From NCBI RefSeq assembly GCF_010994095.1, contig NZ_WJYO01000002.1, forward strand, positions 496,001 to 560,000: 64,000 nucleotides of DNA. The letters are read 5' to 3'. The notes under the pieces were generated by a model. That model ran no database searches, was not told the origin of the DNA, and was given only the letters and a program-made list of their open reading frames with translations. The position numbers were made by a program, and so were the translations under genes. Positions 1 through 64,000 of this stretch are shown piece by piece (the stretch's first letter is position 1; the number at the start of each line of letters is the position of its first letter). This stretch comes from Mumia xiangluensis (GTDB taxonomy: Bacteria > Actinomycetota > Actinomycetes > Propionibacteriales > Nocardioidaceae).

Positions 1-568
1 TCGTGCCCGCGAGCTCGCAGCCGACGACGTCGGTGTTCGTGTACGGACGGAACGCGGGCGTGTGGCACCACGCCTGCAGGCGCTGCGCCACGCCCTCGTC
101 GACGCACGCGACGACCGCGGCGGCAGGCTCGCGCTGGGCGATCTCACGGGCGAGGTTCGGGCCGGTGACGACCGCCACCCGCTCGGGACCCGCGCCGGTC
201 AGCTCGGCGATGACCTCGCTCATCCGCAGGTGGGTGCCGAGCTCGACACCCTTCATGAGGCTGACCACGACCGCGTCGTGCGGGATGTGGCGCGCCCAGT
301 CGCGAAGGTTCGCGCGAAGCTGCTGCGACGGCACGGCGAGGACCACGAACTCCGCGTCCGCGAGCACGACGGCGGGGTCGTGGCTCGCCTTGATCGTCTC
401 CGGGAGCAGGATGCCCGGGAGGTACTCGGGGTTCTCGCGGGTCTGGTTGATCGCGTCGCAGACCTCCTTGCGGCGGCCCCACAGGTGGACGTCGTTGCCG
501 GCGTCGGCCAGGACCAACGAGAAGGCGGTCCCCCAGGAACCTGCACCGAGGACAGCGGTCTTCGCCAT
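1..568 (-). CDS. gpsA: NAD(P)H-dependent glycerol-3-phosphate dehydrogenase (partial, N-terminal part)
   Basis: Reduces dihydroxyacetone phosphate to sn-glycerol 3-phosphate, the backbone of phospholipids, in the cytosol. The visible 189 residues begin MAKTAVLGAGSWGTAF, the Rossmann nucleotide-binding motif (GxGxWG), and continue with AVPSQQLR, SLMKGVE and VTGPNLAREIA, all hallmarks of GpsA. The C-terminal catalytic half lies beyond the left edge. It follows plsC with a 5-nt gap, so the two probably form one operon supplying phosphatidic acid: GpsA makes the acceptor and PlsC acylates its lyso product. Next to fbiD and leuCD-hupB, the order matches the mycobacterial gpsA2 neighbourhood. Confidence 0.95.
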   Translation of the reverse strand, partial: MAKTAVLGAGSWGTAFSLVLADAGNDVHLWGRRKEVCDAINQTRENPEYLPGILLPETIKASHDPAVVLADAEFVVLAVPSQQLRANLRDWARHIPHDAVVVSLMKGVELGTHLRMSEVIAELTGAGPERVAVVTGPNLAREIAQREPAAAVVACVDEGVAQRLQAWCHTPAFRPYTNTDVVGCELAGT

Positions 569-573
569 GCGTA

Positions 574-1347
574 CTACTCCTTCGTGGCCGACTGGCGTCG
601 TGGGTGGGGGCGCTCCTTGACCCGCGGGTCGTCGCGGGACATCCGGTGCGACGGCGCGGGCACGCCGCGCACCAGGGCGAGCTGCTGGGTCACGGCATCC
701 ATGATCCGGTCCGTGGCCTCGGCGAGGATACCGGCAGTGATCTCCCGACCACGAAGGTCGTCCAGATCGACGGGCGGGCCTGCCGAGATGTGCATCGTCT
801 GCCGCGGACGGAACCGCGGGCGATGGCCGTACGGCTCGAGGAACAGGTTGGGGCCCCACTGCGCGACCGGGATGACCGGACACCCGGTCTCCAGCGACAC
901 GCGCGCCACGCCGGTCTTGCCCGACATCGGCCACTCGTCGGGATCTCGTGTGATCGTGCCCTCGGGGTAGAAGATGACACCCTCGCCGTCGAGGACGGCC
1001 TGCTTCGCGGCGGCGTACGCGTCGGCAGCGTTGGCGGTGCCGCGGTAGACGGGGATCTGCCCGGTCGCGCGCAGGATCCTGCCGGCGACCGGGAGGTCGA
1101 GGATGGCGGCCTTCGCGAGGTATCGCGGCGGCACACCGTTGTCGTAGAGGAAGTGCGCGAGCATCACCGGGTCGGAGTGCGACACGTGGTTGGCTGCGAC
1201 GACGAAGCCCTCGTGGCGGGGCAGGTGCTCCGCCCCCGACCAGTCACGACGGACCATCGCGGTCACCGGGCCTCGCAGCACGGCGACGATGGACCGGAGC
1301 ACCGTCCCCGGATCGCGGTCCGGAGCGGCGTCGGCAGGGGTCCTCAT
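574..1347 (-). CDS. plsC: 1-acyl-sn-glycerol-3-phosphate acyltransferase
   Basis: Transfers an acyl chain to lysophosphatidic acid to give phosphatidic acid at the membrane. The 257-residue protein carries the acyltransferase motif I as NHVSHSD (about residues 57-63) and motif III as FYPEGT (about 128-133), the catalytic His-Asp pair and the phosphate-binding region. I chose the ATG at 1347 rather than the in-frame GTG at 1353 because a TAGGCT box (1355-1360) lies 7 nt upstream, the spacing of a leaderless transcript. The C-terminal tail is arginine-rich and probably disordered. Operon with gpsA; divergent from fbiD with a 70-bp gap. Confidence 0.92.
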   Translation of the reverse strand: MRTPADAAPDRDPGTVLRSIVAVLRGPVTAMVRRDWSGAEHLPRHEGFVVAANHVSHSDPVMLAHFLYDNGVPPRYLAKAAILDLPVAGRILRATGQIPVYRGTANAADAYAAAKQAVLDGEGVIFYPEGTITRDPDEWPMSGKTGVARVSLETGCPVIPVAQWGPNLFLEPYGHRPRFRPRQTMHISAGPPVDLDDLRGREITAGILAEATDRIMDAVTQQLALVRGVPAPSHRMSRDDPRVKERPHPRRQSATKE

Positions 1348-1417
1348 CCGCACGAGCCTAGTTCATGAGGGGTGGGGTCCGGCCTGGGTCCTGGGTTTCG
1401 TGAGGCAAGATCGACCC

Positions 1418-2056
1418 GTGGCAGCGCGTTGGACGATCGTGGTTCCGGTGAAGGAGACGGCGGTGGGCAAGTCCCGCCTCTCCGCGTTCGGTGCCGACCG
1501 TCCGTCGCTCGCGCTGGCGATGGCGCTCGACACGATCGACGCGGTGGTCGGATCGGCGCGGGTCAGCGACGTCATCGTGGTGTCGTCCGACCGGTCGCTC
1601 GTGGCGGCGCTCGGCGCTCTCGCGCGAGAAGGTTCCGGTGTGGCGCGCGTGCAGGTCCTCCCGGACGGAGGCACCGGGCTCGACGGCGCGCTCCGTTCCG
1701 GGATCGCGCTGGCGAGCCGGACGACGTCGTACGTCGCAGCCCTGACCGCCGACCTCCCGGGCCTGCGCGCGGACGACGTCGACGACGTCCTCGGCGTCGC
1801 CGAGCAGCACCGTCTGGGCGTGGTCGCTGACGCGGACGGCACCGGCACGACCCTGCTGACGGCGACCGAGCCCGCCGCGCTCGACCCGCAGTTCGGCGAA
1901 CGCTCGCTGGCCGCGCACCGCGCCCAGGGTGCCGTGCTGCTCGACGCGGCCCCGACGCTGCGGCGCGACGTCGACGTGCCCGCTCACCTCGTGGAGCTGG
2001 GTGCGGCGCTCGGCGTCCGTACGGCGTCGATCGTCGCCCGGCGCGCGGTACCGTAA
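1418..2056 (+). CDS. fbiD: phosphoenolpyruvate (2-phospho-L-lactate) guanylyltransferase, coenzyme F420 biosynthesis
   Basis: Predicted to activate PEP (or 2-phospho-L-lactate) with GTP, the first committed step to the deazaflavin cofactor F420. The 212-residue protein is a nucleotidyltransferase: VPVKETAVGKSRL near the N-terminus is the nucleotide-binding loop, and ALTADLPGLRADDV matches the metal-binding ADLP region of CofC/FbiD. The start is the GTG at 1418, directly before AARWTIVVPVK; longer upstream frames add a non-conserved arginine-rich stretch and overlap plsC. Divergence from plsC-gpsA reproduces the mycobacterial Rv2983 context. The archaeal (CofC) and mycobacterial (FbiD) versions differ in substrate, which cannot be told from sequence alone here. 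Confidence 0.88.
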   Translation: MAARWTIVVPVKETAVGKSRLSAFGADRPSLALAMALDTIDAVVGSARVSDVIVVSSDRSLVAALGALAREGSGVARVQVLPDGGTGLDGALRSGIALASRTTSYVAALTADLPGLRADDVDDVLGVAEQHRLGVVADADGTGTTLLTATEPAALDPQFGERSLAAHRAQGAVLLDAAPTLRRDVDVPAHLVELGAALGVRTASIVARRAVP

Positions 2057-2061
2057 GCCGC

Positions 2062-2253
2062 ATGCAGGCCACGATCGCCACGTACGACGCCGAGACCGGC
2101 GGCACACTCGTCCTGGACGACGGAGTCACGCTGCTGTACGACGCGGATGCGGTCGCTGCGTCGCCTGTGCGTCACCTGCGTCCTGGCCAGCGCGTCATCG
2201 TCGAGCTGACCGACGCGGCACCCCCCGCCGTACGCGCGCTGCGGATCCACTAG
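2062..2253 (+). CDS. small cold-shock-like (OB-fold) protein of unknown role
   Basis: A 63-residue protein starting MQATIATYDAETGGTLVLDDG. It resembles the beta-barrel start of cold-shock-domain proteins (a turn such as ETGGTLVLDDG, then LRPGQRVIVEL), but the RNP1/RNP2 aromatic motifs of true CspA are not obvious. It starts 5 nt after the fbiD stop, with a TACCGT box 7 nt before the ATG, so it may be cotranscribed or have its own promoter. Codon use matches its neighbours. Function unknown; OB-fold nucleic-acid binding is an inference. Confidence 0.7.
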   Translation: MQATIATYDAETGGTLVLDDGVTLLYDADAVAASPVRHLRPGQRVIVELTDAAPPAVRALRIH

Positions 2254-2316
2254 GCGGCGACTCGCCCGTGAGCGTGGGCGCGGCCCCGGTGCGCACCGGG
2301 GCCGCGTCCGTGCCGG

Positions 2317-3180
2317 TCAGACGCCGGCGGTGACCTTGTTGGCCGCCGCCCGCTTGGCTGTTGCCTTCTTGGCGGCCGACTTCTTCGCGACCGTCTTCTT
2401 CGCGGTCGCCTTCTTGGCTGTCGCCTTCTTGGCCGTGGCCTTCTTGGCCGTGGCCTTCTTGGCAGGTGCCTTCTTCGCCACGGTCTTCTTCGCCGTCGCC
2501 TTCTTGGCGGCGGACTTCTTCGCGACCGTCTTCTTCGCTGTGGCCTTCTTGGCGGCCGACTTCTTCGCGACCGTCTTCTTCGCGGTCGCCTTCTTGGCCG
2601 TGGCCTTCTTGGCAGGTGCCTTCTTCGCCACGGTCTTCTTCGCCGTCGCCTTCTTCGCGACCGTCTTCTTCGCCGTGGCCTTCTTGGCAGGTGCCTTCTT
2701 CGCCACGGTCTTCTTCGCCGTCGCCTTCTTGGCGGCCGACTTCTTCGCGACCGTCTTCTTCGCGGCGGCCTTCTTGACGGTCGCCTTCTTGGCAGCGACC
2801 GTCTTCTTCGCGGCGGCCTTCTTGGCGGTCGCCTTCTTCGCTGTCGACTTCTTGGCGGTCGCCTTCTTGGCTGCCGTCTTCTTCGCCGGCGCCTTCTTCG
2901 CCGTCACACCTGCCACCACGTTCTTCAGCTCCCCTCCGGGTTTGAACTTCGGGATGGTCCGATCCGCGATCACGTGGATCTCCCCCGTCCGCGGGTTCCG
3001 GACCTGTCGGCCGGTGCGGATCGATTGTTGGAACACTCCGAACCCACTGAGCACGACACGATCTCCTCGCGAGAGGTGGAGCGTGAGCGTCGCGATCACA
3101 GCGTCGAGTGCGCGACGAGCCTGTGCGCGATTTCCTCCGAAGGAGATCGCGAGTGCTTCGACGAACTCGCTCTTGTTCAA
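2317..3180 (-). CDS. hupB: HU-family histone-like DNA-binding protein with long lysine/alanine tail
   Basis: Nucleoid protein that bends and compacts DNA. Residues 1-90 ([11 protein letters not shown]... GFGVFQQS... RNPRTGE... KPGGELK) are a complete HU dimer domain with the DNA-gripping beta-arm. Residues about 95-287 are made almost only of [14 protein letters not shown] pentapeptide-like repeats, histone H1-like, as in mycobacterial HupB and Streptomyces HupS but at the long end. The start codon is TTG at 3180 with a GGGGGGAAG ribosome site about 6 nt upstream; no ATG exists in the conserved N-terminus. Position downstream of leuCD is the usual actinobacterial arrangement. The repeat DNA is prone to length variation. 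Confidence 0.95.
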
Positions 3181-3218
3181 CGGCTTCCCCCCGTGAACGG
3201 TCCGGTTCTTCGTGTTTG

Positions 3219-3247
3219 ACGGTAAGCAATCGACTTGTCCGTCTCAA
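3219..3247 (-). promoter_or_regulatory. predicted hupB promoter
   Basis: On the minus strand TTGAGA (3242-3247) is separated by exactly 17 bp from TACCGT (3219-3224). The -35 matches consensus at 5 of 6 positions, the -10 is weak. It lies about 40-65 nt upstream of the TTG start of the HU gene. Prediction from motif and spacing only. Confidence 0.4.
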
Positions 3248-3350
3248 TCACCGTAGAGGCAAATGTCGGAACGTGTTTGTTTCGTGCGTGCACGCGTGAG
3301 GGGTGCAACGACGAGGAACGCGTCGTCGCGCGCGCACGTCCGCCAGAACG

Positions 3351-3395
3351 CCGAAGCCCGGAAACCACCATGGCTACGTGGTTTCCGGGCTTCGG
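3351..3395. terminator. hairpin terminator between leuD and hupB
   Basis: An 18-bp perfect stem (3351-3368 with 3378-3395, arm CCGAAGCCCGGAAACCAC) with a 9-nt loop lies 51 nt past the leuD stop. There is no strong U-run, as is common in actinobacteria. It probably ends the leuCD transcript and insulates hupB. Confidence 0.75.
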
Positions 3396-3446
3396 TCGAT
3401 CGGGCTGCTCGCCGCCGTCAGCGCGTACGGACGACGGCGGACGTCG

Positions 3447-4046
3447 TCACAACGTTGCAGGCTTGAACGACGGACGCGTCGCCTCGTACGCACTGATCGC
3501 GTCTTCGTGCGACAGCGTGAGGCCGATGTCGTCGAGTCCCTCGAGCAGTCGCCACCGCGTGTAGTCGTCGATGTCGAACGAGTCCTCGACGCGATCGACA
3601 CCCTCACCGGCGCTGACCGTGCGCGCGACGAGATCGACGGTCACCTCGGTCCCCGGCTTCGCCTCGACGAGCTCCCAGAGCGCGTTGACCGTCTTCTCGT
3701 CGACCTGCGCGGCGAGCAGTCCGGCCTTGCCCGAGTTGCCTCGGAAGATGTCGCCGAAGCGCGGCGAGACGACGACCGCGAAGCCGTAGTTCTGGAGCGC
3801 CCACACGGCGTGCTCGCGCGACGACCCGGTGCCGAAGTCGGGGCCGGCGAGGAGCACGGTCGCGTGCTGGTACGCGGGCTGGTTGAGGACGAACGCCGGG
3901 TCCTTGCGCCAGCCGGCGAAGAGGCCGTCCTCGAAGCCCGTGCGAGTGACGCGCTTGAGGTACTCGGCGGGGATGATCTGGTCGGTGTCGACGTTGCTGC
4001 GACGCAGCGGCGCGGCGACACCGGTGTGGGTGCTGAACTTCTCCAT
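3447..4046 (-). CDS. leuD: 3-isopropylmalate dehydratase small subunit
   Basis: With LeuC converts 2-isopropylmalate to 3-isopropylmalate in leucine synthesis. The 199 residues, beginning [14 protein letters not shown], contain the swivel-domain signatures [14 protein letters not shown] and [17 protein letters not shown], the latter lining the substrate site. Length is typical. The ATG at 4046 follows the leuC stop by 23 nt, so the genes are cotranscribed. No sign of damage. Confidence 0.97.
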
Positions 4047-4069
4047 GAGCGTTTCCGTCCGTGCGGGGG

Positions 4070-5476
4070 TCAGGCGTTGACGAGGTCGGCAGGCGAGGCG
4101 AGGTGCCCGAGGACGGCCGTCGCGGCGGCGACCTCCGGCGACACGAGGTGGGTGCGACCGCCCTTGCCCTGACGTCCCTCGAAGTTGCGGTTCGAGGTCG
4201 AGGCGCTGCGCTCCCCCGGCGTGAGCTGGTCGGGGTTCATGCCGAGGCACATCGAGCACCCGGCACCGCGCCACTCCGCGCCCGCCTCCTTGAAGATGAC
4301 GTCGAGCCCCTCCTGCTCGGCCTCCAGCCGGACGCGTACGGAGCCGGGCACGACCAGCATGCGCGTGGACTCGGCGACCTTGCGGCCCTCGACGATCTTG
4401 GCGGCCGCGCGGAGGTCCTCCATGCGCCCGTTGGTGCAGGAGCCGACGAAGACGGTGTCGACGGCGATGTCGCGCATCGGCATGCCGGCGGTCAGGCCCA
4501 TGTACTCGAGGGCGCGCTCGGCGGCGACACGCTCGCTCGGGTCGGCGAAGTCCTCCGGCGACGGGACGGTCGCGGACAGCGGGGCTCCCTGCCCGGGGTT
4601 GGTCCCCCAGGTGACGAACGGAGTCACGGCCGACGCGTCCAGCGTGACGATCTTGTCGAACTCGGCGTCGTCGTCGGTGACGAGCGTGCGCCAGTGCTCG
4701 ACGGCGGCGTCCCAGTCGGCGCCCTTCGGTGCGTGCGGGCGGCCCTCGAGGAAGGCGAACGTCGTCTCGTCCGGCGCGATCATGCCAGCCTTCGCGCCCC
4801 ACTCGATCGACATGTTGCAGACGGTCATCCGCGCTTCCATCGACAGCTTGCGGATCGCCTCGCCGCGGTACTCGACGATGTAGCCCTGCCCTCCGCCGGT
4901 CGTCTCCTGCGTGATCAGGGCGAGGACGAGGTCCTTGGCCGACGCGCCGTCCGGCAGCTCGCCGACGACCTCGACGGCCATCGTCTTCGGGGTCGCCTGC
5001 GGCAGCGTCTGGGTCGCGAGCACATGCTCGACCTCGCTGGTGCCGATACCGAAGGCGAGCGCGCCGAACGCGCCGTGCGTCGCGGTGTGCGAGTCGCCGC
5101 ACACCACGGTCGTACCAGGCTGCGTCAGACCGAGCTGCGGGCCGACGACGTGGACGATTCCCTGCTCGATGTCGCCCATCGGGTGCAGACGAACCCCGAA
5201 CTCCTCGCAGTTGCGGCGCAACGTCTCGACCTGCGTGCGAGAGACCGGGTCGGCGATCGGCTTGTCGAGGTCGGTCGTCGGGATGTTGTGGTCCTCGGTG
5301 GCCAGCGTGAGGTCGGGGCGACGGACCTGGCGGCCGGCGAGGCGGAGCCCGTCGAACGCCTGCGGACTGGTCACCTCGTGGATGAGATGAAGGTCGATGA
5401 AGAGCAGGTCCGGCTCTCCGTCGGCACGTCGTACGACATGCTCGTCCCACACCTTCTGCGCAAGGGTCTTGCCCAT
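4070..5476 (-). CDS. leuC: 3-isopropylmalate dehydratase large subunit (4Fe-4S)
   Basis: Catalytic aconitase-like subunit of isopropylmalate isomerase, 468 residues. The cluster ligands are visible: the first cysteine in FVGSCTNGR and two more in [28 protein letters not shown] is the other family signature. The start at 5476 ([10 protein letters not shown]) has AGGAG about 9 nt upstream; a longer frame to 5554 runs into the regulatory region and is rejected. It is divergent from an IclR regulator, the arrangement seen for actinobacterial leuCD, with a shared promoter/operator region between them. Confidence 0.97.
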
Positions 5477-5548
5477 TGCATTCTCCTGTTCCACGTGGTC
5501 CGTCGTCGGACCGATCTCGACGAGCTCTCTCTCGCTCGACCTCGTTGC

Positions 5549-5580
5549 TTGCATTTCACAATGCGAGACGGCAATATCAA
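5549..5580. promoter_or_regulatory. divergent leuC / iclR promoters with an inverted-repeat operator
   Basis: Plus strand: TTGCAT (5549-5554), 17 bp, CAATAT (5572-5577), then 6 nt to the iclR ATG, a leaderless layout. Minus strand: TTGATA (5575-5580), 16 bp, TGAAAT (5553-5558) for leuC. The inverted repeat GCATT-N4-AATGC (5551-5564) overlaps both the iclR -35 and the leuC -10, so a protein bound there could govern both genes. Binding by the adjacent IclR protein is inferred. Confidence 0.55.
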
Positions 5581-5583
5581 GGC

Positions 5584-6303
5584 ATGGACAACTCTAGCGG
5601 AGTCGGCGTACTTGATAAAGCCGCACTGGTCTTGTCGGCCCTCGAAGCCGGCCCAGCAACGCTCGCCGGCCTCGTCTCCAGCACCGGTCTGGCCCGTCCG
5701 ACGGCCCACCGGCTGGCCGTCGCCCTCGAGCACCACCGGCTCGTCGCACGCGACATGCAGGGCCGTTTCGTCCTCGGACCCCGCCTCGCCGAGCTGTCCG
5801 CAGCGGCAGGCGAGGACCGCCTCCTCGCGGCGGCTGGTCCGGTGCTCGCGCGGCTGCGTGACATCACCGGCGAGTCCGCCCAGCTGTTCCGGCGCCAGGG
5901 CGACTACCGGATCTGCGTCGCCGCGGCCGAGCGACCGACCGGCCTGCGCGACACCGTCCCGGTCGGCAGCCAGCTCACGATGCGCGCCGGGTCCGCCGCG
6001 CAGATCCTGCTCGCGTGGGAGGACCCGGAGCGCATGAACCGGGGCCTCCAGAACGCCGCGTTCACCGCTGCCGCCTTGTCCCAGGTGCGCCGCCGCGGCT
6101 GGGCGCAGAGCGTCGGCGAGCGCGAGACCGGCATCGCATCGGTGTCGGCCAGCGTCCGCTCCCCCTCCGGCAAGGTCATCGCCGCGGTGTCCGTGTCGGG
6201 CCCTCTCGAGCGCCTCACCCGCCAGCCCGGCCGGATGCACGCCCCTGCGGTCGTCGCCGCGGCCGAACGGCTCTCGCAGTCCCTGCGCCGCAACGGGGAG
6301 TAG
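5584..6303 (+). CDS. IclR-family regulator of leucine biosynthesis (NdgR/LtbR type)
   Basis: A 239-residue transcription factor. Residues about 8-65 form the winged helix ([11 protein letters not shown]... [21 protein letters not shown]), followed by the IclR ligand-binding domain with the late [25 protein letters not shown] segment. Homologues divergent from leuCD are known as NdgR in Streptomyces and LtbR in Corynebacterium and control branched-chain amino acid genes; equivalence here rests on position and family. Start ATG 5584 is favoured by a -10-like CAATAT 6 nt upstream. No ribosome site is obvious, consistent with a leaderless message. Confidence 0.9.
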
Positions 6304-6358
6304 GTCCCACCCGCCTCGCGGTGAGCGTGGTCCCACCCGCAGGCACCGCGGTGAGTGT

Positions 6359-6388
6359 GGTCCCACCCGCAGGCATCACGGTGGGACC
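6359..6388. terminator. bidirectional hairpin between iclR and ogt
   Basis: The 9-bp arms GGTCCCACC (6359-6367) and GGTGGGACC (6380-6388) enclose a 12-nt loop between the convergent iclR and ogt genes. It lies in a short direct-repeat tract: TCCCACCCGC occurs at 6305, 6331 and 6361, followed in each copy by a GGTG-containing segment. Confidence 0.55.
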
Positions 6389-6408
6389 CAGCTCACCGCC
6401 GCCGCTGT

Positions 6409-6891
6409 TCAGAAGAGCGCCGGCCCCTGCTCGAGGTCGAGCAGGGTCTGCTTGCGCTCGAGCCCACCCGCATAACCGGTCAACGTGCCGTTGGCGCCGA
6501 TCACCCGGTGGCACGGGACGATGATCGGGATCGGGTTGGACGCGTTGGCGGACCCGACGGCACGGGCGCCGAACGGGCCGAGCTCGAGCTCGGCGGCCAG
6601 CTCGCCGTACGTGGCGGTCTGCCCGTACGGGATGTCGCACAGCGCCTTCCAGACCGAGCGCTGGAACGCCGAACCCTTCTGCGGGCCGAGCGGGACGTCG
6701 AACGTCGTCCGCTCACCGGCGAAGTACTCGCGCAGCTGGGACACCGCCGCGTCCAGGACGACGTCCCGCGTCTCGCCGCCGTCACGGTGCGCGTCGAAGT
6801 CGATCTCGGTGACGCCGACGCCGTCGCTGTGGACGCGCAGCCCCCCGATCGGGGAGTCGAGGTATGCGTAACGGTCTGTCGTCTCGTTCAT
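6409..6891 (-). CDS. ogt: methylated-DNA--[protein]-cysteine S-methyltransferase
   Basis: Suicide repair protein that moves alkyl groups from O6-alkylguanine to its own cysteine. The 160 residues contain the active-site motif IVPCHRVIG (Cys about residue 130) and the helix-turn-helix segment TYGELAAELELG that flips the base. The start ATG at 6891 overlaps the upstream gene stop by 4 bp (ATGA), so it is translationally coupled to the Ada/AlkA-type protein; together they cover O6-alkylguanine and N-alkylpurine damage. Confidence 0.96.
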   Translation of the reverse strand: MNETTDRYAYLDSPIGGLRVHSDGVGVTEIDFDAHRDGGETRDVVLDAAVSQLREYFAGERTTFDVPLGPQKGSAFQRSVWKALCDIPYGQTATYGELAAELELGPFGARAVGSANASNPIPIIVPCHRVIGANGTLTGYAGGLERKQTLLDLEQGPALF

Positions 6892-8369
6892 GACTGCCTC
6901 TCGGTCAGGTCGGGAAGGTTCCACAGGTGCATCGCGGCGTACGAGCGCCACGGGCTCCAGGAGGTCGTCGGGTCGGTCCCGGAGGGTACGGCGAGCGCGT
7001 CGAGCCTGCGTCGGATCACGAGGTCGGTGGCGAGCATGACGTCGGGGTCGCGCGCGGCACGCATCAGCACGTAGTCGGCGGTCCACGGCCCGATCCCCCG
7101 CAGCTCGAGCAGCTGTTCGCGCAGCGCGCTCCGATCGGCACTCGGGCCGATGTCGAGCTTGCCGACGGCGACCGCGTCCGACAACCCGATCACGGTCGAT
7201 GCCCGTGCACGCGGCATCCCGAGGCCGGTCGGCTCGACCGCGGCGAGCGCGTCAGGCTCAGGGAAGACGTGCGTCAGGGCGTACGCCGCCGCGAGCGGGT
7301 GCGACTCCGCGTCCAGGACCGCGCCGTGCGCTGCAACGATGCGAGCGAGGGTCGTGCGCGCGCCAGCGACCGACACCTGCTGCCCGACGACGGCGCGGAT
7401 CGCCAGCTCGTACCCGTCGACGTGCCCGGGCACCCGCATCCCGGGAGTCGCGCGGACCGCCGCCCCGAGGAGAGGGTCCGTGCCCAGGACCTCGTCGATC
7501 GCGACGGGGTCGGCGTCGAGGTCGAGCATGCTGCGGCAGCGGGTCACCGCCGACATCGTGTCGCGCAGGTCCGTCAGCTCCAGCACGCACCGCACGTGGT
7601 CCTCGGCCGGCGTGAGCGCGACCACGCCCGGACCGTGCGGAAGCCGGAGCGTGCGAGCGTACGTCCCCTCGCGGACCGTCTCGAGACCAGGCACCGCACG
7701 CGCCGCGAGCCAGCCCAGCAGCTGCTCGTACGCGAAGGGGCGGCGCACGGCGAGCCGCAGCTCGATGCGCCCGGACGACGACGGGCGGGTCGTACGGCGG
7801 GTGCGCCGCCGCGCCGACTCGCGCAGCTCGCTCGGCGTCGAGGCGTAGACGGTGCGGAGCGTGTCGTTGAACTGCCGGACCGACGAGAAGCCGGCGGCGA
7901 ACGCCACGTCGGTCACCGCGACGTCGGTCGTCTCCAGCAGGATCCGGGCGTGGTGCGCGCGGTCGCTGCGGGCGATCGCGAGCGGGCCCGCGCCGACCTC
8001 GTCGACGAGGATCCGGTGGACGTGCCGCGTGCTGTAGCCGAGACGGTCTGCCAGTCCGGGCACCCCGTCGCTCTCGACGACGCCGTCGCGGATGAGCCGC
8101 ATCGCCCGCCCGACGGTGTCGGCCCGGACGTCCCACTCCGGCGAGCCCGGCGCAGCATCGGGACGGCAGCGCCGACAGGCACGGAATCCGGCGTCGTGGG
8201 CCGCGGCAGCCGTGGTGTAGAAGCGGACGTTCTCGCGCTTCGGCGTCCGCGCGGGGCACGAGGGCCGGCAGTAGATGCCGGTGCTCGTGACCGCGGTGTA
8301 GAACACCCCGTCAAACCGGGCGTCCTTCGCGTCCACCGCCCTGTAGCAGCGGTCCTCATCAAGCTTCAT
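6888..8369 (-). CDS. alkA: Ada/AlkA fusion: alkylation-response regulator and 3-methyladenine DNA glycosylase II
   Basis: 493 residues in three modules. Residues 1-80: Ada metal-binding domain with the four cysteines of YCRPSCPAR and CRRCRP; one is the phosphotriester-accepting Cys. Residues about 90-190: AraC-type helix-turn-helix (HVHRILVDEVG, VAFAAGFSSVRQFN). Residues about 200-493: AlkA N-domain plus the HhH-GPD glycosylase, with LRGIGPWTADYVLMRA as the hairpin and the catalytic Asp in ATDLVIRR. It thus senses methyl damage, activates transcription and excises alkylated bases. Start ATG 8369 follows a GGAGG site. The fusion is known in actinobacteria. Confidence 0.94.
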   Translation of the reverse strand: MKLDEDRCYRAVDAKDARFDGVFYTAVTSTGIYCRPSCPARTPKRENVRFYTTAAAAHDAGFRACRRCRPDAAPGSPEWDVRADTVGRAMRLIRDGVVESDGVPGLADRLGYSTRHVHRILVDEVGAGPLAIARSDRAHHARILLETTDVAVTDVAFAAGFSSVRQFNDTLRTVYASTPSELRESARRRTRRTTRPSSSGRIELRLAVRRPFAYEQLLGWLAARAVPGLETVREGTYARTLRLPHGPGVVALTPAEDHVRCVLELTDLRDTMSAVTRCRSMLDLDADPVAIDEVLGTDPLLGAAVRATPGMRVPGHVDGYELAIRAVVGQQVSVAGARTTLARIVAAHGAVLDAESHPLAAAYALTHVFPEPDALAAVEPTGLGMPRARASTVIGLSDAVAVGKLDIGPSADRSALREQLLELRGIGPWTADYVLMRAARDPDVMLATDLVIRRRLDALAVPSGTDPTTSWSPWRSYAAMHLWNLPDLTERQS

Positions 8370-8440
8370 GCCTCCAGCATGCCGCGCGCGACCGACAGGA
8401 ACTAGCGGGAATCGGACGTCACGGCTCGAGAGCCCGAGGC

Positions 8441-9379
8441 TCACGACGCGAGGCCCACCAGCTGCGCGCTGTCGCGCCACAGCGCCTCGGCTGCCGCGTC
8501 GTCCTGCGCCCGCTCCGACGGGTCCGGCCACGTGATCCGACCGCGACGGACCGCGGCGTACGTCCGTCCCGCCGGCGGCCTCGTCCGGCCGAGCGCCAGG
8601 TCGGCCAGCGCGGCGCCCGCGGCCGTACGCGTGTTGTGGGTCGCGCTCAGTGCGCGCACCGGACGTCCCACCGGCCCGCCCAGCACGGACCATGCCGCCC
8701 GCATCGGTCGTGGCAAGCTCCGGGCCAGGCCCGTCCCGAAGACCTGTCCCGGACAGAGCGCAACCGCCGTGACGTCGCGCTCGCGAACCTCCGGGAGCGC
8801 GGCAAGCCGTCGGACGGTGAGCACCGCGCAGAGCTTGGACGCCGTGTACGCGTGCTGCGCCGCCTTGCGCGGCCGGCGCTCGATGTCGGGATCGCGATCG
8901 GGGTAGGCGAGCCGCTTGGCGTCAGCATGCCGGGGCGGCACCAGCCCCGCCCCAGTGTCCGGGTCGTGCGTCCCGCTCGTGGTCAGCACCACGACGGCAT
9001 CGCGCGCGAGCCTCGGCACCAGCTCCCTGAGGAGGAGGTAGTGCGCCAGGTAGTTCACTCCGAAGGTCGTCTCGAAGCCGTCGCCGGTCCTGCCGTCGAC
9101 GTCCGACCGGATCCCTCCCGCGTTGAGCAGGAGCGCTCCGATCGGCTCGCCGTCGAGCCGGTCCACCACGTCCGAGGCGAAGGAGCGCGTCGCGTCCAGC
9201 CTGGTGAGATCGAGGGCGAGCGCCTCACCGTACGGCGCTGCGCCGCGGGCGCCCACCAGCAGGCGTACGTCGTCGGATCGGGCAAGGCTCTCGGCCGCGA
9301 CTGCCCCGAGACCGGAGGAGCCGCCCGTCATCACGATCGCGGGCACACGACCCCCTGGACGCCGTCGGACGTCGGACAC
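8441..9379 (-). CDS. short-chain dehydrogenase/reductase family protein
   Basis: 312 residues of classical SDR fold. TGGSSGLG (about 18-25) is the NAD(P)-binding glycine motif, LLLNAGG the NAG strand, and YTASK (about 178-182) the catalytic Tyr-Lys with the upstream TTSGTHD Ser. The remainder resembles retinol dehydrogenase/protochlorophyllide reductase-like SDRs, which act on lipophilic substrates; the actual substrate is unknown. Start GTG 9379 has a TAGCGT box 5 nt upstream. It stands alone between the repair operon and the tRNA terminator. Confidence 0.85.
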   Translation of the reverse strand: MSDVRRRPGGRVPAIVMTGGSSGLGAVAAESLARSDDVRLLVGARGAAPYGEALALDLTRLDATRSFASDVVDRLDGEPIGALLLNAGGIRSDVDGRTGDGFETTFGVNYLAHYLLLRELVPRLARDAVVVLTTSGTHDPDTGAGLVPPRHADAKRLAYPDRDPDIERRPRKAAQHAYTASKLCAVLTVRRLAALPEVRERDVTAVALCPGQVFGTGLARSLPRPMRAAWSVLGGPVGRPVRALSATHNTRTAAGAALADLALGRTRPPAGRTYAAVRRGRITWPDPSERAQDDAAAEALWRDSAQLVGLAS

Positions 9380-9419
9380 GGGCCACGCTAACGAAGACCT
9401 CCCGCCCGGTAAACACCAA

Positions 9420-9448
9420 GGCGCCCGAGTCCTGTGGACTCGGGCGCC
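9420..9448 (-). terminator. terminator of the tRNA-Gln/tRNA-Glu transcript
   Basis: A perfect 13-bp stem GGCGCCCGAGTCC / GGACTCGGGCGCC with a 3-nt loop starts 6 nt past the 3' end of tRNA-Glu on the minus strand and is followed by a short T-rich stretch. Confidence 0.85.
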
Positions 9449-9453
9449 TGTTG

Positions 9454-9526
9454 TAGCCCCGACGGGATTCGAACCCGCGCTACCGCCTTGAGAGGGCGGC
9501 GTGCTAGGCCGCTACACAACGGGGCC
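9454..9526 (-). tRNA. tRNA-Glu (anticodon CTC)
   Basis: The 73-nt minus-strand gene folds as a full cloverleaf: acceptor GGCCCCG/CGGGGCT with G1-U72 as in other actinobacterial tRNA-Glu, anticodon stem CCGCC/GGCGG with loop CTCTCAA (anticodon CTC, reads GAG), T-loop TTCGAAT. CCA is not encoded. It lies 44 nt downstream of tRNA-Gln and probably shares its transcript. Confidence 0.97.
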
Positions 9527-9570
9527 TGGTGGTGAAAGAAGCCTACCGGACGGGCCGGAGGTCCCTCTCG

Positions 9571-9642
9571 CTGGGGTACTAGGACTCGAACCTAGACTAA
9601 CGGTGCCAGAAACCGACGGGCTGCCAATTACCCCATACCCCA
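9571..9642 (-). tRNA. tRNA-Gln (anticodon CTG)
   Basis: The 72-nt minus-strand gene has acceptor TGGGGTA/TACCCCA with discriminator G, anticodon loop TTCTGGC (CTG, reads CAG), and T-arm CTAGG-TTCGAGT-CCTAG. CCA is not encoded. Pairing with tRNA-Glu next to gltX is a functional cluster: some actinobacteria make Gln-tRNA via GltX-charged Glu-tRNA(Gln). Confidence 0.97.
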
Positions 9643-9682
9643 TGGCTTTGGTCCGGATCCTTGCGTCCCCGAACCGAGAAGA

Positions 9683-9711
9683 ACATTACCGGACGCTTTC
9701 GTACGACCCAA
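9683..9711 (-). promoter_or_regulatory. predicted promoter of the tRNA pair
   Basis: On the minus strand TTGGGT (9706-9711), 17 bp, TAATGT (9683-9688). This would start transcription about 33 nt before the tRNA-Gln 5' end. The rest of 9643-9871 shows no credible gene. Confidence 0.5.
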
Positions 9712-9871
9712 ATCCGGGGGTGCCCGTTGCGACATCCTCGCAGGTCACAGGCGGGTTGCCGGCCAGGAAGCCGCGGTACGGCCGTCGGGCGGCGGCCCCT
9801 CGGCCGCCCCGCGCATGCCCAGCAATCACGCCGCGGCGCCGCCGTACGGCGTGGTCTGAGGCGACGAGAAC

Positions 9872-9903
9872 GGCCCCGACGTGAGGATTCTCACGTCGGG
9901 GCC
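9872..9903 (-). terminator. gltX terminator hairpin
   Basis: A perfect 14-bp stem GGCCCCGACGTGAG / CTCACGTCGGGGCC with a GATT loop, located beyond the gltX stop after the 38-bp repeat cluster. Confidence 0.8.
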
Positions 9904-10016
9904 GGGGGTTTCGACTCGCTGCGCTCGCTCAACCAGCGGGCGGGGGTTTCGACTCGCTGCGCTCGCTCAACCAGCGGGCGGGGGTTTCGACTCGCTGCGC
10001 TCGCTCAACCAGCGGA
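9903..10016. repeat. three exact tandem copies of a 38-bp repeat
   Basis: Copies at 9903-9940, 9941-9978 and 9979-10016 (the last differs only in its final base). Each contains GTTTCGACTCGCTGCGCTCG followed by CTCAACCAG. The inner part is a GCGAGCGCAGCGAG-type near-palindrome, typical of dispersed extragenic repeats in actinobacteria. It sits between the gltX stop and its terminator hairpin, so it would be in the 3' untranslated region. No spacers, hence not CRISPR. Confidence 0.9.
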
Positions 10017-10029
10017 CAGGAGGCGGAGG

Positions 10030-11517
10030 TCAGCGGGCCAGCGCGCTGTCCAGGCGGCTCAGCGTGCGCTCCTTGCCCAGCAGCTCGATCGACTCGAACA
10101 GCGGTGGGGAGATGCGGCGACCGGACACCGCCACCCGCACCGGGCCGAACGCGTTGCGCGGCTTGAGCCCCAACCCGTCGACGAGCGCAGCGCGCAGTGC
10201 GGCCTCGATCGACGCAGTGTCGAACGGGTCGAGTCCAGCGAGCGCGTCACGGGCGGCGCGGACGACCGTGAGCCCGTCGTCGGTCAGGGTCTTCGCGCCG
10301 TCGTCCGGATCGACGGCGAAACCGTCCTCCGACACGAAGAGGAACGCCAGCATCTCCACGGCCTCGCTCAGCACGGTGATGCGCTCGTTGACGAGCGGTG
10401 TCGCCGCGGCGAGCAGCGCCAGCTCGGCCTCGGACGGCTCGGAGCCGACGAGACCGGCATCCGCGAGGTACGGGAGAAGGCGCGTGGCGAGGTCCTCGAC
10501 CGGCAGGTCGCGGATGTGCTGAGCGTTGACCGCCTCGCACTTCTTCGGGTCGAACTGGGCCGGGTTCGGGTTGACGCGACCGATGTCGAACGCCTCGGCC
10601 ATCTCCTGCAGCGAGAAGATCTCGCGGTCGCCGCCGATGGACCAGCCGAGCAGCGCCAGGTAGTTGAGCAGCCCCTCGGGCAGGAACCCACGATCGCGGT
10701 AGTCGGCGAGGCCGCCGCCGGGGTCGCGCTTGGAGAGCTTGCGGTTGCCGGGACCCATCACGAACGGCAGGTGGCCGTACTCGGGGACGACCCCCTCGCC
10801 GATGCCGAGCTCGACGAGCGCGCGGTGCAGGGGGATCTGGCGCGGCGTCGAGCTCAGCAGGTCCTCGCCGCGGAGCACGTGGGTGATGCCCATCGTCGCG
10901 TCGTCGACGGGGTTGGTCAGCGTGTAGAGCGGCTGGCCGTTCGCGCGCAGGATGACGTAGTCCGACACGTGCTCCGGCTCGAACGTCACCTCGCCCCGGA
11001 CCAGGTCCTCGAACACGATCGCCTCGTCGGGCATCCGGAACCGGACGACCGGCTTGCGGCCCTCGGCCTCGTACGCGGCACGCTGCTCGTCGGTGAGGTC
11101 ACGGTGCAGACCGTCGTAGCCGCTCGAGCGTCCCTCGGCGCGTGCCGTCTCGCGACGCTCCTCGAGCTCCTCGGGAGTGTCGTACGCGTAGTAGGCGTAG
11201 CCGGCGTCGATCAGCTTCTTGGCGACCTCCGCGTAGAGAGGCATGCGCTCGGACTGGCGGTACGGGCCGAGGTCTCCGCCGACCTCCGGACCCTCGTCCC
11301 AGTCGAGGCCGAGCCAGCGCAGTGCGTCGAGGAGCCCCTGGTAGGACTCCTCCGAGTCGCGCGCGGCGTCAGTGTCCTCGACGCGGAAGACGAACGTGCC
11401 GCCGTGGTGGCGGGCGAACGCCCAGTTGAACAGGGCCGTCCGGACGTTGCCGACGTGCAGGTTGCCCGTCGGGGACGGGCAGAAGCGCACACGGACGGCG
11501 CGGCTGGACTCAGTCAC
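10030..11517 (-). CDS. gltX: glutamate--tRNA ligase
   Basis: Charges tRNA-Glu with glutamate. The 495 residues show the class I signatures: [11 protein letters not shown] (HIGH equivalent, residues about 14-24) and KLSKRD (KMSKS equivalent, about 255-260). It is discriminating or non-discriminating; that cannot be told here, but actinobacteria usually rely on GatCAB for Gln-tRNA. The ATG at 11517 overlaps the upstream FAH-family stop by 4 bp, the same operon as in mycobacteria (Rv2992c-Rv2993c). Confidence 0.97.
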
Positions 11518-12290
11518 TTCGAAACCACCTTGTTGGTCAGGGTGCCGATGCCCTCGACGGTGACGCTGACCTCGTCACCAGGGTTCATGGGACCGACACC
11601 CTCGGGGGTGCCGGTGAGGATGACGTCGCCCGGGAGCAGCGTCATGAAGCTGGAGACGTACGCGATGAGGTCGGGGACCTTGTGGACCATGTCGGAGGTC
11701 CGGCCGTCCTGGACGACCCGGTCGCCGACCGTCGTCGTGAGCCGCAGGTCCGACACGTCGAGGTCGGTCTCGATCCACGGACCCAGCGGGCAGAACCCGT
11801 CGGCGCCCTTGGCCCGGCTCCACTGCCCGTCGCTCTTCTGGCGGTCGCGGGCTGTGACGTCGTTGGCGACGGTGTAGCCGTGGATCACCTGGGCGGCGGA
11901 CTCGGCGGGGACGTCCTTGCAGATGCGGCTGATGACGACGGCGAGCTCGCCCTCGTAGTGGAGGTCCTCCGTGAAGTCCGGGTAGAGGATGGGGTCACCG
12001 GGCCCGGTGACGCTCGTGTTCGGCTTGAGGAAGACCAGCGGCTCCGCGGGGACCTCGTTGCCGAGCTCGGCGGCGTGGGCCGCGTAGTTGCGCCCGATGC
12101 CGATCACCTTGCTCCGTGGGAGGACCGGCGCGAGCAGCCGGACGTCGTCGAGGGCGAGCTTCTCGCCGGTCAGCTGGACGCCCGCGTACAACGGGTCGCC
12201 GGTGATCGCGGCGATCACCGTGACTCCGTCGGCCTCGCCTACGACGCCGAAGCGTGGGTCCTCGTCGGTCGTGAATCTCGCGATACGCAC
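11514..12290 (-). CDS. fumarylacetoacetate hydrolase family protein
   Basis: 258 residues; FAH-fold hydrolase or decarboxylase. Motifs: [15 protein letters not shown], the metal-binding glutamates in [21 protein letters not shown] and [16 protein letters not shown]. These fit 2-hydroxyhepta-2,4-diene-1,7-dioate isomerase/acylpyruvase-type enzymes; the true substrate is unknown. The GTG at 12290 is chosen because TAGGCT (12298-12303) lies 7 nt upstream. Constant pairing with gltX in actinobacteria is positional rather than an obvious functional link. Confidence 0.9.
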
Positions 12291-12354
12291 GAGGATCAGC
12301 CTATCCGCGCCGGGATACGGTGTGGTCCTCACCCACATCCGAGGAGTCGCCGCG

Positions 12355-13341
12355 ATGCAGCTCGTCACAGCCCCCGCGCTCCCGTCGCTGGCGCGCACCG
12401 ACTCTGCCTCCTCCGCGGCACCGCGTGCCGCGCTGCGCGTCGGCGTCGTCCAGCACCGCTGGCGCGAGGACCCCGACGAGCTCGCCGCGGTTCTGGACGG
12501 TGCGGTCGCCGCCGCGGCTGGCGCGGGCGCGCAGGTGGTGTTCCTCCCCGAGCTCACCCTCAGCCGCTACCCGGCAGACGTCCGCGCCGGAGACGAGCCC
12601 GACGCGCTCGCCGAGGACCTGGCCGACGGGCCGACGTTCACGTTCGCTGCGCGGGTCGCGACGGCGTACGGGCTGCATGTCCACGCCTCCCTCTTCCGTC
12701 GGTCGCGGGATGCCGCCGCTCCGGAGGACCGGCGCGGCCTCAACACCGCGATCCTCGTGTCCCCCGCTGGTGAGCTGGTCGCCCAGACCGACAAGCTGCA
12801 CATCCCGGTCACGGCGGGCTACTACGAGGACACGTGGTTCCGGCCGGGCACGCCCGCCGCCCCGTACCCGGTCCACGAGCTGCCCGCGCTCGACGGCCTC
12901 CGCCTCGGGATGCCGACCTGCTGGGACGAGTGGTTCCCCGAGGTCGCGCGCGCGTACGCCCTCGGCGGGGCGGAGGTGCTGGTCTACCCGACCGCGATCG
13001 GGTCCGAGCCGGACCACCCTGACTTCGACACGCAGCCGCTGCTGCGGACGGTCGTGACCGGGCACGGCATCACGGCCGGCACGTTCATGGTCGTCCCGAA
13101 CCGGACGGGCGACGAGGGGGCGATCCGGTTCTACGGGAGCTCGTTCGTCTCCGACCCGTACGGCCGGGTGCTGGTCGAGGCACCCCGGGACGAGGAGGCC
13201 GTGCTCGTCACCGACCTCGCGCTCGAGCAGCGGCGGGACTGGCTGACGCTGTTCCCGTTCCTGCGGACGCGACGACCGGACACGTACGCGGCGCTGACCC
13301 GTCCCGTCGACCCCGAGCGTCCGTTCGGCGGCATGGAGTGA
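12355..13341 (+). CDS. aguB: N-carbamoylputrescine amidase
   Basis: Nitrilase-superfamily hydrolase, 328 residues. The catalytic triad is visible: Glu in FLPELTLSR, Lys in TDKLHIP and Cys in MPTCWDEWFPE. GYYEDTWFRPG is typical of the carbamoylputrescine branch. It would release putrescine, CO2 and ammonia. Start ATG 12355 follows a GAGGAG site. The last bases overlap the agmatine deiminase start, so the two-step agmatine pathway is made together. An N-terminal extension of about 25 residues precedes the conserved core. Confidence 0.92.
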   Translation: MQLVTAPALPSLARTDSASSAAPRAALRVGVVQHRWREDPDELAAVLDGAVAAAAGAGAQVVFLPELTLSRYPADVRAGDEPDALAEDLADGPTFTFAARVATAYGLHVHASLFRRSRDAAAPEDRRGLNTAILVSPAGELVAQTDKLHIPVTAGYYEDTWFRPGTPAAPYPVHELPALDGLRLGMPTCWDEWFPEVARAYALGGAEVLVYPTAIGSEPDHPDFDTQPLLRTVVTGHGITAGTFMVVPNRTGDEGAIRFYGSSFVSDPYGRVLVEAPRDEEAVLVTDLALEQRRDWLTLFPFLRTRRPDTYAALTRPVDPERPFGGME

Positions 13342-14372
13342 CCGGTCTGCTGATGCCGTCGGAGACCGCGCCCCAGGACCGCGTCTGGATGGCGTTCCCG
13401 ACCGCGGGTTACTCGCTCGGCGAGACTGCAGACGACGCCGAGGAGGCACGCGCGACGTGGAGCGCGGTGGCCCACGCGGTCTCCGACTTCGCGCCGGTGA
13501 CGATGGTCGTCGACCCCGAGGACGTCCGAGACGCCCGCCGCTGGCTGTCGGTCGGCATCGAGGTCGTCGAGGCGCCGCTGAACGACGCGTGGATGCGCGA
13601 CATCGGGCCGACGTTCGTCCACGACGAGCACGGCGCGGTGACCGCGGTCGACTGGGTGTTCAACGGCTGGGGCCAGCAGGACTGGGCCCGCTGGGACCAC
13701 GACGCACGGATCGCCGCGGTGGTGGTGCGCGAGGCCGGCGTCGTACGCGTCGGGTCGTCGATGGTCAACGAGGGCGGCGGCATCCACGTCGACGGCCTCG
13801 GCACGGTGCTGGTGACGGAGACAGTCCAGCGCGACCCGCAGCGCAACCCCGGCTGGTCGCGGTCGGCGGTCGAGGACGAGCTCGCGCGCACGATCGGCGC
13901 CACCCACGTGGTCTGGCTGCCGCGAGGGCTGACCCGCGACAGCGAGCGGTACGGCACGCGCGGTCACGTCGACATCGTCGCGACCTTCCCGTCGCCGGGC
14001 CGGGTGCTCGTGCACGACCAGCGTGACGCGGCGCACCCCGACCACCCGGTATCGGCGGAGATCCGTACGGCGCTGGAGGAGGCGGTCGATGCGCGAGGGC
14101 TCGCGCTCGAGCAGGTCCCGCTCCCGGCGCCGCAGACGCTTCGCGACGACGAGGGCTGGGTCGACTGGTCGTACGTCAACCACCTCGTCGTGAACGGCGG
14201 CGTGATCGCGTGCGCCTTCGGCGACCCGCAGGACGTGGAGGCGGCCGCCGTGCTGCGCGACGAGTACCCGGGCCGCGAGGTCGTCGCGGTCGACGCGCGG
14301 CCGCTGTTCGCGCGCGGCGGCGGGATCCACTGCATCACGCAGCAGCAGCCGGCCGCGGTCGCGGGTCGCTGA
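13338..14372 (+). CDS. aguA: agmatine deiminase
   Basis: Converts agmatine to N-carbamoylputrescine and ammonia; substrate supplier of the preceding amidase. The 344-residue protein has the peptidyl-arginine-deiminase fold: LNDAWMRDIGPTF, NEGGGIHVDG, RGHVDIVATF, and the catalytic Cys near the end in GGGIHCITQQ. The GTG at 13338 overlaps the aguB stop by 4 bp; an ATG 15 bp downstream is an alternative start. No arginine decarboxylase is in the window, so agmatine may be imported. Confidence 0.94.
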   Translation: MTGLLMPSETAPQDRVWMAFPTAGYSLGETADDAEEARATWSAVAHAVSDFAPVTMVVDPEDVRDARRWLSVGIEVVEAPLNDAWMRDIGPTFVHDEHGAVTAVDWVFNGWGQQDWARWDHDARIAAVVVREAGVVRVGSSMVNEGGGIHVDGLGTVLVTETVQRDPQRNPGWSRSAVEDELARTIGATHVVWLPRGLTRDSERYGTRGHVDIVATFPSPGRVLVHDQRDAAHPDHPVSAEIRTALEEAVDARGLALEQVPLPAPQTLRDDEGWVDWSYVNHLVVNGGVIACAFGDPQDVEAAAVLRDEYPGREVVAVDARPLFARGGGIHCITQQQPAAVAGR

Positions 14373-14387
14373 AGCCCGTCTGAACGC

Positions 14388-14457
14388 ACGAAGCCACCGC
14401 TGCCAGCACGAAGCCACGCCTACAACCCGCGCTTCGTGCTGGCAGCGGTGGCTTCGT
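14388..14457. terminator. 27-bp perfect stem between aguA and the YchJ gene
   Basis: Arms 14388-14414 and 14431-14457 are exact reverse complements (inner arm ending CAGCACGAAGC) with a 16-nt loop. It lies 15 nt after the aguA stop and 6 nt past the stop of the convergent YchJ gene, so it can end both transcripts. The stem is unusually long for an ordinary terminator. Confidence 0.8.
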
Positions 14458-14463
14458 CGCCGG

Positions 14464-14838
14464 CTACGCGTCGCGGACGTCGCCGTCGACGTAGAACCAA
14501 CGGCCTGCGCGCTGCTCGAAGCGGCTGCGCTCGTGCATCACGCCCGCGCCTTCGGCGGTGCGGTAGTGAGCCCGGAACTCGACCTCGTCGTCCGACGCGG
14601 CGACGATCTCGAGCCGCTCCCACGTGATCCCGGCGTCAGGCGCGACGTCGTGCGGCCGCGTGCGAGGGTGCCACGTGCGGAAGACGTGGTCGAGGTCACC
14701 GACGGCGTACGCCGCGTAGCGGGACCGCATCAGCTCCTCGGGCGTCGCGGCCTGCGCTTCCTGACGGTGCAGACGGCCGCAGCACGCGTCGTACGAGGTG
14801 GCCGACCCGCACGGGCACGGGTGCGCGAACGCGCTCAT
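14464..14838 (-). CDS. YchJ family protein with SEC-C zinc motif
   Basis: 124 residues. The N-terminus has the SEC-C type zinc ligands [13 protein letters not shown] (about residues 8-20), followed by the NTF2-like YchJ domain ([24 protein letters not shown]... FRAHYRT... [18 protein letters not shown]). Molecular role unknown; SEC-C motifs mediate zinc-dependent contacts, for example with ribosome or SecB. It overlaps the uppS stop by 4 bp and ends the LysR-uppS-YchJ operon. Confidence 0.88.
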
Positions 14839-15599
14839 GCCGAGCCGTAGCGGCGGTTGCGGCGGGCGTACTCCTCGATGGCCTCCCACAGCGCGCGACG
14901 GTCGACGTCCGGCCACGCGATGTCGGAGAACACCATCTCCGCGTACGCCGCCTGCCACTGGAGGAAGTTGCTCGTCCGCTGCTCGCCCGAGGTGCGCCAG
15001 AACAGGTCGACGTCGGGCATGTCGGGCTCGTCGAGGTAGCGCGCGAAGACCTCCTCGTCGATCTTGCCCGCCTTCACCTTGCCGGCGGCGACGTCGCGCG
15101 CCAGCGCCGCGGCGGCGTCGGCGATCTCGGCCCGACCGCCGTAGTTCACACACATCGTGAGGGTGAGGACGTCGTTGTCCTTGGTGAGCTCCTCGGCGAT
15201 CTCGAGCTCCTTGATGACGCTGCCCCACAGGCGTGGGCGCCGACCGGCCCACCGCACGCGGACGCCGAGCTCGTGCATCTCGTCGCGGCGCCGCCGGATC
15301 ACGTCGCGGTTGAAGCCCATCAGGAACCGGACCTCGTCGGGCGAGCGCTTCCAGTTCTCCGTGGAGAACGCGTATGCGGAGATCCACTTCACGCCGACCT
15401 CGATGCCGCCTTCGACGACGTCGAACAGCGATGACTCGCCCGCCTCGTGGCCCGCCGTCCGGGGAAGCCCACGCTGCTTGGCCCACCGTCCGTTGCCGTC
15501 CATCACGATCGCGACGTGCTTGGGAACCTGGTCGGTCGGCAGCGACGGCGGCCGAGCGCCGGACGGATGCGGCGTGGGGCGGCGTACGGGGTGGGTCAC
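14835..15599 (-). CDS. uppS: isoprenyl transferase (cis-prenyltransferase / undecaprenyl diphosphate synthase)
   Basis: Extends allylic diphosphates with isopentenyl diphosphate to the polyprenyl carrier used for cell-wall synthesis. In 254 residues: [16 protein letters not shown] (catalytic Asp and phosphate loop), [13 protein letters not shown], and [16 protein letters not shown] (RxSxxxR type). Start is the GTG at 15599, overlapping the LysR stop by 4 bp. Actinobacteria usually carry two cis-prenyltransferases; this one is the long-chain type normally found close to recO. Here recO lies beyond putA, 4.5 kb away. Confidence 0.94.
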
Positions 15600-16528
15600 C
15601 CGCCCATTGTCGCCGGTCGCGCGGCCGCACCGGAAACGGCGTCGGACGCCGCCGCGGCGAGGCTCTCGCGGACGGCACGGACGCCGGGCTGGCTCGCCGA
15701 GAACCGGCGCGCCGACGTGAAGACCGTACGGCGTGGCGCGCCGTCGAGATCGCGCAGCAGGACGGTGGGGCGACGGCCCAACCAGAGGAGGTCCGGCAGC
15801 AGCGCCACAGCGTTGCCCGACTCGATCAGCCGGATCTGCGCCTGGAGGTCGGCGGTCTCGAACCGGACGTCGGGCTCGAACCCCGCACGACGGCAGGCCT
15901 GCTCGGCGAAGTGTCGCGACGCGACACCGTCGGGCTCCATCACCCACGGCACCTCGGCGGCGTCAGCGATCGTCTCGATCTGCGCGTACGGACCGGCCGG
16001 CGGGACGGCGAGGCGGATCTCGTCCGACGTGAGCTCGACCCGGTCGAGGTCGGGGTGCCACGGCGCGGCGTGGTGCGGGTACTGCTCAGCCACCACGAGG
16101 TCGAAGCCGCGCGCCCACGTCTCGCGCAGCGCGTGCTCGGGCTCGGCCTGCGTCATCGTCACGCGCAGCCGCGGGTGCGTGGCAGCGAGGTCGGACAGCG
16201 TCTGCGGCATCAGGGCGAGCGCTGCCGACTGGAACACCGCGAGCCGCACGAGGCCGGTCGCCTCCTCCAACGAGGCAGCAAGGTCCGCCTCGGCGAGCTC
16301 GAGAAGGGCGATCACCTCCGCTGCGTGATCCGCGAGGATCTCCGCCTGCGGGGTCAGGCGGACCCCGCGCCCGGCCTTGGCGAGGAGCGGGACACCGACC
16401 TCGTGCTCGAGCAGTGCGAGCTGCTGCGACACCGACGACGGCGACTGGTGGAGGGCTGCGGCCACTGCCGCGAGGGAACCGCGGACCTGGAGCTCACGCA
16501 GCAGACGCAGACGTCGGACCTCGAGCAT
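15596..16528 (-). CDS. LysR-family regulator, likely controls putA
   Basis: 310 residues. Residues 1-60 form the winged helix ([35 protein letters not shown]), the rest the periplasmic-binding-like effector domain. Divergent from putA with an 89-bp gap that holds a perfect 18-bp palindrome, the layout of an autoregulated LysR gene. The natural inference is proline-dependent control of putA; the effector is not proven. uppS and YchJ are translationally coupled behind it, so regulation could spill over to them. Confidence 0.88.
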
Positions 16529-16553
16529 GGCCGTCTCCCATCGATCAGATCTT

Positions 16554-16571
16554 GTGATGGATATCCATCAC
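16554..16571. promoter_or_regulatory. perfect 18-bp palindrome, probable LysR operator
   Basis: GTGATGGATATCCATCAC reads identically on both strands and is flanked TT...AA. It contains the T-N11-A pattern of LysR sites and is centred about 34 nt from the lysR start and 55 nt from the putA start. Confidence 0.7.
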
Positions 16572-16575
16572 GAAT

Positions 16576-16620
16576 CATCGCTTTACCTTACCAACGGGCC
16601 GATCGATACTGAAAGCGATG
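16576..16620 (+). promoter_or_regulatory. possible start-codon-occluding hairpin of putA
   Basis: CATCGCTTT (16576-16584) is exactly complementary to AAAGCGATG (16612-16620), which contains the putA ATG and its weak ribosome site. A 9-bp stem with a 27-nt loop would hide the start if this region is transcribed. Confidence 0.4.
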
Positions 16621-19600
16621 GATACCCACTCGCACCCCGCGCCCGCGTCCGCTCCCGCGAAGGCGGCCCTCCCGGCCGACCTCGACGGGCTCGCCGACGA
16701 GGCGGTCGACCTCGTACGGCGCTGGAGCGCGGCCTCCCAGGCGATCAAGCCCGACAAGGCCGCCGCACGGCTCGGTGCCGTCCTGGAGGACCCCGCCGGG
16801 CTCGCGTTCACCACCGGTTTCGTGGACGGCGTCATCCGCCCCGAGGACCCGGCGGTCGCCGCGCAGAACTTCGCCGAGCTCGCGCGCCAGACGCCGCGCT
16901 TCCTCCCCTGGCACCTCCGCAGCGCCGTACGACTCGGGGGCGCCGTCGCGCCGCACCTCCCCCGTGTCGTCATCCCGATCGTGCGCCGGACGCTCCGGTC
17001 GATGGTCGGGCACCTGCTCGTCGACGCCAGCGACCGCTCCCTCGGGAAGGCGATCGCCCACCTGCGCAAGCCGGGAGTGAGGCTCAACGTCAACCTGCTC
17101 GGCGAGGCCGTCCTCGGCCGCCGCGAGGCCGCCCGCCGGCTCACCGGGACGCAGCGCGTGCTGGCTCGCGACGACGTCGACTACGTCTCGATCAAGGTGT
17201 CGTCGACCGTCGCCCCGCACGCGCCGTGGGCCTTCGACGAAGCCGTCGCCGACATCGTGGAGCAGCTCGCACCGCTGTTCCTCCAGGCCGCAGGATCGTC
17301 GCCGAAGAAGTTCGTCAACCTCGACATGGAGGAGTACCGCGACCTGGACGTGACGATCGCGGTCTTCACGCGGCTCCTCTCCCGCCCCGAGCTCCACGAC
17401 CTCCAGGCCGGCATCGTCCTTCAGGCGTACCTCCCCGACGCGCTCGGCGCGATGATCCGGCTGCAGACCTGGGCCGCCGAGCGGACCGCACGCGGTGGCG
17501 CGCCGATCAAGGTCCGCGTGGTCAAGGGCGCGAACCTCCCGATGGAACGCGTCGAGGCCGCGCTCCACGACTGGCCGCTGGCGACCTGGGGAAGCAAGCA
17601 GGAGACCGACACCCACTACAAGCGCGTGCTCGAGTACGCGCTGCGACCCGAGCACGCGCGCAACGTCCGGGTCGGTGTCGCCGGGCACAACCTGTTCGAC
17701 CTCGCGTTCGCGTGGCTGCTCGCCGGGCGCCGCGGCACCCGGGACGCGATGGACGTCGAGATGCTCCTCGGGATGGCGCAGGCGCAGGCGGAGGTCGTAC
17801 GCGCCGAGGTCGGCAGCCTGCTCTTCTACACGCCGGTCGTGCACCCGAGCGAGTTCGACGTCGCCATCGCCTATCTCGTCCGGCGCCTCGAGGAGGGGGC
17901 GAGCCAGGACAACTTCATGAGCGCCGTGCTGCGGCTCGACGAGGACGCGCTGTTCGAGCGGGAGCGGCAGCGGTTCGCGGCGTCGCTCGCCGAGCTGGAC
18001 ACCACCGTCCCCCTTCCCAACCGGCACCAGGACCGTACGGTCGCTCCGGCCGCCACGCCGCGCGCAGCCCCGTTCCGCAACACCCAGGACACCGACCCCT
18101 CGCTCGCGCCGAACCGGCACTGGGCCCGCGAGATCCTCGCCCGGGTGCCGGCGTCCGATGCGGGCACCGCCCTCGTGGCCGAGCACACGGTGCGGTCGGC
18201 GGAGCAGCTCGACGACCTCCTCGACCGGGCTGTCGAGGCGGCACCCGGATGGGCGGCGCTGGGCGGCGCCGGACGCGCCGCTGTGCTGGAGGAGGTCGCA
18301 GACGAGCTCGAGCGACGTCGCGGAGATCTCGTCGAGGTGATGGCGTCGGAGGCCGGCAAGACGCTCGGCGAGGGCGACCCGGAGGTGTCGGAGGCGATCG
18401 ACTTCGCCCGCTACTACGCGACGCTCGCCCGCGAGCTCGACGACGTCGACGGCGCCGAGGCGGTTCCGGCACGGCTCACGGTCGTCACGCCGCCGTGGAA
18501 CTTCCCTGTCGCGATCCCTGCCGGGTCGACCCTCGCGGCCCTGGCTGCAGGCTCCTCGGTCGTCGTGAAGCCAGCGCCCCAGGCTGCGCGCTGCGGCTCG
18601 GTGATGGTCGAGACGCTGTGGCGCGCGGGGGTCCCCCGCGACGTCCTGCAGCTCGCGCACGTCGACGAGGGCGACCTCGGCAGCCGTCTCATCGGCGACC
18701 CGCGGGTGGACCGCGTGGTCCTCACCGGGGCGTACGAGACGGCCGAGCTGTTCCGCTCCTTCCGCGCGGACCTCCCGCTGCTCGCGGAGACGAGCGGCAA
18801 GAACGCCATCGTGGTGACCCCGAGCGCCGACCTCGACCTCGCGGCGCGCGACGTCGCGGCGTCGGCGTTCGGTCACGCGGGCCAGAAGTGCTCGGCGGCG
18901 TCGCTGGTGATCCTCGTCGGTTCCGTGGCCCGTTCACGTCGTTTCCGGCAGCAGCTGGTCGACGCCGTCACCTCGCTCGAGGTCGGGCGCCCCGAGGTCG
19001 CGACAACCCAGGTCGGACCGCTGATCGAGCCCGCTCGTGGCAAGCTCCTCGGCGCGCTCACGACGTTGGGTGCCGGAGAGTCCTGGCTCGTCGAGCCCCG
19101 CCGCCTCGACGACGAGGGCCAGCTGTGGTCCCCCGGCGTCCGCGTCGGCGTCGCGCCCGGGGCGGTCGCCCACCTCACCGAGTTCTTCGGTCCGGTCCTC
19201 TCGGTGATGACCGCCGAGACCCTCGAGGAGGCGATCGACCTCCAGAACCAGGTGGACTACGGCCTCACCGCCGGGCTCCACTCACTCGACCGCACCGAGA
19301 TCGACACCTGGTTGTCGCGGGTCCAGGCCGGCAACCTCTACGTGAACCGCGGCATCACCGGTGCGATCGTGCGCCGCCAGCCGTTCGGCGGCTGGAAGCG
19401 TTCGGCGGTCGGCGCCGGCACGAAGGCGGGCGGCCCGAGCTATCTGCTCGGCCTGACCGGCTGGCGACCGCGACCGGCGACCGCGACCGCGACGCCGCTC
19501 CCGGCGGTCGGAGCGCTCCGTGAGGCCGCCAGCGCTGCCGGGCTGCCGGCCGAGGACCTGGAGCGTCTCGACCGCGCCTTCCGCAGCGACGCCCAGGCAT

Positions 19601-20094
19601 GGCGCGACCGGTACGCCGAGGGCGCCGATCCGAGCGCGCTCGGTGTCGAGCGGAACGTGCTGCGCCACCTCCCGACCACGGTGACGATCCGGCACGCCGC
19701 CGGCGCGTCCTTGACCGACCTCGTGCGCGTCGTGGCGGCGGGAGCGGTCGCCGGCGGCACGGTCGTGGTCTCCTCGGAGGAGCCGCTGCCGGCCGAGCTG
19801 ACCCGCGCGATCACGGGACTCGGCATCAGCGTGCACGTCGACGACGACGCGGCATGGCTCGGACACGTCGACGCGTCGGCCGGCGGTCGGGTCCGCCTCG
19901 TCGCGGCGGACCCCGCAGCGGAGGCGAGCGCGCTCGCATCGGCGCTCGGCGGACGGCCGGACGTCGCGGTGTGGTCCCAGCCGGTCACCGAGTCAGGGCG
20001 CATCGAGCTGCTGCCGTTCCTGCACGAGCAGGCCGTGAGCGTCACGGCGCACCGGTTCGGGATCCCGTACGACCTCACCGACGGCCTGGTCTGA
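16618..20094 (+). CDS. putA: bifunctional proline dehydrogenase / L-glutamate gamma-semialdehyde dehydrogenase
   Basis: Oxidises proline to glutamate via P5C in one 1158-residue polypeptide. Residues about 150-450 are the FAD-binding PRODH barrel (YVSIKVSS, LDMEEYRDL, RVVKGANLPMER). Residues about 510-960 are the aldehyde dehydrogenase: PPWNFPVAIPAGS for NAD binding, catalytic Glu in LLAETSGKN, nucleophile Cys in GQKCSA, and RQPFGGWKRSAVG at the end. The final about 190 residues look like the extra C-terminal domain of long PutA forms. No N-terminal ribbon-helix-helix is present, so it is not self-regulating; the divergent LysR may do that. Confidence 0.96.
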   Translation: MDTHSHPAPASAPAKAALPADLDGLADEAVDLVRRWSAASQAIKPDKAAARLGAVLEDPAGLAFTTGFVDGVIRPEDPAVAAQNFAELARQTPRFLPWHLRSAVRLGGAVAPHLPRVVIPIVRRTLRSMVGHLLVDASDRSLGKAIAHLRKPGVRLNVNLLGEAVLGRREAARRLTGTQRVLARDDVDYVSIKVSSTVAPHAPWAFDEAVADIVEQLAPLFLQAAGSSPKKFVNLDMEEYRDLDVTIAVFTRLLSRPELHDLQAGIVLQAYLPDALGAMIRLQTWAAERTARGGAPIKVRVVKGANLPMERVEAALHDWPLATWGSKQETDTHYKRVLEYALRPEHARNVRVGVAGHNLFDLAFAWLLAGRRGTRDAMDVEMLLGMAQAQAEVVRAEVGSLLFYTPVVHPSEFDVAIAYLVRRLEEGASQDNFMSAVLRLDEDALFERERQRFAASLAELDTTVPLPNRHQDRTVAPAATPRAAPFRNTQDTDPSLAPNRHWAREILARVPASDAGTALVAEHTVRSAEQLDDLLDRAVEAAPGWAALGGAGRAAVLEEVADELERRRGDLVEVMASEAGKTLGEGDPEVSEAIDFARYYATLARELDDVDGAEAVPARLTVVTPPWNFPVAIPAGSTLAALAAGSSVVVKPAPQAARCGSVMVETLWRAGVPRDVLQLAHVDEGDLGSRLIGDPRVDRVVLTGAYETAELFRSFRADLPLLAETSGKNAIVVTPSADLDLAARDVAASAFGHAGQKCSAASLVILVGSVARSRRFRQQLVDAVTSLEVGRPEVATTQVGPLIEPARGKLLGALTTLGAGESWLVEPRRLDDEGQLWSPGVRVGVAPGAVAHLTEFFGPVLSVMTAETLEEAIDLQNQVDYGLTAGLHSLDRTEIDTWLSRVQAGNLYVNRGITGAIVRRQPFGGWKRSAVGAGTKAGGPSYLLGLTGWRPRPATATATPLPAVGALREAASAAGLPAEDLERLDRAFRSDAQAWRDRYAEGADPSALGVERNVLRHLPTTVTIRHAAGASLTDLVRVVAAGAVAGGTVVVSSEEPLPAELTRAITGLGISVHVDDDAAWLGHVDASAGGRVRLVAADPAAEASALASALGGRPDVAVWSQPVTESGRIELLPFLHEQAVSVTAHRFGIPYDLTDGLV

Positions 20095-20101
20095 GCGCGC
20101 G

Positions 20102-20839
20102 TCAGCGGTCGACGTAGTCCAGCGACCGCAGACCGCGCTCGAGGTGCCACTGGAGGTAGGCGGCGACGAGCCCGCTCGCCTCGCGCCGCGCGCGGTCGCC
20201 GGACGCCTCCGCCTGCGGCCAGAGCCCGCTGAGCAGCGCGGCAAGGAGGCGTACGGTCTCGGGCGCGGGGTTGTCGGAGCCGGGCAGCCTGCAGTCGGCG
20301 CACAGCATCCCGCCCGCGCCGGGGTTGAAGGCGCGGTGCGGGCCGGCAAGCCCGCACCGGGCGCACGTGTCGAAGCTGGGGGCGTACCCGGCGATGGCCA
20401 GCGACCGGAGCAGGAACGAGTCGAGGATGAGGCCGCTCGGGTGCCTGCGGTCGGCGAGGGCACGCAGCGCGCCGACGAGCAGCAGGTACTGCTGGGCGGC
20501 CGGGTGACCGTCCTCGCCGACGAGCCGATCGGCGGACTCGAGCATCGACGTGCCGCAGGTGTAGGCGCCGTAGTCGTTGCCGAGCCGGCCGGCGTACGCG
20601 TCGAGGGTCTCGACCTGGGTGATCACGTCGAGCGTGCGGCCCTCGGCGAGCTGGAGGTCGACGTGCATGAAGGGCTCGACGCGCGACCCGAAGCGGGAGC
20701 TCGTACGGCGTACGCCCTTGGCGACTGCACGGACGCGGCCGTGGTGGCGGGTCAGGAGCGTGACGATGCGGTCCGCCTCGCCCAGCTTCTGGGTCCGGAG
20801 GACGACGGCCTCGTCGCGGTAGAGCGCCACGGGCACCAT
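20102..20839 (-). CDS. recO: DNA repair protein RecO
   Basis: Loads RecA on SSB-coated DNA in the RecFOR pathway. 245 residues: N-terminal OB fold ([39 protein letters not shown]), then the helical domain with a four-cysteine zinc site CARCGL...CADCRL (about residues 150-175). Start chosen at ATG 20839; the next in-frame GTG, three codons later, would also keep the domain. Convergent with putA with only 7 nt between stops. Confidence 0.95.
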
Positions 20840-20893
20840 TCTGCCGTGCCGTTCGTCGTACGGGGTGCGGGCCGCGCCGTACACGTACGGGTC

Positions 20894-20922
20894 TTGATAC
20901 CTATACCCCCTATGGGTATGGT
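20894..20922 (+). promoter_or_regulatory. CsoR-like copper operator inside a leaderless promoter
   Basis: TTGATA (20894-20899), exactly 17 bp, TATGGT (20917-20922), then 6 nt to the ATG of the DUF305 gene. The spacer and its edges hold the pseudo-palindrome ATACCC-CCTAT-GGGTAT (20903-20919), which closely resembles CsoR operators such as those of copZA. A bound repressor would block RNA polymerase directly. The csoR gene itself is not in the window. Confidence 0.65.
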
Positions 20923-20928
20923 GCGAGG

Positions 20929-21573
20929 ATGATTACCGCGAGCAGCTTCAACCACACCGCACGACGACGTGCCGCAGCCCTCGTCACTGCCGTCGCCTTC
21001 GGCCTCGGTGTCTCCGCCTGCGGGGCTGACGACTCCGGGTCCGGGTCCGCTGGCGGCGGCCACGACGGCCACGGGGCGTCGCAGAGCTCCGACCAGACGC
21101 AGAGCCCGGACGCGGCCGGCGACCACAACGCCGCAGACGTGACGTTCGCGCAGCAGATGATCCCCCACCACCGGCAGGCGCTCGAGATGGCAGCGCTCGC
21201 GCCGACCCGTGCCGGAGCCGAGGTCGAGGACCTCGCGGCGCGCATCGCCGCAGCCCAGGATCCCGAGATCGCGACCATGACCGGATGGCTCGAGGAGTGG
21301 GGCGAGGAGGTTCCCGCGGACGACGCGCACGCCGACCACGGCGACATGGAGGGGATGATGTCGCCCGAGGACCTCGAGCGCCTCGAGGGTCTGAGCGGCG
21401 CGTCGTTCGACGAGGAGTTCCTCCGCCAGATGATCGTCCACCACGAAGGGGCGGTCACGATGGCGAAGAACCAGATCGCCGACGGCGCGAACCCCGAGGC
21501 GGTCGCGCTGGCAGAGGCCGTGGTCGACGCACAGCAGTCCGAGATCGACGAGATGGCAGCACTCCTCGGCTGA
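20929..21573 (+). CDS. DUF305 lipoprotein, probable copper-responsive
   Basis: 214 residues. Residues 1-31 are a lipoprotein signal (RRR, hydrophobic core, lipobox VSAC). After a Ser/Gly/His-rich linker come two DUF305 halves, each with a His pair: [16 protein letters not shown] and [16 protein letters not shown], plus a His/Met/Asp-rich segment [11 protein letters not shown], all plausible metal ligands. DUF305 proteins include copper-binding CopM of cyanobacteria. The CsoR-like operator upstream supports a role in extracytoplasmic copper handling. GAGG directly abuts the ATG, too close for a ribosome site, which fits a leaderless message. Confidence 0.85.
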
Positions 21574-21597
21574 GCGAGGGCGACCTACGCTGGGAGC

Positions 21598-22509
21598 GTG
21601 ACTCACCAGCTCCCGCTCCCCCTCGACGACCTCGTGGTCGTCGACGGGGCGCTCGCCACCGAGCTCGAACGCCATGGCGCCGACATCACGAGTGCGCTCT
21701 GGTCGGCAGCCCTGCTTCGGGACGACCCGGGCATGATCGCCCGCGTGCACCGCGACTACCTCGACGCCGGGGCCGACGTGCTCATCACGGCGAGCTACCA
21801 GGCCACGGTCGGGGGGTTCGGCCGGCTCGGCATCCCGGTCGCGGACGCAGAACGTCTCATCACCTCCTCGGTCACGCTGGCCCGTGACGTGCGCGACGCC
21901 TTCGTCGCGGAGCACCCGGGGCGCCGCCCGCTGGTCGCCGCGTCGGTCGGCCCGTACGGCGCCGCGCTGGCCGACGGCTCGGAGTACCGCGGCGACTACG
22001 GTCTCGACGTGGCGGCGCTGCGTGCCTTCCACGCGGACCGGATGCGCCTGCTCGTCGGGGCCGGCCCGGACCTGCTCGCCTGCGAGACCGTGCCGTCGGC
22101 GGTCGAGGCGCGGGCGCTCGCCGAGCTCCTCGCCGGTGCTGACGTGCCCGGGTGGATCACGTTCACCGGACGCGACGACCACCACATCAGCGACGGCACG
22201 CCGGTCGCCGAGGTGGCGCGGATGGTGGCGGACCATGACGTCGCCGCGATCGGCATCAACTGCACACCCCTCGAGCACGTCGCCCCGCTGGTCGACGACA
22301 TCGCCGCCGTCACCGACCTCCCGGTCGTCGTCTACCCGAACTCCGGCGAGGTCTGGGACGCCGAGCAGCGCCGCTGGACCGGCTCGTCGGCACGCGGGTC
22401 GTGGGCGACGTGGGTACGGCGCTGGCGCGACGCCGGCGCAGTCCTCGTCGGCGGGTGCTGCCGGACGACTCCGGACGACGTCGCCGAGATCGCCGCCGTA
22501 CGCGCATAG
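21598..22509 (+). CDS. mmuM: homocysteine S-methyltransferase
   Basis: Methylates homocysteine from S-methylmethionine (or SAM) to give methionine. 303 residues, TIM barrel with zinc-binding cysteines in GINCTP (about 221) and GGCCRT (about 285-286). VVDGALATELERHG and DLLACETVPS are family signatures. Start GTG 21598 has TACGCT 6 nt upstream, the leaderless pattern. No S-methylmethionine permease is adjacent; the following exporter has its own promoter-like sequence. Confidence 0.93.
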   Translation: MTHQLPLPLDDLVVVDGALATELERHGADITSALWSAALLRDDPGMIARVHRDYLDAGADVLITASYQATVGGFGRLGIPVADAERLITSSVTLARDVRDAFVAEHPGRRPLVAASVGPYGAALADGSEYRGDYGLDVAALRAFHADRMRLLVGAGPDLLACETVPSAVEARALAELLAGADVPGWITFTGRDDHHISDGTPVAEVARMVADHDVAAIGINCTPLEHVAPLVDDIAAVTDLPVVVYPNSGEVWDAEQRRWTGSSARGSWATWVRRWRDAGAVLVGGCCRTTPDDVAEIAAVRA

Positions 22510-22568
22510 CGGGCTGACAGGGCTCGCTTCCCGCTCTCCGGAACACTGTTACGCTCTGCGGTGCCGGG

Positions 22569-22593
22569 CGGCTCCACCGCCACGGTGGAGCCG
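22569..22593 (+). promoter_or_regulatory. 5'-leader hairpin abutting the ribosome site of the MFS gene
   Basis: CGGCTCCACC (22569-22578) pairs perfectly with GGTGGAGCCG (22584-22593) around a 5-nt loop, and AGGAG follows immediately before the ATG at 22603. A TACGCT box (22550-22555) would start the transcript near 22561, placing the hairpin at the 5' end of the message. Confidence 0.5.
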
Positions 22594-22602
22594 AGGAGCA
22601 CG

Positions 22603-24270
22603 ATGAGCGAGACCCCCGCACCGGGCGACCCCGCGACCACAGACGCCGCGACCGCGGACGCGCCGATCACCCGACGCCAGTGGCTCGCGATGCTGACCGT
22701 CTCGGTCGGCGTCTCGCTGGTCGTCATGGACATGACGATCGTCAACGTCGCCATCCCCGTGATCATCGACGATCTCGGCCTGACCGCCGCCGGCGCGCAG
22801 TGGATGAACGCGATCTACCTTCTGATGCTGGCGTCGGTGCTCCTCGCCGCGGGTCGCTTCGGCGACCAGTACGGCCGCCGCCGGGTGTACGCGCTCGGCC
22901 TCGTCCTCTTCATGGTCGCGAGTCTCGCCGCCGGTGCGGCGCAGAGCCAGGAGATGCTCATCGCCGCCCGATTCGTGCAGGGGCTCGGTGCCGCGATGAT
23001 CGTCCCCAGCACCCTCTCCACTCTCAACGCGACGTTCCAGGGCCGTGCCCGCGGGATCGCGTTCGCCGTCTGGGGCTCGACCGTCGGCGGCATGGTCGCC
23101 GTCGGGCCGCTCGTGGGCGGCTGGCTCGCGACCGACGCAAGCTGGCGCTGGGCGTTCTGGATCAACCTCCCGTTCGGCCTCCTCGCACTCCTCGGCATCG
23201 TCAAGGTGCTCGACGAGACGAAGGATCCGGACCTCCAGCGCGGCACTGACCTGCTTGGACTCGCGCTCTCCACCCTCGGGCTCGGCGGGGTCGTGTTCGG
23301 CCTGATCGAGGGCCAGTACTACGGATGGTGGCGTCAGGAGTCCGGTGCCCTCTCCCCCGTCCCGTTCGCGATCGGCATCGGCACCGTGCTCGTCGTCGCC
23401 TTCGTCGTCGTCGAAGCCCGTCGGGGGCGCGCAGGCAAGGTCACGCTGATCGATCTCACCCTCATGCGGTTCCGCTCGCTGCGCTACGGGTCGGTGGCAG
23501 CCCTGATCGTCGCTCTGGGCGAGATCGGCCTCATCTTCACGCTCCCCCTGCTGCTCCAGGGCGCCCTGGGCTACACCCCGCTCGGCACCGGCTTCCTCGT
23601 CCTCTGGCTCGCCGTCGGCACATTCCTCGTCTCCGGCGCCACCCCCCAGCTGACCGCGCGGATCGGCCAGCGGGCCGTCGTCCGGATCGGTCTGCTGCTC
23701 GAGGTCGTCGCCGTCGCGGGCGTCGCCCTGGTCATCAGCCTCACGGTCAGCGGTACCGCGATCGCCGCCCTGCTGTTCGTGTACGGCGCCGGGGTCGGCA
23801 TGGCGACCGCACAGCTGACCAGCGTGATCCTCGCCGAGATCCCGGTCGCCGCGAGCGGCCAGGCGTCGGGGATCCTCACGACCGTGCGTCAGCTCGGCTC
23901 GGCCCTCGGCATCGCCGTCCTCGGCGGATTGCTCATCTCGACGCTCGCCACCCGTACCGCGGACGAGCTCGCAGCGACTGACCTGCCGGCACAGGAGCAG
24001 GAGCAGATCGTGTCGCTCGTGCGGGACAGCGCCGGCGCGGTGATCCCCGAGCTCGCGAGCGAGCCAGAGACCGCCGAGGCCGCTGCAGCAGCCCAGGACT
24101 CGATGGTCACCGCCAGCAAGATCACGACCGGCGTCGCCGCGGTCATCCTTGTGGGAGGACTCGCGGCGACGCTCGCACTGCCCACGTTGCCTGTGGGTCC
24201 CGCAGGCACGAGGCAGAGTCGTGACACCGGCCGTACGCCCGGTCGATCTCGCCGACCAGCGCGTTCGTAG
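22603..24270 (+). CDS. MFS transporter, DHA2 family (14-helix drug/proton antiporter type)
   Basis: 555-residue inner-membrane exporter of the EmrB/QacA type with about 14 hydrophobic segments. Motif A is seen as GRFGDQYGRRRVY after helix 2, motif C-like WGSTVGGMVAVGPLVGGWLA in helix 5, and D1-type VVMDMTIVNVAIPVI in helix 1. Substrate unknown; relatives confer resistance to dyes, antiseptics or antibiotics. No TetR/MarR regulator is adjacent, so control may rest on the leader hairpin. An alternative GTG start at 22561 would be leaderless and add 14 residues. Confidence 0.9.
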   Translation: MSETPAPGDPATTDAATADAPITRRQWLAMLTVSVGVSLVVMDMTIVNVAIPVIIDDLGLTAAGAQWMNAIYLLMLASVLLAAGRFGDQYGRRRVYALGLVLFMVASLAAGAAQSQEMLIAARFVQGLGAAMIVPSTLSTLNATFQGRARGIAFAVWGSTVGGMVAVGPLVGGWLATDASWRWAFWINLPFGLLALLGIVKVLDETKDPDLQRGTDLLGLALSTLGLGGVVFGLIEGQYYGWWRQESGALSPVPFAIGIGTVLVVAFVVVEARRGRAGKVTLIDLTLMRFRSLRYGSVAALIVALGEIGLIFTLPLLLQGALGYTPLGTGFLVLWLAVGTFLVSGATPQLTARIGQRAVVRIGLLLEVVAVAGVALVISLTVSGTAIAALLFVYGAGVGMATAQLTSVILAEIPVAASGQASGILTTVRQLGSALGIAVLGGLLISTLATRTADELAATDLPAQEQEQIVSLVRDSAGAVIPELASEPETAEAAAAAQDSMVTASKITTGVAAVILVGGLAATLALPTLPVGPAGTRQSRDTGRTPGRSRRPARS

Positions 24271-24301
24271 GCGCGGGCGGGCGTACGACCGGCGCGGGGC
24301 G

Positions 24302-26718
<2,417 letters not shown>

Positions 26719-26766
26719 CCACCCAGGTCTGATTGCGCAGGTCCCCACGACTCCTAGGGTGGAGGC

Positions 26767-27621
26767 GTGGAGACTCGGCACCACGTCCTCGGCCGCACCG
26801 TCGGCGCGCTCACGGCAGTCCTGACGATGAGCCTTGCCGCCTGCACCGGTGACGGAGCGTCTGAGGACGCGGACTCCACGGGCGAGACGAGCGCCGAGAC
26901 GACGCCCTCCCCCACCCCCACGCCAGCGCCGCGTCCCGTCGTCGACGCCTGCTACCGCCTCACGCTGCAGCAGCTCGACGAGGCTCAGCTCGACGTCGCG
27001 GCCGTGCCGTGCACCCAACCGCACACCACCCAGACGTACCTGATGGCAACCCTGCCTGCCGACCTCGACCCGCTCGACGGGTCCGCCGTCGCGGCAGCCG
27101 CGGACCGCCGCTGTCGCACCGGCCTGGCACCGTGGCTGCGGGCGACACCGGCACGCCTCGCGCTGTCGCGAGCCCGGCACGCGTGGTTCGTCCCCGACGA
27201 GGACGACCTCGCGGCGGGCGCACGCTGGCTCCGGTGCGACGTCGCGGTCACACGCAGAGACACCGCGTTGCTCAACCTGCCGGAGCAGGCGCGCGGGCTG
27301 CTCAAGAACGATGCCTCGCTCGACCGGTACGGCCGCTGCGCTCGCACCGACCAGGCCGGCATCGCGGCCGGCGAGGGCGGTCGCGTCTGCTCGCTCCCCC
27401 ACACCTGGCGGGCTGTGGCGGCGCGCCGCCTGGGCACTGCGGGTGACGCCTACCCGGGAGCCGCCGTACGCCGAGACGTCCTCGGCCGCTGCGAGCAACC
27501 TGCGCGAGCCTTCACCGGCAACAGCACCGGCGACATCGCCGTCGGCTGGCTCCCGCCGAGCCGTGCCGGCTGGGCGGCGGGCGACCGCTTCGGCCTCTGC
27601 TGGACCCGTACGCGCGAGTGA
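26767..27621 (+). CDS. septum-formation-family lipoprotein (paralogue 1)
   Basis: 284 residues, predicted secreted lipoprotein: signal peptide to about residue 25 with lipobox LAAC, then a Thr/Pro-rich linker and a domain with several cysteines (CYRLT, VPCTQPHTT, RWLRCDV, YGRCAR, RVCSLPHTWRAV, LGRCEQ, GLCW). PCTQPHT and CSLPHTWR are the repeated C-x2-PH signature of the actinobacterial Septum_form domain; the cysteines probably form disulfides. Exact role unknown. GTG start with TAGGGT 6 nt upstream. Its stop region overlaps an upstream in-frame extension of the next paralogue. Confidence 0.8.
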   Translation: METRHHVLGRTVGALTAVLTMSLAACTGDGASEDADSTGETSAETTPSPTPTPAPRPVVDACYRLTLQQLDEAQLDVAAVPCTQPHTTQTYLMATLPADLDPLDGSAVAAAADRRCRTGLAPWLRATPARLALSRARHAWFVPDEDDLAAGARWLRCDVAVTRRDTALLNLPEQARGLLKNDASLDRYGRCARTDQAGIAAGEGGRVCSLPHTWRAVAARRLGTAGDAYPGAAVRRDVLGRCEQPARAFTGNSTGDIAVGWLPPSRAGWAAGDRFGLCWTRTRE

Positions 27622-27698
27622 CGCACGCCGCTCGCGACGACCAGGCTGCCCCGTACACTGGCAGCCGTCTGTGCCACCGAACCCCGGGAGGACGCCCA

Positions 27699-28607
27699 GT
27701 GACGGCTCCGCGTCGCCTTCGCACCCGCGCTCGCAACCTCGTGCTCGCCTCGCTCGGTGCCGGAGCGCTGGTCCTCGTCGCAGCCTGCGGGTCCGCGTCC
27801 GACCTCGTCGGCGTCGCAGACCCCTCCCCGACCGAGGCGACGCCCCCGATCCGTACGCTCCCACCGAGCGAGTCCGCGCCGACGCCGTCTGCGACACCGA
27901 CGCCGGTCGTCACGCTCCCCAAGGTCGGGGAGTGCCGCAAGCCCGGCACGGTCGACGCCACGCTGCGCGTCAGCGACGACGACACCGCTCCCGTCGCCTG
28001 CGCGGGGGCGACCGCGCTGACCTACCTCGTACGCACGATGCCGGGGCCGTTGAAGGCGGCGGTCGCCGACTACAACACGACCCGCATCCTCAGGACCGCT
28101 CGCCCGATCTGCGAGAAGGCCGCGATCGGCTACCTCGGCAAGGACCGGCCCACCTACGAGCGCTCGCAGTTCGGCTTCATCGTCGGCGTCCCGAGCGCCG
28201 CGCAGACCGCGGCCGGAGCCGCGTGGATGCGTTGCGACCTCGTGCTCTCGGCGAACGCCAGCAACCTCGCTGCGCTTCCCGGCAAGACGAAGGGCGCGCT
28301 CTCGAGCAAGCAGTCCGGGCGCTACATGCAGTGCGTCCGCGGCGACATCCGCGTCGCGGTCGGCACCGTCGTCTGCTCGACGAAGCACCGGTGGCGCGGG
28401 GTCGACAGCGTCCGCCTCGGCGCCGTCACCGCGAAGTACCCCGGCACGAAGCGCGCTCAGTCGACGATGCGCGACCGCTGCACCACCAGCGTCCGCCGCT
28501 ATCTCGACACCCGTGGATCCTTCGAGTACGGCTACATCTCGCCGAGCAAGGCGTCCTGGCAGCGCGGCGAGCGCTGGGGCGTGTGCTTCGCCAAGACCAA
28601 GAAGTAG
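27699..28607 (+). CDS. septum-formation-family lipoprotein (paralogue 2)
   Basis: 302 residues with an Arg-rich lipoprotein signal (lipobox VAAC, about residues 25-28), a Pro/Thr linker and a cysteine-containing domain colinear with the preceding protein (GECRKPG, APVACAG, ICEKA, MRCDLVL, MQCVRGD, VVCSTKHRWRGV, RCTTS, WGVCF). The GTG at 27699 is preceded by a good GGGAGGA site; longer frames start within the previous gene's end. The tandem pair suggests duplication. Role in the cell envelope is inferred from the export signal. Confidence 0.82.
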   Translation: MTAPRRLRTRARNLVLASLGAGALVLVAACGSASDLVGVADPSPTEATPPIRTLPPSESAPTPSATPTPVVTLPKVGECRKPGTVDATLRVSDDDTAPVACAGATALTYLVRTMPGPLKAAVADYNTTRILRTARPICEKAAIGYLGKDRPTYERSQFGFIVGVPSAAQTAAGAAWMRCDLVLSANASNLAALPGKTKGALSSKQSGRYMQCVRGDIRVAVGTVVCSTKHRWRGVDSVRLGAVTAKYPGTKRAQSTMRDRCTTSVRRYLDTRGSFEYGYISPSKASWQRGERWGVCFAKTKK

Positions 28608-28636
28608 CCCCGCGTCGCTTCCTGGCGAGTGGCCCG

Positions 28637-29554
28637 CTAGAAGCCGAGGCGGCGCAGCTGCTTGGGATCGCGCTGCCAGTCCTTGGCCACCTTGACCCGC
28701 AGGTCGAGGAAGACCGGCGTGCCGAGGATCCGCTCGATCTGGCCGCGCGAGTCCGACCCGATCTGACGGAGCCGTGACCCGCCCTTGCCGATCACGATGC
28801 CCTTCTGGCTGTCGCGCTCCACGAAGATCACCGCGCGGACATCGACGAGCGGCTTGTCCTCGGGGCGGTCCTCGCGAGGAACCATCTCCTCGATCACCAC
28901 GGCGATCGAGTGCGGCAGCTCGTCGCGCACGCCCTCGAGCGACGCCTCGCGGATCACCTCGGCGACCAGCGTCTCCTCCGGCTCGTCGGTCAGCTGGCCG
29001 TCGGGGTAGAGCGCGACCCCCTCCGGCAGCTCGGCGATCAGCAGGTCGCGCAGGTGCTCGACCTGATAACCGGACTTCGCCGACACCGGGACGACGTGCT
29101 TCCACTCGACCCCGAGCTCGTCGCCGGTGGCCGCGATCTCGGCGAGATGCTCGACGAGCCGGTCTGGAGCGACCTTGTCGGTCTTCGTGGCGAGCGCGAT
29201 CATCGGCATCCGCCGGATCTTCGCGAGCTCGCCGATGAGATAGCGGTCGCCGGGGCCGATCTTCTGGTCCGCCGGGAGGCACACGCCGACGACGTCGACC
29301 TCCGCCCACGTGCTGCGGACGAGGTCGTTCAGACGCTCACCGAGCAACGTCCGCGGACGGTGGAGCCCAGGCGTGTCGATCAGGATCAGCTGGGCGTCGG
29401 GGGTGTGCACGAGGCCACGGATCGCGTGGCGCGTGGTCTGGGGCCGCGACGACGTGATCGCGACCTTCTCCCCGACCAGGGCGTTCGTCAGCGTCGACTT
29501 GCCGGCGTTCGGCCGACCGACGAAGCAGGCGAAGCCCGACCTGAAGCCGCTCAC
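28637..29554 (-). CDS. era: GTPase Era
   Basis: Ribosome-assembly GTPase that binds the 3' end of 16S rRNA. 305 residues: G1 GRPNAGKS (about 13-20), G3 DTPG, G4 TKTD (a variant of NKxD), and a C-terminal KH domain with the GKGG loop IVIGKGGSRLRQIG. Start GTG 29554 overlaps the preceding stop by 4 bp. Last gene of the phoH-ybeY-CBS-cdd-era operon, the standard actinobacterial order. Confidence 0.97.
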   Translation of the reverse strand: MSGFRSGFACFVGRPNAGKSTLTNALVGEKVAITSSRPQTTRHAIRGLVHTPDAQLILIDTPGLHRPRTLLGERLNDLVRSTWAEVDVVGVCLPADQKIGPGDRYLIGELAKIRRMPMIALATKTDKVAPDRLVEHLAEIAATGDELGVEWKHVVPVSAKSGYQVEHLRDLLIAELPEGVALYPDGQLTDEPEETLVAEVIREASLEGVRDELPHSIAVVIEEMVPREDRPEDKPLVDVRAVIFVERDSQKGIVIGKGGSRLRQIGSDSRGQIERILGTPVFLDLRVKVAKDWQRDPKQLRRLGF

Positions 29555-29931
29555 GCCTCCACCCGCGCAACCGCGACGCCGTGCGTGTCGGCGAGGAGCA
29601 CCGGAACTCCGGCGCCGGAGAAGTCACGGATGACCTGCCGGTCGTCCTCGCTGACGGCGTCGGCCTCGGTGCTCACGGCAGCCGCCTCGAGCCCGGTCGC
29701 ACCCGACGACACCGCCATCGCGACCGCCAGGCTCAGTGCGGACAGCCGCAGCGTCGGGAGCTCCACCGTCGCCGCGGCGTAGGTCCGGCCGTCGCGGTCG
29801 CGGACCGAGGCGCCTTCGGCCGCACGGGTGCGGGCGCGCGTGGCGCGGGCCAGGGTCAGGATCTTGCGGTCCTCGGGGTCGTCGACGCTGATGGGTTCGG
29901 GTGCCATGCGGTCCAGGGTATCGGCGGTCAT
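29551..29931 (-). CDS. cytidine deaminase-like protein without zinc ligands
   Basis: 126 residues aligning with the cytidine deaminase core: RTRAAEGASVRDRDGRTYAAATVELPTLRLSALSLAVAMAVSSG corresponds in position to the segment that in real deaminases reads C-x-V-E-N...C-A-E. Here the Cys-Ala-Glu is replaced by Ser-Ala-Leu and the later PCGxC by an SEDDRQ-type sequence; no cysteine occurs at all. Catalysis is therefore unlikely. It keeps its operon place between the CBS protein and era and couples to both (TGATG and GTGA overlaps), so it may have a structural or regulatory role. Confidence 0.75.
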   Translation of the reverse strand: MTADTLDRMAPEPISVDDPEDRKILTLARATRARTRAAEGASVRDRDGRTYAAATVELPTLRLSALSLAVAMAVSSGATGLEAAAVSTEADAVSEDDRQVIRDFSGAGVPVLLADTHGVAVARVEA

Positions 29932-31238
29932 CAGTGCGACGCCGACGCGCCGACCGAGTGCTCCGAGCCGCCGTCGAGGTGCTCGCGGCTGACCAGCACG
30001 CTGCCGATGCGGTTGCGACGGCCGATCGGCGCCTCCGCGACGAAGCGCAGGCCGTCGAGCGACAGCTCGCTCCCCGCGATCGGGACCTTGCCGAGGTGCT
30101 TGGCCATCAGCCCGCCGACGGAGTCGACGTCGTCGTCCTCGATCGGAACCCCGAAGAGCTCCTGCAGGTCGTCGACGTCGTAGCGGGCGCTGATGCGCAC
30201 GGAGCCGTTGGCCAGGTGCTCGACGTCGTCCGGCGGGGCGTCGTACTCGTCGGTGATCTCGCCGACGATCTCCTCGAGGATGTCCTCGATCGTGACCATG
30301 CCGGCGGTGCCGCCGTACTCGTCGACGACGATCGCGACGTGGGTGCGGTGGGCCTGCATCTCACGGAGCAGGTCCGCTGCGGGCTTCGAGTCGGGAACGT
30401 AGAGGCAGGGACGCATGACGGACTCGACCCGCTCGGTCGCCTCGGACTCCCGGTTGTCGAAGACGCGCTTGGTGATGTCCTTGAGGTACGCCATGCCGAC
30501 GACGTCGTCGAGGCTGTCGCCCGTCACAGGAATGCGGGAGTAGCCGCTGCGCAGCGCAAGAGACATCGCCTGCCGCAGCTTTTTGGTGCGCTCGACGAAC
30601 ACGACGTCGGTGCGCGGGACCATCACCTCGCGCACGACGGTGTCGCCGAGCTCGAACACGGAGTGGATCATCTGGCGCTCGCCCGACTCGATCAGAGCGC
30701 TCTGCTCAGCGAGGTCCACCATCTCGCGCAGCTCGGCCTCCGACGAGAACGGCCCCTCGCGGAAGCCTCTGCCCGGAGTCAGCGCGTTGCCGATGAGGAT
30801 GAGCAGGCGCGGCACCGGGCCGAGGATGCGGGTGATCGCCGCCAGCGGTGCTGCGGACACCAGCGCGACGCGCTCGGAGTTCTGGCGGCCGAGCGTGCGA
30901 GGGCCGACGCCGATCGCGACGAACGAGACGACGGTCATGACGAGCGTCGCGAGCACGACCTGCAGCCACTGTCCGGCGAAGGCGTGCACGAAGACCACGG
31001 CGACCATCACGACCGCGCCGGTCTCGGACAGGATGCGCAGCAGGAGAGCGGTGTTGATGTACGGGGCGGGATCGCGGACGATCGCCGCCACCTTCGTCGC
31101 ACCCGAGCGCCCCTCGGCGACCAGCTCGTCGGCGCGCGCCTTCGAGAACGTCGAGAGTGCGGCGTCAGCACTGGCGAGCAGACCCGCGAGGAAGACCAGG
31201 ACGATCGCCGTCCCGGTGAGCCACACGTCGACGGTCAT
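29931..31238 (-). CDS. CorC/HlyC-family membrane protein with CBS pair (DUF21-CBS-transporter associated domain)
   Basis: 435 residues. Residues about 5-150: DUF21 membrane domain with 3-4 hydrophobic helices; about 190-320: two CBS motifs ([12 protein letters not shown]..., [21 protein letters not shown]..., [24 protein letters not shown]); end: CorC_HlyC domain. Such proteins are Mg2+/Co2+ efflux or ion-homeostasis factors. The start ATG 31238 overlaps the ybeY stop by 4 bp and is preferred over an upstream GTG-type extension. Constant partner of ybeY and era in actinobacteria. Confidence 0.92.
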
Positions 31239-31741
31239 CGGGACCCAGCCCCCGCCGAGGCGTGTCGGTCGGAGCCGCCGTCGCGCCACCGGCGCAGCAG
31301 CTCGTCCTGCAGGGCGAACATCTCCTGGTGCTCCTCCGGCTCGGCGTGGTCGTAGCCGAGCAGGTGGAGGATGCCGTGCGTCGTCAGCAGCTCGAGGTGG
31401 TCACGCAGGACCAGACCCTCGGACTCGGCGTCCTTCTGCGCGACCTCCGGGCAGAGCACCATGTCGCCGAGGTAGCCCTCCTCGGCCTCGAGCTCGTCGG
31501 TGCCGGGACGGAGCTCGTCCATCGGGAAGGACAGGACGTCGGTGGGGCCCTTCTTGTCCATCCACTTCTCGTTGTACTCGGTCATCGTGGGCGGGTCGAC
31601 GACGATCATCGTCATCTCCGTCGCCGGAGCCAGCCGCATCTCCTCCATGACGAACTGGGCCAGGCGGGTCAACCGCGCCACGTCGACGGCGGCCCCGTCG
31701 GGGTCGAGGTAGCTCGACTCATCGAGAACGTCGACGTTCAT
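31235..31741 (-). CDS. ybeY: endoribonuclease YbeY (rRNA maturation)
   Basis: 168-residue metalloendonuclease for 16S rRNA 3'-end processing and 70S quality control. The zinc motif HGILHLLGYDH (H-x3-H-x5-H) is intact at about residues 121-131, with the conserved TDVLSFPMDE upstream. Starts inside the 3' end of phoH (23-bp overlap) and overlaps the next gene by 4 bp. Confidence 0.97.
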   Translation of the reverse strand: MNVDVLDESSYLDPDGAAVDVARLTRLAQFVMEEMRLAPATEMTMIVVDPPTMTEYNEKWMDKKGPTDVLSFPMDELRPGTDELEAEEGYLGDMVLCPEVAQKDAESEGLVLRDHLELLTTHGILHLLGYDHAEPEEHQEMFALQDELLRRWRDGGSDRHASAGAGSR

Positions 31742-32714
31742 GCCCCTCGCCCTCGCCCTCGTACTCGTCGTACGCGGCCACGATCCGCCCGACCAGCTTG
31801 TGCCGGACGACGTCGGCCGACGTCAGCTGCGGGAACGAGATGTCGCGCACCCCGTCGAGGATCTCGCGTACGACGCGGAGGCCGCTGCGTTGACCGCCCG
31901 GGAGGTCGATCTGGGTGATGTCGCCCGTGACGACCATCTTGGAGCCGAACCCGAGCCGGGTGAGGAACATCTTCATCTGCTCGGGCGAGGTGTTCTGGGC
32001 CTCGTCGAGGATGATGAACGCGTCGTTGAGCGTGCGGCCACGCATGTAGGCCAGCGGCGCGACCTCGATCGTCCCCGCCGCGAGCAGCTTGGGGATCGTC
32101 TCGGGGTCGAGCATGTCGTGCAGCGCGTCGTACAGCGGGCGCAGGTAGGGGTCGATCTTCTCGCTCAGCGTGCCGGGCAGGAAGCCGAGGTTCTCGCCGG
32201 CCTCGACCGCCGGACGCGTCAGGATGATCCGGGTGACGTCCTTGGCCTGCAGGGCCTGCACGGCCTTGGCCATCGCGAGGTACGTCTTGCCGGTGCCGGC
32301 GGGACCGATGCCGAAGACGATGGTGTGCTTGTCGATCGCGTCGACGTAGCGCTTCTGGTTCAGCGTCTTCGGGCGGATCGTCCGGCCGCGGTTGGACAGG
32401 ATGTTGAGGCTCAGCACATCGGCCGGGCGCTCCTCGGTCTCGGTCCGCAGGATGGTGATGCTCCGCTCGATGGTCTCGGTCGTCAGACCTTGACCCGTGC
32501 GGATCATCGTGACGAGCTCCTCGAGGAGACGCTCGACCAGGGCCGACTCTGCGGCCGTCGCGCGGATCGTGACCTGGTTGCCCCGGACATGGATGTCGGC
32601 GTCGAAACTCGACTCGACCAGGCGGAGGAACTCGTCCGCGGGACCGAGCAACGAGACCATCGGGATGCTCGCCGGGATCGTCACGGTGTGCTGCAGCGGT
32701 TCAGGTGTACTCAT
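31719..32714 (-). CDS. phoH: PhoH-family ATPase (YbeZ)
   Basis: 331 residues. N-terminal KH-like region, then a P-loop ATPase: Walker A GPAGTGKT (about 138-145), Walker B FIILDEAQNTS, and the conserved VVTGDITQIDLP. YbeZ works with YbeY in RNA metabolism. The Asp/Glu/Arg-rich C-terminus overlaps the ybeY start. It starts the operon; the 127 bp upstream to dnaJ likely contains its promoter, though I see no strong match. In many actinobacteria rsmE lies in this gap and is absent here. Confidence 0.96.
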   Translation of the reverse strand: MSTPEPLQHTVTIPASIPMVSLLGPADEFLRLVESSFDADIHVRGNQVTIRATAAESALVERLLEELVTMIRTGQGLTTETIERSITILRTETEERPADVLSLNILSNRGRTIRPKTLNQKRYVDAIDKHTIVFGIGPAGTGKTYLAMAKAVQALQAKDVTRIILTRPAVEAGENLGFLPGTLSEKIDPYLRPLYDALHDMLDPETIPKLLAAGTIEVAPLAYMRGRTLNDAFIILDEAQNTSPEQMKMFLTRLGFGSKMVVTGDITQIDLPGGQRSGLRVVREILDGVRDISFPQLTSADVVRHKLVGRIVAAYDEYEGEGEGHERRRSR

Positions 32715-32841
32715 CGGCGCCCCCGAGGAGGCAGTTCTCCTTCACGTCGTACGGACCCCTCCATCGTAGGCGGGACCAGGGACACGGTGCGAGCGTGATT
32801 CAGCGCCCACCCCCGTCGTACGCGTCCCTCGGTCGCCACGA

Positions 32842-33984
32842 TCAGCGGAAAGCGTCCCGGATACGGCCGAAGACCCCGCGGTGCGGGGCCGCGAACTCCG
32901 CCTCGACCCGTTCCTCACCGCGCTCGGTCGCCAGCTGGCCGAGCAGCTCGCGCTGGCGCTCGTCGAGCTTGGTCGGAGTCTCCACGACGACGCGTACGAG
33001 GAGGTCTCCACGACCGACGCCGCGCAGGTGCGGGACGCCGCGACCACGGATCGTGACCGTCTCGCCGGACTGCGTGCCCGGTGCGATGTCGAAGGCGATC
33101 GTCGCGTCGGCCGCGTCGACACCGGTGTCGGCCTCGAGCGTCGGCAGGTCGATCTGGGTGCCGAGCGCCGCGGCGGTCATCGGGACCCGCACGTCGCAGT
33201 ACAGGTCGTCGTCCGAGCGGGTGTAGACGTCGTGGGGCTCGACCTCGACCTCGACGTACAGGTCGGCGGCCGGGCCACCGCCAGGGCCGACCTCGCCCTC
33301 GCCCGTGAGCTGGATGCGGGTGCCGGTGTCGACGCCGCCGGGGACCTTGATGGTCAGCGTGCGGCGACTGCGGACGCGGCCGTCACCCGCACACTCCTCG
33401 CACGGGTTGACGATGACGCTGCCGAAGCCCTGGCAGGTCGGGCACTGGCGTGCCGTGCGGATGTCACCGAGGAACGAGCGCTGGACGTGCTGGACCTCAC
33501 CGCGGCCGCGGCACGTCTGGCAGGTCACCGGCTCGGCGCCGTCGGCGGACCCGTTGCCGTGGCACGTCGCGCAGACGACCGCGGTGTCGACCTTGAGCTC
33601 GCGCGTCGTGCCGAACGCCGCCTCGGCGAGCGTGACGCTGATGCGGATGAGCGCGTCGTTGCCCCGGCGCGTACGGCCGCGGGGGCCGCGCTGCGTCTGC
33701 TGGCCGAAGAACGCGTCCATGATGTCGCTGAACGAGAAGCCGGCACCGAACCCACCGCCGCCCGCGTTGCTCAGCGGGTCGCCGCCACGGTCGTAGAACG
33801 ATCGCTTCTCGGGGTCCGAGAGCACCTCGTACGCGACGGTGACGGTCTTGAACCGCTCCTGCGCCTCGGGATCGGGGTTGACGTCCGGGTGCAGCGCGCG
33901 CGCCAGCTTGCGGTACGCCTTCTTGATCTCCTCGGGGCTCGCGTCACGGCTGACACCGAGAATCTCGTAGTAGTCCTGGCTCAT
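32842..33984 (-). CDS. dnaJ: chaperone protein DnaJ (type I)
   Basis: 380-residue Hsp40 co-chaperone of DnaK. J domain residues 1-70 with HPD, Gly/Phe linker ([19 protein letters not shown]), zinc finger with four C-x2-C-x-G repeats ([32 protein letters not shown]), and C-terminal substrate-binding domains. Start ATG 33984 with GGAAGCGGAGA upstream. Follows hrcA by 106 bp, so it is the HrcA-linked DnaJ (DnaJ2) common in actinobacteria. Confidence 0.97.
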
Positions 33985-34014
33985 TCTCCGCTTCCTTTGC
34001 ATGCGCACTGCGGG

Positions 34015-34070
34015 ACCTCGCTGCGGCACACCTCGTACTTCGGCGTACCTCCGCTGCGGTTCCTCGTACT
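34015..34070. repeat. imperfect direct repeat in the hrcA-dnaJ gap
   Basis: Two copies of an about 24-bp unit ACCTC(C)GCTGCGG...CCTCGTACT at 34015-34039 and 34047-34070. It resembles the dispersed extragenic repeats of high-GC actinobacteria. It would be transcribed in the leader of dnaJ. Confidence 0.55.
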
Positions 34071-34090
34071 CATGCGTCCTTGTCTGTCTC

Positions 34091-35122
34091 TCAGTCGCTG
34101 AGGGTCTGGCCGACGTAACGGGCGACGGCGCGAACCGCCGCCATCGTGCCGGGGTAGTCCATGCGGGTGGGGCCGACGACCCCGAGGGTGGCGAGCGGCT
34201 CGGCGCTGCTGCCGTAGGGGGTGGCGACGAGCGAGGTCGCCGAGAGCTCCTCGTACGGGACCTCCGCGCCGATGCGGACGGTCAGCATGCTCGGCGAGGT
34301 CGCCTCGCCGAGGAGCTTGAGCAGCACCACGTGCTCCTCGAGCGCCTCGAGAACCGGCTTGATCGACGTGTCGAAGTCGGCACCGAAGCGTGCGAGGTTG
34401 GCAGCGCCACCGACGGCGACGCGCTCGTCCGCGCGCTCGTCGGAGAATGCCCGGGTCAAGGTGGCGACGACCGCGGTGGCGATCGGCTGCTCCTCGGGGC
34501 GGAACGTGGTGATGAGATCGGCGACGCCGGCGGACGCGTCCGGCAGGCGTTGTCCGACCGCGGCGCCGATGACCTTGCCACGCAGCTCGGCGAGCAGCAG
34601 GTCGGTCGGCTCCTCGGGGAGCTCCACGATGCGCTGGTCGACGCGTCCCGAGGAGGTGATGAGCACCACGAGGATGCGGCCACGCTCCATCGGCACCAGC
34701 TCGACGTGGCGGACCGTGGAGCGGGTCAGGGTGGGGTACTGGACGAGCGCGACCTGGTGGGTGAGCTGTGACAGCAGGCGCACGCTGCGCTGCACGACGT
34801 CGTCGACGTCGACGGCACCGTCGAGGAAGGACTCGATGGCGCGACGCTCGGGCGTGCTCAGGCGGCGCACGGACGCCAGCCGGTCGACGAACAGCCGGTA
34901 GCCCTTGTCCGTCGGGATCCTGCCGGCGCTGGTGTGCGGCTGGGCGATGAACCCGTGCTCCTCGAGGATCGCCATGTCGTTGCGCACCGTCGCCGGCGAG
35001 ACGCCGAGCGAGTGACGGTCGACCAGCGCGCGGGAACCGACCGGCTCCTGCGTCGCGACGTAGTCCTCGACGATGGCGCGCAGCACGGCCAGCTTGCGCT
35101 CGTCGAGCACGACCTCTGCCAC
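34091..35122 (-). CDS. hrcA: heat-inducible transcription repressor HrcA
   Basis: 343-residue repressor of CIRCE-controlled chaperone genes. Residues about 5-75 are the winged helix ([27 protein letters not shown]... [40 protein letters not shown]), followed by the GAF-like and dimerisation domains. Start GTG 35122 has GAGGAGG upstream; extending to 35224 would read through the CIRCE element. Autoregulated by the CIRCE copy 26 bp upstream. Confidence 0.97.
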
Positions 35123-35147
35123 GGTCCCTCCTCGCCAACGTGGTCCT

Positions 35148-35174
35148 CTGGCACTCACGCGCCCTGAGTGCCAG
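35148..35174. promoter_or_regulatory. CIRCE operator
   Basis: CTGGCACTC-N9-GAGTGCCAG, a perfect 9-bp inverted repeat with a 9-nt spacer, the canonical HrcA binding site, 26 bp upstream of the hrcA start. It also lies 55 bp before the -10 box of the divergent DUF3097 gene. Confidence 0.95.
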
Positions 35175-35241
35175 TCTAGCCAGCCGCTCCAGCGGCGTGT
35201 GGCCGCCGCCCCGAGGTGTCTCACCCGCTAGTTTGCTGCTC

Positions 35242-36087
35242 GTGGCTCATGACCGATATGGATCCGACGTCCTGTCCGGCGACTGGCGCGTGCCGAAGCG
35301 CGGGCGCTCCACCGAGGTGGAGGCCGAGATCGGCATGGTCGTCGAGGAGGTCGAGACCGACTTCTGCGGCGCGATCATCCGCACAGACCGGGATCTCGGG
35401 ACGGTCGACCTCGAGGACCGCCGCGGCAAGCGCCGTACGTTCCTGCTCGGCCCCGGCTTCCTCCTGGAGGGCAAGCCGGTGGTCCTCAACGCACCCGTAC
35501 GCCGTGCCGCTCCCGCCCGCCCGACGCACACCGCGTCAGGTTCGGTCGCCGTCCCCGACGCGCCGGCGCGGGTCGCCCGAGCCAGCCGGATCTACGTCGA
35601 GGGCCGCCACGACGCCGAGCTCGTCGAGAAGGTGTGGGGCGACGACCTGCGGGTCGAGGGGGTTGCCGTCGAGTACCTCGAAGGCGTGGACGACCTGCCG
35701 TCGGTGGTGGCGCAGTTCAAGCCCGGTCCGGGGCGCGATCTGGGCGTGCTGGTGGACCACCTCGTCCCCGGCTCCAAGGAGTCACGGATCGCGGCATCGG
35801 TCCTGCGAGGCCCGTACAAGGAGCACGTCCTCGTCGTCGGACACCCGTACGTCGACATCTGGCAGGGCGTGAAGCCGGAACGCCTCGGCCTCGCTGAGTG
35901 GCCGGTGATCCCCCGCAGCATGTCGTGGAAGCACGGCATCTGCCAGGCGCTCGGCTGGCCGCACCGCAACCAGGCCGACATCGCCCACGCGTGGAAGCGC
36001 ATCCTCGGCTCCGTCCGCTCGTACGCCGACCTCGAGCCGGCGCTGCTCGGACGGGTCGAGGAGCTGATCGACTTCGTCACGCGCTGA
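35242..36087 (+). CDS. DUF3097 family protein, possible Toprim-like nuclease or RNA-binding protein
   Basis: 281 residues, an actinobacteria-specific family of unknown function. After an N-terminal beta-rich part, residues about 112-175 read RIYVEGRHDAELVEKVWG... LGVLVDHLVPGSKESRIA. The hydrophobic strand ending VEGRHD and the later VDHL strand look like the first and second acidic motifs of a Toprim domain; this is my inference. Start GTG 35242 with TAGTTT 7 nt upstream (leaderless). Divergent from hrcA and close enough to share the CIRCE region. Confidence 0.78.
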   Translation: MAHDRYGSDVLSGDWRVPKRGRSTEVEAEIGMVVEEVETDFCGAIIRTDRDLGTVDLEDRRGKRRTFLLGPGFLLEGKPVVLNAPVRRAAPARPTHTASGSVAVPDAPARVARASRIYVEGRHDAELVEKVWGDDLRVEGVAVEYLEGVDDLPSVVAQFKPGPGRDLGVLVDHLVPGSKESRIAASVLRGPYKEHVLVVGHPYVDIWQGVKPERLGLAEWPVIPRSMSWKHGICQALGWPHRNQADIAHAWKRILGSVRSYADLEPALLGRVEELIDFVTR

Positions 36088-36115
36088 GCCCGCTGGTCGA
36101 GACGCCGATCACGAC

Positions 36116-37159
36116 CTACGGGGCATCCCCGCGGATCCGCCAGAAGCAGAGGCCTCCGAGCCCGAGCGCCAGCACGAGGAGCAACGCCGACTCCCGCCAC
36201 TGCAACGTCCAGAAGCTGCTGGTGGGGTGGAAGGTGACCTGCTGCTCGTAGCCCTCGTCCGCCAGCCGCTCGAAGCACGCCTCCCGCGCCCCTGCCTGAG
36301 CTCTCTCCCCCGGCGGCGGCCCACCGCAGTCGGCCACCCAGGCGGGCAGCGTCCGCATCCGTTCTCCGTCGGCGTCGAGCGTGAGGTTGGACAGCTCCCA
36401 CTCACCCGTCTCGGCCGTGTCGACCTGGATCTGCATCACGTTCTCGATGGTGTCCGCGTCGCCGCTGATCATCAGCCCCACGAGATTCTCCTCGGTGATG
36501 GGCGTCGTGATGGTCTCGGGCTCGGCGAGCTGGGAGCGCACCATGCTCACGACGAGCAGCTGGGTGGCGACGACGAGCACGAGGGTCACCGCCATCGCCG
36601 CGACCGTACGCCGGATCACGAGACCGGCCAGCACGCCGAACGCGAGCGCCAGCAGCGCGTACGCGACAGGAACGGTGCCCCGAGCGCCGAAGAGCGCCGG
36701 CTCGATACGCGACACCATGAAGGGTCCCGTCCCCTCGCCGGCCGCGATCGCACGCTCGATGGGGCCGGCCCACCACGTCAGCGCCCACGACAGCAGGCCC
36801 GCCACCGTCGCGGTGACAGCGGCCGCGCCGAGGAGCTTGAACGCGAGCCAGCGCGTCCGAGTGACCGACTGGCTCCACACGAGCCGGTGCGTCCGCGCCT
36901 CGAGCTCGCGCGCCACCATCGGGGCTCCCCAGAACGCGCCCACCACGAGCGGCAGGGCGTACGCCGTCGCGATGCCCGCGTAGTAGAGCGTGACCTTGAA
37001 CGTGTCGGCGCTCAGTCCGGTGAGGAACGATCTCGCGCCGTCCTCCGCCGCATCCACCAGCGACGGGCCGGTGACGGCCAGCGCCACGAGCAGCAGGGCG
37101 ACGGCCGCCGCGACCGGGACTGCCTGAAGGCGCAGCTGGCGCCACGTGAGCCAGATCAT
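36116..37159 (-). CDS. ABC-2 type transporter permease of the YtrA-linked operon
   Basis: 347 residues with about six transmembrane segments: helix near the N-terminus (LQAVPVAAAVALLLVALAV), central ones around 60-80, 115-130, 170-210, and one before the C-terminus. The region between about 215 and 310 is outside and contains cysteines. Together with the ATPase upstream (4-bp overlap) it forms an ABC exporter of the YtrBC / bacitracin-resistance type. Substrate unknown; related operons respond to cell-wall antibiotics. Confidence 0.85.
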   Translation of the reverse strand: MIWLTWRQLRLQAVPVAAAVALLLVALAVTGPSLVDAAEDGARSFLTGLSADTFKVTLYYAGIATAYALPLVVGAFWGAPMVARELEARTHRLVWSQSVTRTRWLAFKLLGAAAVTATVAGLLSWALTWWAGPIERAIAAGEGTGPFMVSRIEPALFGARGTVPVAYALLALAFGVLAGLVIRRTVAAMAVTLVLVVATQLLVVSMVRSQLAEPETITTPITEENLVGLMISGDADTIENVMQIQVDTAETGEWELSNLTLDADGERMRTLPAWVADCGGPPPGERAQAGAREACFERLADEGYEQQVTFHPTSSFWTLQWRESALLLVLALGLGGLCFWRIRGDAP

Positions 37160-38055
37160 CGGACCACCTCGACGGTCGGGCGCGGACGCTCGTACGAGGC
37201 GTCGCCGCGCAGGTAGGCGAGCACGAGATCCTCGAGCCCGAGCGGGGTCGCGTCCCAGGACGGGTCGACCAGGGGTCCGCCGGTGCGGACGACGAAGGTG
37301 CTCTGTCTGTCGGTGTGGCTCGCCGTCACGACGTGGTGGCCTGCCGGCCCCACGTCGGACGGGCGGCGCGCACCTGTCATGCGACGGTGCGACGCCAGCA
37401 GCTCCTCGAGGTCGCCCGCGACCCGGACCTGCGAGTCGACCAGCACCACGAGGTAGTCGCAGGCCCGCTCGAGGTCGGAGACGAGGTGGGAGGACAGGAC
37501 GACGGTGAGGTCCTGCTCGGCGACGGCTTCCATCAGGTCCTGCATGAACTCGCGCCGTGCCAGCGGATCGAGCGCGGCGACCGGTTCGTCGAGGATCAGC
37601 AGCTCCGGCCGCTTGCCGATGGCCATCGTGAGCGCGATCTGGGCGCGCTGGCCTCCTGACAGGCTGCCGGTGCGGCGGCTCGGATCGATGCCGAGCCGGT
37701 CGATCCGCTCGCGGACCAGCGCGTCGTCCCACCGGGGGTTGAGGTGCGCGCCGAGCCGGAGGTGGTCGGCGACGCTCATCCCGCGATAGGTCGGCGCGTC
37801 CTGACTCACGAAGCCGACGCGCGCCAGGTGCTCGCTGCCGGAGCTCGGCGCCTCGCCCAGCACGTCGATGCGGCCCGCGGTGGGGACGAGCATGCCGGCG
37901 GCGAGGCCGAGCAACGTGCTCTTGCCGGCGCCGTTCGGGCCGACGAGACCCACGACACGGCCGGTCGGGAGGTCGAGCGTGCAGTCCTTCAGGGCCCAGT
38001 GACGACTTCGGCCGTACCGCTTGCCGAGCTCATGCGTTCTCAGTGCTGTGGTCAT
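37156..38055 (-). CDS. ABC transporter ATP-binding protein (YtrB type)
   Basis: 299 residues: Walker A GPNGAGKS (about 39-46), Q-loop VSQD, signature LSGGQ, Walker B LLILDEP, switch His in SSHL. A C-terminal extension of about 75 residues is typical of exporters of this kind. ATG 38055 overlaps the GntR stop by 4 bp and its own stop overlaps the permease start, so the three genes are made together. Confidence 0.93.
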   Translation of the reverse strand: MTTALRTHELGKRYGRSRHWALKDCTLDLPTGRVVGLVGPNGAGKSTLLGLAAGMLVPTAGRIDVLGEAPSSGSEHLARVGFVSQDAPTYRGMSVADHLRLGAHLNPRWDDALVRERIDRLGIDPSRRTGSLSGGQRAQIALTMAIGKRPELLILDEPVAALDPLARREFMQDLMEAVAEQDLTVVLSSHLVSDLERACDYLVVLVDSQVRVAGDLEELLASHRRMTGARRPSDVGPAGHHVVTASHTDRQSTFVVRTGGPLVDPSWDATPLGLEDLVLAYLRGDASYERPRPTVEVVR

Positions 38056-38444
38056 GCGATGTCCTCCTCGGAGGCGGCACGAAAGGTGGTCATGAACAGC
38101 GCCTCGATGCTCTCGTCGTCGAGGCCGGCGCGCCGAGCCTTGGACAGCCAGCGCTGGAGGTCGGTACGCAGCGGGCCGTGCGCCGCCAGCGTGTTGTCGG
38201 TGAGGGTCCGGGTGACGAAGGTGCCGACTCCCGGGCGCGGGGCGACGAGGCCGTCACGCTCGAGGTCGCGATAGGCCTTCAGCACGGTGTTGGGGTTGAT
38301 CGCGAGCTGACGCGCGACGTCCTTGACCGTCGGGAGCTGGTCGCCCTCGGAGAGCAGTCCGAGGCGGAGCGCGCGGCGTACCTGCTGCACCAGCTGCAGG
38401 TACGCGGAGACGCCCGACCGGGAGTCGAGATGGAACTCGATCAT
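38052..38444 (-). CDS. GntR-family repressor, YtrA subfamily
   Basis: 130 residues: winged helix at about 10-75 (AYLQLVQQVRRALRLGLLSEGDQLPTVKDVARQLAINPNTVLKAYRDLERDGLVAPRPGVGTFV) and only a short helical dimer tail, the YtrA type without ligand domain. First gene of the ABC operon. AGGAG lies 8 nt before the ATG. It most likely represses its own operon through the inverted repeat that overlaps the promoter. Confidence 0.92.
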   Translation of the reverse strand: MIEFHLDSRSGVSAYLQLVQQVRRALRLGLLSEGDQLPTVKDVARQLAINPNTVLKAYRDLERDGLVAPRPGVGTFVTRTLTDNTLAAHGPLRTDLQRWLSKARRAGLDDESIEALFMTTFRAASEEDIA

Positions 38445-38457
38445 GGATACTCCTAAT

Positions 38458-38502
38458 GTGCTACTTGAATAGCACTATAGGACGGAGCAGCCCTGCTCGC
38501 AA
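38458..38502 (-). promoter_or_regulatory. promoter and operator of the YtrA-type operon
   Basis: Minus strand: TTGCGA (38497-38502), 17 bp, TATAGT (38474-38479), a near-consensus -10. The inverted repeat GTGCTA-N6-TAGCAC (38458-38475) overlaps the -10 end and the start point, the position expected for a GntR/YtrA repressor. Confidence 0.7.
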
Positions 38503-38535
38503 GAGCCGTTGGAACGCCCCTGCGACACTGGACGC

Positions 38536-39765
38536 ATGCCGTCCACGCTGCCCGACGGGGATCCCGTGCCCACCGACGGCTCGCTCCCCACCGCCTCCCT
38601 GGACGCACTCGGTGACGCGCCCTTCGGGGCGTACGTCCACGTCCCGTTCTGCGTCACCCGGTGCGGCTACTGCGACTTCAACACCTACACGTCCTCCGAG
38701 CTGGGCCCCGGCGCCTCGCACGAGTCGTACGCCGACACGGTGCTGACCGAGATCGCGCTGGCAGCTCGCGTGCTCGAGCGAGCCGACCGCCCCCTGCCGC
38801 AGGTGGAGACCGTGTTCGTCGGCGGCGGCACCCCGACCCTGCTCGCGTCCGACGACCTCGGCCGCATCCTCGACGGGATCGGCAAGACCTTCGGGCTCGC
38901 TGCCGGGTACGAGGCCACGACCGAGGCCAACCCGGACAGCGTGACACCCGAGTCGCTCGCCGTCCTTCGCTCGCGCGGGTTCACCCGGATCTCGTACGGC
39001 ATGCAGTCAGCCGTGCCGGAGGTGCTCGCGACGCTCGATCGCACGCACGATCCCGCCCGGCTGCCGGACGTGGTCCGCTGGGCGCGCGAGGCGGGCTTCG
39101 TGCAGGTGAGCGTCGACCTGATCTACGGGACGCCGGGCGAGTCGCTGGCGGACTGGGAGCGCTCGCTGGACACGGCGCTCGCGCTCGGCCCCGACCACGT
39201 CAGCGCCTACGCCCTGATCGTCGAGGACGGTACGGCGCTGGCTCGCCGGGTCTCACGCGGCGAGATCGCCGCCCCGGACGACGACCTGATGGCCGACATG
39301 TACGCCGCGGCCGACGCGCGGCTCGGCGCGGCCGGGCTCGGCTGGTACGAGCTGTCGAACTGGGCCCGCGACGACGCCGCGCGCTGCCGCCACAACGAGC
39401 TCTACTGGACCGGAGCCGACTGGTGGGGTTTCGGGCCAGGAGCGCACAGCCACGTCGCCGGGACGCGCTGGTGGAATGTGAAGCACCCCGCGGCGTACGC
39501 GTCGCGGCTCGCCGAAGGCCGCTCCCCCGGGCACGGCCGCGAGATCCTCGACACCGAGACGCGCCGGGTCGAGCAGGTGCTGCTCGAGTCACGGCTGCGG
39601 GACGGGATGCCGCTCACCCGCCTGGACGCAGCGGGGCGCGCCGCCGTTCCCGGGCTCGTCACGGAAGGGCTCGTCGAGTCGGCGCCGGTCGATGCCGGAG
39701 CCGTCGTCCTCACCGTGCAGGGCCGCCTGCTCGCTGACGCCGTCGTACGCCGCCTCCTGCCCTAG
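38536..39765 (+). CDS. hemW: radical SAM heme chaperone HemW
   Basis: 409 residues. The radical SAM cluster motif CVTRCGYC (C-x3-C-x2-C, about residues 39-46) follows the HVPFC sequence typical of HemN/HemW; GGGTP and the HemN C-terminal wing domain follow. HemW lacks true coproporphyrinogen oxidase activity and delivers heme. Start ATG 38536, 91 bp from the divergent GntR gene. Neighbourhood hrcA...hemW...lepA is conserved in actinobacteria. Confidence 0.93.
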   Translation: MPSTLPDGDPVPTDGSLPTASLDALGDAPFGAYVHVPFCVTRCGYCDFNTYTSSELGPGASHESYADTVLTEIALAARVLERADRPLPQVETVFVGGGTPTLLASDDLGRILDGIGKTFGLAAGYEATTEANPDSVTPESLAVLRSRGFTRISYGMQSAVPEVLATLDRTHDPARLPDVVRWAREAGFVQVSVDLIYGTPGESLADWERSLDTALALGPDHVSAYALIVEDGTALARRVSRGEIAAPDDDLMADMYAAADARLGAAGLGWYELSNWARDDAARCRHNELYWTGADWWGFGPGAHSHVAGTRWWNVKHPAAYASRLAEGRSPGHGREILDTETRRVEQVLLESRLRDGMPLTRLDAAGRAAVPGLVTEGLVESAPVDAGAVVLTVQGRLLADAVVRRLLP

Positions 39766-39790
39766 CCACGCAGGCGCCCGGCGCCCCTCG

Positions 39791-39878
39791 CGTTTGCCAC
39801 GCTTGCACCGCAAATGGGGTTCAAGCACCGCAAATATGCGGTGCGTGGCGGGTCATTGCGGTGCGGGCGTGGCAAACG
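39791..39878. repeat. three-layer nested inverted repeat downstream of hemW
   Basis: Outer arms CGTTTGCCACGC (39791-39802) and GCGTGGCAAACG (39867-39878), middle arms GCACCGCAA (39805-39813) and TTGCGGTGC (39856-39864), inner hairpin GCACCGCA-AATA-TGCGGTGC (39825-39844). The element GCACCGCA appears in both inner layers. It may act as terminator, as a structured RNA, or be a small mobile repeat. Confidence 0.75.
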
Positions 39879-39921
39879 TCGACCCACGCCCAGCCGCGCG
39901 GGCACGGCCCTCGGAGACGTG

Positions 39922-39959
39922 CGAAGGGGCCGCATCCCGGACGGGATGCGACCCCTTCG
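39922..39959 (-). terminator. terminator of the acyl-CoA synthetase gene
   Basis: Arms CGAAGGGG...CGCATCCCG and CGGGATGCG...CCCCTTCG form an 18-bp stem; the one mismatch is a G-U pair in the minus-strand RNA. Located 14 nt past the stop of the gene at 39973. Confidence 0.8.
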
Positions 39960-39972
39960 TGCGTACGGCTGG

Positions 39973-41808
39973 TCAGGCTCCGGCGTAGAACTCGTCGAGG
40001 ATCGCGGCGTACTTGCCTTCGACGAACTTGCGCTTGAGCTTGAGGCTCGGGGTGATCTCGCCCTCCTCGACCGACAGGTCGCGGTCGAGCACCTTCCACT
40101 TCTTGACGGTCTCCCAGCGGTTGAGCTTGGAGTTGAGCTCGTCCACGTAGCCGGCGATCGCCTTCTGCATCTCCGGCGACGTGACGATCTCGGCGTACGA
40201 CTTGCCGCTCAGGCCGTGGCCCTCGGCGAACAGCGCAGCAGCGTCGGGATCGATCGTGATGAGCGCCGTCACGAAGTTGCGGTTGTTGCCGTGGACGATC
40301 ATCTGGCTCGCCAGCGGGCAGACGCCCTTGAAGATGCCCTCGACGTGCGACGGAGCGACGTACTTGCCGCCGGACGTCTTGAAGAGGTCCTTCTTGCGGT
40401 CGGTGATCTTGAGGTAGCCGTCCTCGTCGATCTGACCGATGTCACCGGTGGCGAGCCACCCGTCCTCGGTGATCGTGGAGGCGGACTCGCTCTCGAGGTT
40501 GTGGTAGCCCTGCATGACGCCAGGACCCTTGATCAGGATCTCGCCGTCCTCGGCGATCTTGACCTCGGTGCCCGGCATCGGCAGGCCGACCGTGCCCAGC
40601 TTGTACTCGTCGGGGTGGTTGACGAACGAGCCGGCTGCGCTCTCGGTCAGGCCGTAGCCCTCGAGGATGAGGATGCCGGCGGCCTCGAACCACTCGGCGA
40701 CCTCCTGCGACAGCGCCGAGGCGCCGGAGATGAAGAAGCGCACGCGTCCGCCGAAGCGCTCGCGCACCTTGGAGAGGACGATCTTGTCGCCGAGCTTGTA
40801 CTGGAAGGCGAGGCCCGCCGGGACCTTCTTGCCCTCGCGCTCGAGCGCCTTGACCTGGCCGGCGACCTTCGTCGCCCAGGTGAAGAGCTTGAGCTTGACG
40901 CCGCCCTCCTCCTCCATCATCCCGACGATGCGGCCGTACGCCTTCTCGAAGATGCGCGGGGCGGCACCCATGAAGGTCGGCTTCACCACGGCGAGGTTGT
41001 CGACGATCTTGGGGATGGTGCCGTCCACCGCGGTCGCGAAGCCGACCTGGAGCTGGGTCGAGAGCAGCACCTTGCCGAACGAGTGCGCCATCGGGAGCCA
41101 GAGGTACTGGAGGTCGTCGATCGTGATGTAGCCGCCGGCGGCGACGGCGGCGCCCTCGTACGTCCAGGAGTCGTGCGTCAGGCGGACGCCCTTGGGACGG
41201 CCGGTCGTGCCAGAGGTGTAGATCAGCGTCGCCAGCTGCTCGGGCGGCGTCGCGGCGACGCGGTCCTCGATGATGGTCGGCTGCTCGGCGAGGACCTTCT
41301 CGCCCAGCTGCTCGAGCTCGGCGAGCGTGATGACCCAGTCGCTGTCGTCCTCGCCGTCGAAGAGCACCACCTTGATGACCTCGGGAAGCTCGCTGCGCTT
41401 CTCCTGCAGCTTCGCGAGCTGCGTGGCGTCCTCAGCGAACACGACACGGCTGGCCGAGTCGGCCAGGATGTAGGCGACGTCGTCGGTGACCGTCGTCGGG
41501 TAGACCGTGGTGGTCGCACCGCTGGCCGCCATGATGCCGAGGTCGGCGAGGATCCACTCGTATCGGGTGCCGGACGCGATCGCGACCCGCTCCTCGGGCT
41601 CTATGCCGAGCGAGATCAGGCCGGCGGCGATGCGGGAGACGACCGAACCGGTCTCGCCCCAGGTGAGCGAGCGCCAGTTCTCGCCGACGGGGTAACGGTA
41701 GGCCTCACGGTTGGGGGTCTCGCGGACCCGGGCGAAGAACATCTCGCCGACGTTCTTGGCACGAGACTCGATCGTCTGCAGCTGCTCGGGCGTCGGGGCG
41801 TTGGCCAT
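39973..41808 (-). CDS. long-chain fatty acid--CoA ligase (FadD15-like)
   Basis: 611-residue AMP-forming acyl-CoA synthetase. ATP-binding motif LIYTSGTTGRPKGVRL (about 205-220), motif YGLTESA, ATP/AMP motif GWLATGDIG, and the C-terminal hinge KITDRKKDLFKTSGGKYVAP carrying the catalytic Lys. Resembles mycobacterial FadD15, used for fatty-acid activation. Starts at ATG 41808 near GGTGCACC. Regulation not visible; the 188 bp upstream contain only weak dyad GTTAC-N6-GTACC around 41920. Confidence 0.93.
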   Translation of the reverse strand: MANAPTPEQLQTIESRAKNVGEMFFARVRETPNREAYRYPVGENWRSLTWGETGSVVSRIAAGLISLGIEPEERVAIASGTRYEWILADLGIMAASGATTTVYPTTVTDDVAYILADSASRVVFAEDATQLAKLQEKRSELPEVIKVVLFDGEDDSDWVITLAELEQLGEKVLAEQPTIIEDRVAATPPEQLATLIYTSGTTGRPKGVRLTHDSWTYEGAAVAAGGYITIDDLQYLWLPMAHSFGKVLLSTQLQVGFATAVDGTIPKIVDNLAVVKPTFMGAAPRIFEKAYGRIVGMMEEEGGVKLKLFTWATKVAGQVKALEREGKKVPAGLAFQYKLGDKIVLSKVRERFGGRVRFFISGASALSQEVAEWFEAAGILILEGYGLTESAAGSFVNHPDEYKLGTVGLPMPGTEVKIAEDGEILIKGPGVMQGYHNLESESASTITEDGWLATGDIGQIDEDGYLKITDRKKDLFKTSGGKYVAPSHVEGIFKGVCPLASQMIVHGNNRNFVTALITIDPDAAALFAEGHGLSGKSYAEIVTSPEMQKAIAGYVDELNSKLNRWETVKKWKVLDRDLSVEEGEITPSLKLKRKFVEGKYAAILDEFYAGA

Positions 41809-41996
41809 CAGTGGTGCACCTCATCGCTGGGGGATTTCTGGTCGTGACAGGGATCACGGATTAGCGGAATCGTACGCGATGGTTGTGACCACCGGCACAC
41901 CCCTGCAGACAATCGTTACCGATCAGTACCCCTAGAGATTCCGGGCTTCAGGAAACGGTTGTAGCACGCAACCCGATCGGGCTCGAAAGTGACGTC

Positions 41997-42632
41997 CTAG
42001 GCCTCTGCAGCGACGTACCGCTCGGCCTTCTCACGGGCCTCCGCAGCGACTGCGGGCGCCTCCAGCAGACGCGGGAGCAACGTCCGCTCGGTCGTCAGCG
42101 CGCGGAACACCATCCCGACGGTCACGTCGTGGGCCGGGACGTCGACGACGTCGATCGCGTCCCCAGCAGAGAGGTCCCCCGGCTCGACGACGCGGAGGTA
42201 GGCGCCGGGGACGCCACGCTCGGTGAACCGCCTGGCCCAACGCTGCTCGTCGAGGAAGCCGGCGAACACCCGGCACGGGGTCCGCACCGAGCAGACCTCC
42301 AGCAGCGTCGTACCGACCCGCCAGCGCTCACCGATCCTCGAGCCGGTGACGTCGACGCCGCGCGTCGTGAGGTTCTCGCCGAACTGCCCGTGACGGAGCT
42401 CGCGGCCGAGCTCGCTCGCCCAGGCCTCCAGGTCCTCGGCAGCGTAGGCGTAGACCGCCTGGTCAAGACCGCCGTGGTGCCTGAGGTCGGCGATCTCGTC
42501 GCCCGCCAACCCGTACGGCGTCACCGCGACCGCGCCCTCGACGGGGCGCTTGTCGATCGCGCTGCGTCGCAGCGAGCCCCACGGGACCTCACGGATCCGC
42601 CCGGTGTTGACCGACTCGACGTACGCACCCAT
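41997..42632 (-). CDS. MOSC domain protein (YiiM type)
   Basis: 211 residues with the MOSC beta-barrel: LAGDEIADLRHHGGLDQAVYAYAAED, then FGENLTTRGVDV and the conserved Cys segment VCSVRTPCRVFAG. MOSC proteins carry sulfur or molybdenum cofactor; YiiM relatives detoxify N-hydroxylated compounds. ATG 42632 with TACGCT 7 nt upstream, a leaderless pattern. Monocistronic. Confidence 0.9.
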   Translation of the reverse strand: MGAYVESVNTGRIREVPWGSLRRSAIDKRPVEGAVAVTPYGLAGDEIADLRHHGGLDQAVYAYAAEDLEAWASELGRELRHGQFGENLTTRGVDVTGSRIGERWRVGTTLLEVCSVRTPCRVFAGFLDEQRWARRFTERGVPGAYLRVVEPGDLSAGDAIDVVDVPAHDVTVGMVFRALTTERTLLPRLLEAPAVAAEAREKAERYVAAEA

Positions 42633-42675
42633 GCCGCGAAGCGTAATCGCCGGCCGGCAGCCGGCGCGCAGCGCG

Positions 42676-43176
42676 TCAGACCAGGGCTTTCGCCATCACG
42701 ACACGCCGCCACGGGTCGAAGAACGCCGTCTCCTCGGCAATGCGCTCACGCACCCCGGGGGTCCAGCGCGTCTCGGGCACCACCTCGAAGCCCAGGCGCC
42801 GGTAGTACGGCGCATTCCACGGCACGTCGGCGAACGTCGTCAGCGTGACGACGCCCAGTCCCCGGCAGAGTGCCCACTCCTCGACAGCGCCGACCAGCGC
42901 CGTACCGACCCCCCGCCGCCCGTGCGCCGGGATCACCGAGAGCTGCTCGAGGTGCGCGCAGCCATCCAGGACGTCGACGGTCGCGAAGGCGATCGGCGTA
43001 CCGACGCCGTCCACCTCGACCCACGCCGTACCGCGATCGACCGCCGCGGCAACAACCTCGTACGACGTCGGCTCGCCGTCGGCGACGAAGCCGAGGCCCA
43101 GGTCGCGGAACCGCTCGTCCGCCAGGCGCTCGATCTCGCGGATCGCCTCGACGTCTGCACGCGTAGCCGACCTCAC
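42676..43176 (-). CDS. GNAT-family N-acetyltransferase
   Basis: 166 residues: acetyl-CoA motif A as LSVIPAHGRRGVGTALVGAVEEWA (about 79-102), and the YYRRLGFEVVP end of the fold. Substrate unknown. GTG start at 43176, 9 nt downstream of the lepA stop, so it may be read from the lepA transcript. Confidence 0.88.
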   Translation of the reverse strand: MRSATRADVEAIREIERLADERFRDLGLGFVADGEPTSYEVVAAAVDRGTAWVEVDGVGTPIAFATVDVLDGCAHLEQLSVIPAHGRRGVGTALVGAVEEWALCRGLGVVTLTTFADVPWNAPYYRRLGFEVVPETRWTPGVRERIAEETAFFDPWRRVVMAKALV

Positions 43177-43185
43177 GGGACCGCC

Positions 43186-45060
<1,875 letters not shown>

Positions 45061-45151
45061 GGTGCCTCCCATCCTCCCATGGCGGGCCCAGCATCCCGAA
45101 CGCGTACGGCGGTCGCAGGCCGCCGCGGCCTGCCGGGCCTAGCATGGCGGC

Positions 45152-45532
45152 GTGAACGTGATCCTCAACATCATCTGGCTGGTGCTCAGCGGGATCTGGC
45201 TCGCGATCGGCTACGCGCTCGCCGGGATCCTTCTGTGCATCACGATCATCGGCATCCCGTGGGGCATCGCGTCGTTCCGGATCGCGTCGTACGCGCTCTG
45301 GCCGTTCGGCCGCACGATCGAGCCGCACCCGACCGCGGGTGTCATGTCGATGATCGGCAACGTGATCTGGATCGTGCTCGCCGGGTGGTGGCTGGCGCTG
45401 GCGCACCTGGTCAGCGGCGTCGCTCTCTGCATCACGATCATCGGCATCCCGCTCGGGCTGGCCAACTTCAAGATGGTCCCGATCTCCCTGGTCCCGCTCG
45501 GCTACCGGATCGTGCCCGTCCGCGCGGTCTGA
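45152..45532 (+). CDS. YccF domain inner-membrane protein
   Basis: 126 residues containing two repeated halves, each with two hydrophobic stretches and the signature LCITIIGIP (WGIASF and LGLANF variants), the YccF domain. Probably four membrane segments; function unknown. GTG 45152 with TAGCAT 6 nt upstream, a textbook leaderless layout. Divergent from lepA. Confidence 0.9.
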   Translation: MNVILNIIWLVLSGIWLAIGYALAGILLCITIIGIPWGIASFRIASYALWPFGRTIEPHPTAGVMSMIGNVIWIVLAGWWLALAHLVSGVALCITIIGIPLGLANFKMVPISLVPLGYRIVPVRAV

Positions 45533-45584
45533 CCCCGCCTGCTCGCAGCACAATCACAGGCTCTTCCCCCGTCTCCAGGCCGTT

Positions 45585-45613
45585 TTGGCTGTCTGAGCGG
45601 GCGCTGATACAGT
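45585..45613 (+). promoter_or_regulatory. predicted rpsT promoter
   Basis: TTGGCT (45585-45590), 17 bp, TACAGT (45608-45613), about 65 nt before the rpsT start. The untranslated leader of about 60 nt may allow S20 autoregulation, which is known in Escherichia coli. Confidence 0.55.
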
Positions 45614-45680
45614 GGGTGGTCGCGTGCTCGTGTCCGCGCGCGCACCCAATCCACTTCGACAGAACAACGAGGCTTGCCCC

Positions 45681-45941
45681 GTGGCAAACATCAAGTCGCA
45701 GATCAAGCGCAACCGGCAGAACGAGATTGCCCGCGAGCGCAACAAGGCTGTGCGTTCCGAGCTGAAGACCGCCGTTCGCCGCTTCACCGAGGCCGTCGAC
45801 GCCGGCAACAACGACGACGCCAAGGAGTTCGCGAAGGCAGCGAACCGCAAGCTGGACAAGGCGGCGTCCAAGGGCGTCATCCACAAGAACCAGGCAGCGA
45901 ACCGCAAGTCGTCCATCGCGAAGAAGGCTGCCGCTCTCTGA
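45681..45941 (+). CDS. rpsT: 30S ribosomal protein S20
   Basis: 86 residues beginning [14 protein letters not shown], lysine/arginine-rich and helical, with the typical [14 protein letters not shown] segment and an alanine-lysine end. Start is the GTG at 45681 after a GAGG site. Binds 16S rRNA in the 30S body. Followed by a strong terminator and a convergent holA, an arrangement often kept in bacteria. Confidence 0.97.
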
Positions 45942-45960
45942 GCGCCTGACTTCCGCATCA

Positions 45961-45991
45961 CAACGGCACCTCCCGACGGGAGGTGCCGTTG
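45961..45991. terminator. rpsT/holA bidirectional terminator
   Basis: A perfect 14-bp stem CAACGGCACCTCCC / GGGAGGTGCCGTTG with a GAC loop, followed by TTGTTG-like bases, between the convergent rpsT and holA genes. Confidence 0.9.
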
Positions 45992-46006
45992 TTGCGTCGT
46001 GAGCGG

Positions 46007-46987
46007 CTACTCGGTGCGGGCGCCAGTGACGGTCAGCACCATGCGCTCGAGGGCGTACTCGGGGTCGGCCGCGCCCTTGACGTCGAGGTCGGCACGCGCG
46101 ACGGCGCCGATCGCGACCGAGATGCCGGTACTGTCCCAGCCCCGGAGCTGAGCCCGCAGCCGCTTGAGCCGGAACGGCGGAGCGCCGACCTCCCGGGCGA
46201 GCTCCGCCTCACGCAGACCCTTGCTCGACGCGACTCCGTAACGGGCCAACGACCGCAGCCCGGAGGCGAACGCGGACGTGATGAGGACCGGCGCGACGTT
46301 GTTGTTGAGCGCCCACCGCAGCTGCTCGAGCGCGAGCGCGGTGTGACCGTCGATCGCCGCGTCGGCGATGTCGAACCCCTTCACCTCGGCGCGACCGCCG
46401 AAGTACTGGCGGACGAGATCGAGCGAGATCGGGGCACGCGAGCCGTCGGCGCCGGTCGCCGCGTCGACGAGCTGGTCCGCGGCCGCGGCGAGGGAGCGGA
46501 GGTCGTGGCCGACCGCTGAGACGAGGTAGCCGGCGCCCTCCTCGGAGATCGAGGCGCCGAGCTGACGCACCTCGGTGGCGACCCAGCGTGAGACCTCCCA
46601 CGGCTTGGGCGCGGTGCTGGTGACCTCCTGGACAGCGGCGAGCTTGCGCAGCTTGTCGAGGACGCCCTTCCCCTTCTGCCCGCCCCCGTGGGTGAGCACC
46701 AGGGCGACGTCGGCAGCCGGCGCGGCAGCGTAGGAGAGGAGCTCGTCGGCCGCGGTCGGGTCGAGACCCTCGATGCCGCGCACCACGACGGCACTGTGCG
46801 ACGAGAAGAGGGACGGGCTCGTGAGCGCCGTCAGCTCGCCGGCACCGACCGAAGCCGCCTCGACGTCGGAGACCGCGACCTCGGGATCCTCGTCACGGAT
46901 CTGGGCCAGGGCACGACGCATCGCGCGATCGGTGAGGAACTCGACCCCACCGGTGATCAGGAGCACGGTGCTGAACAAGGACGCCAT
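46007..46987 (-). CDS. holA: DNA polymerase III subunit delta
   Basis: 326-residue clamp-loader subunit. N-terminal strand LLITGGVEFLTDRAMRRAL (P-loop-like fold without Walker A), EGLDPTAADELLSY, then the HolA middle and the C-terminal domain with ALNNNVAPVLITSAFASGLRSL. Start taken at ATG 46987; ATG 46999 would add four residues. It lies 32 nt downstream of the comEC stop and is normally cotranscribed with comEC-comEA. Confidence 0.93.
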   Translation of the reverse strand: MASLFSTVLLITGGVEFLTDRAMRRALAQIRDEDPEVAVSDVEAASVGAGELTALTSPSLFSSHSAVVVRGIEGLDPTAADELLSYAAAPAADVALVLTHGGGQKGKGVLDKLRKLAAVQEVTSTAPKPWEVSRWVATEVRQLGASISEEGAGYLVSAVGHDLRSLAAAADQLVDAATGADGSRAPISLDLVRQYFGGRAEVKGFDIADAAIDGHTALALEQLRWALNNNVAPVLITSAFASGLRSLARYGVASSKGLREAELAREVGAPPFRLKRLRAQLRGWDSTGISVAIGAVARADLDVKGAADPEYALERMVLTVTGARTE

Positions 46988-47018
46988 CGCGGTCAGCATC
47001 CCACGCCGCGGCGACAGG

Positions 47019-49475
47019 TCACCGAACCACCCCGCCGAGCCGGCCGTCGCGCACCACGACGGCCACGTCACGCCCCGGGTCCGTCCGAAGGACGGTCGCT
47101 CCTGCCGCCTCCAGGAGCTCGAGGGTCCGCGCCGCAGGATGCCCGTACGTGTTGTCCGCGCCCGCACTCACCGTCGCCCACCGTGCCCCGAGCCCGGTCA
47201 GCCAGGCGGCGTCCTGGTGTGCACTGCCGTGGTGCGGGACCTTGAGCACGTCGACACGCAACGACGGGTACGCCGCGTGCAGCGCCCGCTGCGCCGGCGG
47301 CTCGACGTCTCCGGTGAGGAGGATGCGGCGGCCGCGCACCTCGGCCAGGAGGACGACGCTGGCGTCGTTGGCGGACTCGTCGCTCGGGGGGACGGCGGGC
47401 GCTGGACCGAGCGGCGCGAGAACGGTGAGCGTGACATCACCGACCTCCCACCGGTCTCCGGCGGTCAGGCCGCGCACGGACCTGCCCGTGAGCGCCGGCC
47501 GGCTGGGGCCTGCACCGATCCACGACACCTCGCGGCCACGGACCACTCCCCCGATGCCGTCGACGTGGTCGGCGTGCGCGTGGGTCAGCACGAGGACGGG
47601 GACCGCACGGATCCCGAGGTCGCGCAGGCACCGGTCCACGGCGCCCGGATTCGGCCCTGCGTCGACCACCACCGCTGCCCCGGGCCCCGCCCGCAGCACG
47701 GTCGCATCGCCCTGACCGACGTCGCAGGCCACCATGACCCAACCTGTCGGTGGCCAACCTGGGCTGAGCGGCGCGACGACCAGTACGACGGCTGCACCCG
47801 CGAGCACGCACGTCGCGACCGGTCTACGGAGCAGGCGGTGCCCCGTCACCGCGACGACGACGGTCACCACGACGGCAGCGGCGACGACCGCCGTACTGTC
47901 GCCCACAGTGGCGGCCGCGCCCGGAAGATCCGCCGCGCGGCGTCCGACGAGCACGATCCACCCTGCGGGCACGGAGGTCGCGAGACCGGTGACCGAACCC
48001 AGCGGTGGCCAGGCAAGTCCGAGCAGCCCTCCGGCCAGCCCGAGCACGGTGGCGGGGCCGACCGCGGGGGCGACCAGCAGGTTGGCGACCACGGCGACGA
48101 GCGACACCTCGCCGGACAGAGCCACGACCGGAGCAGTGCACGCGAGCTGGGCGGCGGCGGGGACGGCGACCGCCTCCGCCGCCCACCGCGGCATCCACCG
48201 CGCGAGGGCGTCGCGCCACACCGGTGCGAGCAGCAGGATCCCTCCCGTCGCCACCGTCGACAGGAGGAATCCCGCCGACGTCGCGAGCCACGGGTCGACG
48301 AGGACGACGGCGACGACAGCCCAGGCGAGGCATCGAGCCCCTCGGGCCCGCCCACCCGTGCTCAGCCCGGCGACACCGACGAGCCCCATCACCGCAGCGC
48401 GGACGACCGACGGCTCCGGCCGCGCGAGCAGGACGAAGCCGGCTGTCGCCAGCACGGCCAGGGCGACCCGTGCGCGCGGACCGGCGCCCAGGGGTCGTGC
48501 GAGCGCGAGCAGGGCGCCGACGAGCAGGGTCAGGTTCGTGCCGGAGACCGCCAGGAGGTGGGTGAGACCACTCGTCCGAAACGCCTCGGTGAGCTCGTCG
48601 CTCAGATCGTGGTCGTCGCCGTGCACCAGAGCGGGGACCAGCGCGGCGACGTCGGCGGACCTCTCCGCCACCGATGCCGACACCGCTGCGCGCACGTGGC
48701 TCGCACCGTCCCACCACCACGCGGGATCACCGCCGTCGCGCGCCCGGACCGACGACGCCGACACCGTCGCCGCGTGCGCGGAGTCCTCGGACGGAGACAA
48801 CCGGCCGACGATGTCGACGGTCTCGCCCACGGCGCCCGCGGGATGTTCCCCGCGCAGCCACACGAGGACGGGGGCGCGAACCGTCGCGAGCGCTCCACGT
48901 GCCTCCACCGAGCGGAGCGTGGCCGTGAAGACCGTCGCGCTCCCGAACGTGCCGTCGATCTCGCGGGGGTCACTCGTGAGGACGGCTCGGGCGTGGACGG
49001 TCGCCCCGTCGGCCGCGAGGTCGGCCACGAGGCCGTGCCGGTGCGACGACGCCCTCACCGTCCCGAGCACGACAGCAGCGACGAGCAGGACGAGGACCAG
49101 CACCGTCCAGGGGGTACGGCGGCGCAGTGGGGGGACGACGCGGTGGCCGATGATCCCTGCGACGACGAGACCGGCCGTGAGCAGGAGTGCGGCGGACGTC
49201 TGCCAGCGGGTCGCGACGACCGCACCTGTCCACGCCGCGACCGCCGGCCCGATCATCCGCAGGTCGGCGGGACGCTCGCTCGATCGGCGGTCAGCGGTCT
49301 GCCGCCCGCCGTCGCTCTGCCGTCCGTCGTCGCTCTGCCGTCCGTCGTCGCTCTGCCGTCCGCCGTCGCTCTGCTGCCCGTCGTGGGTGCGCTGCCGACG
49401 CGTCTCCGGAGAAGCCGCAGTGCGTGACACCGCTGGCCGCAGCCGCGCGAGCGGGTCAGAGCGTGACGAGGTCAC
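47019..49475 (-). CDS. comEC: ComEC/Rec2-family DNA internalisation membrane protein
   Basis: About 818 residues if the GTG at 49475 is used (20-bp overlap with comEA); GTG 49430 and ATG 49256 are alternatives. Order: hydrophobic N-terminus and OB-like DUF4131 segment, competence domain with 7-9 helices (AFRTSGLTHLLAVSGTNLTLLVG), then a periplasmic metallo-beta-lactamase domain with THAHADH, the zinc motif, and VPHHGSAHQ. Forms the DNA uptake channel in transformable species. The early part encodes a six-residue repeat (QSDDGR) if the longest start is right. Confidence 0.9.
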   Translation of the reverse strand: MTSSRSDPLARLRPAVSRTAASPETRRQRTHDGQQSDGGRQSDDGRQSDDGRQSDGGRQTADRRSSERPADLRMIGPAVAAWTGAVVATRWQTSAALLLTAGLVVAGIIGHRVVPPLRRRTPWTVLVLVLLVAAVVLGTVRASSHRHGLVADLAADGATVHARAVLTSDPREIDGTFGSATVFTATLRSVEARGALATVRAPVLVWLRGEHPAGAVGETVDIVGRLSPSEDSAHAATVSASSVRARDGGDPAWWWDGASHVRAAVSASVAERSADVAALVPALVHGDDHDLSDELTEAFRTSGLTHLLAVSGTNLTLLVGALLALARPLGAGPRARVALAVLATAGFVLLARPEPSVVRAAVMGLVGVAGLSTGGRARGARCLAWAVVAVVLVDPWLATSAGFLLSTVATGGILLLAPVWRDALARWMPRWAAEAVAVPAAAQLACTAPVVALSGEVSLVAVVANLLVAPAVGPATVLGLAGGLLGLAWPPLGSVTGLATSVPAGWIVLVGRRAADLPGAAATVGDSTAVVAAAVVVTVVVAVTGHRLLRRPVATCVLAGAAVVLVVAPLSPGWPPTGWVMVACDVGQGDATVLRAGPGAAVVVDAGPNPGAVDRCLRDLGIRAVPVLVLTHAHADHVDGIGGVVRGREVSWIGAGPSRPALTGRSVRGLTAGDRWEVGDVTLTVLAPLGPAPAVPPSDESANDASVVLLAEVRGRRILLTGDVEPPAQRALHAAYPSLRVDVLKVPHHGSAHQDAAWLTGLGARWATVSAGADNTYGHPAARTLELLEAAGATVLRTDPGRDVAVVVRDGRLGGVVR
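49303..49374. repeat. 18-bp tandem repeat, four copies, in the comEC 5' region
   Basis: Units at 49303, 49321, 49339 and 49357, core CGTCCGTCGTCGCTCTGC with 1-2 changes. In the comEC frame it encodes (QSDDGR)n, a hydrophilic spacer; copy change would stay in frame. Confidence 0.85.
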
Positions 49476-50601
49476 GCAGCCGAGCGAGCGTCGCGTCGCC
49501 GATGCCGCGGACCTCGAGCAGCTCGTCGACGGAGGTGAACCGGCCGTGCTCCGTGCGCCAGTCCAGGATCGCCTGCGCGGTGACCGGCCCCACTCCGGGA
49601 AGGGTGTCGAGCTGCTCCATCGTCGCGGTGTTGAGCGAGACTGCTGCAGCCGGCGCCGCGCTGGCGCCGCCGCCGGCCGATGGCTGCGAGGCTGCGGGGA
49701 GTCCGCTGACCGCGGGGAGCCCGACGACGATCTGCTCACCGTCGACGAGCACCCGCGCGAGATTCAGTGGCGTGAGGTCGACGCCCCGCCTTGCACCGCC
49801 CGCCGCGTCGAGCGCGTCGACGACCCGGGAGCCGTGAGGAAGGGCGACGATGCCCGGGCGGCGGACCTTGCCGGCGACGTCGACGACCACCTGCGTCGCC
49901 GGAGCACCCGGGGCGCCCGGAGCGGCCGTGGCCGTTGCCGCATGCTGGCCCGGGCTCTCGACGGTCCCCTCGCCGGCGACCGCCGCCGAGGGCATCGGCT
50001 CGGCGACGACCGATCGAGGTTGCGCACGAAGGGTCCACCACCCCACACCGACCGACGCTGCCAGAACGATCACCAGGACGGCGACGACATGACGCGACGT
50101 GACGCCCTCACCGAGGACGGCCAGCCGACGCGGGAGAGCACCACCGGGCGGAGGCGGCGCGCCACCCGCCGAGCCCGACCGGTGACGGCCCCACCGGCCG
50201 ACACCGCCCGACGCGTCAGGCTCGACTGCCTGCGGCTGCCGCGGCGTACGTCGTCGTTGCAAGCCACCACGATCGGGCAGGGCCGACGGAGGCAGGAGAC
50301 CCTCGGGCCAGAGCAGCGCACGAGGATCGTCCTCGTCGAGCTCCGCCGTGTCCTGCTCCGCCGGGTCTTGGCCAGCCGGGTCTTGGCCAGCCGGGTCATG
50401 GCCAGCCAGTTCCAAGTCCGCCAGGTCGTCGTCAGCCAGGTCCAGGTCGTCGGCCGACTCGTCGTACGGGTGGTCAGGGCGCGGCCTGCCTGCGAGGACG
50501 CGGTCTGCGGCCATCGCCCTCTCGCGCTCGATCTCGCGGGCGAGCAGGTCGAGACGTCGCAGGGCTGCCTCGCTGGTCCGTTCGGCTCCGCGTCTGTCCA
50601 C
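49456..50601 (-). CDS. comEA: ComEA family DNA-binding protein (SLBB and helix-hairpin-helix)
   Basis: 381 residues. An acidic, low-complexity N-terminus (ELAGHDPAGQDPAGQDPAEQD) is followed by one membrane helix (about 172-190, VVAVLVIVLAASVGVGWW), a Pro/Ala linker, an SLBB domain (VVVDVAGKVRRPGIVALPHGSRVVDALDAAGG) and the C-terminal double HhH (LNTATMEQLDTLPGVGPVTAQAILDWR, LEVRGIGDATLARLRDLV). It would bind DNA outside the membrane and pass it to ComEC. GTG 50601 with TAGCGT 6 nt upstream (leaderless). The N-terminal cytoplasmic extension is longer than in firmicute ComEA. Confidence 0.92.
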   Translation of the reverse strand: MDRRGAERTSEAALRRLDLLAREIERERAMAADRVLAGRPRPDHPYDESADDLDLADDDLADLELAGHDPAGQDPAGQDPAEQDTAELDEDDPRALLWPEGLLPPSALPDRGGLQRRRTPRQPQAVEPDASGGVGRWGRHRSGSAGGAPPPPGGALPRRLAVLGEGVTSRHVVAVLVIVLAASVGVGWWTLRAQPRSVVAEPMPSAAVAGEGTVESPGQHAATATAAPGAPGAPATQVVVDVAGKVRRPGIVALPHGSRVVDALDAAGGARRGVDLTPLNLARVLVDGEQIVVGLPAVSGLPAASQPSAGGGASAAPAAAVSLNTATMEQLDTLPGVGPVTAQAILDWRTEHGRFTSVDELLEVRGIGDATLARLRDLVTL

Positions 50602-50703
50602 GCCGGAACGCTACGGCGAGCGGGCGCAGCCCCGCTCGCCTCGCCGACCTGCCTGTGGACAAGCTCGCGACGGGTCGCCCTGGGGACAGCGACCCGGTCG
50701 TCG

Positions 50704-51561
50704 TCAGGGGGCGGCGGGAAGGCGCCCGGACACCGTGGCCGCGAGGAGGCCCGGGCCGACGTGGGCCCCGATGACGGCGCCGACCTCCATCACGTCGACG
50801 ACACCGAGGCCGAGGGTGTCGCGCAGCCGCTCGGCGAGCGCGCGAGCCTGGTCCTCGGCATCGAGGTGCTGGACGGCGACGTCGACGCCGTCCGGGTGGG
50901 CCGACACGGCCTGGGCCGTCAGCTCCTCCAGGCGACCGATGGCGCGCGCCGAGGTGCGTACCTTCTCGACCGGGACGACCCTCCCGTCCTCGACGCCGAG
51001 GATCGGCTTCACCGACAGCGCCGAGCCGAGGAGGGCCGACGCCGTGCCGATGCGGCCGCCGCGCCGCAGGTGGTCGAGCGTCGCCACGTAGAAGTAGGTT
51101 GTCGCCCGTTCCGCCCGGACCTGGGCGGCCTTCGCGGCGTCCTCCGCCGACGCGCCGGCGTCACGGTGGTCGGCGGCGCTCAGGGCGGCGTACCCGGTGG
51201 CCATCCCGACCTGGCGGCTGTCGATGCAGAGCACCGGCACCGGGGCCTCCTGGGCCGCCATCTGCGCGGACTCGAACGTCGCCGAGACGCGTGAGCTCAG
51301 GTGGACGGAGACGATGGCGTCGGCGCCACGGTCGGCGAGGTCCGCGTACACGCGCGAGAACCGCTCAGGGGCCGGTCGCGACGTGCTGACGGCTCGGCCG
51401 CTCCGCAGTGCGCGAGCGAGGTCTGCGGAGGTGACGTCGACGCCCTCGGTGTACGAGCGGTTGTTGATGACGACCTCGAGCGGCACGACGGTGATGTCCC
51501 GGGACGCTGCCAGCTCCGGAGGCAGCGACGCCGTGGAGTCGGTCACGATGGCGATCGTCAT
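50704..51561 (-). CDS. DegV family fatty acid-binding protein
   Basis: 285 residues: IVTDSTASLPPELA at the N-terminus, TSRPAPERF, VLCIDSRQVGMATG and RGGRIGTASALLGSALSVKPIL, the DegV/FakB signatures for binding a fatty-acid carboxylate. Could feed a fatty acid kinase (FakA), which is not in the window. ATG 51561 with TACTCT 6 nt upstream, leaderless pattern. Confidence 0.92.
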   Translation of the reverse strand: MTIAIVTDSTASLPPELAASRDITVVPLEVVINNRSYTEGVDVTSADLARALRSGRAVSTSRPAPERFSRVYADLADRGADAIVSVHLSSRVSATFESAQMAAQEAPVPVLCIDSRQVGMATGYAALSAADHRDAGASAEDAAKAAQVRAERATTYFYVATLDHLRRGGRIGTASALLGSALSVKPILGVEDGRVVPVEKVRTSARAIGRLEELTAQAVSAHPDGVDVAVQHLDAEDQARALAERLRDTLGLGVVDVMEVGAVIGAHVGPGLLAATVSGRLPAAP

Positions 51562-51682
51562 GGGGCGAGAGTAGTCGGAGTCGACTCGGCGGGCTGACCT
51601 CGTGCACCGGCGCCGGCGATGCTGGCGCTCCGCTCGATCGCCTCCGCAGGATCAGCGGGGGCGTCCAATGATCGCAAGCGGA

Positions 51683-51696
51683 TGTGATCGCTCACA
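51683..51696. promoter_or_regulatory. upstream LacI-type operator candidate of the arabinose operon
   Basis: TGTGATCGCTCACA, arms TGTGA/TCACA with 4-bp centre, matching a symmetric LacI-family half-site pair. Its centre is 270 bp upstream of the promoter operator. A CRP/GlxR site would have a 6-bp centre. The 520-bp gap 51562-52082 has no credible gene and holds only regulatory elements. Confidence 0.5.
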
Positions 51697-51939
51697 GAAA
51701 TGGCCGAAAACGGTCAGGCTTTCGACGGGACCGCCAGATCACGATTCGGCGTCGAGAGAGCGGCCGCTCACCCGTACGATCGGCCGTCGACTGCGCCCCG
51801 ACATCCGGGCGTGTCCCGCTCCTCACCCCTCTGACCTGCAGAGATGCTGGTGATCGACCGCTACAGACCCCGCAGCTTGACGACCTGCAAGACCGTGTCT
51901 CTCACCTCGCGCAGCCGACGAGAAAATGTGCCAGGCATC

Positions 51940-51968
51940 TTGACGCGCCAATTGTGAGCGTTAACAAT
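51940..51968 (+). promoter_or_regulatory. arabinose-operon promoter with overlapping LacI-type operator
   Basis: TTGACG (51940-51945), 16 bp, TAACAA (51962-51967). The imperfect palindrome ATTGTGAGCGTTAACAAT (51951-51968) covers the spacer and -10. Its core TGTGAGCGTTAACA recurs exactly, inverted, inside araB. The expected ligand is the LacI-family protein encoded at 56797. Confidence 0.7.
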
Positions 51969-51980
51969 CTGACCAATCAC

Positions 51981-51996
51981 TGTGGCGCCCGTCACA
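51981..51996 (+). promoter_or_regulatory. CRP/GlxR-like site in the arabinose-operon leader
   Basis: TGTGG-CGCCCG-TCACA differs by one base from TGTGA-N6-TCACA, the CRP/GlxR consensus. It lies just after the predicted start point, where a bound protein would repress rather than activate. Confidence 0.4.
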
Positions 51997-52082
51997 GCGA
52001 GAACGACCGGGGAGCAGTTGTCCGCCTGTGCCCCTCAGCCCGCACCAGAGCCGGTGCCGGGCTCCGTAGACGGAGGAACCTC

Positions 52083-53069
52083 ATGATCAGGAGAGTGAGC
52101 GCAGCCGCCGTCGGCGCCGTGCTCGTCGGGAGCCTCGCCGCGTGCGGGAGCGGCGGCAGCAGCGACGCGTCTGACGACGACAGCATCACCATGGGCTTCG
52201 CCCAGGTGGGTGCAGAGAGCGGTTGGCGGACAGCCAATACCCAGTCCATCAAGGAGACGGCTGAGGAGGAGGGCGTGACCCTCAAGTTCTCCGACGCCCA
52301 GCAGAAGCAGGAGAACCAGATCAAGGCCATCCGCTCCTACATCCAGCAGAAGGTCGACGTGATCGCCTTCAGCCCGGTGGTGGAGACAGGCTGGGACACT
52401 GTCCTGCAGGAGGCCAAGCGGGCGAAGATCCCCGTGATCCTCACTGACCGCTCGGTCGACTCCGACGACACGTCGCTCTACGAGACGTTCCTCGGCTCGG
52501 ACTTCGTCCTCGAGGGCGAGAAGGCCGGCGACTGGCTCGTCGAGAACGCCGACGATGCCGACACCGACAAGAACGGGACGATCAACGTCGTCCAGCTCGA
52601 GGGCACGACCGGCGCCGCGCCGGCGATCGACCGGGCCGAGGGCTTCAAGGAGAAGATCGCGGCCGACCCGAGGATCGAGGTCACGGCGTCGCAGACCGGT
52701 GACTTCACGCGCGACGGCGGGAAGAAGGTCATGGAGTCCTTCCTGAAGTCCCAGCCCGACATCGACGTCGTCTACGCCCACAACGACGACATGGGACTCG
52801 GCGCCATCGAGGCCATCGAGGCCGCCGGGAAGAAGCCGGGGACAGACATCAAGATCATCACCGTCGACGCCGTGAAGGACGGGATGACGGCACTGGCGGA
52901 GGGCAAGATCAACTTCATCGTCGAGTGCAACCCCTTGCTCGGCCCGCAGCTGATGGACCTCGCCGAGAAGGTCGTCGCCGGTGAAGAGGTGCCCGAGCGC
53001 GTCGTCACCGAGGAGACGACCTTCGACCAGGAGCAGGCCAAGGCTGCTCTTCCCGACCGCCAGTACTGA
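52083..53069 (+). CDS. ytfQ: sugar ABC transporter substrate-binding lipoprotein (YtfQ type)
   Basis: 328 residues: lipoprotein signal with lipobox LAAC (residues about 18-21), then a periplasmic-binding type I domain. ITMGFAQVGAESGWRTANTQSIKE and VYAHNDDMGLGAIEAI are near-identical in pattern to YtfQ, which binds galactofuranose in Escherichia coli. Because araBDA follow in the same operon, L-arabinose (possibly the furanose form) is the likely ligand; this is inference. Start ATG 52083 with GGAGGA upstream. The long leader of about 110 nt carries regulatory sites. Confidence 0.93.
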   Translation: MIRRVSAAAVGAVLVGSLAACGSGGSSDASDDDSITMGFAQVGAESGWRTANTQSIKETAEEEGVTLKFSDAQQKQENQIKAIRSYIQQKVDVIAFSPVVETGWDTVLQEAKRAKIPVILTDRSVDSDDTSLYETFLGSDFVLEGEKAGDWLVENADDADTDKNGTINVVQLEGTTGAAPAIDRAEGFKEKIAADPRIEVTASQTGDFTRDGGKKVMESFLKSQPDIDVVYAHNDDMGLGAIEAIEAAGKKPGTDIKIITVDAVKDGMTALAEGKINFIVECNPLLGPQLMDLAEKVVAGEEVPERVVTEETTFDQEQAKAALPDRQY

Positions 53070-53099
53070 CAGCCCGCCCCCGACGGGCCGACCCGCGGT

Positions 53100-53139
53100 G
53101 TGGTGACGGGAGCTGACCTGGACCAGGTCCCGTCACCAC
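53100..53139 (+). promoter_or_regulatory. intercistronic hairpin after the binding-protein gene
   Basis: Arms GTGGTGACGGG (53100-53110) and CCCGTCACCAC (53129-53139) with an inner GACCTGG-A-CCAGGTC palindrome, between ytfQ and ytfR. Such hairpins commonly stabilise the upstream message or reduce readthrough, keeping binding protein in excess of transporter. Confidence 0.65.
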
Positions 53140-53185
53140 CGCACCTCGACCGCCGCCATCGACCCACGAGACCAGAGGACTCGAG

Positions 53186-54769
53186 ATGACCCACATGTCA
53201 GCCGACGCGCACCCCTCCTCGGGGCCGCGACCCGGCGATGCCCCGAGCGATATCGAGCCGGTCGTCGAGATGACCGGGATCACGATCACGTTTCCAGGCG
53301 TCACTGCGCTCGACGACGTGAGCTTTCGGATGTTCCCGGGCGAGGTCCACGCACTCATGGGCGAGAACGGCGCAGGGAAGTCGACCTTGATCAAGGCCTT
53401 GACGGGGGTCTACACCATCGACGCCGGAACGATCCGCGTCGGTGGCACGGAGCAGCAGTTCGCCGGCACCGCGACGGCCCAGGCTGCCGGGGTCAGCACG
53501 GTCTACCAGGAGGTCAACCTCTGCACGAACCTCAGCGTGGCCGAGAACATGATGCTGGGACGGGAGCCGCGTCGGCTGGGACGTATCGACCACCGGCGCA
53601 TGAACCGGCGCACGCGCGAGGTCCTCGCCCGGCTCGGACTCGACATCGCCCCGCGCTCACGCCTGGGCGACCACCCGATCGCTGTCCAGCAGCTCGTCGC
53701 GATCGGCCGCGCGGTCGACATCGAGGCCCGGGTGCTCGTTCTCGACGAGCCAACAGCGAGCCTCGACAGCGAGGAGGTGGACAAGCTCTTCGAGGTTGTC
53801 CGCTCGTTGCGCTCCCAGGGCGTCGCGATCCTCTTCGTCTCACACTTCCTCGACCAGGTCTTCGCGATCTCCGACCGGATGACGGTCCTGCGCAACGGTC
53901 GTCTCGTGGGCGAGCACCTCACACGTGACGTGACGCGCCTCGAGCTCGTGGAGGAGATGCTCGGTCGTGAGCTGGAGGTCCTGGAGCGACTGGATCGTGA
54001 GCCGTCGCGTCAGCCGGACGAGCGTCGTACGCCGGTCCTGCGAGCGGTCGGGCTGGGCCGCAAGGGTGCCCTCGCGCCTGTCGACCTCGACGTGTACGAC
54101 GGCGAGGTGATCGGCATCGCCGGCCTGCTCGGCTCCGGCCGGACGGAGCTGGCACGGCTGCTCTTCGGCGCGGACGCGTCGGACAGCGGGACGGTCGAGC
54201 TGCGCGGGCGCCGCGTCCACCTACGGTCGCCGCGCAAGGCGGTCGACCAGCGGATCGGTTTCTCCAGCGAGAACAGGCGGTCCGAGGGGGTGATCGGCGA
54301 CCTCACCGTGGCCGAGAACATGCTCCTGGGGCTGCAGGCGGCCCGTGGGTGGCTGCGGCCGGTGCCGCCTCGTACGCGCGACCAGCTCGTCACGAAGTAC
54401 GTCGAGGCGCTCGACATCCGACCCGCCAACCCCGACGCGCTGATGCGCAACCTCAGCGGCGGCAACCAGCAGAAGGTTCTGCTGGCCCGTTGGCTGATCA
54501 TGCAGCCGGACCTCCTCATCCTCGACGAGCCGACCCGAGGCATCGACGTGGGCGCGAAAGCACAGATCCAGCAGGTCGTCGACGACCTCGCCCGAGACGG
54601 GATGGGGGTCGTGTTCATCTCCGCCGAGCTGGAGGAGGTGCTGCGGCTGAGCGACCGGCTGGTGGTGATGCGCGACCGTCACAAGGTCGACGAGATCCCC
54701 AACGTCCAGACGACCACGGCCGACCTGATGGCGATCATCGCCCGCGACGAGGAGGTGGCTCGTGCGTGA
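53186..54769 (+). CDS. ytfR: sugar ABC transporter ATP-binding protein, tandem ATPase (YtfR type)
   Basis: 527 residues with two ABC domains. Domain 1 (about 28-265): Walker A GENGAGKS, degenerate signature HPIAVQQLVAIG, Walker B VLVLDEPTAS. Domain 2 (about 285-520): atypical Walker A GLLGSGRTE, full signature LSGGNQQKV, Walker B LLILDEPTRG. This pattern is that of carbohydrate CUT2 importers (MglA, AraG, YtfR). Start ATG 53186 (MTHMSADAH); the fourth residue is an alternative ATG. Confidence 0.95.
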   Translation: MTHMSADAHPSSGPRPGDAPSDIEPVVEMTGITITFPGVTALDDVSFRMFPGEVHALMGENGAGKSTLIKALTGVYTIDAGTIRVGGTEQQFAGTATAQAAGVSTVYQEVNLCTNLSVAENMMLGREPRRLGRIDHRRMNRRTREVLARLGLDIAPRSRLGDHPIAVQQLVAIGRAVDIEARVLVLDEPTASLDSEEVDKLFEVVRSLRSQGVAILFVSHFLDQVFAISDRMTVLRNGRLVGEHLTRDVTRLELVEEMLGRELEVLERLDREPSRQPDERRTPVLRAVGLGRKGALAPVDLDVYDGEVIGIAGLLGSGRTELARLLFGADASDSGTVELRGRRVHLRSPRKAVDQRIGFSSENRRSEGVIGDLTVAENMLLGLQAARGWLRPVPPRTRDQLVTKYVEALDIRPANPDALMRNLSGGNQQKVLLARWLIMQPDLLILDEPTRGIDVGAKAQIQQVVDDLARDGMGVVFISAELEEVLRLSDRLVVMRDRHKVDEIPNVQTTTADLMAIIARDEEVARA

Positions 54770-55787
54770 CCTCACCCGACACCGGCTCTTCTGGCCGGTG
54801 CTCGCGCTCGTCCTGCTGCTGGCCGTCAACGCGATCGCCACCCCGACGTTCCTCCAGGTCCGGATGCAGGACGGTCACCTCTACGGGAGTCTCGTCGACA
54901 TCGCCCGCAACGGTGCCCCCGTCCTCCTCGTCGCGCTCGGCATGACGCTGGTGATCGCCACCCGGGGCATCGACCTCTCCGTCGGAGCGATCGCGGCGAT
55001 CGCGGGCGCGGTCGCGTGCGTCCACATCGCCGGTTCCCCCGACCCGGCGTCGGCGGGGACCGCGATCACGGCGATCACGCTCGCCCTCGCGGTCTGCATC
55101 CTCCTCGGGCTGTGGAACGGATTCCTCGTGTCCGTGCTCGGCATCCAGCCGATCATCGCGACGCTCGTCCTCATGACGGCCGGGCGAGGCCTCGCCATGC
55201 TGGTGACCGGGGGCCAGATCACGACCGTGAACAACGCGTTCTTCAAGGCTCTCGGCGCCGGCTACTTCCTCACCCTGCCGATCGCGATCCTCGTCTCGCT
55301 GGCCGTGCTCGCGATCACCGGGCTCATCACACGCCGTACCGCGCTCGGCATGCTGGTCGAGGCGGTGGGGATCAACCCCGAGGCGAGCCGGCTCGCCGGT
55401 GTCCGATCGCGGACGATCATCTGGACCGTGTACGTGTTCTCGGCGTTCTGCGCCGGGCTGGCCGGCCTGATGATCGCAGCGAACACGAGCGCCGCGGATG
55501 CGAACAACGCCGGGCTCTGGATCGAGCTGGACGCGATCCTCGCCGTCGTGATCGGCGGCACCTCTCTTGCCGGCGGGCGGTTCTCGCTGATGGGGACACT
55601 GGTCGCCGCACTGTTCATCCAGACGCTGTCGACGACCATCCCGACGATCGGGATCCCCTCGGAGACGAACTACCTCTTCAAGGCCGTCGTCGTCATCGCC
55701 GTGTGTCTCCTCCAGTCGCCCAAGGCGCGTGCCGCCGTCTGGCGCCGCAGCAACCGTTCCTCCCTCGTGAAGGCAGGTCGAGCATGA
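54762..55787 (+). CDS. ytfT: sugar ABC transporter permease (YtfT type)
   Basis: 341 residues, about 8-10 hydrophobic helices, with the CUT2 permease signatures VALGMTLVIATRGIDLSVGAIAAIAGA and LDAILAVVIGGTSLAGGRFSLMGT (EAA-like loop). GTG start at 54762 overlaps the ytfR end by 8 bp. Forms a heteromeric channel with the next gene product. Confidence 0.94.
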   Translation: MRDLTRHRLFWPVLALVLLLAVNAIATPTFLQVRMQDGHLYGSLVDIARNGAPVLLVALGMTLVIATRGIDLSVGAIAAIAGAVACVHIAGSPDPASAGTAITAITLALAVCILLGLWNGFLVSVLGIQPIIATLVLMTAGRGLAMLVTGGQITTVNNAFFKALGAGYFLTLPIAILVSLAVLAITGLITRRTALGMLVEAVGINPEASRLAGVRSRTIIWTVYVFSAFCAGLAGLMIAANTSAADANNAGLWIELDAILAVVIGGTSLAGGRFSLMGTLVAALFIQTLSTTIPTIGIPSETNYLFKAVVVIAVCLLQSPKARAAVWRRSNRSSLVKAGRA

Positions 55788-56800
55788 CCACCGCCACCGC
55801 GTCCGACGTGTCGGGACGCTCCTTCGTCGACCGCCTGAAGGGCTACTCCCCGCCGTCGCAGGTGCTTCCCGTGCTGGCGACGTTCGCCCTGCTCGTCGGG
55901 ATGTTCGGGGTCGGGTCGATCCGGTACGAGGGGTTCGCCTCGCCGCAGGTCGTCCTCAACCTCTTCGTCGACAACGCGTTCCTGATCGTGCTCGCCGTCG
56001 GCATGACGTTCGTCATCCTCACCGGAGGCATCGACCTCTCGGTCGGATCAGTCGTCGCCCTCTCGACGATGATCGCGGCCTCGACGCTGCGGGCCGGGTG
56101 GCCGCCGACCATGGCGGTCCTGGCGGTGCTGGTCACGGGGACGACGCTCGGTCTCGCGATGGGGCTCGTCATCCACTACTTCGAGGTGCAGCCGTTCATC
56201 GCGACGCTGGCCGGGATGTTCCTCGCGCGCGGGCTCTGCTACCTGATCAGTGTCGAGTCGATCCCGATCAAGGACGAGACCTTCCAGTCGCTCTCGGCGG
56301 CGTCGATCACGCTTCCTGGAGAGCTGTACGTGACGCCGACCGTGCTGATCTCCCTCCTCGTCGTGGCGATCGCGGCGTGGGTCCTGCACATGACCCGCTT
56401 CGGCCGTACGGTCTACGCGGTCGGCGGCAGCGAGAGCTCGGCGATGCTCATGGGCCTCGCGGTCGCCCGCGTCAAGGTGGGCGTCTACGCGATCAGCGGG
56501 TTCTGCTCGTCGCTCGGTGGCCTCCTGTTCGCCCTCTACATGCTGTCCGGCTACAGCCTCCACGCGGTCGGCATGGAGCTCGACGCGATCGCCGCGGTGG
56601 TGATCGGGGGCACGCTTCTGACCGGCGGGTACGGGCTCGTGATCGGGTCGCTCCTCGGTGTCCTGGTGCTCGGCACCATCCAGACGTTCATCTCGTTCGA
56701 CGGGACACTGAGCTCATGGTGGACGAAGATCTCGATCGGCGTGCTGCTGCTCGTCTTCGTCGTCCTGCAACGCTTCTTCACCCGCCGGGAGGTCTCGTGA
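55784..56800 (+). CDS. yjfF: sugar ABC transporter permease (YjfF type)
   Basis: 338 residues, second permease subunit. AVGMTFVILTGGIDLSVGSVVALSTM and LDAIAAVVIGGTLLTGGYGLVIGS match the previous permease, and the sequence context GYSLHAVGMELDAIA fits YjfF. ATG 55784 overlaps the ytfT stop by 4 bp, and its own stop overlaps the LacI start by 4 bp. Confidence 0.94.
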   Translation: MTTATASDVSGRSFVDRLKGYSPPSQVLPVLATFALLVGMFGVGSIRYEGFASPQVVLNLFVDNAFLIVLAVGMTFVILTGGIDLSVGSVVALSTMIAASTLRAGWPPTMAVLAVLVTGTTLGLAMGLVIHYFEVQPFIATLAGMFLARGLCYLISVESIPIKDETFQSLSAASITLPGELYVTPTVLISLLVVAIAAWVLHMTRFGRTVYAVGGSESSAMLMGLAVARVKVGVYAISGFCSSLGGLLFALYMLSGYSLHAVGMELDAIAAVVIGGTLLTGGYGLVIGSLLGVLVLGTIQTFISFDGTLSSWWTKISIGVLLLVFVVLQRFFTRREVS

Positions 56801-57825
56801 GCACCGATCGCCAGTCCCCGCCTGTGATGGCTGACGTCGCTCGGGCAGCGGGCGTCTCTCACCAGACCGTCTCGCGCGTCATCAACGGCTCGCCGAACAT
56901 CCGTCCCTCGACCCGCGAGCGGGTCGAGTCTGCGATCCGTGAGCTCGGCTACCGGCCGAACACCGCCGCGCGTGCCCTGGTCACGCGGCGCTCCTCCACG
57001 ATCGGGATCATCAGCACGGGGAGCGGGCTGTACGGCCCCAACAGCATCCACCGCACGATCGAGGACGCGGCGCGCAGCGCGGGGTGGTTCGCGGGTTCGG
57101 TGAGCCTGGCGACCGTGACCGCCTCGACCTTGACCGACGCCATCGACCACCTGCTCCGGCAGGCCGTCGAGGGCATCGTCATGATCGCCGGACAGGTCGA
57201 GGCCCTCGAGCTGGTGAGCCATCAGGACTTCGGTGTGCCGTTCGTGGTGGTCGAGGGCGATCTCTCCAAGGCGACGAACGTCGTCGGCGTCGACCAGCAG
57301 GCCGGTGCGTACGCCGCGACGGCACATCTGGTCGAGCTCGGCCACACGCGGATCGCCCACGTGCGTGGACCACGCAGCTGGACCGAGGCCGATGCGCGCG
57401 AGACCGGATGGCGGGACGCCCTGGCAGACTCCGGTCTGGCGCCCGGCACGCTCCTGCACGGCGACTGGTCGGCACGCAGCGGATACGCGGCGGGCCGGAC
57501 CCTCGTCGCGGACACCGACACCACAGCCGTCTTCGTCGCCAACGACCAGATGGCGATCGGTCTCCTCCGCGCGTACCACGAGGGCGGCAGGCCAGCGCCG
57601 CGCCACGTCAGCGTGGTGGGCTTCGACGACACGCCGGAGGCCGAGTACCTGCAGCCGCCGCTCACGACGGTCCGGCAGGACTTCGTCGAGGTCGGCAGAA
57701 GGGCCATCGCGTTCCTCGATGCCGGGATCAAGGGGGTCGAGCCGCACCTCGAGCGCCTCGTCTCACCCGACGTCATCCTGCGCGCCAGCACGGCGCGTCC
57801 CTTCCGGCCGGAGGCAACGGCATGA
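56797..57825 (+). CDS. LacI-family transcriptional regulator of the arabinose operon
   Basis: 342 residues: helix-turn-helix MADVARAAGVSHQTVSRVINGSPNIRPSTRERV (about 8-40) with the hinge, and a sugar-binding effector domain ending in VSVVGFDDTPEAEYLQPPLTTVRQD. Start GTG 56797 is coupled to yjfF. Placed between importer and araB, it is presumably an L-arabinose-responsive repressor (analogous in role to AraR) acting on the TGTGAGCGTTAACA site at 51953-51966. No separate promoter is seen, so it is autoregulated. Confidence 0.92.
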   Translation: MSTDRQSPPVMADVARAAGVSHQTVSRVINGSPNIRPSTRERVESAIRELGYRPNTAARALVTRRSSTIGIISTGSGLYGPNSIHRTIEDAARSAGWFAGSVSLATVTASTLTDAIDHLLRQAVEGIVMIAGQVEALELVSHQDFGVPFVVVEGDLSKATNVVGVDQQAGAYAATAHLVELGHTRIAHVRGPRSWTEADARETGWRDALADSGLAPGTLLHGDWSARSGYAAGRTLVADTDTTAVFVANDQMAIGLLRAYHEGGRPAPRHVSVVGFDDTPEAEYLQPPLTTVRQDFVEVGRRAIAFLDAGIKGVEPHLERLVSPDVILRASTARPFRPEATA

Positions 57826-59501
57826 CCAGCACGTCGTACGTCGTCGGTGTCGACTTCGGGACGCTGTCGGGCCGCGCGCTCGTCGTCGCCGTCGAGGACG
57901 GGACGGAGATCGCGAGCGCGGAGTCGGCGTACGCCCACGGTGTCGTCACCGACACGCTGCCCGGTCAGCCCGGGCGACGGCTGCCGGCCGACTGGGCGCT
58001 GCAGGTGCCGTCGGACTACGTGGACGTCCTGCGCACCGCGGTCCCCGAGGCGATCCGCCGGGCCGGCATCGCCCCGTCGGACGTGATCGGGATCGGGACG
58101 GACTTCACCGCGTGCACGATGATTCCGACGACCGCCGACGGCACCCCGCTGTGCGAGCTGCCTGCCTACTCCGACCGACCTCACGCCTACGTGAAGCTCT
58201 GGAAGCACCACGCAGCCCAGGGCCAGGCTGACCGCATCAACGCACTGGCCGCAGAGCGCGGCGAGCCCTGGCTCCGCCGCTACGGCGGTCTCCTCTCCTC
58301 GGAGTGGGAGCTCGCCAAGGGACTGCAGCTGTTCGAGGAGGATCCGGAGCTCTACGCCGCCATGGACCGGTGGGTCGAGGCCTCGGACTGGATCGTGTGG
58401 CAGCTGTGCGGGACGTACGTGCGCAACGCGAGCGCGACCGGCTACAAGGCCGTCTATCAGGACGGCCGCTATCCGGACGCGGACTTCCTCACCGCCCTCC
58501 ATCCCTCGTTCGGCGACTTTGTTAACGCTCACATCGCACAGCCGGTCGCCCAGCTCGGCGAGTGCGCCGGGACGCTGACTGCCGAGGCCGCAGCCTGGAC
58601 CGGTCTCCCGGAGGGCATCCCCGTCGCGGTCGGCAACATCGACGCGCACGTCACCGCACCGGCCGCGCAGGCCGTCGACGACGGGCAGATGGTCGCGATC
58701 ATGGGCACCTCGACGTGCCACGTGATGAGCTCGTCGGTGCTGCGGGAGGTGCCAGGCATGTGCGGTGTCGTCGACGGCGGCATCGTTGCGGGGCGGTGGG
58801 GGTACGAGGCGGGTCAGAGCGGGGTCGGCGACATCTTCGCCTGGTTCGTCGAGCACGGCGCACCCCCGTACGTCCACACCGACGCGGCGGCAGCCGGGCG
58901 TACCGTGCACGAGCACCTCACCACGCTCGCGGCAGACCAGGCTGTCGGCGAGCACGGACTCGTCGCACTCGACTGGCACAACGGCAACCGCTCGGTGCTG
59001 GTGGACCACGGACTCTCCGGCGTCGTGCTGGGTCAGACCCTCGCGACACGCCCCGAGGACGTCTACCGCGCGTTGATCGAGGCGACCGCGTTCGGGACCC
59101 GCACGATCATCGAGGCGTTCGTCGACAGCGGCGTACCCGTCGACGAGCTCGTCGTCGCCGGCGGACTCGCCCGCAACGACCTCCTCATGCAGATCTACTC
59201 CGACGTGACCCGGCTGCCGCTGTCCGTGGTCGGTTCGGCACAAGGCCCCGCCTTGGGTGCCGCACTCCATGCCGCCGTCGCGGCCGGCGCGTACGCGGAC
59301 ATACGCGCTGCCGCGAAGGCGATGGGGTCGGTGCGCAAGGCGGTCTACGTCCCCGACGAAGAGCGTGCGCTCACGTACGACCGGCTGTACGCCGAGTACG
59401 TGGCGCTGCACGACCACTTCGGTCGGGGTGGCAACGAGGTGATGCACCGGTTGCGCGCGTTGCGCGACGAGGCGTCCCGGAACCGCGAGGAGGCTCGATG
59501 A
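57822..59501 (+). CDS. araB: ribulokinase
   Basis: 559-residue FGGY carbohydrate kinase that phosphorylates L-ribulose. N-terminal VGVDFGTLSGRALVV is the phosphate-1 loop; GIGTDFTACTMIP, GLLSSEWELAKGLQL, GTSTCHVMSS and VVAGGLARNDLLMQIYSD are AraB signatures. ATG 57822 overlaps the LacI stop. Codons for residues around 233-238 (TTT GTT AAC GCT CAC) are unusual in this genome and coincide with an embedded operator copy. Confidence 0.96.
   Translation: MTSTSYVVGVDFGTLSGRALVVAVEDGTEIASAESAYAHGVVTDTLPGQPGRRLPADWALQVPSDYVDVLRTAVPEAIRRAGIAPSDVIGIGTDFTACTMIPTTADGTPLCELPAYSDRPHAYVKLWKHHAAQGQADRINALAAERGEPWLRRYGGLLSSEWELAKGLQLFEEDPELYAAMDRWVEASDWIVWQLCGTYVRNASATGYKAVYQDGRYPDADFLTALHPSFGDFVNAHIAQPVAQLGECAGTLTAEAAAWTGLPEGIPVAVGNIDAHVTAPAAQAVDDGQMVAIMGTSTCHVMSSSVLREVPGMCGVVDGGIVAGRWGYEAGQSGVGDIFAWFVEHGAPPYVHTDAAAAGRTVHEHLTTLAADQAVGEHGLVALDWHNGNRSVLVDHGLSGVVLGQTLATRPEDVYRALIEATAFGTRTIIEAFVDSGVPVDELVVAGGLARNDLLMQIYSDVTRLPLSVVGSAQGPALGAALHAAVAAGAYADIRAAAKAMGSVRKAVYVPDEERALTYDRLYAEYVALHDHFGRGGNEVMHRLRALRDEASRNREEAR
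58520..58533. promoter_or_regulatory. intragenic LacI-type operator in araB
   Basis: TGTTAACGCTCACA is the exact reverse complement of TGTGAGCGTTAACA in the operon promoter, 6.6 kb upstream. It encodes part of Phe-Val-Asn-Ala-His with AT-rich codons that are otherwise rare here. Confidence 0.6.
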
Positions 59502-60196
59502 CCGCGGTGGACGAGGTGCGCCGCACCATCGAGCGCCTGCGACGCGAGGTGTGCGACCTGCACGCCGAGCTGACCCGGTACGGGCTCGTGGTGTGGACGG
59601 CCGGGAACGTGTCGGCACGTGTTCCCGGCGAGGACGCGCTCGTGATCAAGCCGAGCGGAGTCGCGTACGACGCCCTGACTCCCGCGGCGATCGTCGTGAC
59701 CGACCTCCACGGCAACCTCCTCGACGGGGACCTGTCGCCGTCGAGCGACACCGCGGCCCACGCCTACGTCTACCGGCACCGGCCGGACGTCAACGGCATC
59801 GTCCACACCCACTCCACCTACGCGACGGCGTGGGCGGCCCGCGGCGAGCCGATCCCGTGCACGCTGACGATGATCGCCGACGAGTTCGGCGGGGAGATCC
59901 CCGTCGGTCCCTTCGCGCTGATCGGTGACGACTCGATCGGGCGCGGCATCGTCGAGACGCTCGCGCAGAGCCGCTCGGACGCGGTCCTCATGCGCAACCA
60001 CGGCGTCTTCGCGGTCGGAGCCAGCGCGAAGGCCGCGGTGAAGGCCGCGGTGATGTGCGAGGACGTCGCTCGCACCGTTCACATCAGCCGCCAGATCGGC
60101 GAGCCCGTGCCGATCGCACCCGAGGACGTCGATCGCCTGTACGCGCGCTACAAAAACATCTACGGCCAGCAGGCCGGGGAGAGAGAGCTTCGATGA
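59498..60196 (+). CDS. araD: L-ribulose-5-phosphate 4-epimerase
   Basis: 232-residue class II aldolase-type epimerase giving D-xylulose 5-phosphate. Zinc histidines lie in [12 protein letters not shown] (about 94-105) and the NHGVFAVG region, with TAGNVSAR and KPSGVAYD binding phosphate. Overlaps araB by 4 bp. Ends in [10 protein letters not shown], typical of AraD. Confidence 0.95.
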
Positions 60197-61689
60197 CCGA
60201 CCGTGTCCTCTGGTTCCTGACCGGGAGCCAGAATCTGTACGGGGAAGACACCCTGCGCCAGGTCGCTGAGCAGTCGCGCGACATCGCCGGCGTCCTCGAC
60301 CGCACCGAGGACCTGGCGCTGCCGGTCGTGTGGAAGCCCGTCCTGACCTCGTCGGACGCGATCCGCCGGCTGATCCTCGAGGCCAACGCCGACGACTCGT
60401 GCGCTGGCGTCGTCGCGTGGATGCACACGTTCTCGCCCGCGAAGATGTGGATCTCCGGGCTGGACGCGCTCGCGAAGCCGCTCCTCCACCTGCACACCCA
60501 GCACCACGTCGAGATCCCGTGGGCGACCCTCGACATGGACTTCATGAACCTCAACCAGGCCGCCCACGGCGACCGCGAGTTCGGGTTCCTGCAGACCCGG
60601 CTCGGCATACCGCGCAAGACCGTCGCGGGCCACGTCACGGACCCGACGGTCGGGAGCCGGGTCGCGACGTGGGCGCGTGCCGCGTCAGCGTACGCGGACC
60701 TGCGTACGCTGCGGCTGGCACGCTTCGGCGACAACATGCGGGACGTCGCCGTCACCGAGGGCGACAAGGTCGAGGCCGAGCTGCGCTTCGGGGTCTCGGT
60801 CAACACCTACGGCGTGAACGACCTCGTGGCCGTGGTCGACGAGGTGACCGACGAGGACGTCGCGAAGCTCGTCGCGGAGTACGACGACCTGTACGCCCTC
60901 TCCCCCACCCTGCGCGAGGGCGGGGACCGGCGCGACGCACTTCGGTACGCGGCCCGCCTCGAGGCCGGCCTCCGGGCGTTCCTCGAGGAGGGGGGCTTCG
61001 GGGCGTTCACGACGAGCTTCGAGGACCTCGGGGGGCTTCGGCAGCTTCCCGGTCTCGCCGTCCAACGGCTCATGGCCGACGGCTACGGCTTCGGCGGCGA
61101 GGGCGACTGGAAGACCTCGGCGCTCGTCCGCGCGACGAAGACGATGGCCGTCGGTCGCCCCGGCGGTACCTCGTTCATGGAGGACTACACGTACCACCTT
61201 GCGCCCGGGAACATGAAGTCCCTCGGAGCCCACATGCTGGAGGTCTGCCCGAGCCTCACCGCGCACCAGCCCACCGTCGAGGTCCACCCGCTGTCGATGG
61301 GCAACAGGGAAGATCCGGTGCGCATGCGGTTCGTCGCCGATCCCGGCGAGGGGATCGTCGTCGGACTGTCCGACCAGGGCGACCGGTTCCGGCTGAGCGC
61401 CAACGACGTCACCCTCGTGGAGCCTGACGAGCCGCTGCCCCGCCTGCCGGTGGCCTGTGCGGTCTGGGAGGCCCACCCCTCTCTGACGACGGCCGCCGAG
61501 GCGTGGCTGATGACCGGCGGGCCGCACCACACGGTGCTGACGACGGCCGTCGGGTTCGAGGAGTTCGACGACCTCGCCGAGATGCTGCGCACCGAGATCG
61601 TCCACATCGACGCGTCGACCACGACGCGTGCGCTGCGCCAGGAGCTGCGCTGGAACCAGGCGTACTACCGGCTCGCCGCGGGCTTCTGA
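60193..61689 (+). CDS. araA: L-arabinose isomerase
   Basis: 498 residues, normal length. [14 protein letters not shown] at the N-terminus; the catalytic region [12 protein letters not shown] (Glu) and [21 protein letters not shown] (His) bind the metal; [16 protein letters not shown] is another hallmark. Isomerises L-arabinose to L-ribulose. ATG 60193 overlaps araD by 4 bp; its last 25 bp overlap the antisense 3' end of merR. Confidence 0.97.
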
Positions 61690-62330
61690 TCGCCGGCGGC
61701 GGAGTCGCCTTGGTGACGCTCACGGAACAGTGCGGCGTGGATGAGGCGGCGTAGCGCCAGGATGACCGGCTCGACCAGGATCGTCCCGAGCACGATGTCC
61801 TCGACGACGTCGGCCAGCTCCGCCGGGACCTCCGGGTCGCGCTGCGCCTCGACGGCGTCGACCTCCCGCCGAGCGATCACCATGATCTGCGCGGCATAGC
61901 GCCCGAGCGCCGCAGCGTCGAGCGGGCGCCCGGCGGCCTCCAGCCCGGCGAGCGCGGCCTCGAGCTGGGCGATCGCGGACGAGGTCGGGTCGTATGCGAG
62001 CCCGATCTCGTCGAGGGCCGACGTCGCGCGGACGAACGGCGGAGTCTCCACGACGTACGGCGGCAGCGCGGCGAGCGCATCGCTGACGGCGGTGTAGGGG
62101 GCGGGTGCGGGGTCGGCCAGGACGTCGAGGACCGCGCGGACCTTCGCGAGCGGGAGCCCGCCGACCTCGACGAGCGAGCGCACGAGTCGCAGGCGCTGGA
62201 GGTGGCTCTCGTCGTACGACGCCTGCGTGGCGCTGGTCGCGCGGCCGGGCGGGAGCAGGCCCTCGCGCAGGTAGTACTTGATCGTGGGCACCGCGACGCC
62301 GGACGCCGCAGCGAGCTCAGAAATCCGCAT
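61665..62330 (-). CDS. MerR-family transcriptional regulator
   Basis: 221 residues: winged helix [29 protein letters not shown]... [30 protein letters not shown] (about 1-75), followed by an about 140-residue helical domain without the cysteines of metal-type MerR, so a TipA-like or other small-molecule or stress sensor. Start ATG 62330 keeps MRISELA intact. It is divergent from a small membrane protein, and the gap contains a 46-bp double palindrome. Its 3' end overlaps araA on the other strand. Confidence 0.9.
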
Positions 62331-62343
62331 AGCTGTTCCTCTC

Positions 62344-62394
62344 TTGCCATTGGAGAGTAGCACTATCTAATATTGGATAGTCGCACTCTCCAAT
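62344..62394. promoter_or_regulatory. MerR operator: 46-bp double palindrome between divergent genes
   Basis: ATTGGAGAGT-AGC-ACTATC-TAATATTG-GATAGT-CGC-ACTCTCCAAT (62349-62394): two nested inverted repeats, 38 of 46 positions symmetric, about a central AATATT. Plus-strand TTGCCA (62344-62349), 18 bp, TAATAT (62368-62373) forms the promoter of the membrane gene within it. Confidence 0.75.
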
Positions 62395-62410
62395 TGCAGA
62401 AGGGCCGCCC

Positions 62411-62824
62411 ATGGACGCAGCAACCACCATCACCGCAGGCGTCGTCGTCCTCACGGTGATCACGATCGAGACCGGCGGCGCGTTCATGCTCCGCGTCGTC
62501 GGAGGTCGCCAGCCGGCGAACGCTCTCCAGACCTCGTTCTTCCGCGCCGGGCACGCGCACGCCGGGGTGCTCGTCATCCTCGGGCTCGTCACCCTGCTGC
62601 TGACCAGCTCGGCAGGCGTCGACGAGCCGTGGGCCATGATCGGCCCGCTCGGAGTCCTCGTGGCCGCCATCGTCATGCCGGCGGGGTTCTTCCTCTCCGT
62701 GCTCGGCAGCGACCCGCAGCGGCCAGGCAGGCTGATCGTGCTCGTCTACGCCGGCGCCGTGCTCCTCGCCGCCGGGCTGGCCACCACCGGCATCAGCCTG
62801 GTGGTGACCGGCGCGACAGCGTGA
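62411..62824 (+). CDS. small integral membrane protein (MerR-linked)
   Basis: 137 residues with four hydrophobic segments (about 6-24, 48-66, 76-97, 104-133). Between helices 1 and 2 is FFRAGHAHAGVLVILG, a His pair at the start of helix 2 that could bind metal or heme. Start ATG 62411 with AGAAGG 8 nt upstream. Family and function not recognised. Presumed target of the divergent MerR protein. Its stop abuts the leuS stop. Confidence 0.8.
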   Translation: MDAATTITAGVVVLTVITIETGGAFMLRVVGGRQPANALQTSFFRAGHAHAGVLVILGLVTLLLTSSAGVDEPWAMIGPLGVLVAAIVMPAGFFLSVLGSDPQRPGRLIVLVYAGAVLLAAGLATTGISLVVTGATA

Positions 62825-64000
62825 TCAGACGACGATGTTGACGAGCTTCGGGGCGCGGATGATCACCTTGCGGATCTCCGCGCCCTCGAGGTGCCGGGCG
62901 ACGTTCGGCTCGGCCAGCGCGAGCGCCTCGAGCTCCTCGTCGGAGATCGACGGCGGGACCTCGAGCTTGCCGCGGACCTTGCCCTTGACCTGGACGACGC
63001 AGGTCACCGTGTCGTCGACCAGCAGCGCCGGATCGACCGTCGGCCACGCCTGCTGAGAGACCGACGGCGCGTGACCGAGCTCCGCCCACATCTCCTCGGC
63101 GACGTACGGAGCAACCGTGCTCAGCAGCATCGCCGTCACCTCGGACGCCTCCCGGACCGCCGGGTCGGCCGCACCCGCACCGGAGTCGATCGCCTTGCGG
63201 GTCGCGTTCACCAGCTCCATGACGCGGGCCACGACGACGTTGAAGCGCTTCGAGTCGTACAGGTGCTCGCACTCCGCCACCGTCTTGTGCGTGACCCGGC
63301 GCAGCGCGACGTCACCGGACGCGGCGTCGACGCCGGGCTCGCTCGCGACCTCGTGGGAGATGCGCCAGGCGCGCTGGAGGAACTTCGAGGCACCGGCAGG
63401 CGACACGTCCGCCCAGTCGATGTCGTCCTCGGGCGGCCCGGCGAAGACGAGCGTCAGCCGCACGGAGTCGACACCGAACTCCTCGATCTGCTGACCGAGG
63501 TCGATGCCGTTGCCGAGCGACTTGCTCATCGCCTTGCCCTGGTTGATCACCTGGCCCTGGTTCATCAGCGCGGTGAACGGCTCCACGAAGCTGACCAGCC
63601 CCATGTCGTGCAGCGCCTTCGTGAAGAACCGGCTGTAGAGGAGGTGCAGGATCGCGTGCTCCACACCGCCGACGTACATGTCGACCGGCATCCAGTGCTT
63701 CACCTCGGCCGGATCGAACGCGCCGCCCGTGTAGCCAGGCGAGCAGTACCGGAGGAAGTACCACGACGAGTCGACGAACGTGTCCATCGTGTCGGTGTCG
63801 CGCGACGCGTCGCCGCCGCAGGACGGGCAGGTCGTACGCACCCAGTCGGTCGCCGCAGCCAGCGGTGACGTGCCCTTGGGCGCCAGGTCGGCCCCGGTCA
63901 GGTACGGGAGCTCGACGGGCAGCTGGTCGTCCGGCACCGCGACCTCGCCGCAGTCCGGGCAGTGAACGATCGGGATCGGGCAGCCCCAATAGCGCTGCCG
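62825..64000 (-). CDS. leuS: leucine--tRNA ligase (partial, C-terminal part)
   Basis: The last 391 residues plus stop of LeuRS; the N-terminal half lies beyond the right edge. Visible: a zinc-type C-x2-C pair (HCPDCGE and CPSCGG), the catalytic-domain [21 protein letters not shown]-type loop KAMSKSLGN (about 190 residues into the fragment), the anticodon-binding helices and a C-terminal domain ending VNIVV. Convergent with the MerR-linked membrane gene with no spacing between stops. Confidence 0.95.

Follow-up and report, generated by a model that had tools for sequence, protein, structure and literature searches.

The DUF305 gene in the analysed stretch of DNA (the window; 64,000 nt, G+C ~71%, G000:C2:496001-560000 of a 4.62-Mb actinobacterial genome) most likely belongs, as a lone gene set apart from the others, to the CsoR copper regulon of that genome, with a product predicted to bind copper outside the membrane. 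The evidence consists of an operator-like box, the geometry of the promoter that surrounds it, a CsoR encoded elsewhere in the genome, the set of genes that share the box, the family membership of the product and its predicted fold, all read or computed from sequence. The features on which the analysis is built are as follows.

20894-20899, + strand: putative −35 hexamer TTGATA, read directly from the sequence.
20903-20919, no strand assigned: predicted CsoR type 2 operator ATACCC-N5-GGGTAT, exact match.
20917-20922, + strand: putative −10 hexamer TATGGT, read directly, its TAT common to the operator.
20929-21573, + strand: DUF305/CopM-family lipoprotein gene with a putative leaderless start (ORF, PF03713, NF049983).
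21010-21021, + strand: lipobox V-S-A-C with Cys31, recognized by eye in the translation.
21136-21567, + strand: DUF305 domain (residues 70-213), modelled as a pair of helical hairpins (Pfam; AlphaFold2 model).
21166-21171, + strand: H80-H81, the first His-His motif, with M77 and M87 on either side (alignment).
21319-21375, + strand: Met/His/acid-rich linker between the two halves, residues ~131-149 (direct reading).
21439-21444, + strand: H171-H172, the second His-His motif, with M168 and M178 on either side (alignment).

The ORF encodes 214 residues and its ATG is the first ATG, GTG or TTG past the upstream stop codon. In the Pfam search the product matches PF03713 (DUF305) with E 2e-49 and 168 bits against a cut-off of 27, it exceeds the cut-off of the NCBIfam CopM model NF049983 (101.7 against 90 bits), and it matches PDB CopM chains at E 4.9e-20; nearly all of its closest named homologues belong to Actinomycetota. 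The AlphaFold2 model (mean pLDDT 83, at least 90 at 140 of 214 residues) contains long helices at residues 68-88, 97-123, 157-185 and 189-213 and is predicted to adopt the CopM fold, as 2qf9, 3bt5 and CopM entries take up the first eleven Foldseek ranks (E 5.1e-8 to 1.8e-5), Cu(I)-, Cu(II)- and Ag-bound CopM among them. The original prediction of an exported lipoprotein with two His-His motifs and a Met/His-rich segment, resembling cyanobacterial CopM, thus agrees with the lipobox, the two motifs, the linker, the model score and the predicted fold. Lipidation at Cys31 and export are predicted from the lipobox, and copper binding from homology to CopM, which is itself no proof. In the available text on Synechocystis CopM, that protein is described as copper-induced, as binding Cu(I) and as carrying one HH motif per DUF305 domain (PMC4335983).

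It is improbable, in our estimation, that the product is CsoR-controlled and yet no CopM-type copper binder, storing or handling another metal or serving a structural role. The predicted fold does weakly resemble Dps/ferritin-like bundles, the best Foldseek match outside DUF305/CopM (E 7e-3), and Pfam also reports DUF4142, but the best structural and profile matches are to DUF305/CopM, and all four histidines of the His-His motifs and the neighbouring M77, M87, M168 and M178 are unchanged in all 25 aligned rows (a set that takes in the window protein and its paralogue), with M140 and M144 of the linker at least 90% conserved. Moreover, the gene carries the same switch as copper exporters. The paralogue, encoded at G000:C1:191903, also scores above the CopM cut-off and its gene has no box.

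Direct reading of 20894-20931 bears out the proposed TTGATA-N17-TATGGT-N6-ATG string, in which N6 is GCGAGG and the ATG occupies 20929-20931, with a box in the spacer that reads ATACCC-CCTAT-GGGTAT. The original prediction placed this box exactly between the −35 and −10 hexamers; its position in the spacer stands, the left arm beginning 3 nt past the −35, but strict separation does not, since the last three bases of the operator, TAT (20917-20919), are also the first three of the −10. The −10 ends 6 nt before the ATG, which is the first in-frame start, and the same geometry is found at csoR. The claimed likeness to CsoR operators holds as well, as both arms and the N5 spacer equal the Streptomyces lividans CsoR consensus, given in the available text as a pseudopalindrome of ATACCC and GGGTAT arms with N5 between them (PMC3902906).

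The exact 17-bp box occurs at three places in the genome: before csoR-copZ-copA, before the gene for a His-rich copper-type P-ATPase, and before the DUF305 gene. The second of these encodes a CopB-type ATPase of 700 residues that scores 570.1 against a cut-off of 397 with the copper-ATPase subfamily model and also exceeds the cadmium-family cut-off (387.7 against 313.5). A genome-wide search for the box beside copA or csoR, which had been suggested as a check, returns the identical box before csoR-copZ-copA with the same TATGGT-N6-ATG as at the DUF305 gene, and the CopB-type ATPase promoter has TATGGT-N7-ATG. Because the layout of its switch is that of the copper-export genes, the DUF305 gene is very probably turned on by copper. 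At L007:1501-1515, the CopB-type ATPase operator overlaps the stop codon with which an ORF upstream ends; by eye, that ORF resembles a metalloprotease.

Two CsoR-family proteins were found by profile search in the genome, so the regulator required by the original prediction, a CsoR encoded elsewhere, has a candidate with Cys-His-Cys ligands. This protein, CsoR (G000:C1:416855; PF02583 E 1.6e-29), has S. lividans CsoR (4adz, E 3.9e-32) as its nearest known structure, with the Cys-His-Cys ligands aligned; its nearest NCBIfam model is RicR, for which it scores below the cut-off (141.8 against 175). Its gene is followed by that of an HMA-domain CopZ, which scores under the cut-offs of the CopZ models, and then by copA. 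That no csoR, copZ or copA lies near the DUF305 gene was also confirmed: tblastn of the window (E <= 1e-3) with the genome's own CsoR, CstR-like, CopZ, CopA, CopB-type and DUF305 proteins gave only the self-match of the DUF305 protein.

The other family member, encoded at G000:C2:606907, has a Cys/Cys pair without the His of CsoR, and its best PDB match is 7mq1, labelled csoR there, which we take to be a CstR. CstRs are persulfide-sensing repressors that belong to the protein family of CsoR and recognize a similar operator. From its residues and surroundings we infer that the G000:C2:606907 protein is CstR-like. Were it to bind the DUF305 box, the gene would answer to sulfane sulfur and not to copper, a reading that we consider very unlikely. 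The protein is encoded in the same genome, ~90 kb from the DUF305 gene, with a similar box upstream of its own gene, and an Arg and a Gln matching R57 and Q81 of S. lividans CsoR, mutation of which abolished binding according to the available text (PMC3902906), appear to be kept in both CsoR-family proteins. However, it lacks the His ligand, and its box has an N4 spacer: exact N4 boxes are found in three of the six genus genomes, 3 of 3 adjoining the CstR-like gene, whereas the N5 leaderless boxes of the genus, 16 of 16, lie at csoR, CopB-type ATPase or DUF305 genes. Spacer length thus separates the predicted sites of the two regulators, and because the DUF305 box is N5 and the CstR-like paralogue has an N4 box of its own, the DUF305 box points to CsoR. 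Regulation of the DUF305 gene by CsoR is, on this reading of the sequence, well supported. The N4-boxed CstR-like gene (G000:C2:606820-606835, L280; also L278 and L279) faces a very small ORF rich in Cys, MCRxVxCxTCxKTTWAGCGQ, past which an ORF resembling, by eye, a CoA-disulfide reductase/rhodanese fusion lies further along in the window's genome; the gene and its neighbours form a possible sulfane-sulfur unit.

In the six genus genomes the leaderless-box pattern has 16 matches against 1 for a reversed-pattern control, and these matches precede csoR (6), the CopB-type ATPase gene (6) or DUF305 (4). The boxed DUF305 genes, in four of the six genomes, all adjoin recO, and in three boxed orthologues a TTGA lies at the same distance from the box. 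Elsewhere in the genus the right-hand tract of boxed DUF305 genes is GGGG (3 of 3), and in the window it is only GGG, so repression may be weaker here and the window box may be a weaker operator. The DUF305 gene of G001 has no box of its own and stands third in line behind a boxed CopB-type ATPase gene; in this locus (L235) the single box is followed by the ATPase gene, then by a small ORF that contains Met and His and overlaps the end of the ATPase gene, and finally by DUF305. In G005 the genus search found only DUF305 without a box. Downstream in the window, a homocysteine S-methyltransferase gene follows the DUF305 gene after only 24 nt (21574-21598), and a TACGCT-N6-GTG string suggests that it may have its own leaderless start; G003 has no close copy of it beside DUF305.

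A chance origin of the palindrome, in an intergenic region rich in G+C, can be set aside with near certainty: loose matching does yield little or no excess, both in the genome (at up to two mismatches, 11 places for box and control alike; 5 against 3 for TACCC-N3-6-GGGTA) and for the box alone in the window (1 match against 0.20 expected at up to two mismatches, with at least one in 20 of 100 shuffles), but the exact box has three genome copies where a base composition of 71% G+C would give ~0.09, it is present once in the window and in 0 of 100 dinucleotide-preserving shuffles, as is the whole promoter-start string at up to two mismatches, and the distance from box to ATG is constant in the four genus genomes while the flanking bases vary. 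One genome site with two mismatches, C7:58681, was dropped; its neighbours, as judged by eye, are a tRNA-like stretch on one side and an integrase-like ORF on the other.

Of 100 genomes of the family, 69 contain leaderless-box matches, 127 in all; the control pattern gave 8. By best BLAST match the genes behind these boxes are csoR (49), CopA-like (11), CopB-like (7) and DUF305 (11); a further 18 of the 127 carry a DUF4396 motif, and 31 are unclassified, a group into which copZ starts would fall, as the BLAST reference set contained no CopZ, and of which several are short chance ORFs or come from taking the palindrome on the wrong strand. Among the matches listed, 23 of 150 DUF305 genes lie on the same strand within 5 kb downstream of a box, where ~0.14 would be expected, and 11 of these 23 are directly behind it. 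Membership of the DUF305 gene in the regulon of a CsoR encoded elsewhere is accordingly favoured by the Cys-His-Cys CsoR, by the threefold occurrence of the identical box and by the company of copper genes that the box keeps in genus and family. The 18 further proteins are small, often His-rich and share the motif HCLTGCA (for example L156, L158, L171, L177, L181 and L226); the one checked by Pfam is DUF4396, likely a copper-regulon membrane protein.

Of the nearest 80 named homologues, three (L043, L052 and L092) have the exact box at the gene start, which indicates that CsoR control is not general for the DUF305 family. A fourth exact match lies 774 nt before the matched segment in L082, and another ~540 nt upstream in L098, beyond the stretch used for the count of 80. 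When one mismatch and any upstream place are allowed, 11 of 80 homologues have a match, compared with 19 among 668 control stretches, each 500 nt long (exact matches in controls, 4 of 668). In the DUF305 locus of Mycolicibacterium moriokaense (L092:2801-2815) the exact box is 23 nt before the ATG, leaving room for a possible leader. Six Streptomyces loci (L045, L058, L069, L071, L074 and L097) have a degenerate box, [AC]ACCC-N5-GGGTA, ~600-830 nt before the DUF305 match, and in four of them (L058, L069, L071 and L074) a short ORF containing an MH(GAP) stretch lies around or behind this box and before DUF305; CsoR control of DUF305 may extend to Streptomyces in the form of an operon.

For a quick tree of DUF305 proteins, 131 loci were given and 117 kept after identical and short rows were dropped, which with the window protein makes 118; the tree has many open forks and long branches at L129, L143, L134 and L099. 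Fourteen of its rows are boxed, the window protein being counted twice (as win and L116). The boxed proteins of the genus form one starred clade and the remaining boxed rows are scattered, while the paralogue at G000:C1:191903 belongs to a separate starred clade. A single origin of boxed DUF305 genes is unsupported, as the tree needs seven label changes and the starred branches force at least two.

Copper-linked DUF305 proteins are already known under two-component systems. CopM (PDB 5fej/5ffa-e) shares with the window protein two HH-bearing halves and, as predicted here, export and the fold, but the available text describes it as periplasmic, partly extracellular and driven by CopRS (PMC4335983), whereas here a lipoprotein under a one-component repressor is predicted. 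The curA cluster of Myxococcus xanthus likewise has a DUF305 lipoprotein (MXAN_3416) beside a copper P-ATPase in a copper-tolerance cluster, though in the available account it is under the two-component CorSR and not CsoR, and is not a lone gene (PMC3707914). The S. lividans CsoR regulon has the same type 2 operator with its 5-nt spacer, provides the nearest CsoR structure and includes csoR and copper ATPase targets; the operators named in the available text are those of csoR, copZA1 and copZA2, whereas here the gene of a predicted surface DUF305 lipoprotein is boxed (PMC3902906). Further putative CsoR targets of S. coelicolor are given by locus tag (PMC6414726), and copper-induced secreted proteins of unknown function are described for Corynebacterium glutamicum (PMC3140484), in the text available for each. 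No paper treating DUF305 together with CsoR was found in the literature searched, within which the link between CsoR and a DUF305 lipoprotein appears to be new.

Building on these observations, we propose that at low copper apo-CsoR, encoded with copZ-copA, would occupy the operator, which takes up the spacer and overlaps the −10, and so block RNA polymerase. Rising cytosolic Cu(I) would bind the Cys-His-Cys site, CsoR would leave, and transcription would yield a leaderless mRNA whose 5' end is at or beside the ATG. After export, lipidation at Cys31 would anchor the product to the outside of the membrane. Copper would be bound there by the two helical hairpins, both of which carry a His-His motif with Met close by. 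There the lipoprotein may buffer, or hand on, the ion pumped out by CopA and the co-regulated CopB-type ATPase. A wider generalization, to which we give even chances, is that CsoR of the family runs scattered leaderless units on a compact cassette (−35, operator, −10 and ATG in ~40 bp), and that this cassette has repeatedly recruited extracytoplasmic and membrane copper-handling proteins, such as DUF305 lipoproteins and DUF4396 membrane proteins, whereby cytosolic Cu(I) would adjust extracytoplasmic copper buffering together with efflux.

If the proposed regulation holds, the widespread Gram-positive DUF305 family would be linked to CsoR, and a copper sensor of the cytosol would govern the buffering of copper on the other side of the membrane. 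Copper induction of the DUF305 gene and its constitutive expression in a csoR mutant are predicted, and the box likewise marks DUF4396 as a candidate membrane protein of the copper regulon. The DUF305 gene would thereby be a new member of a type of copper defence that is already known.
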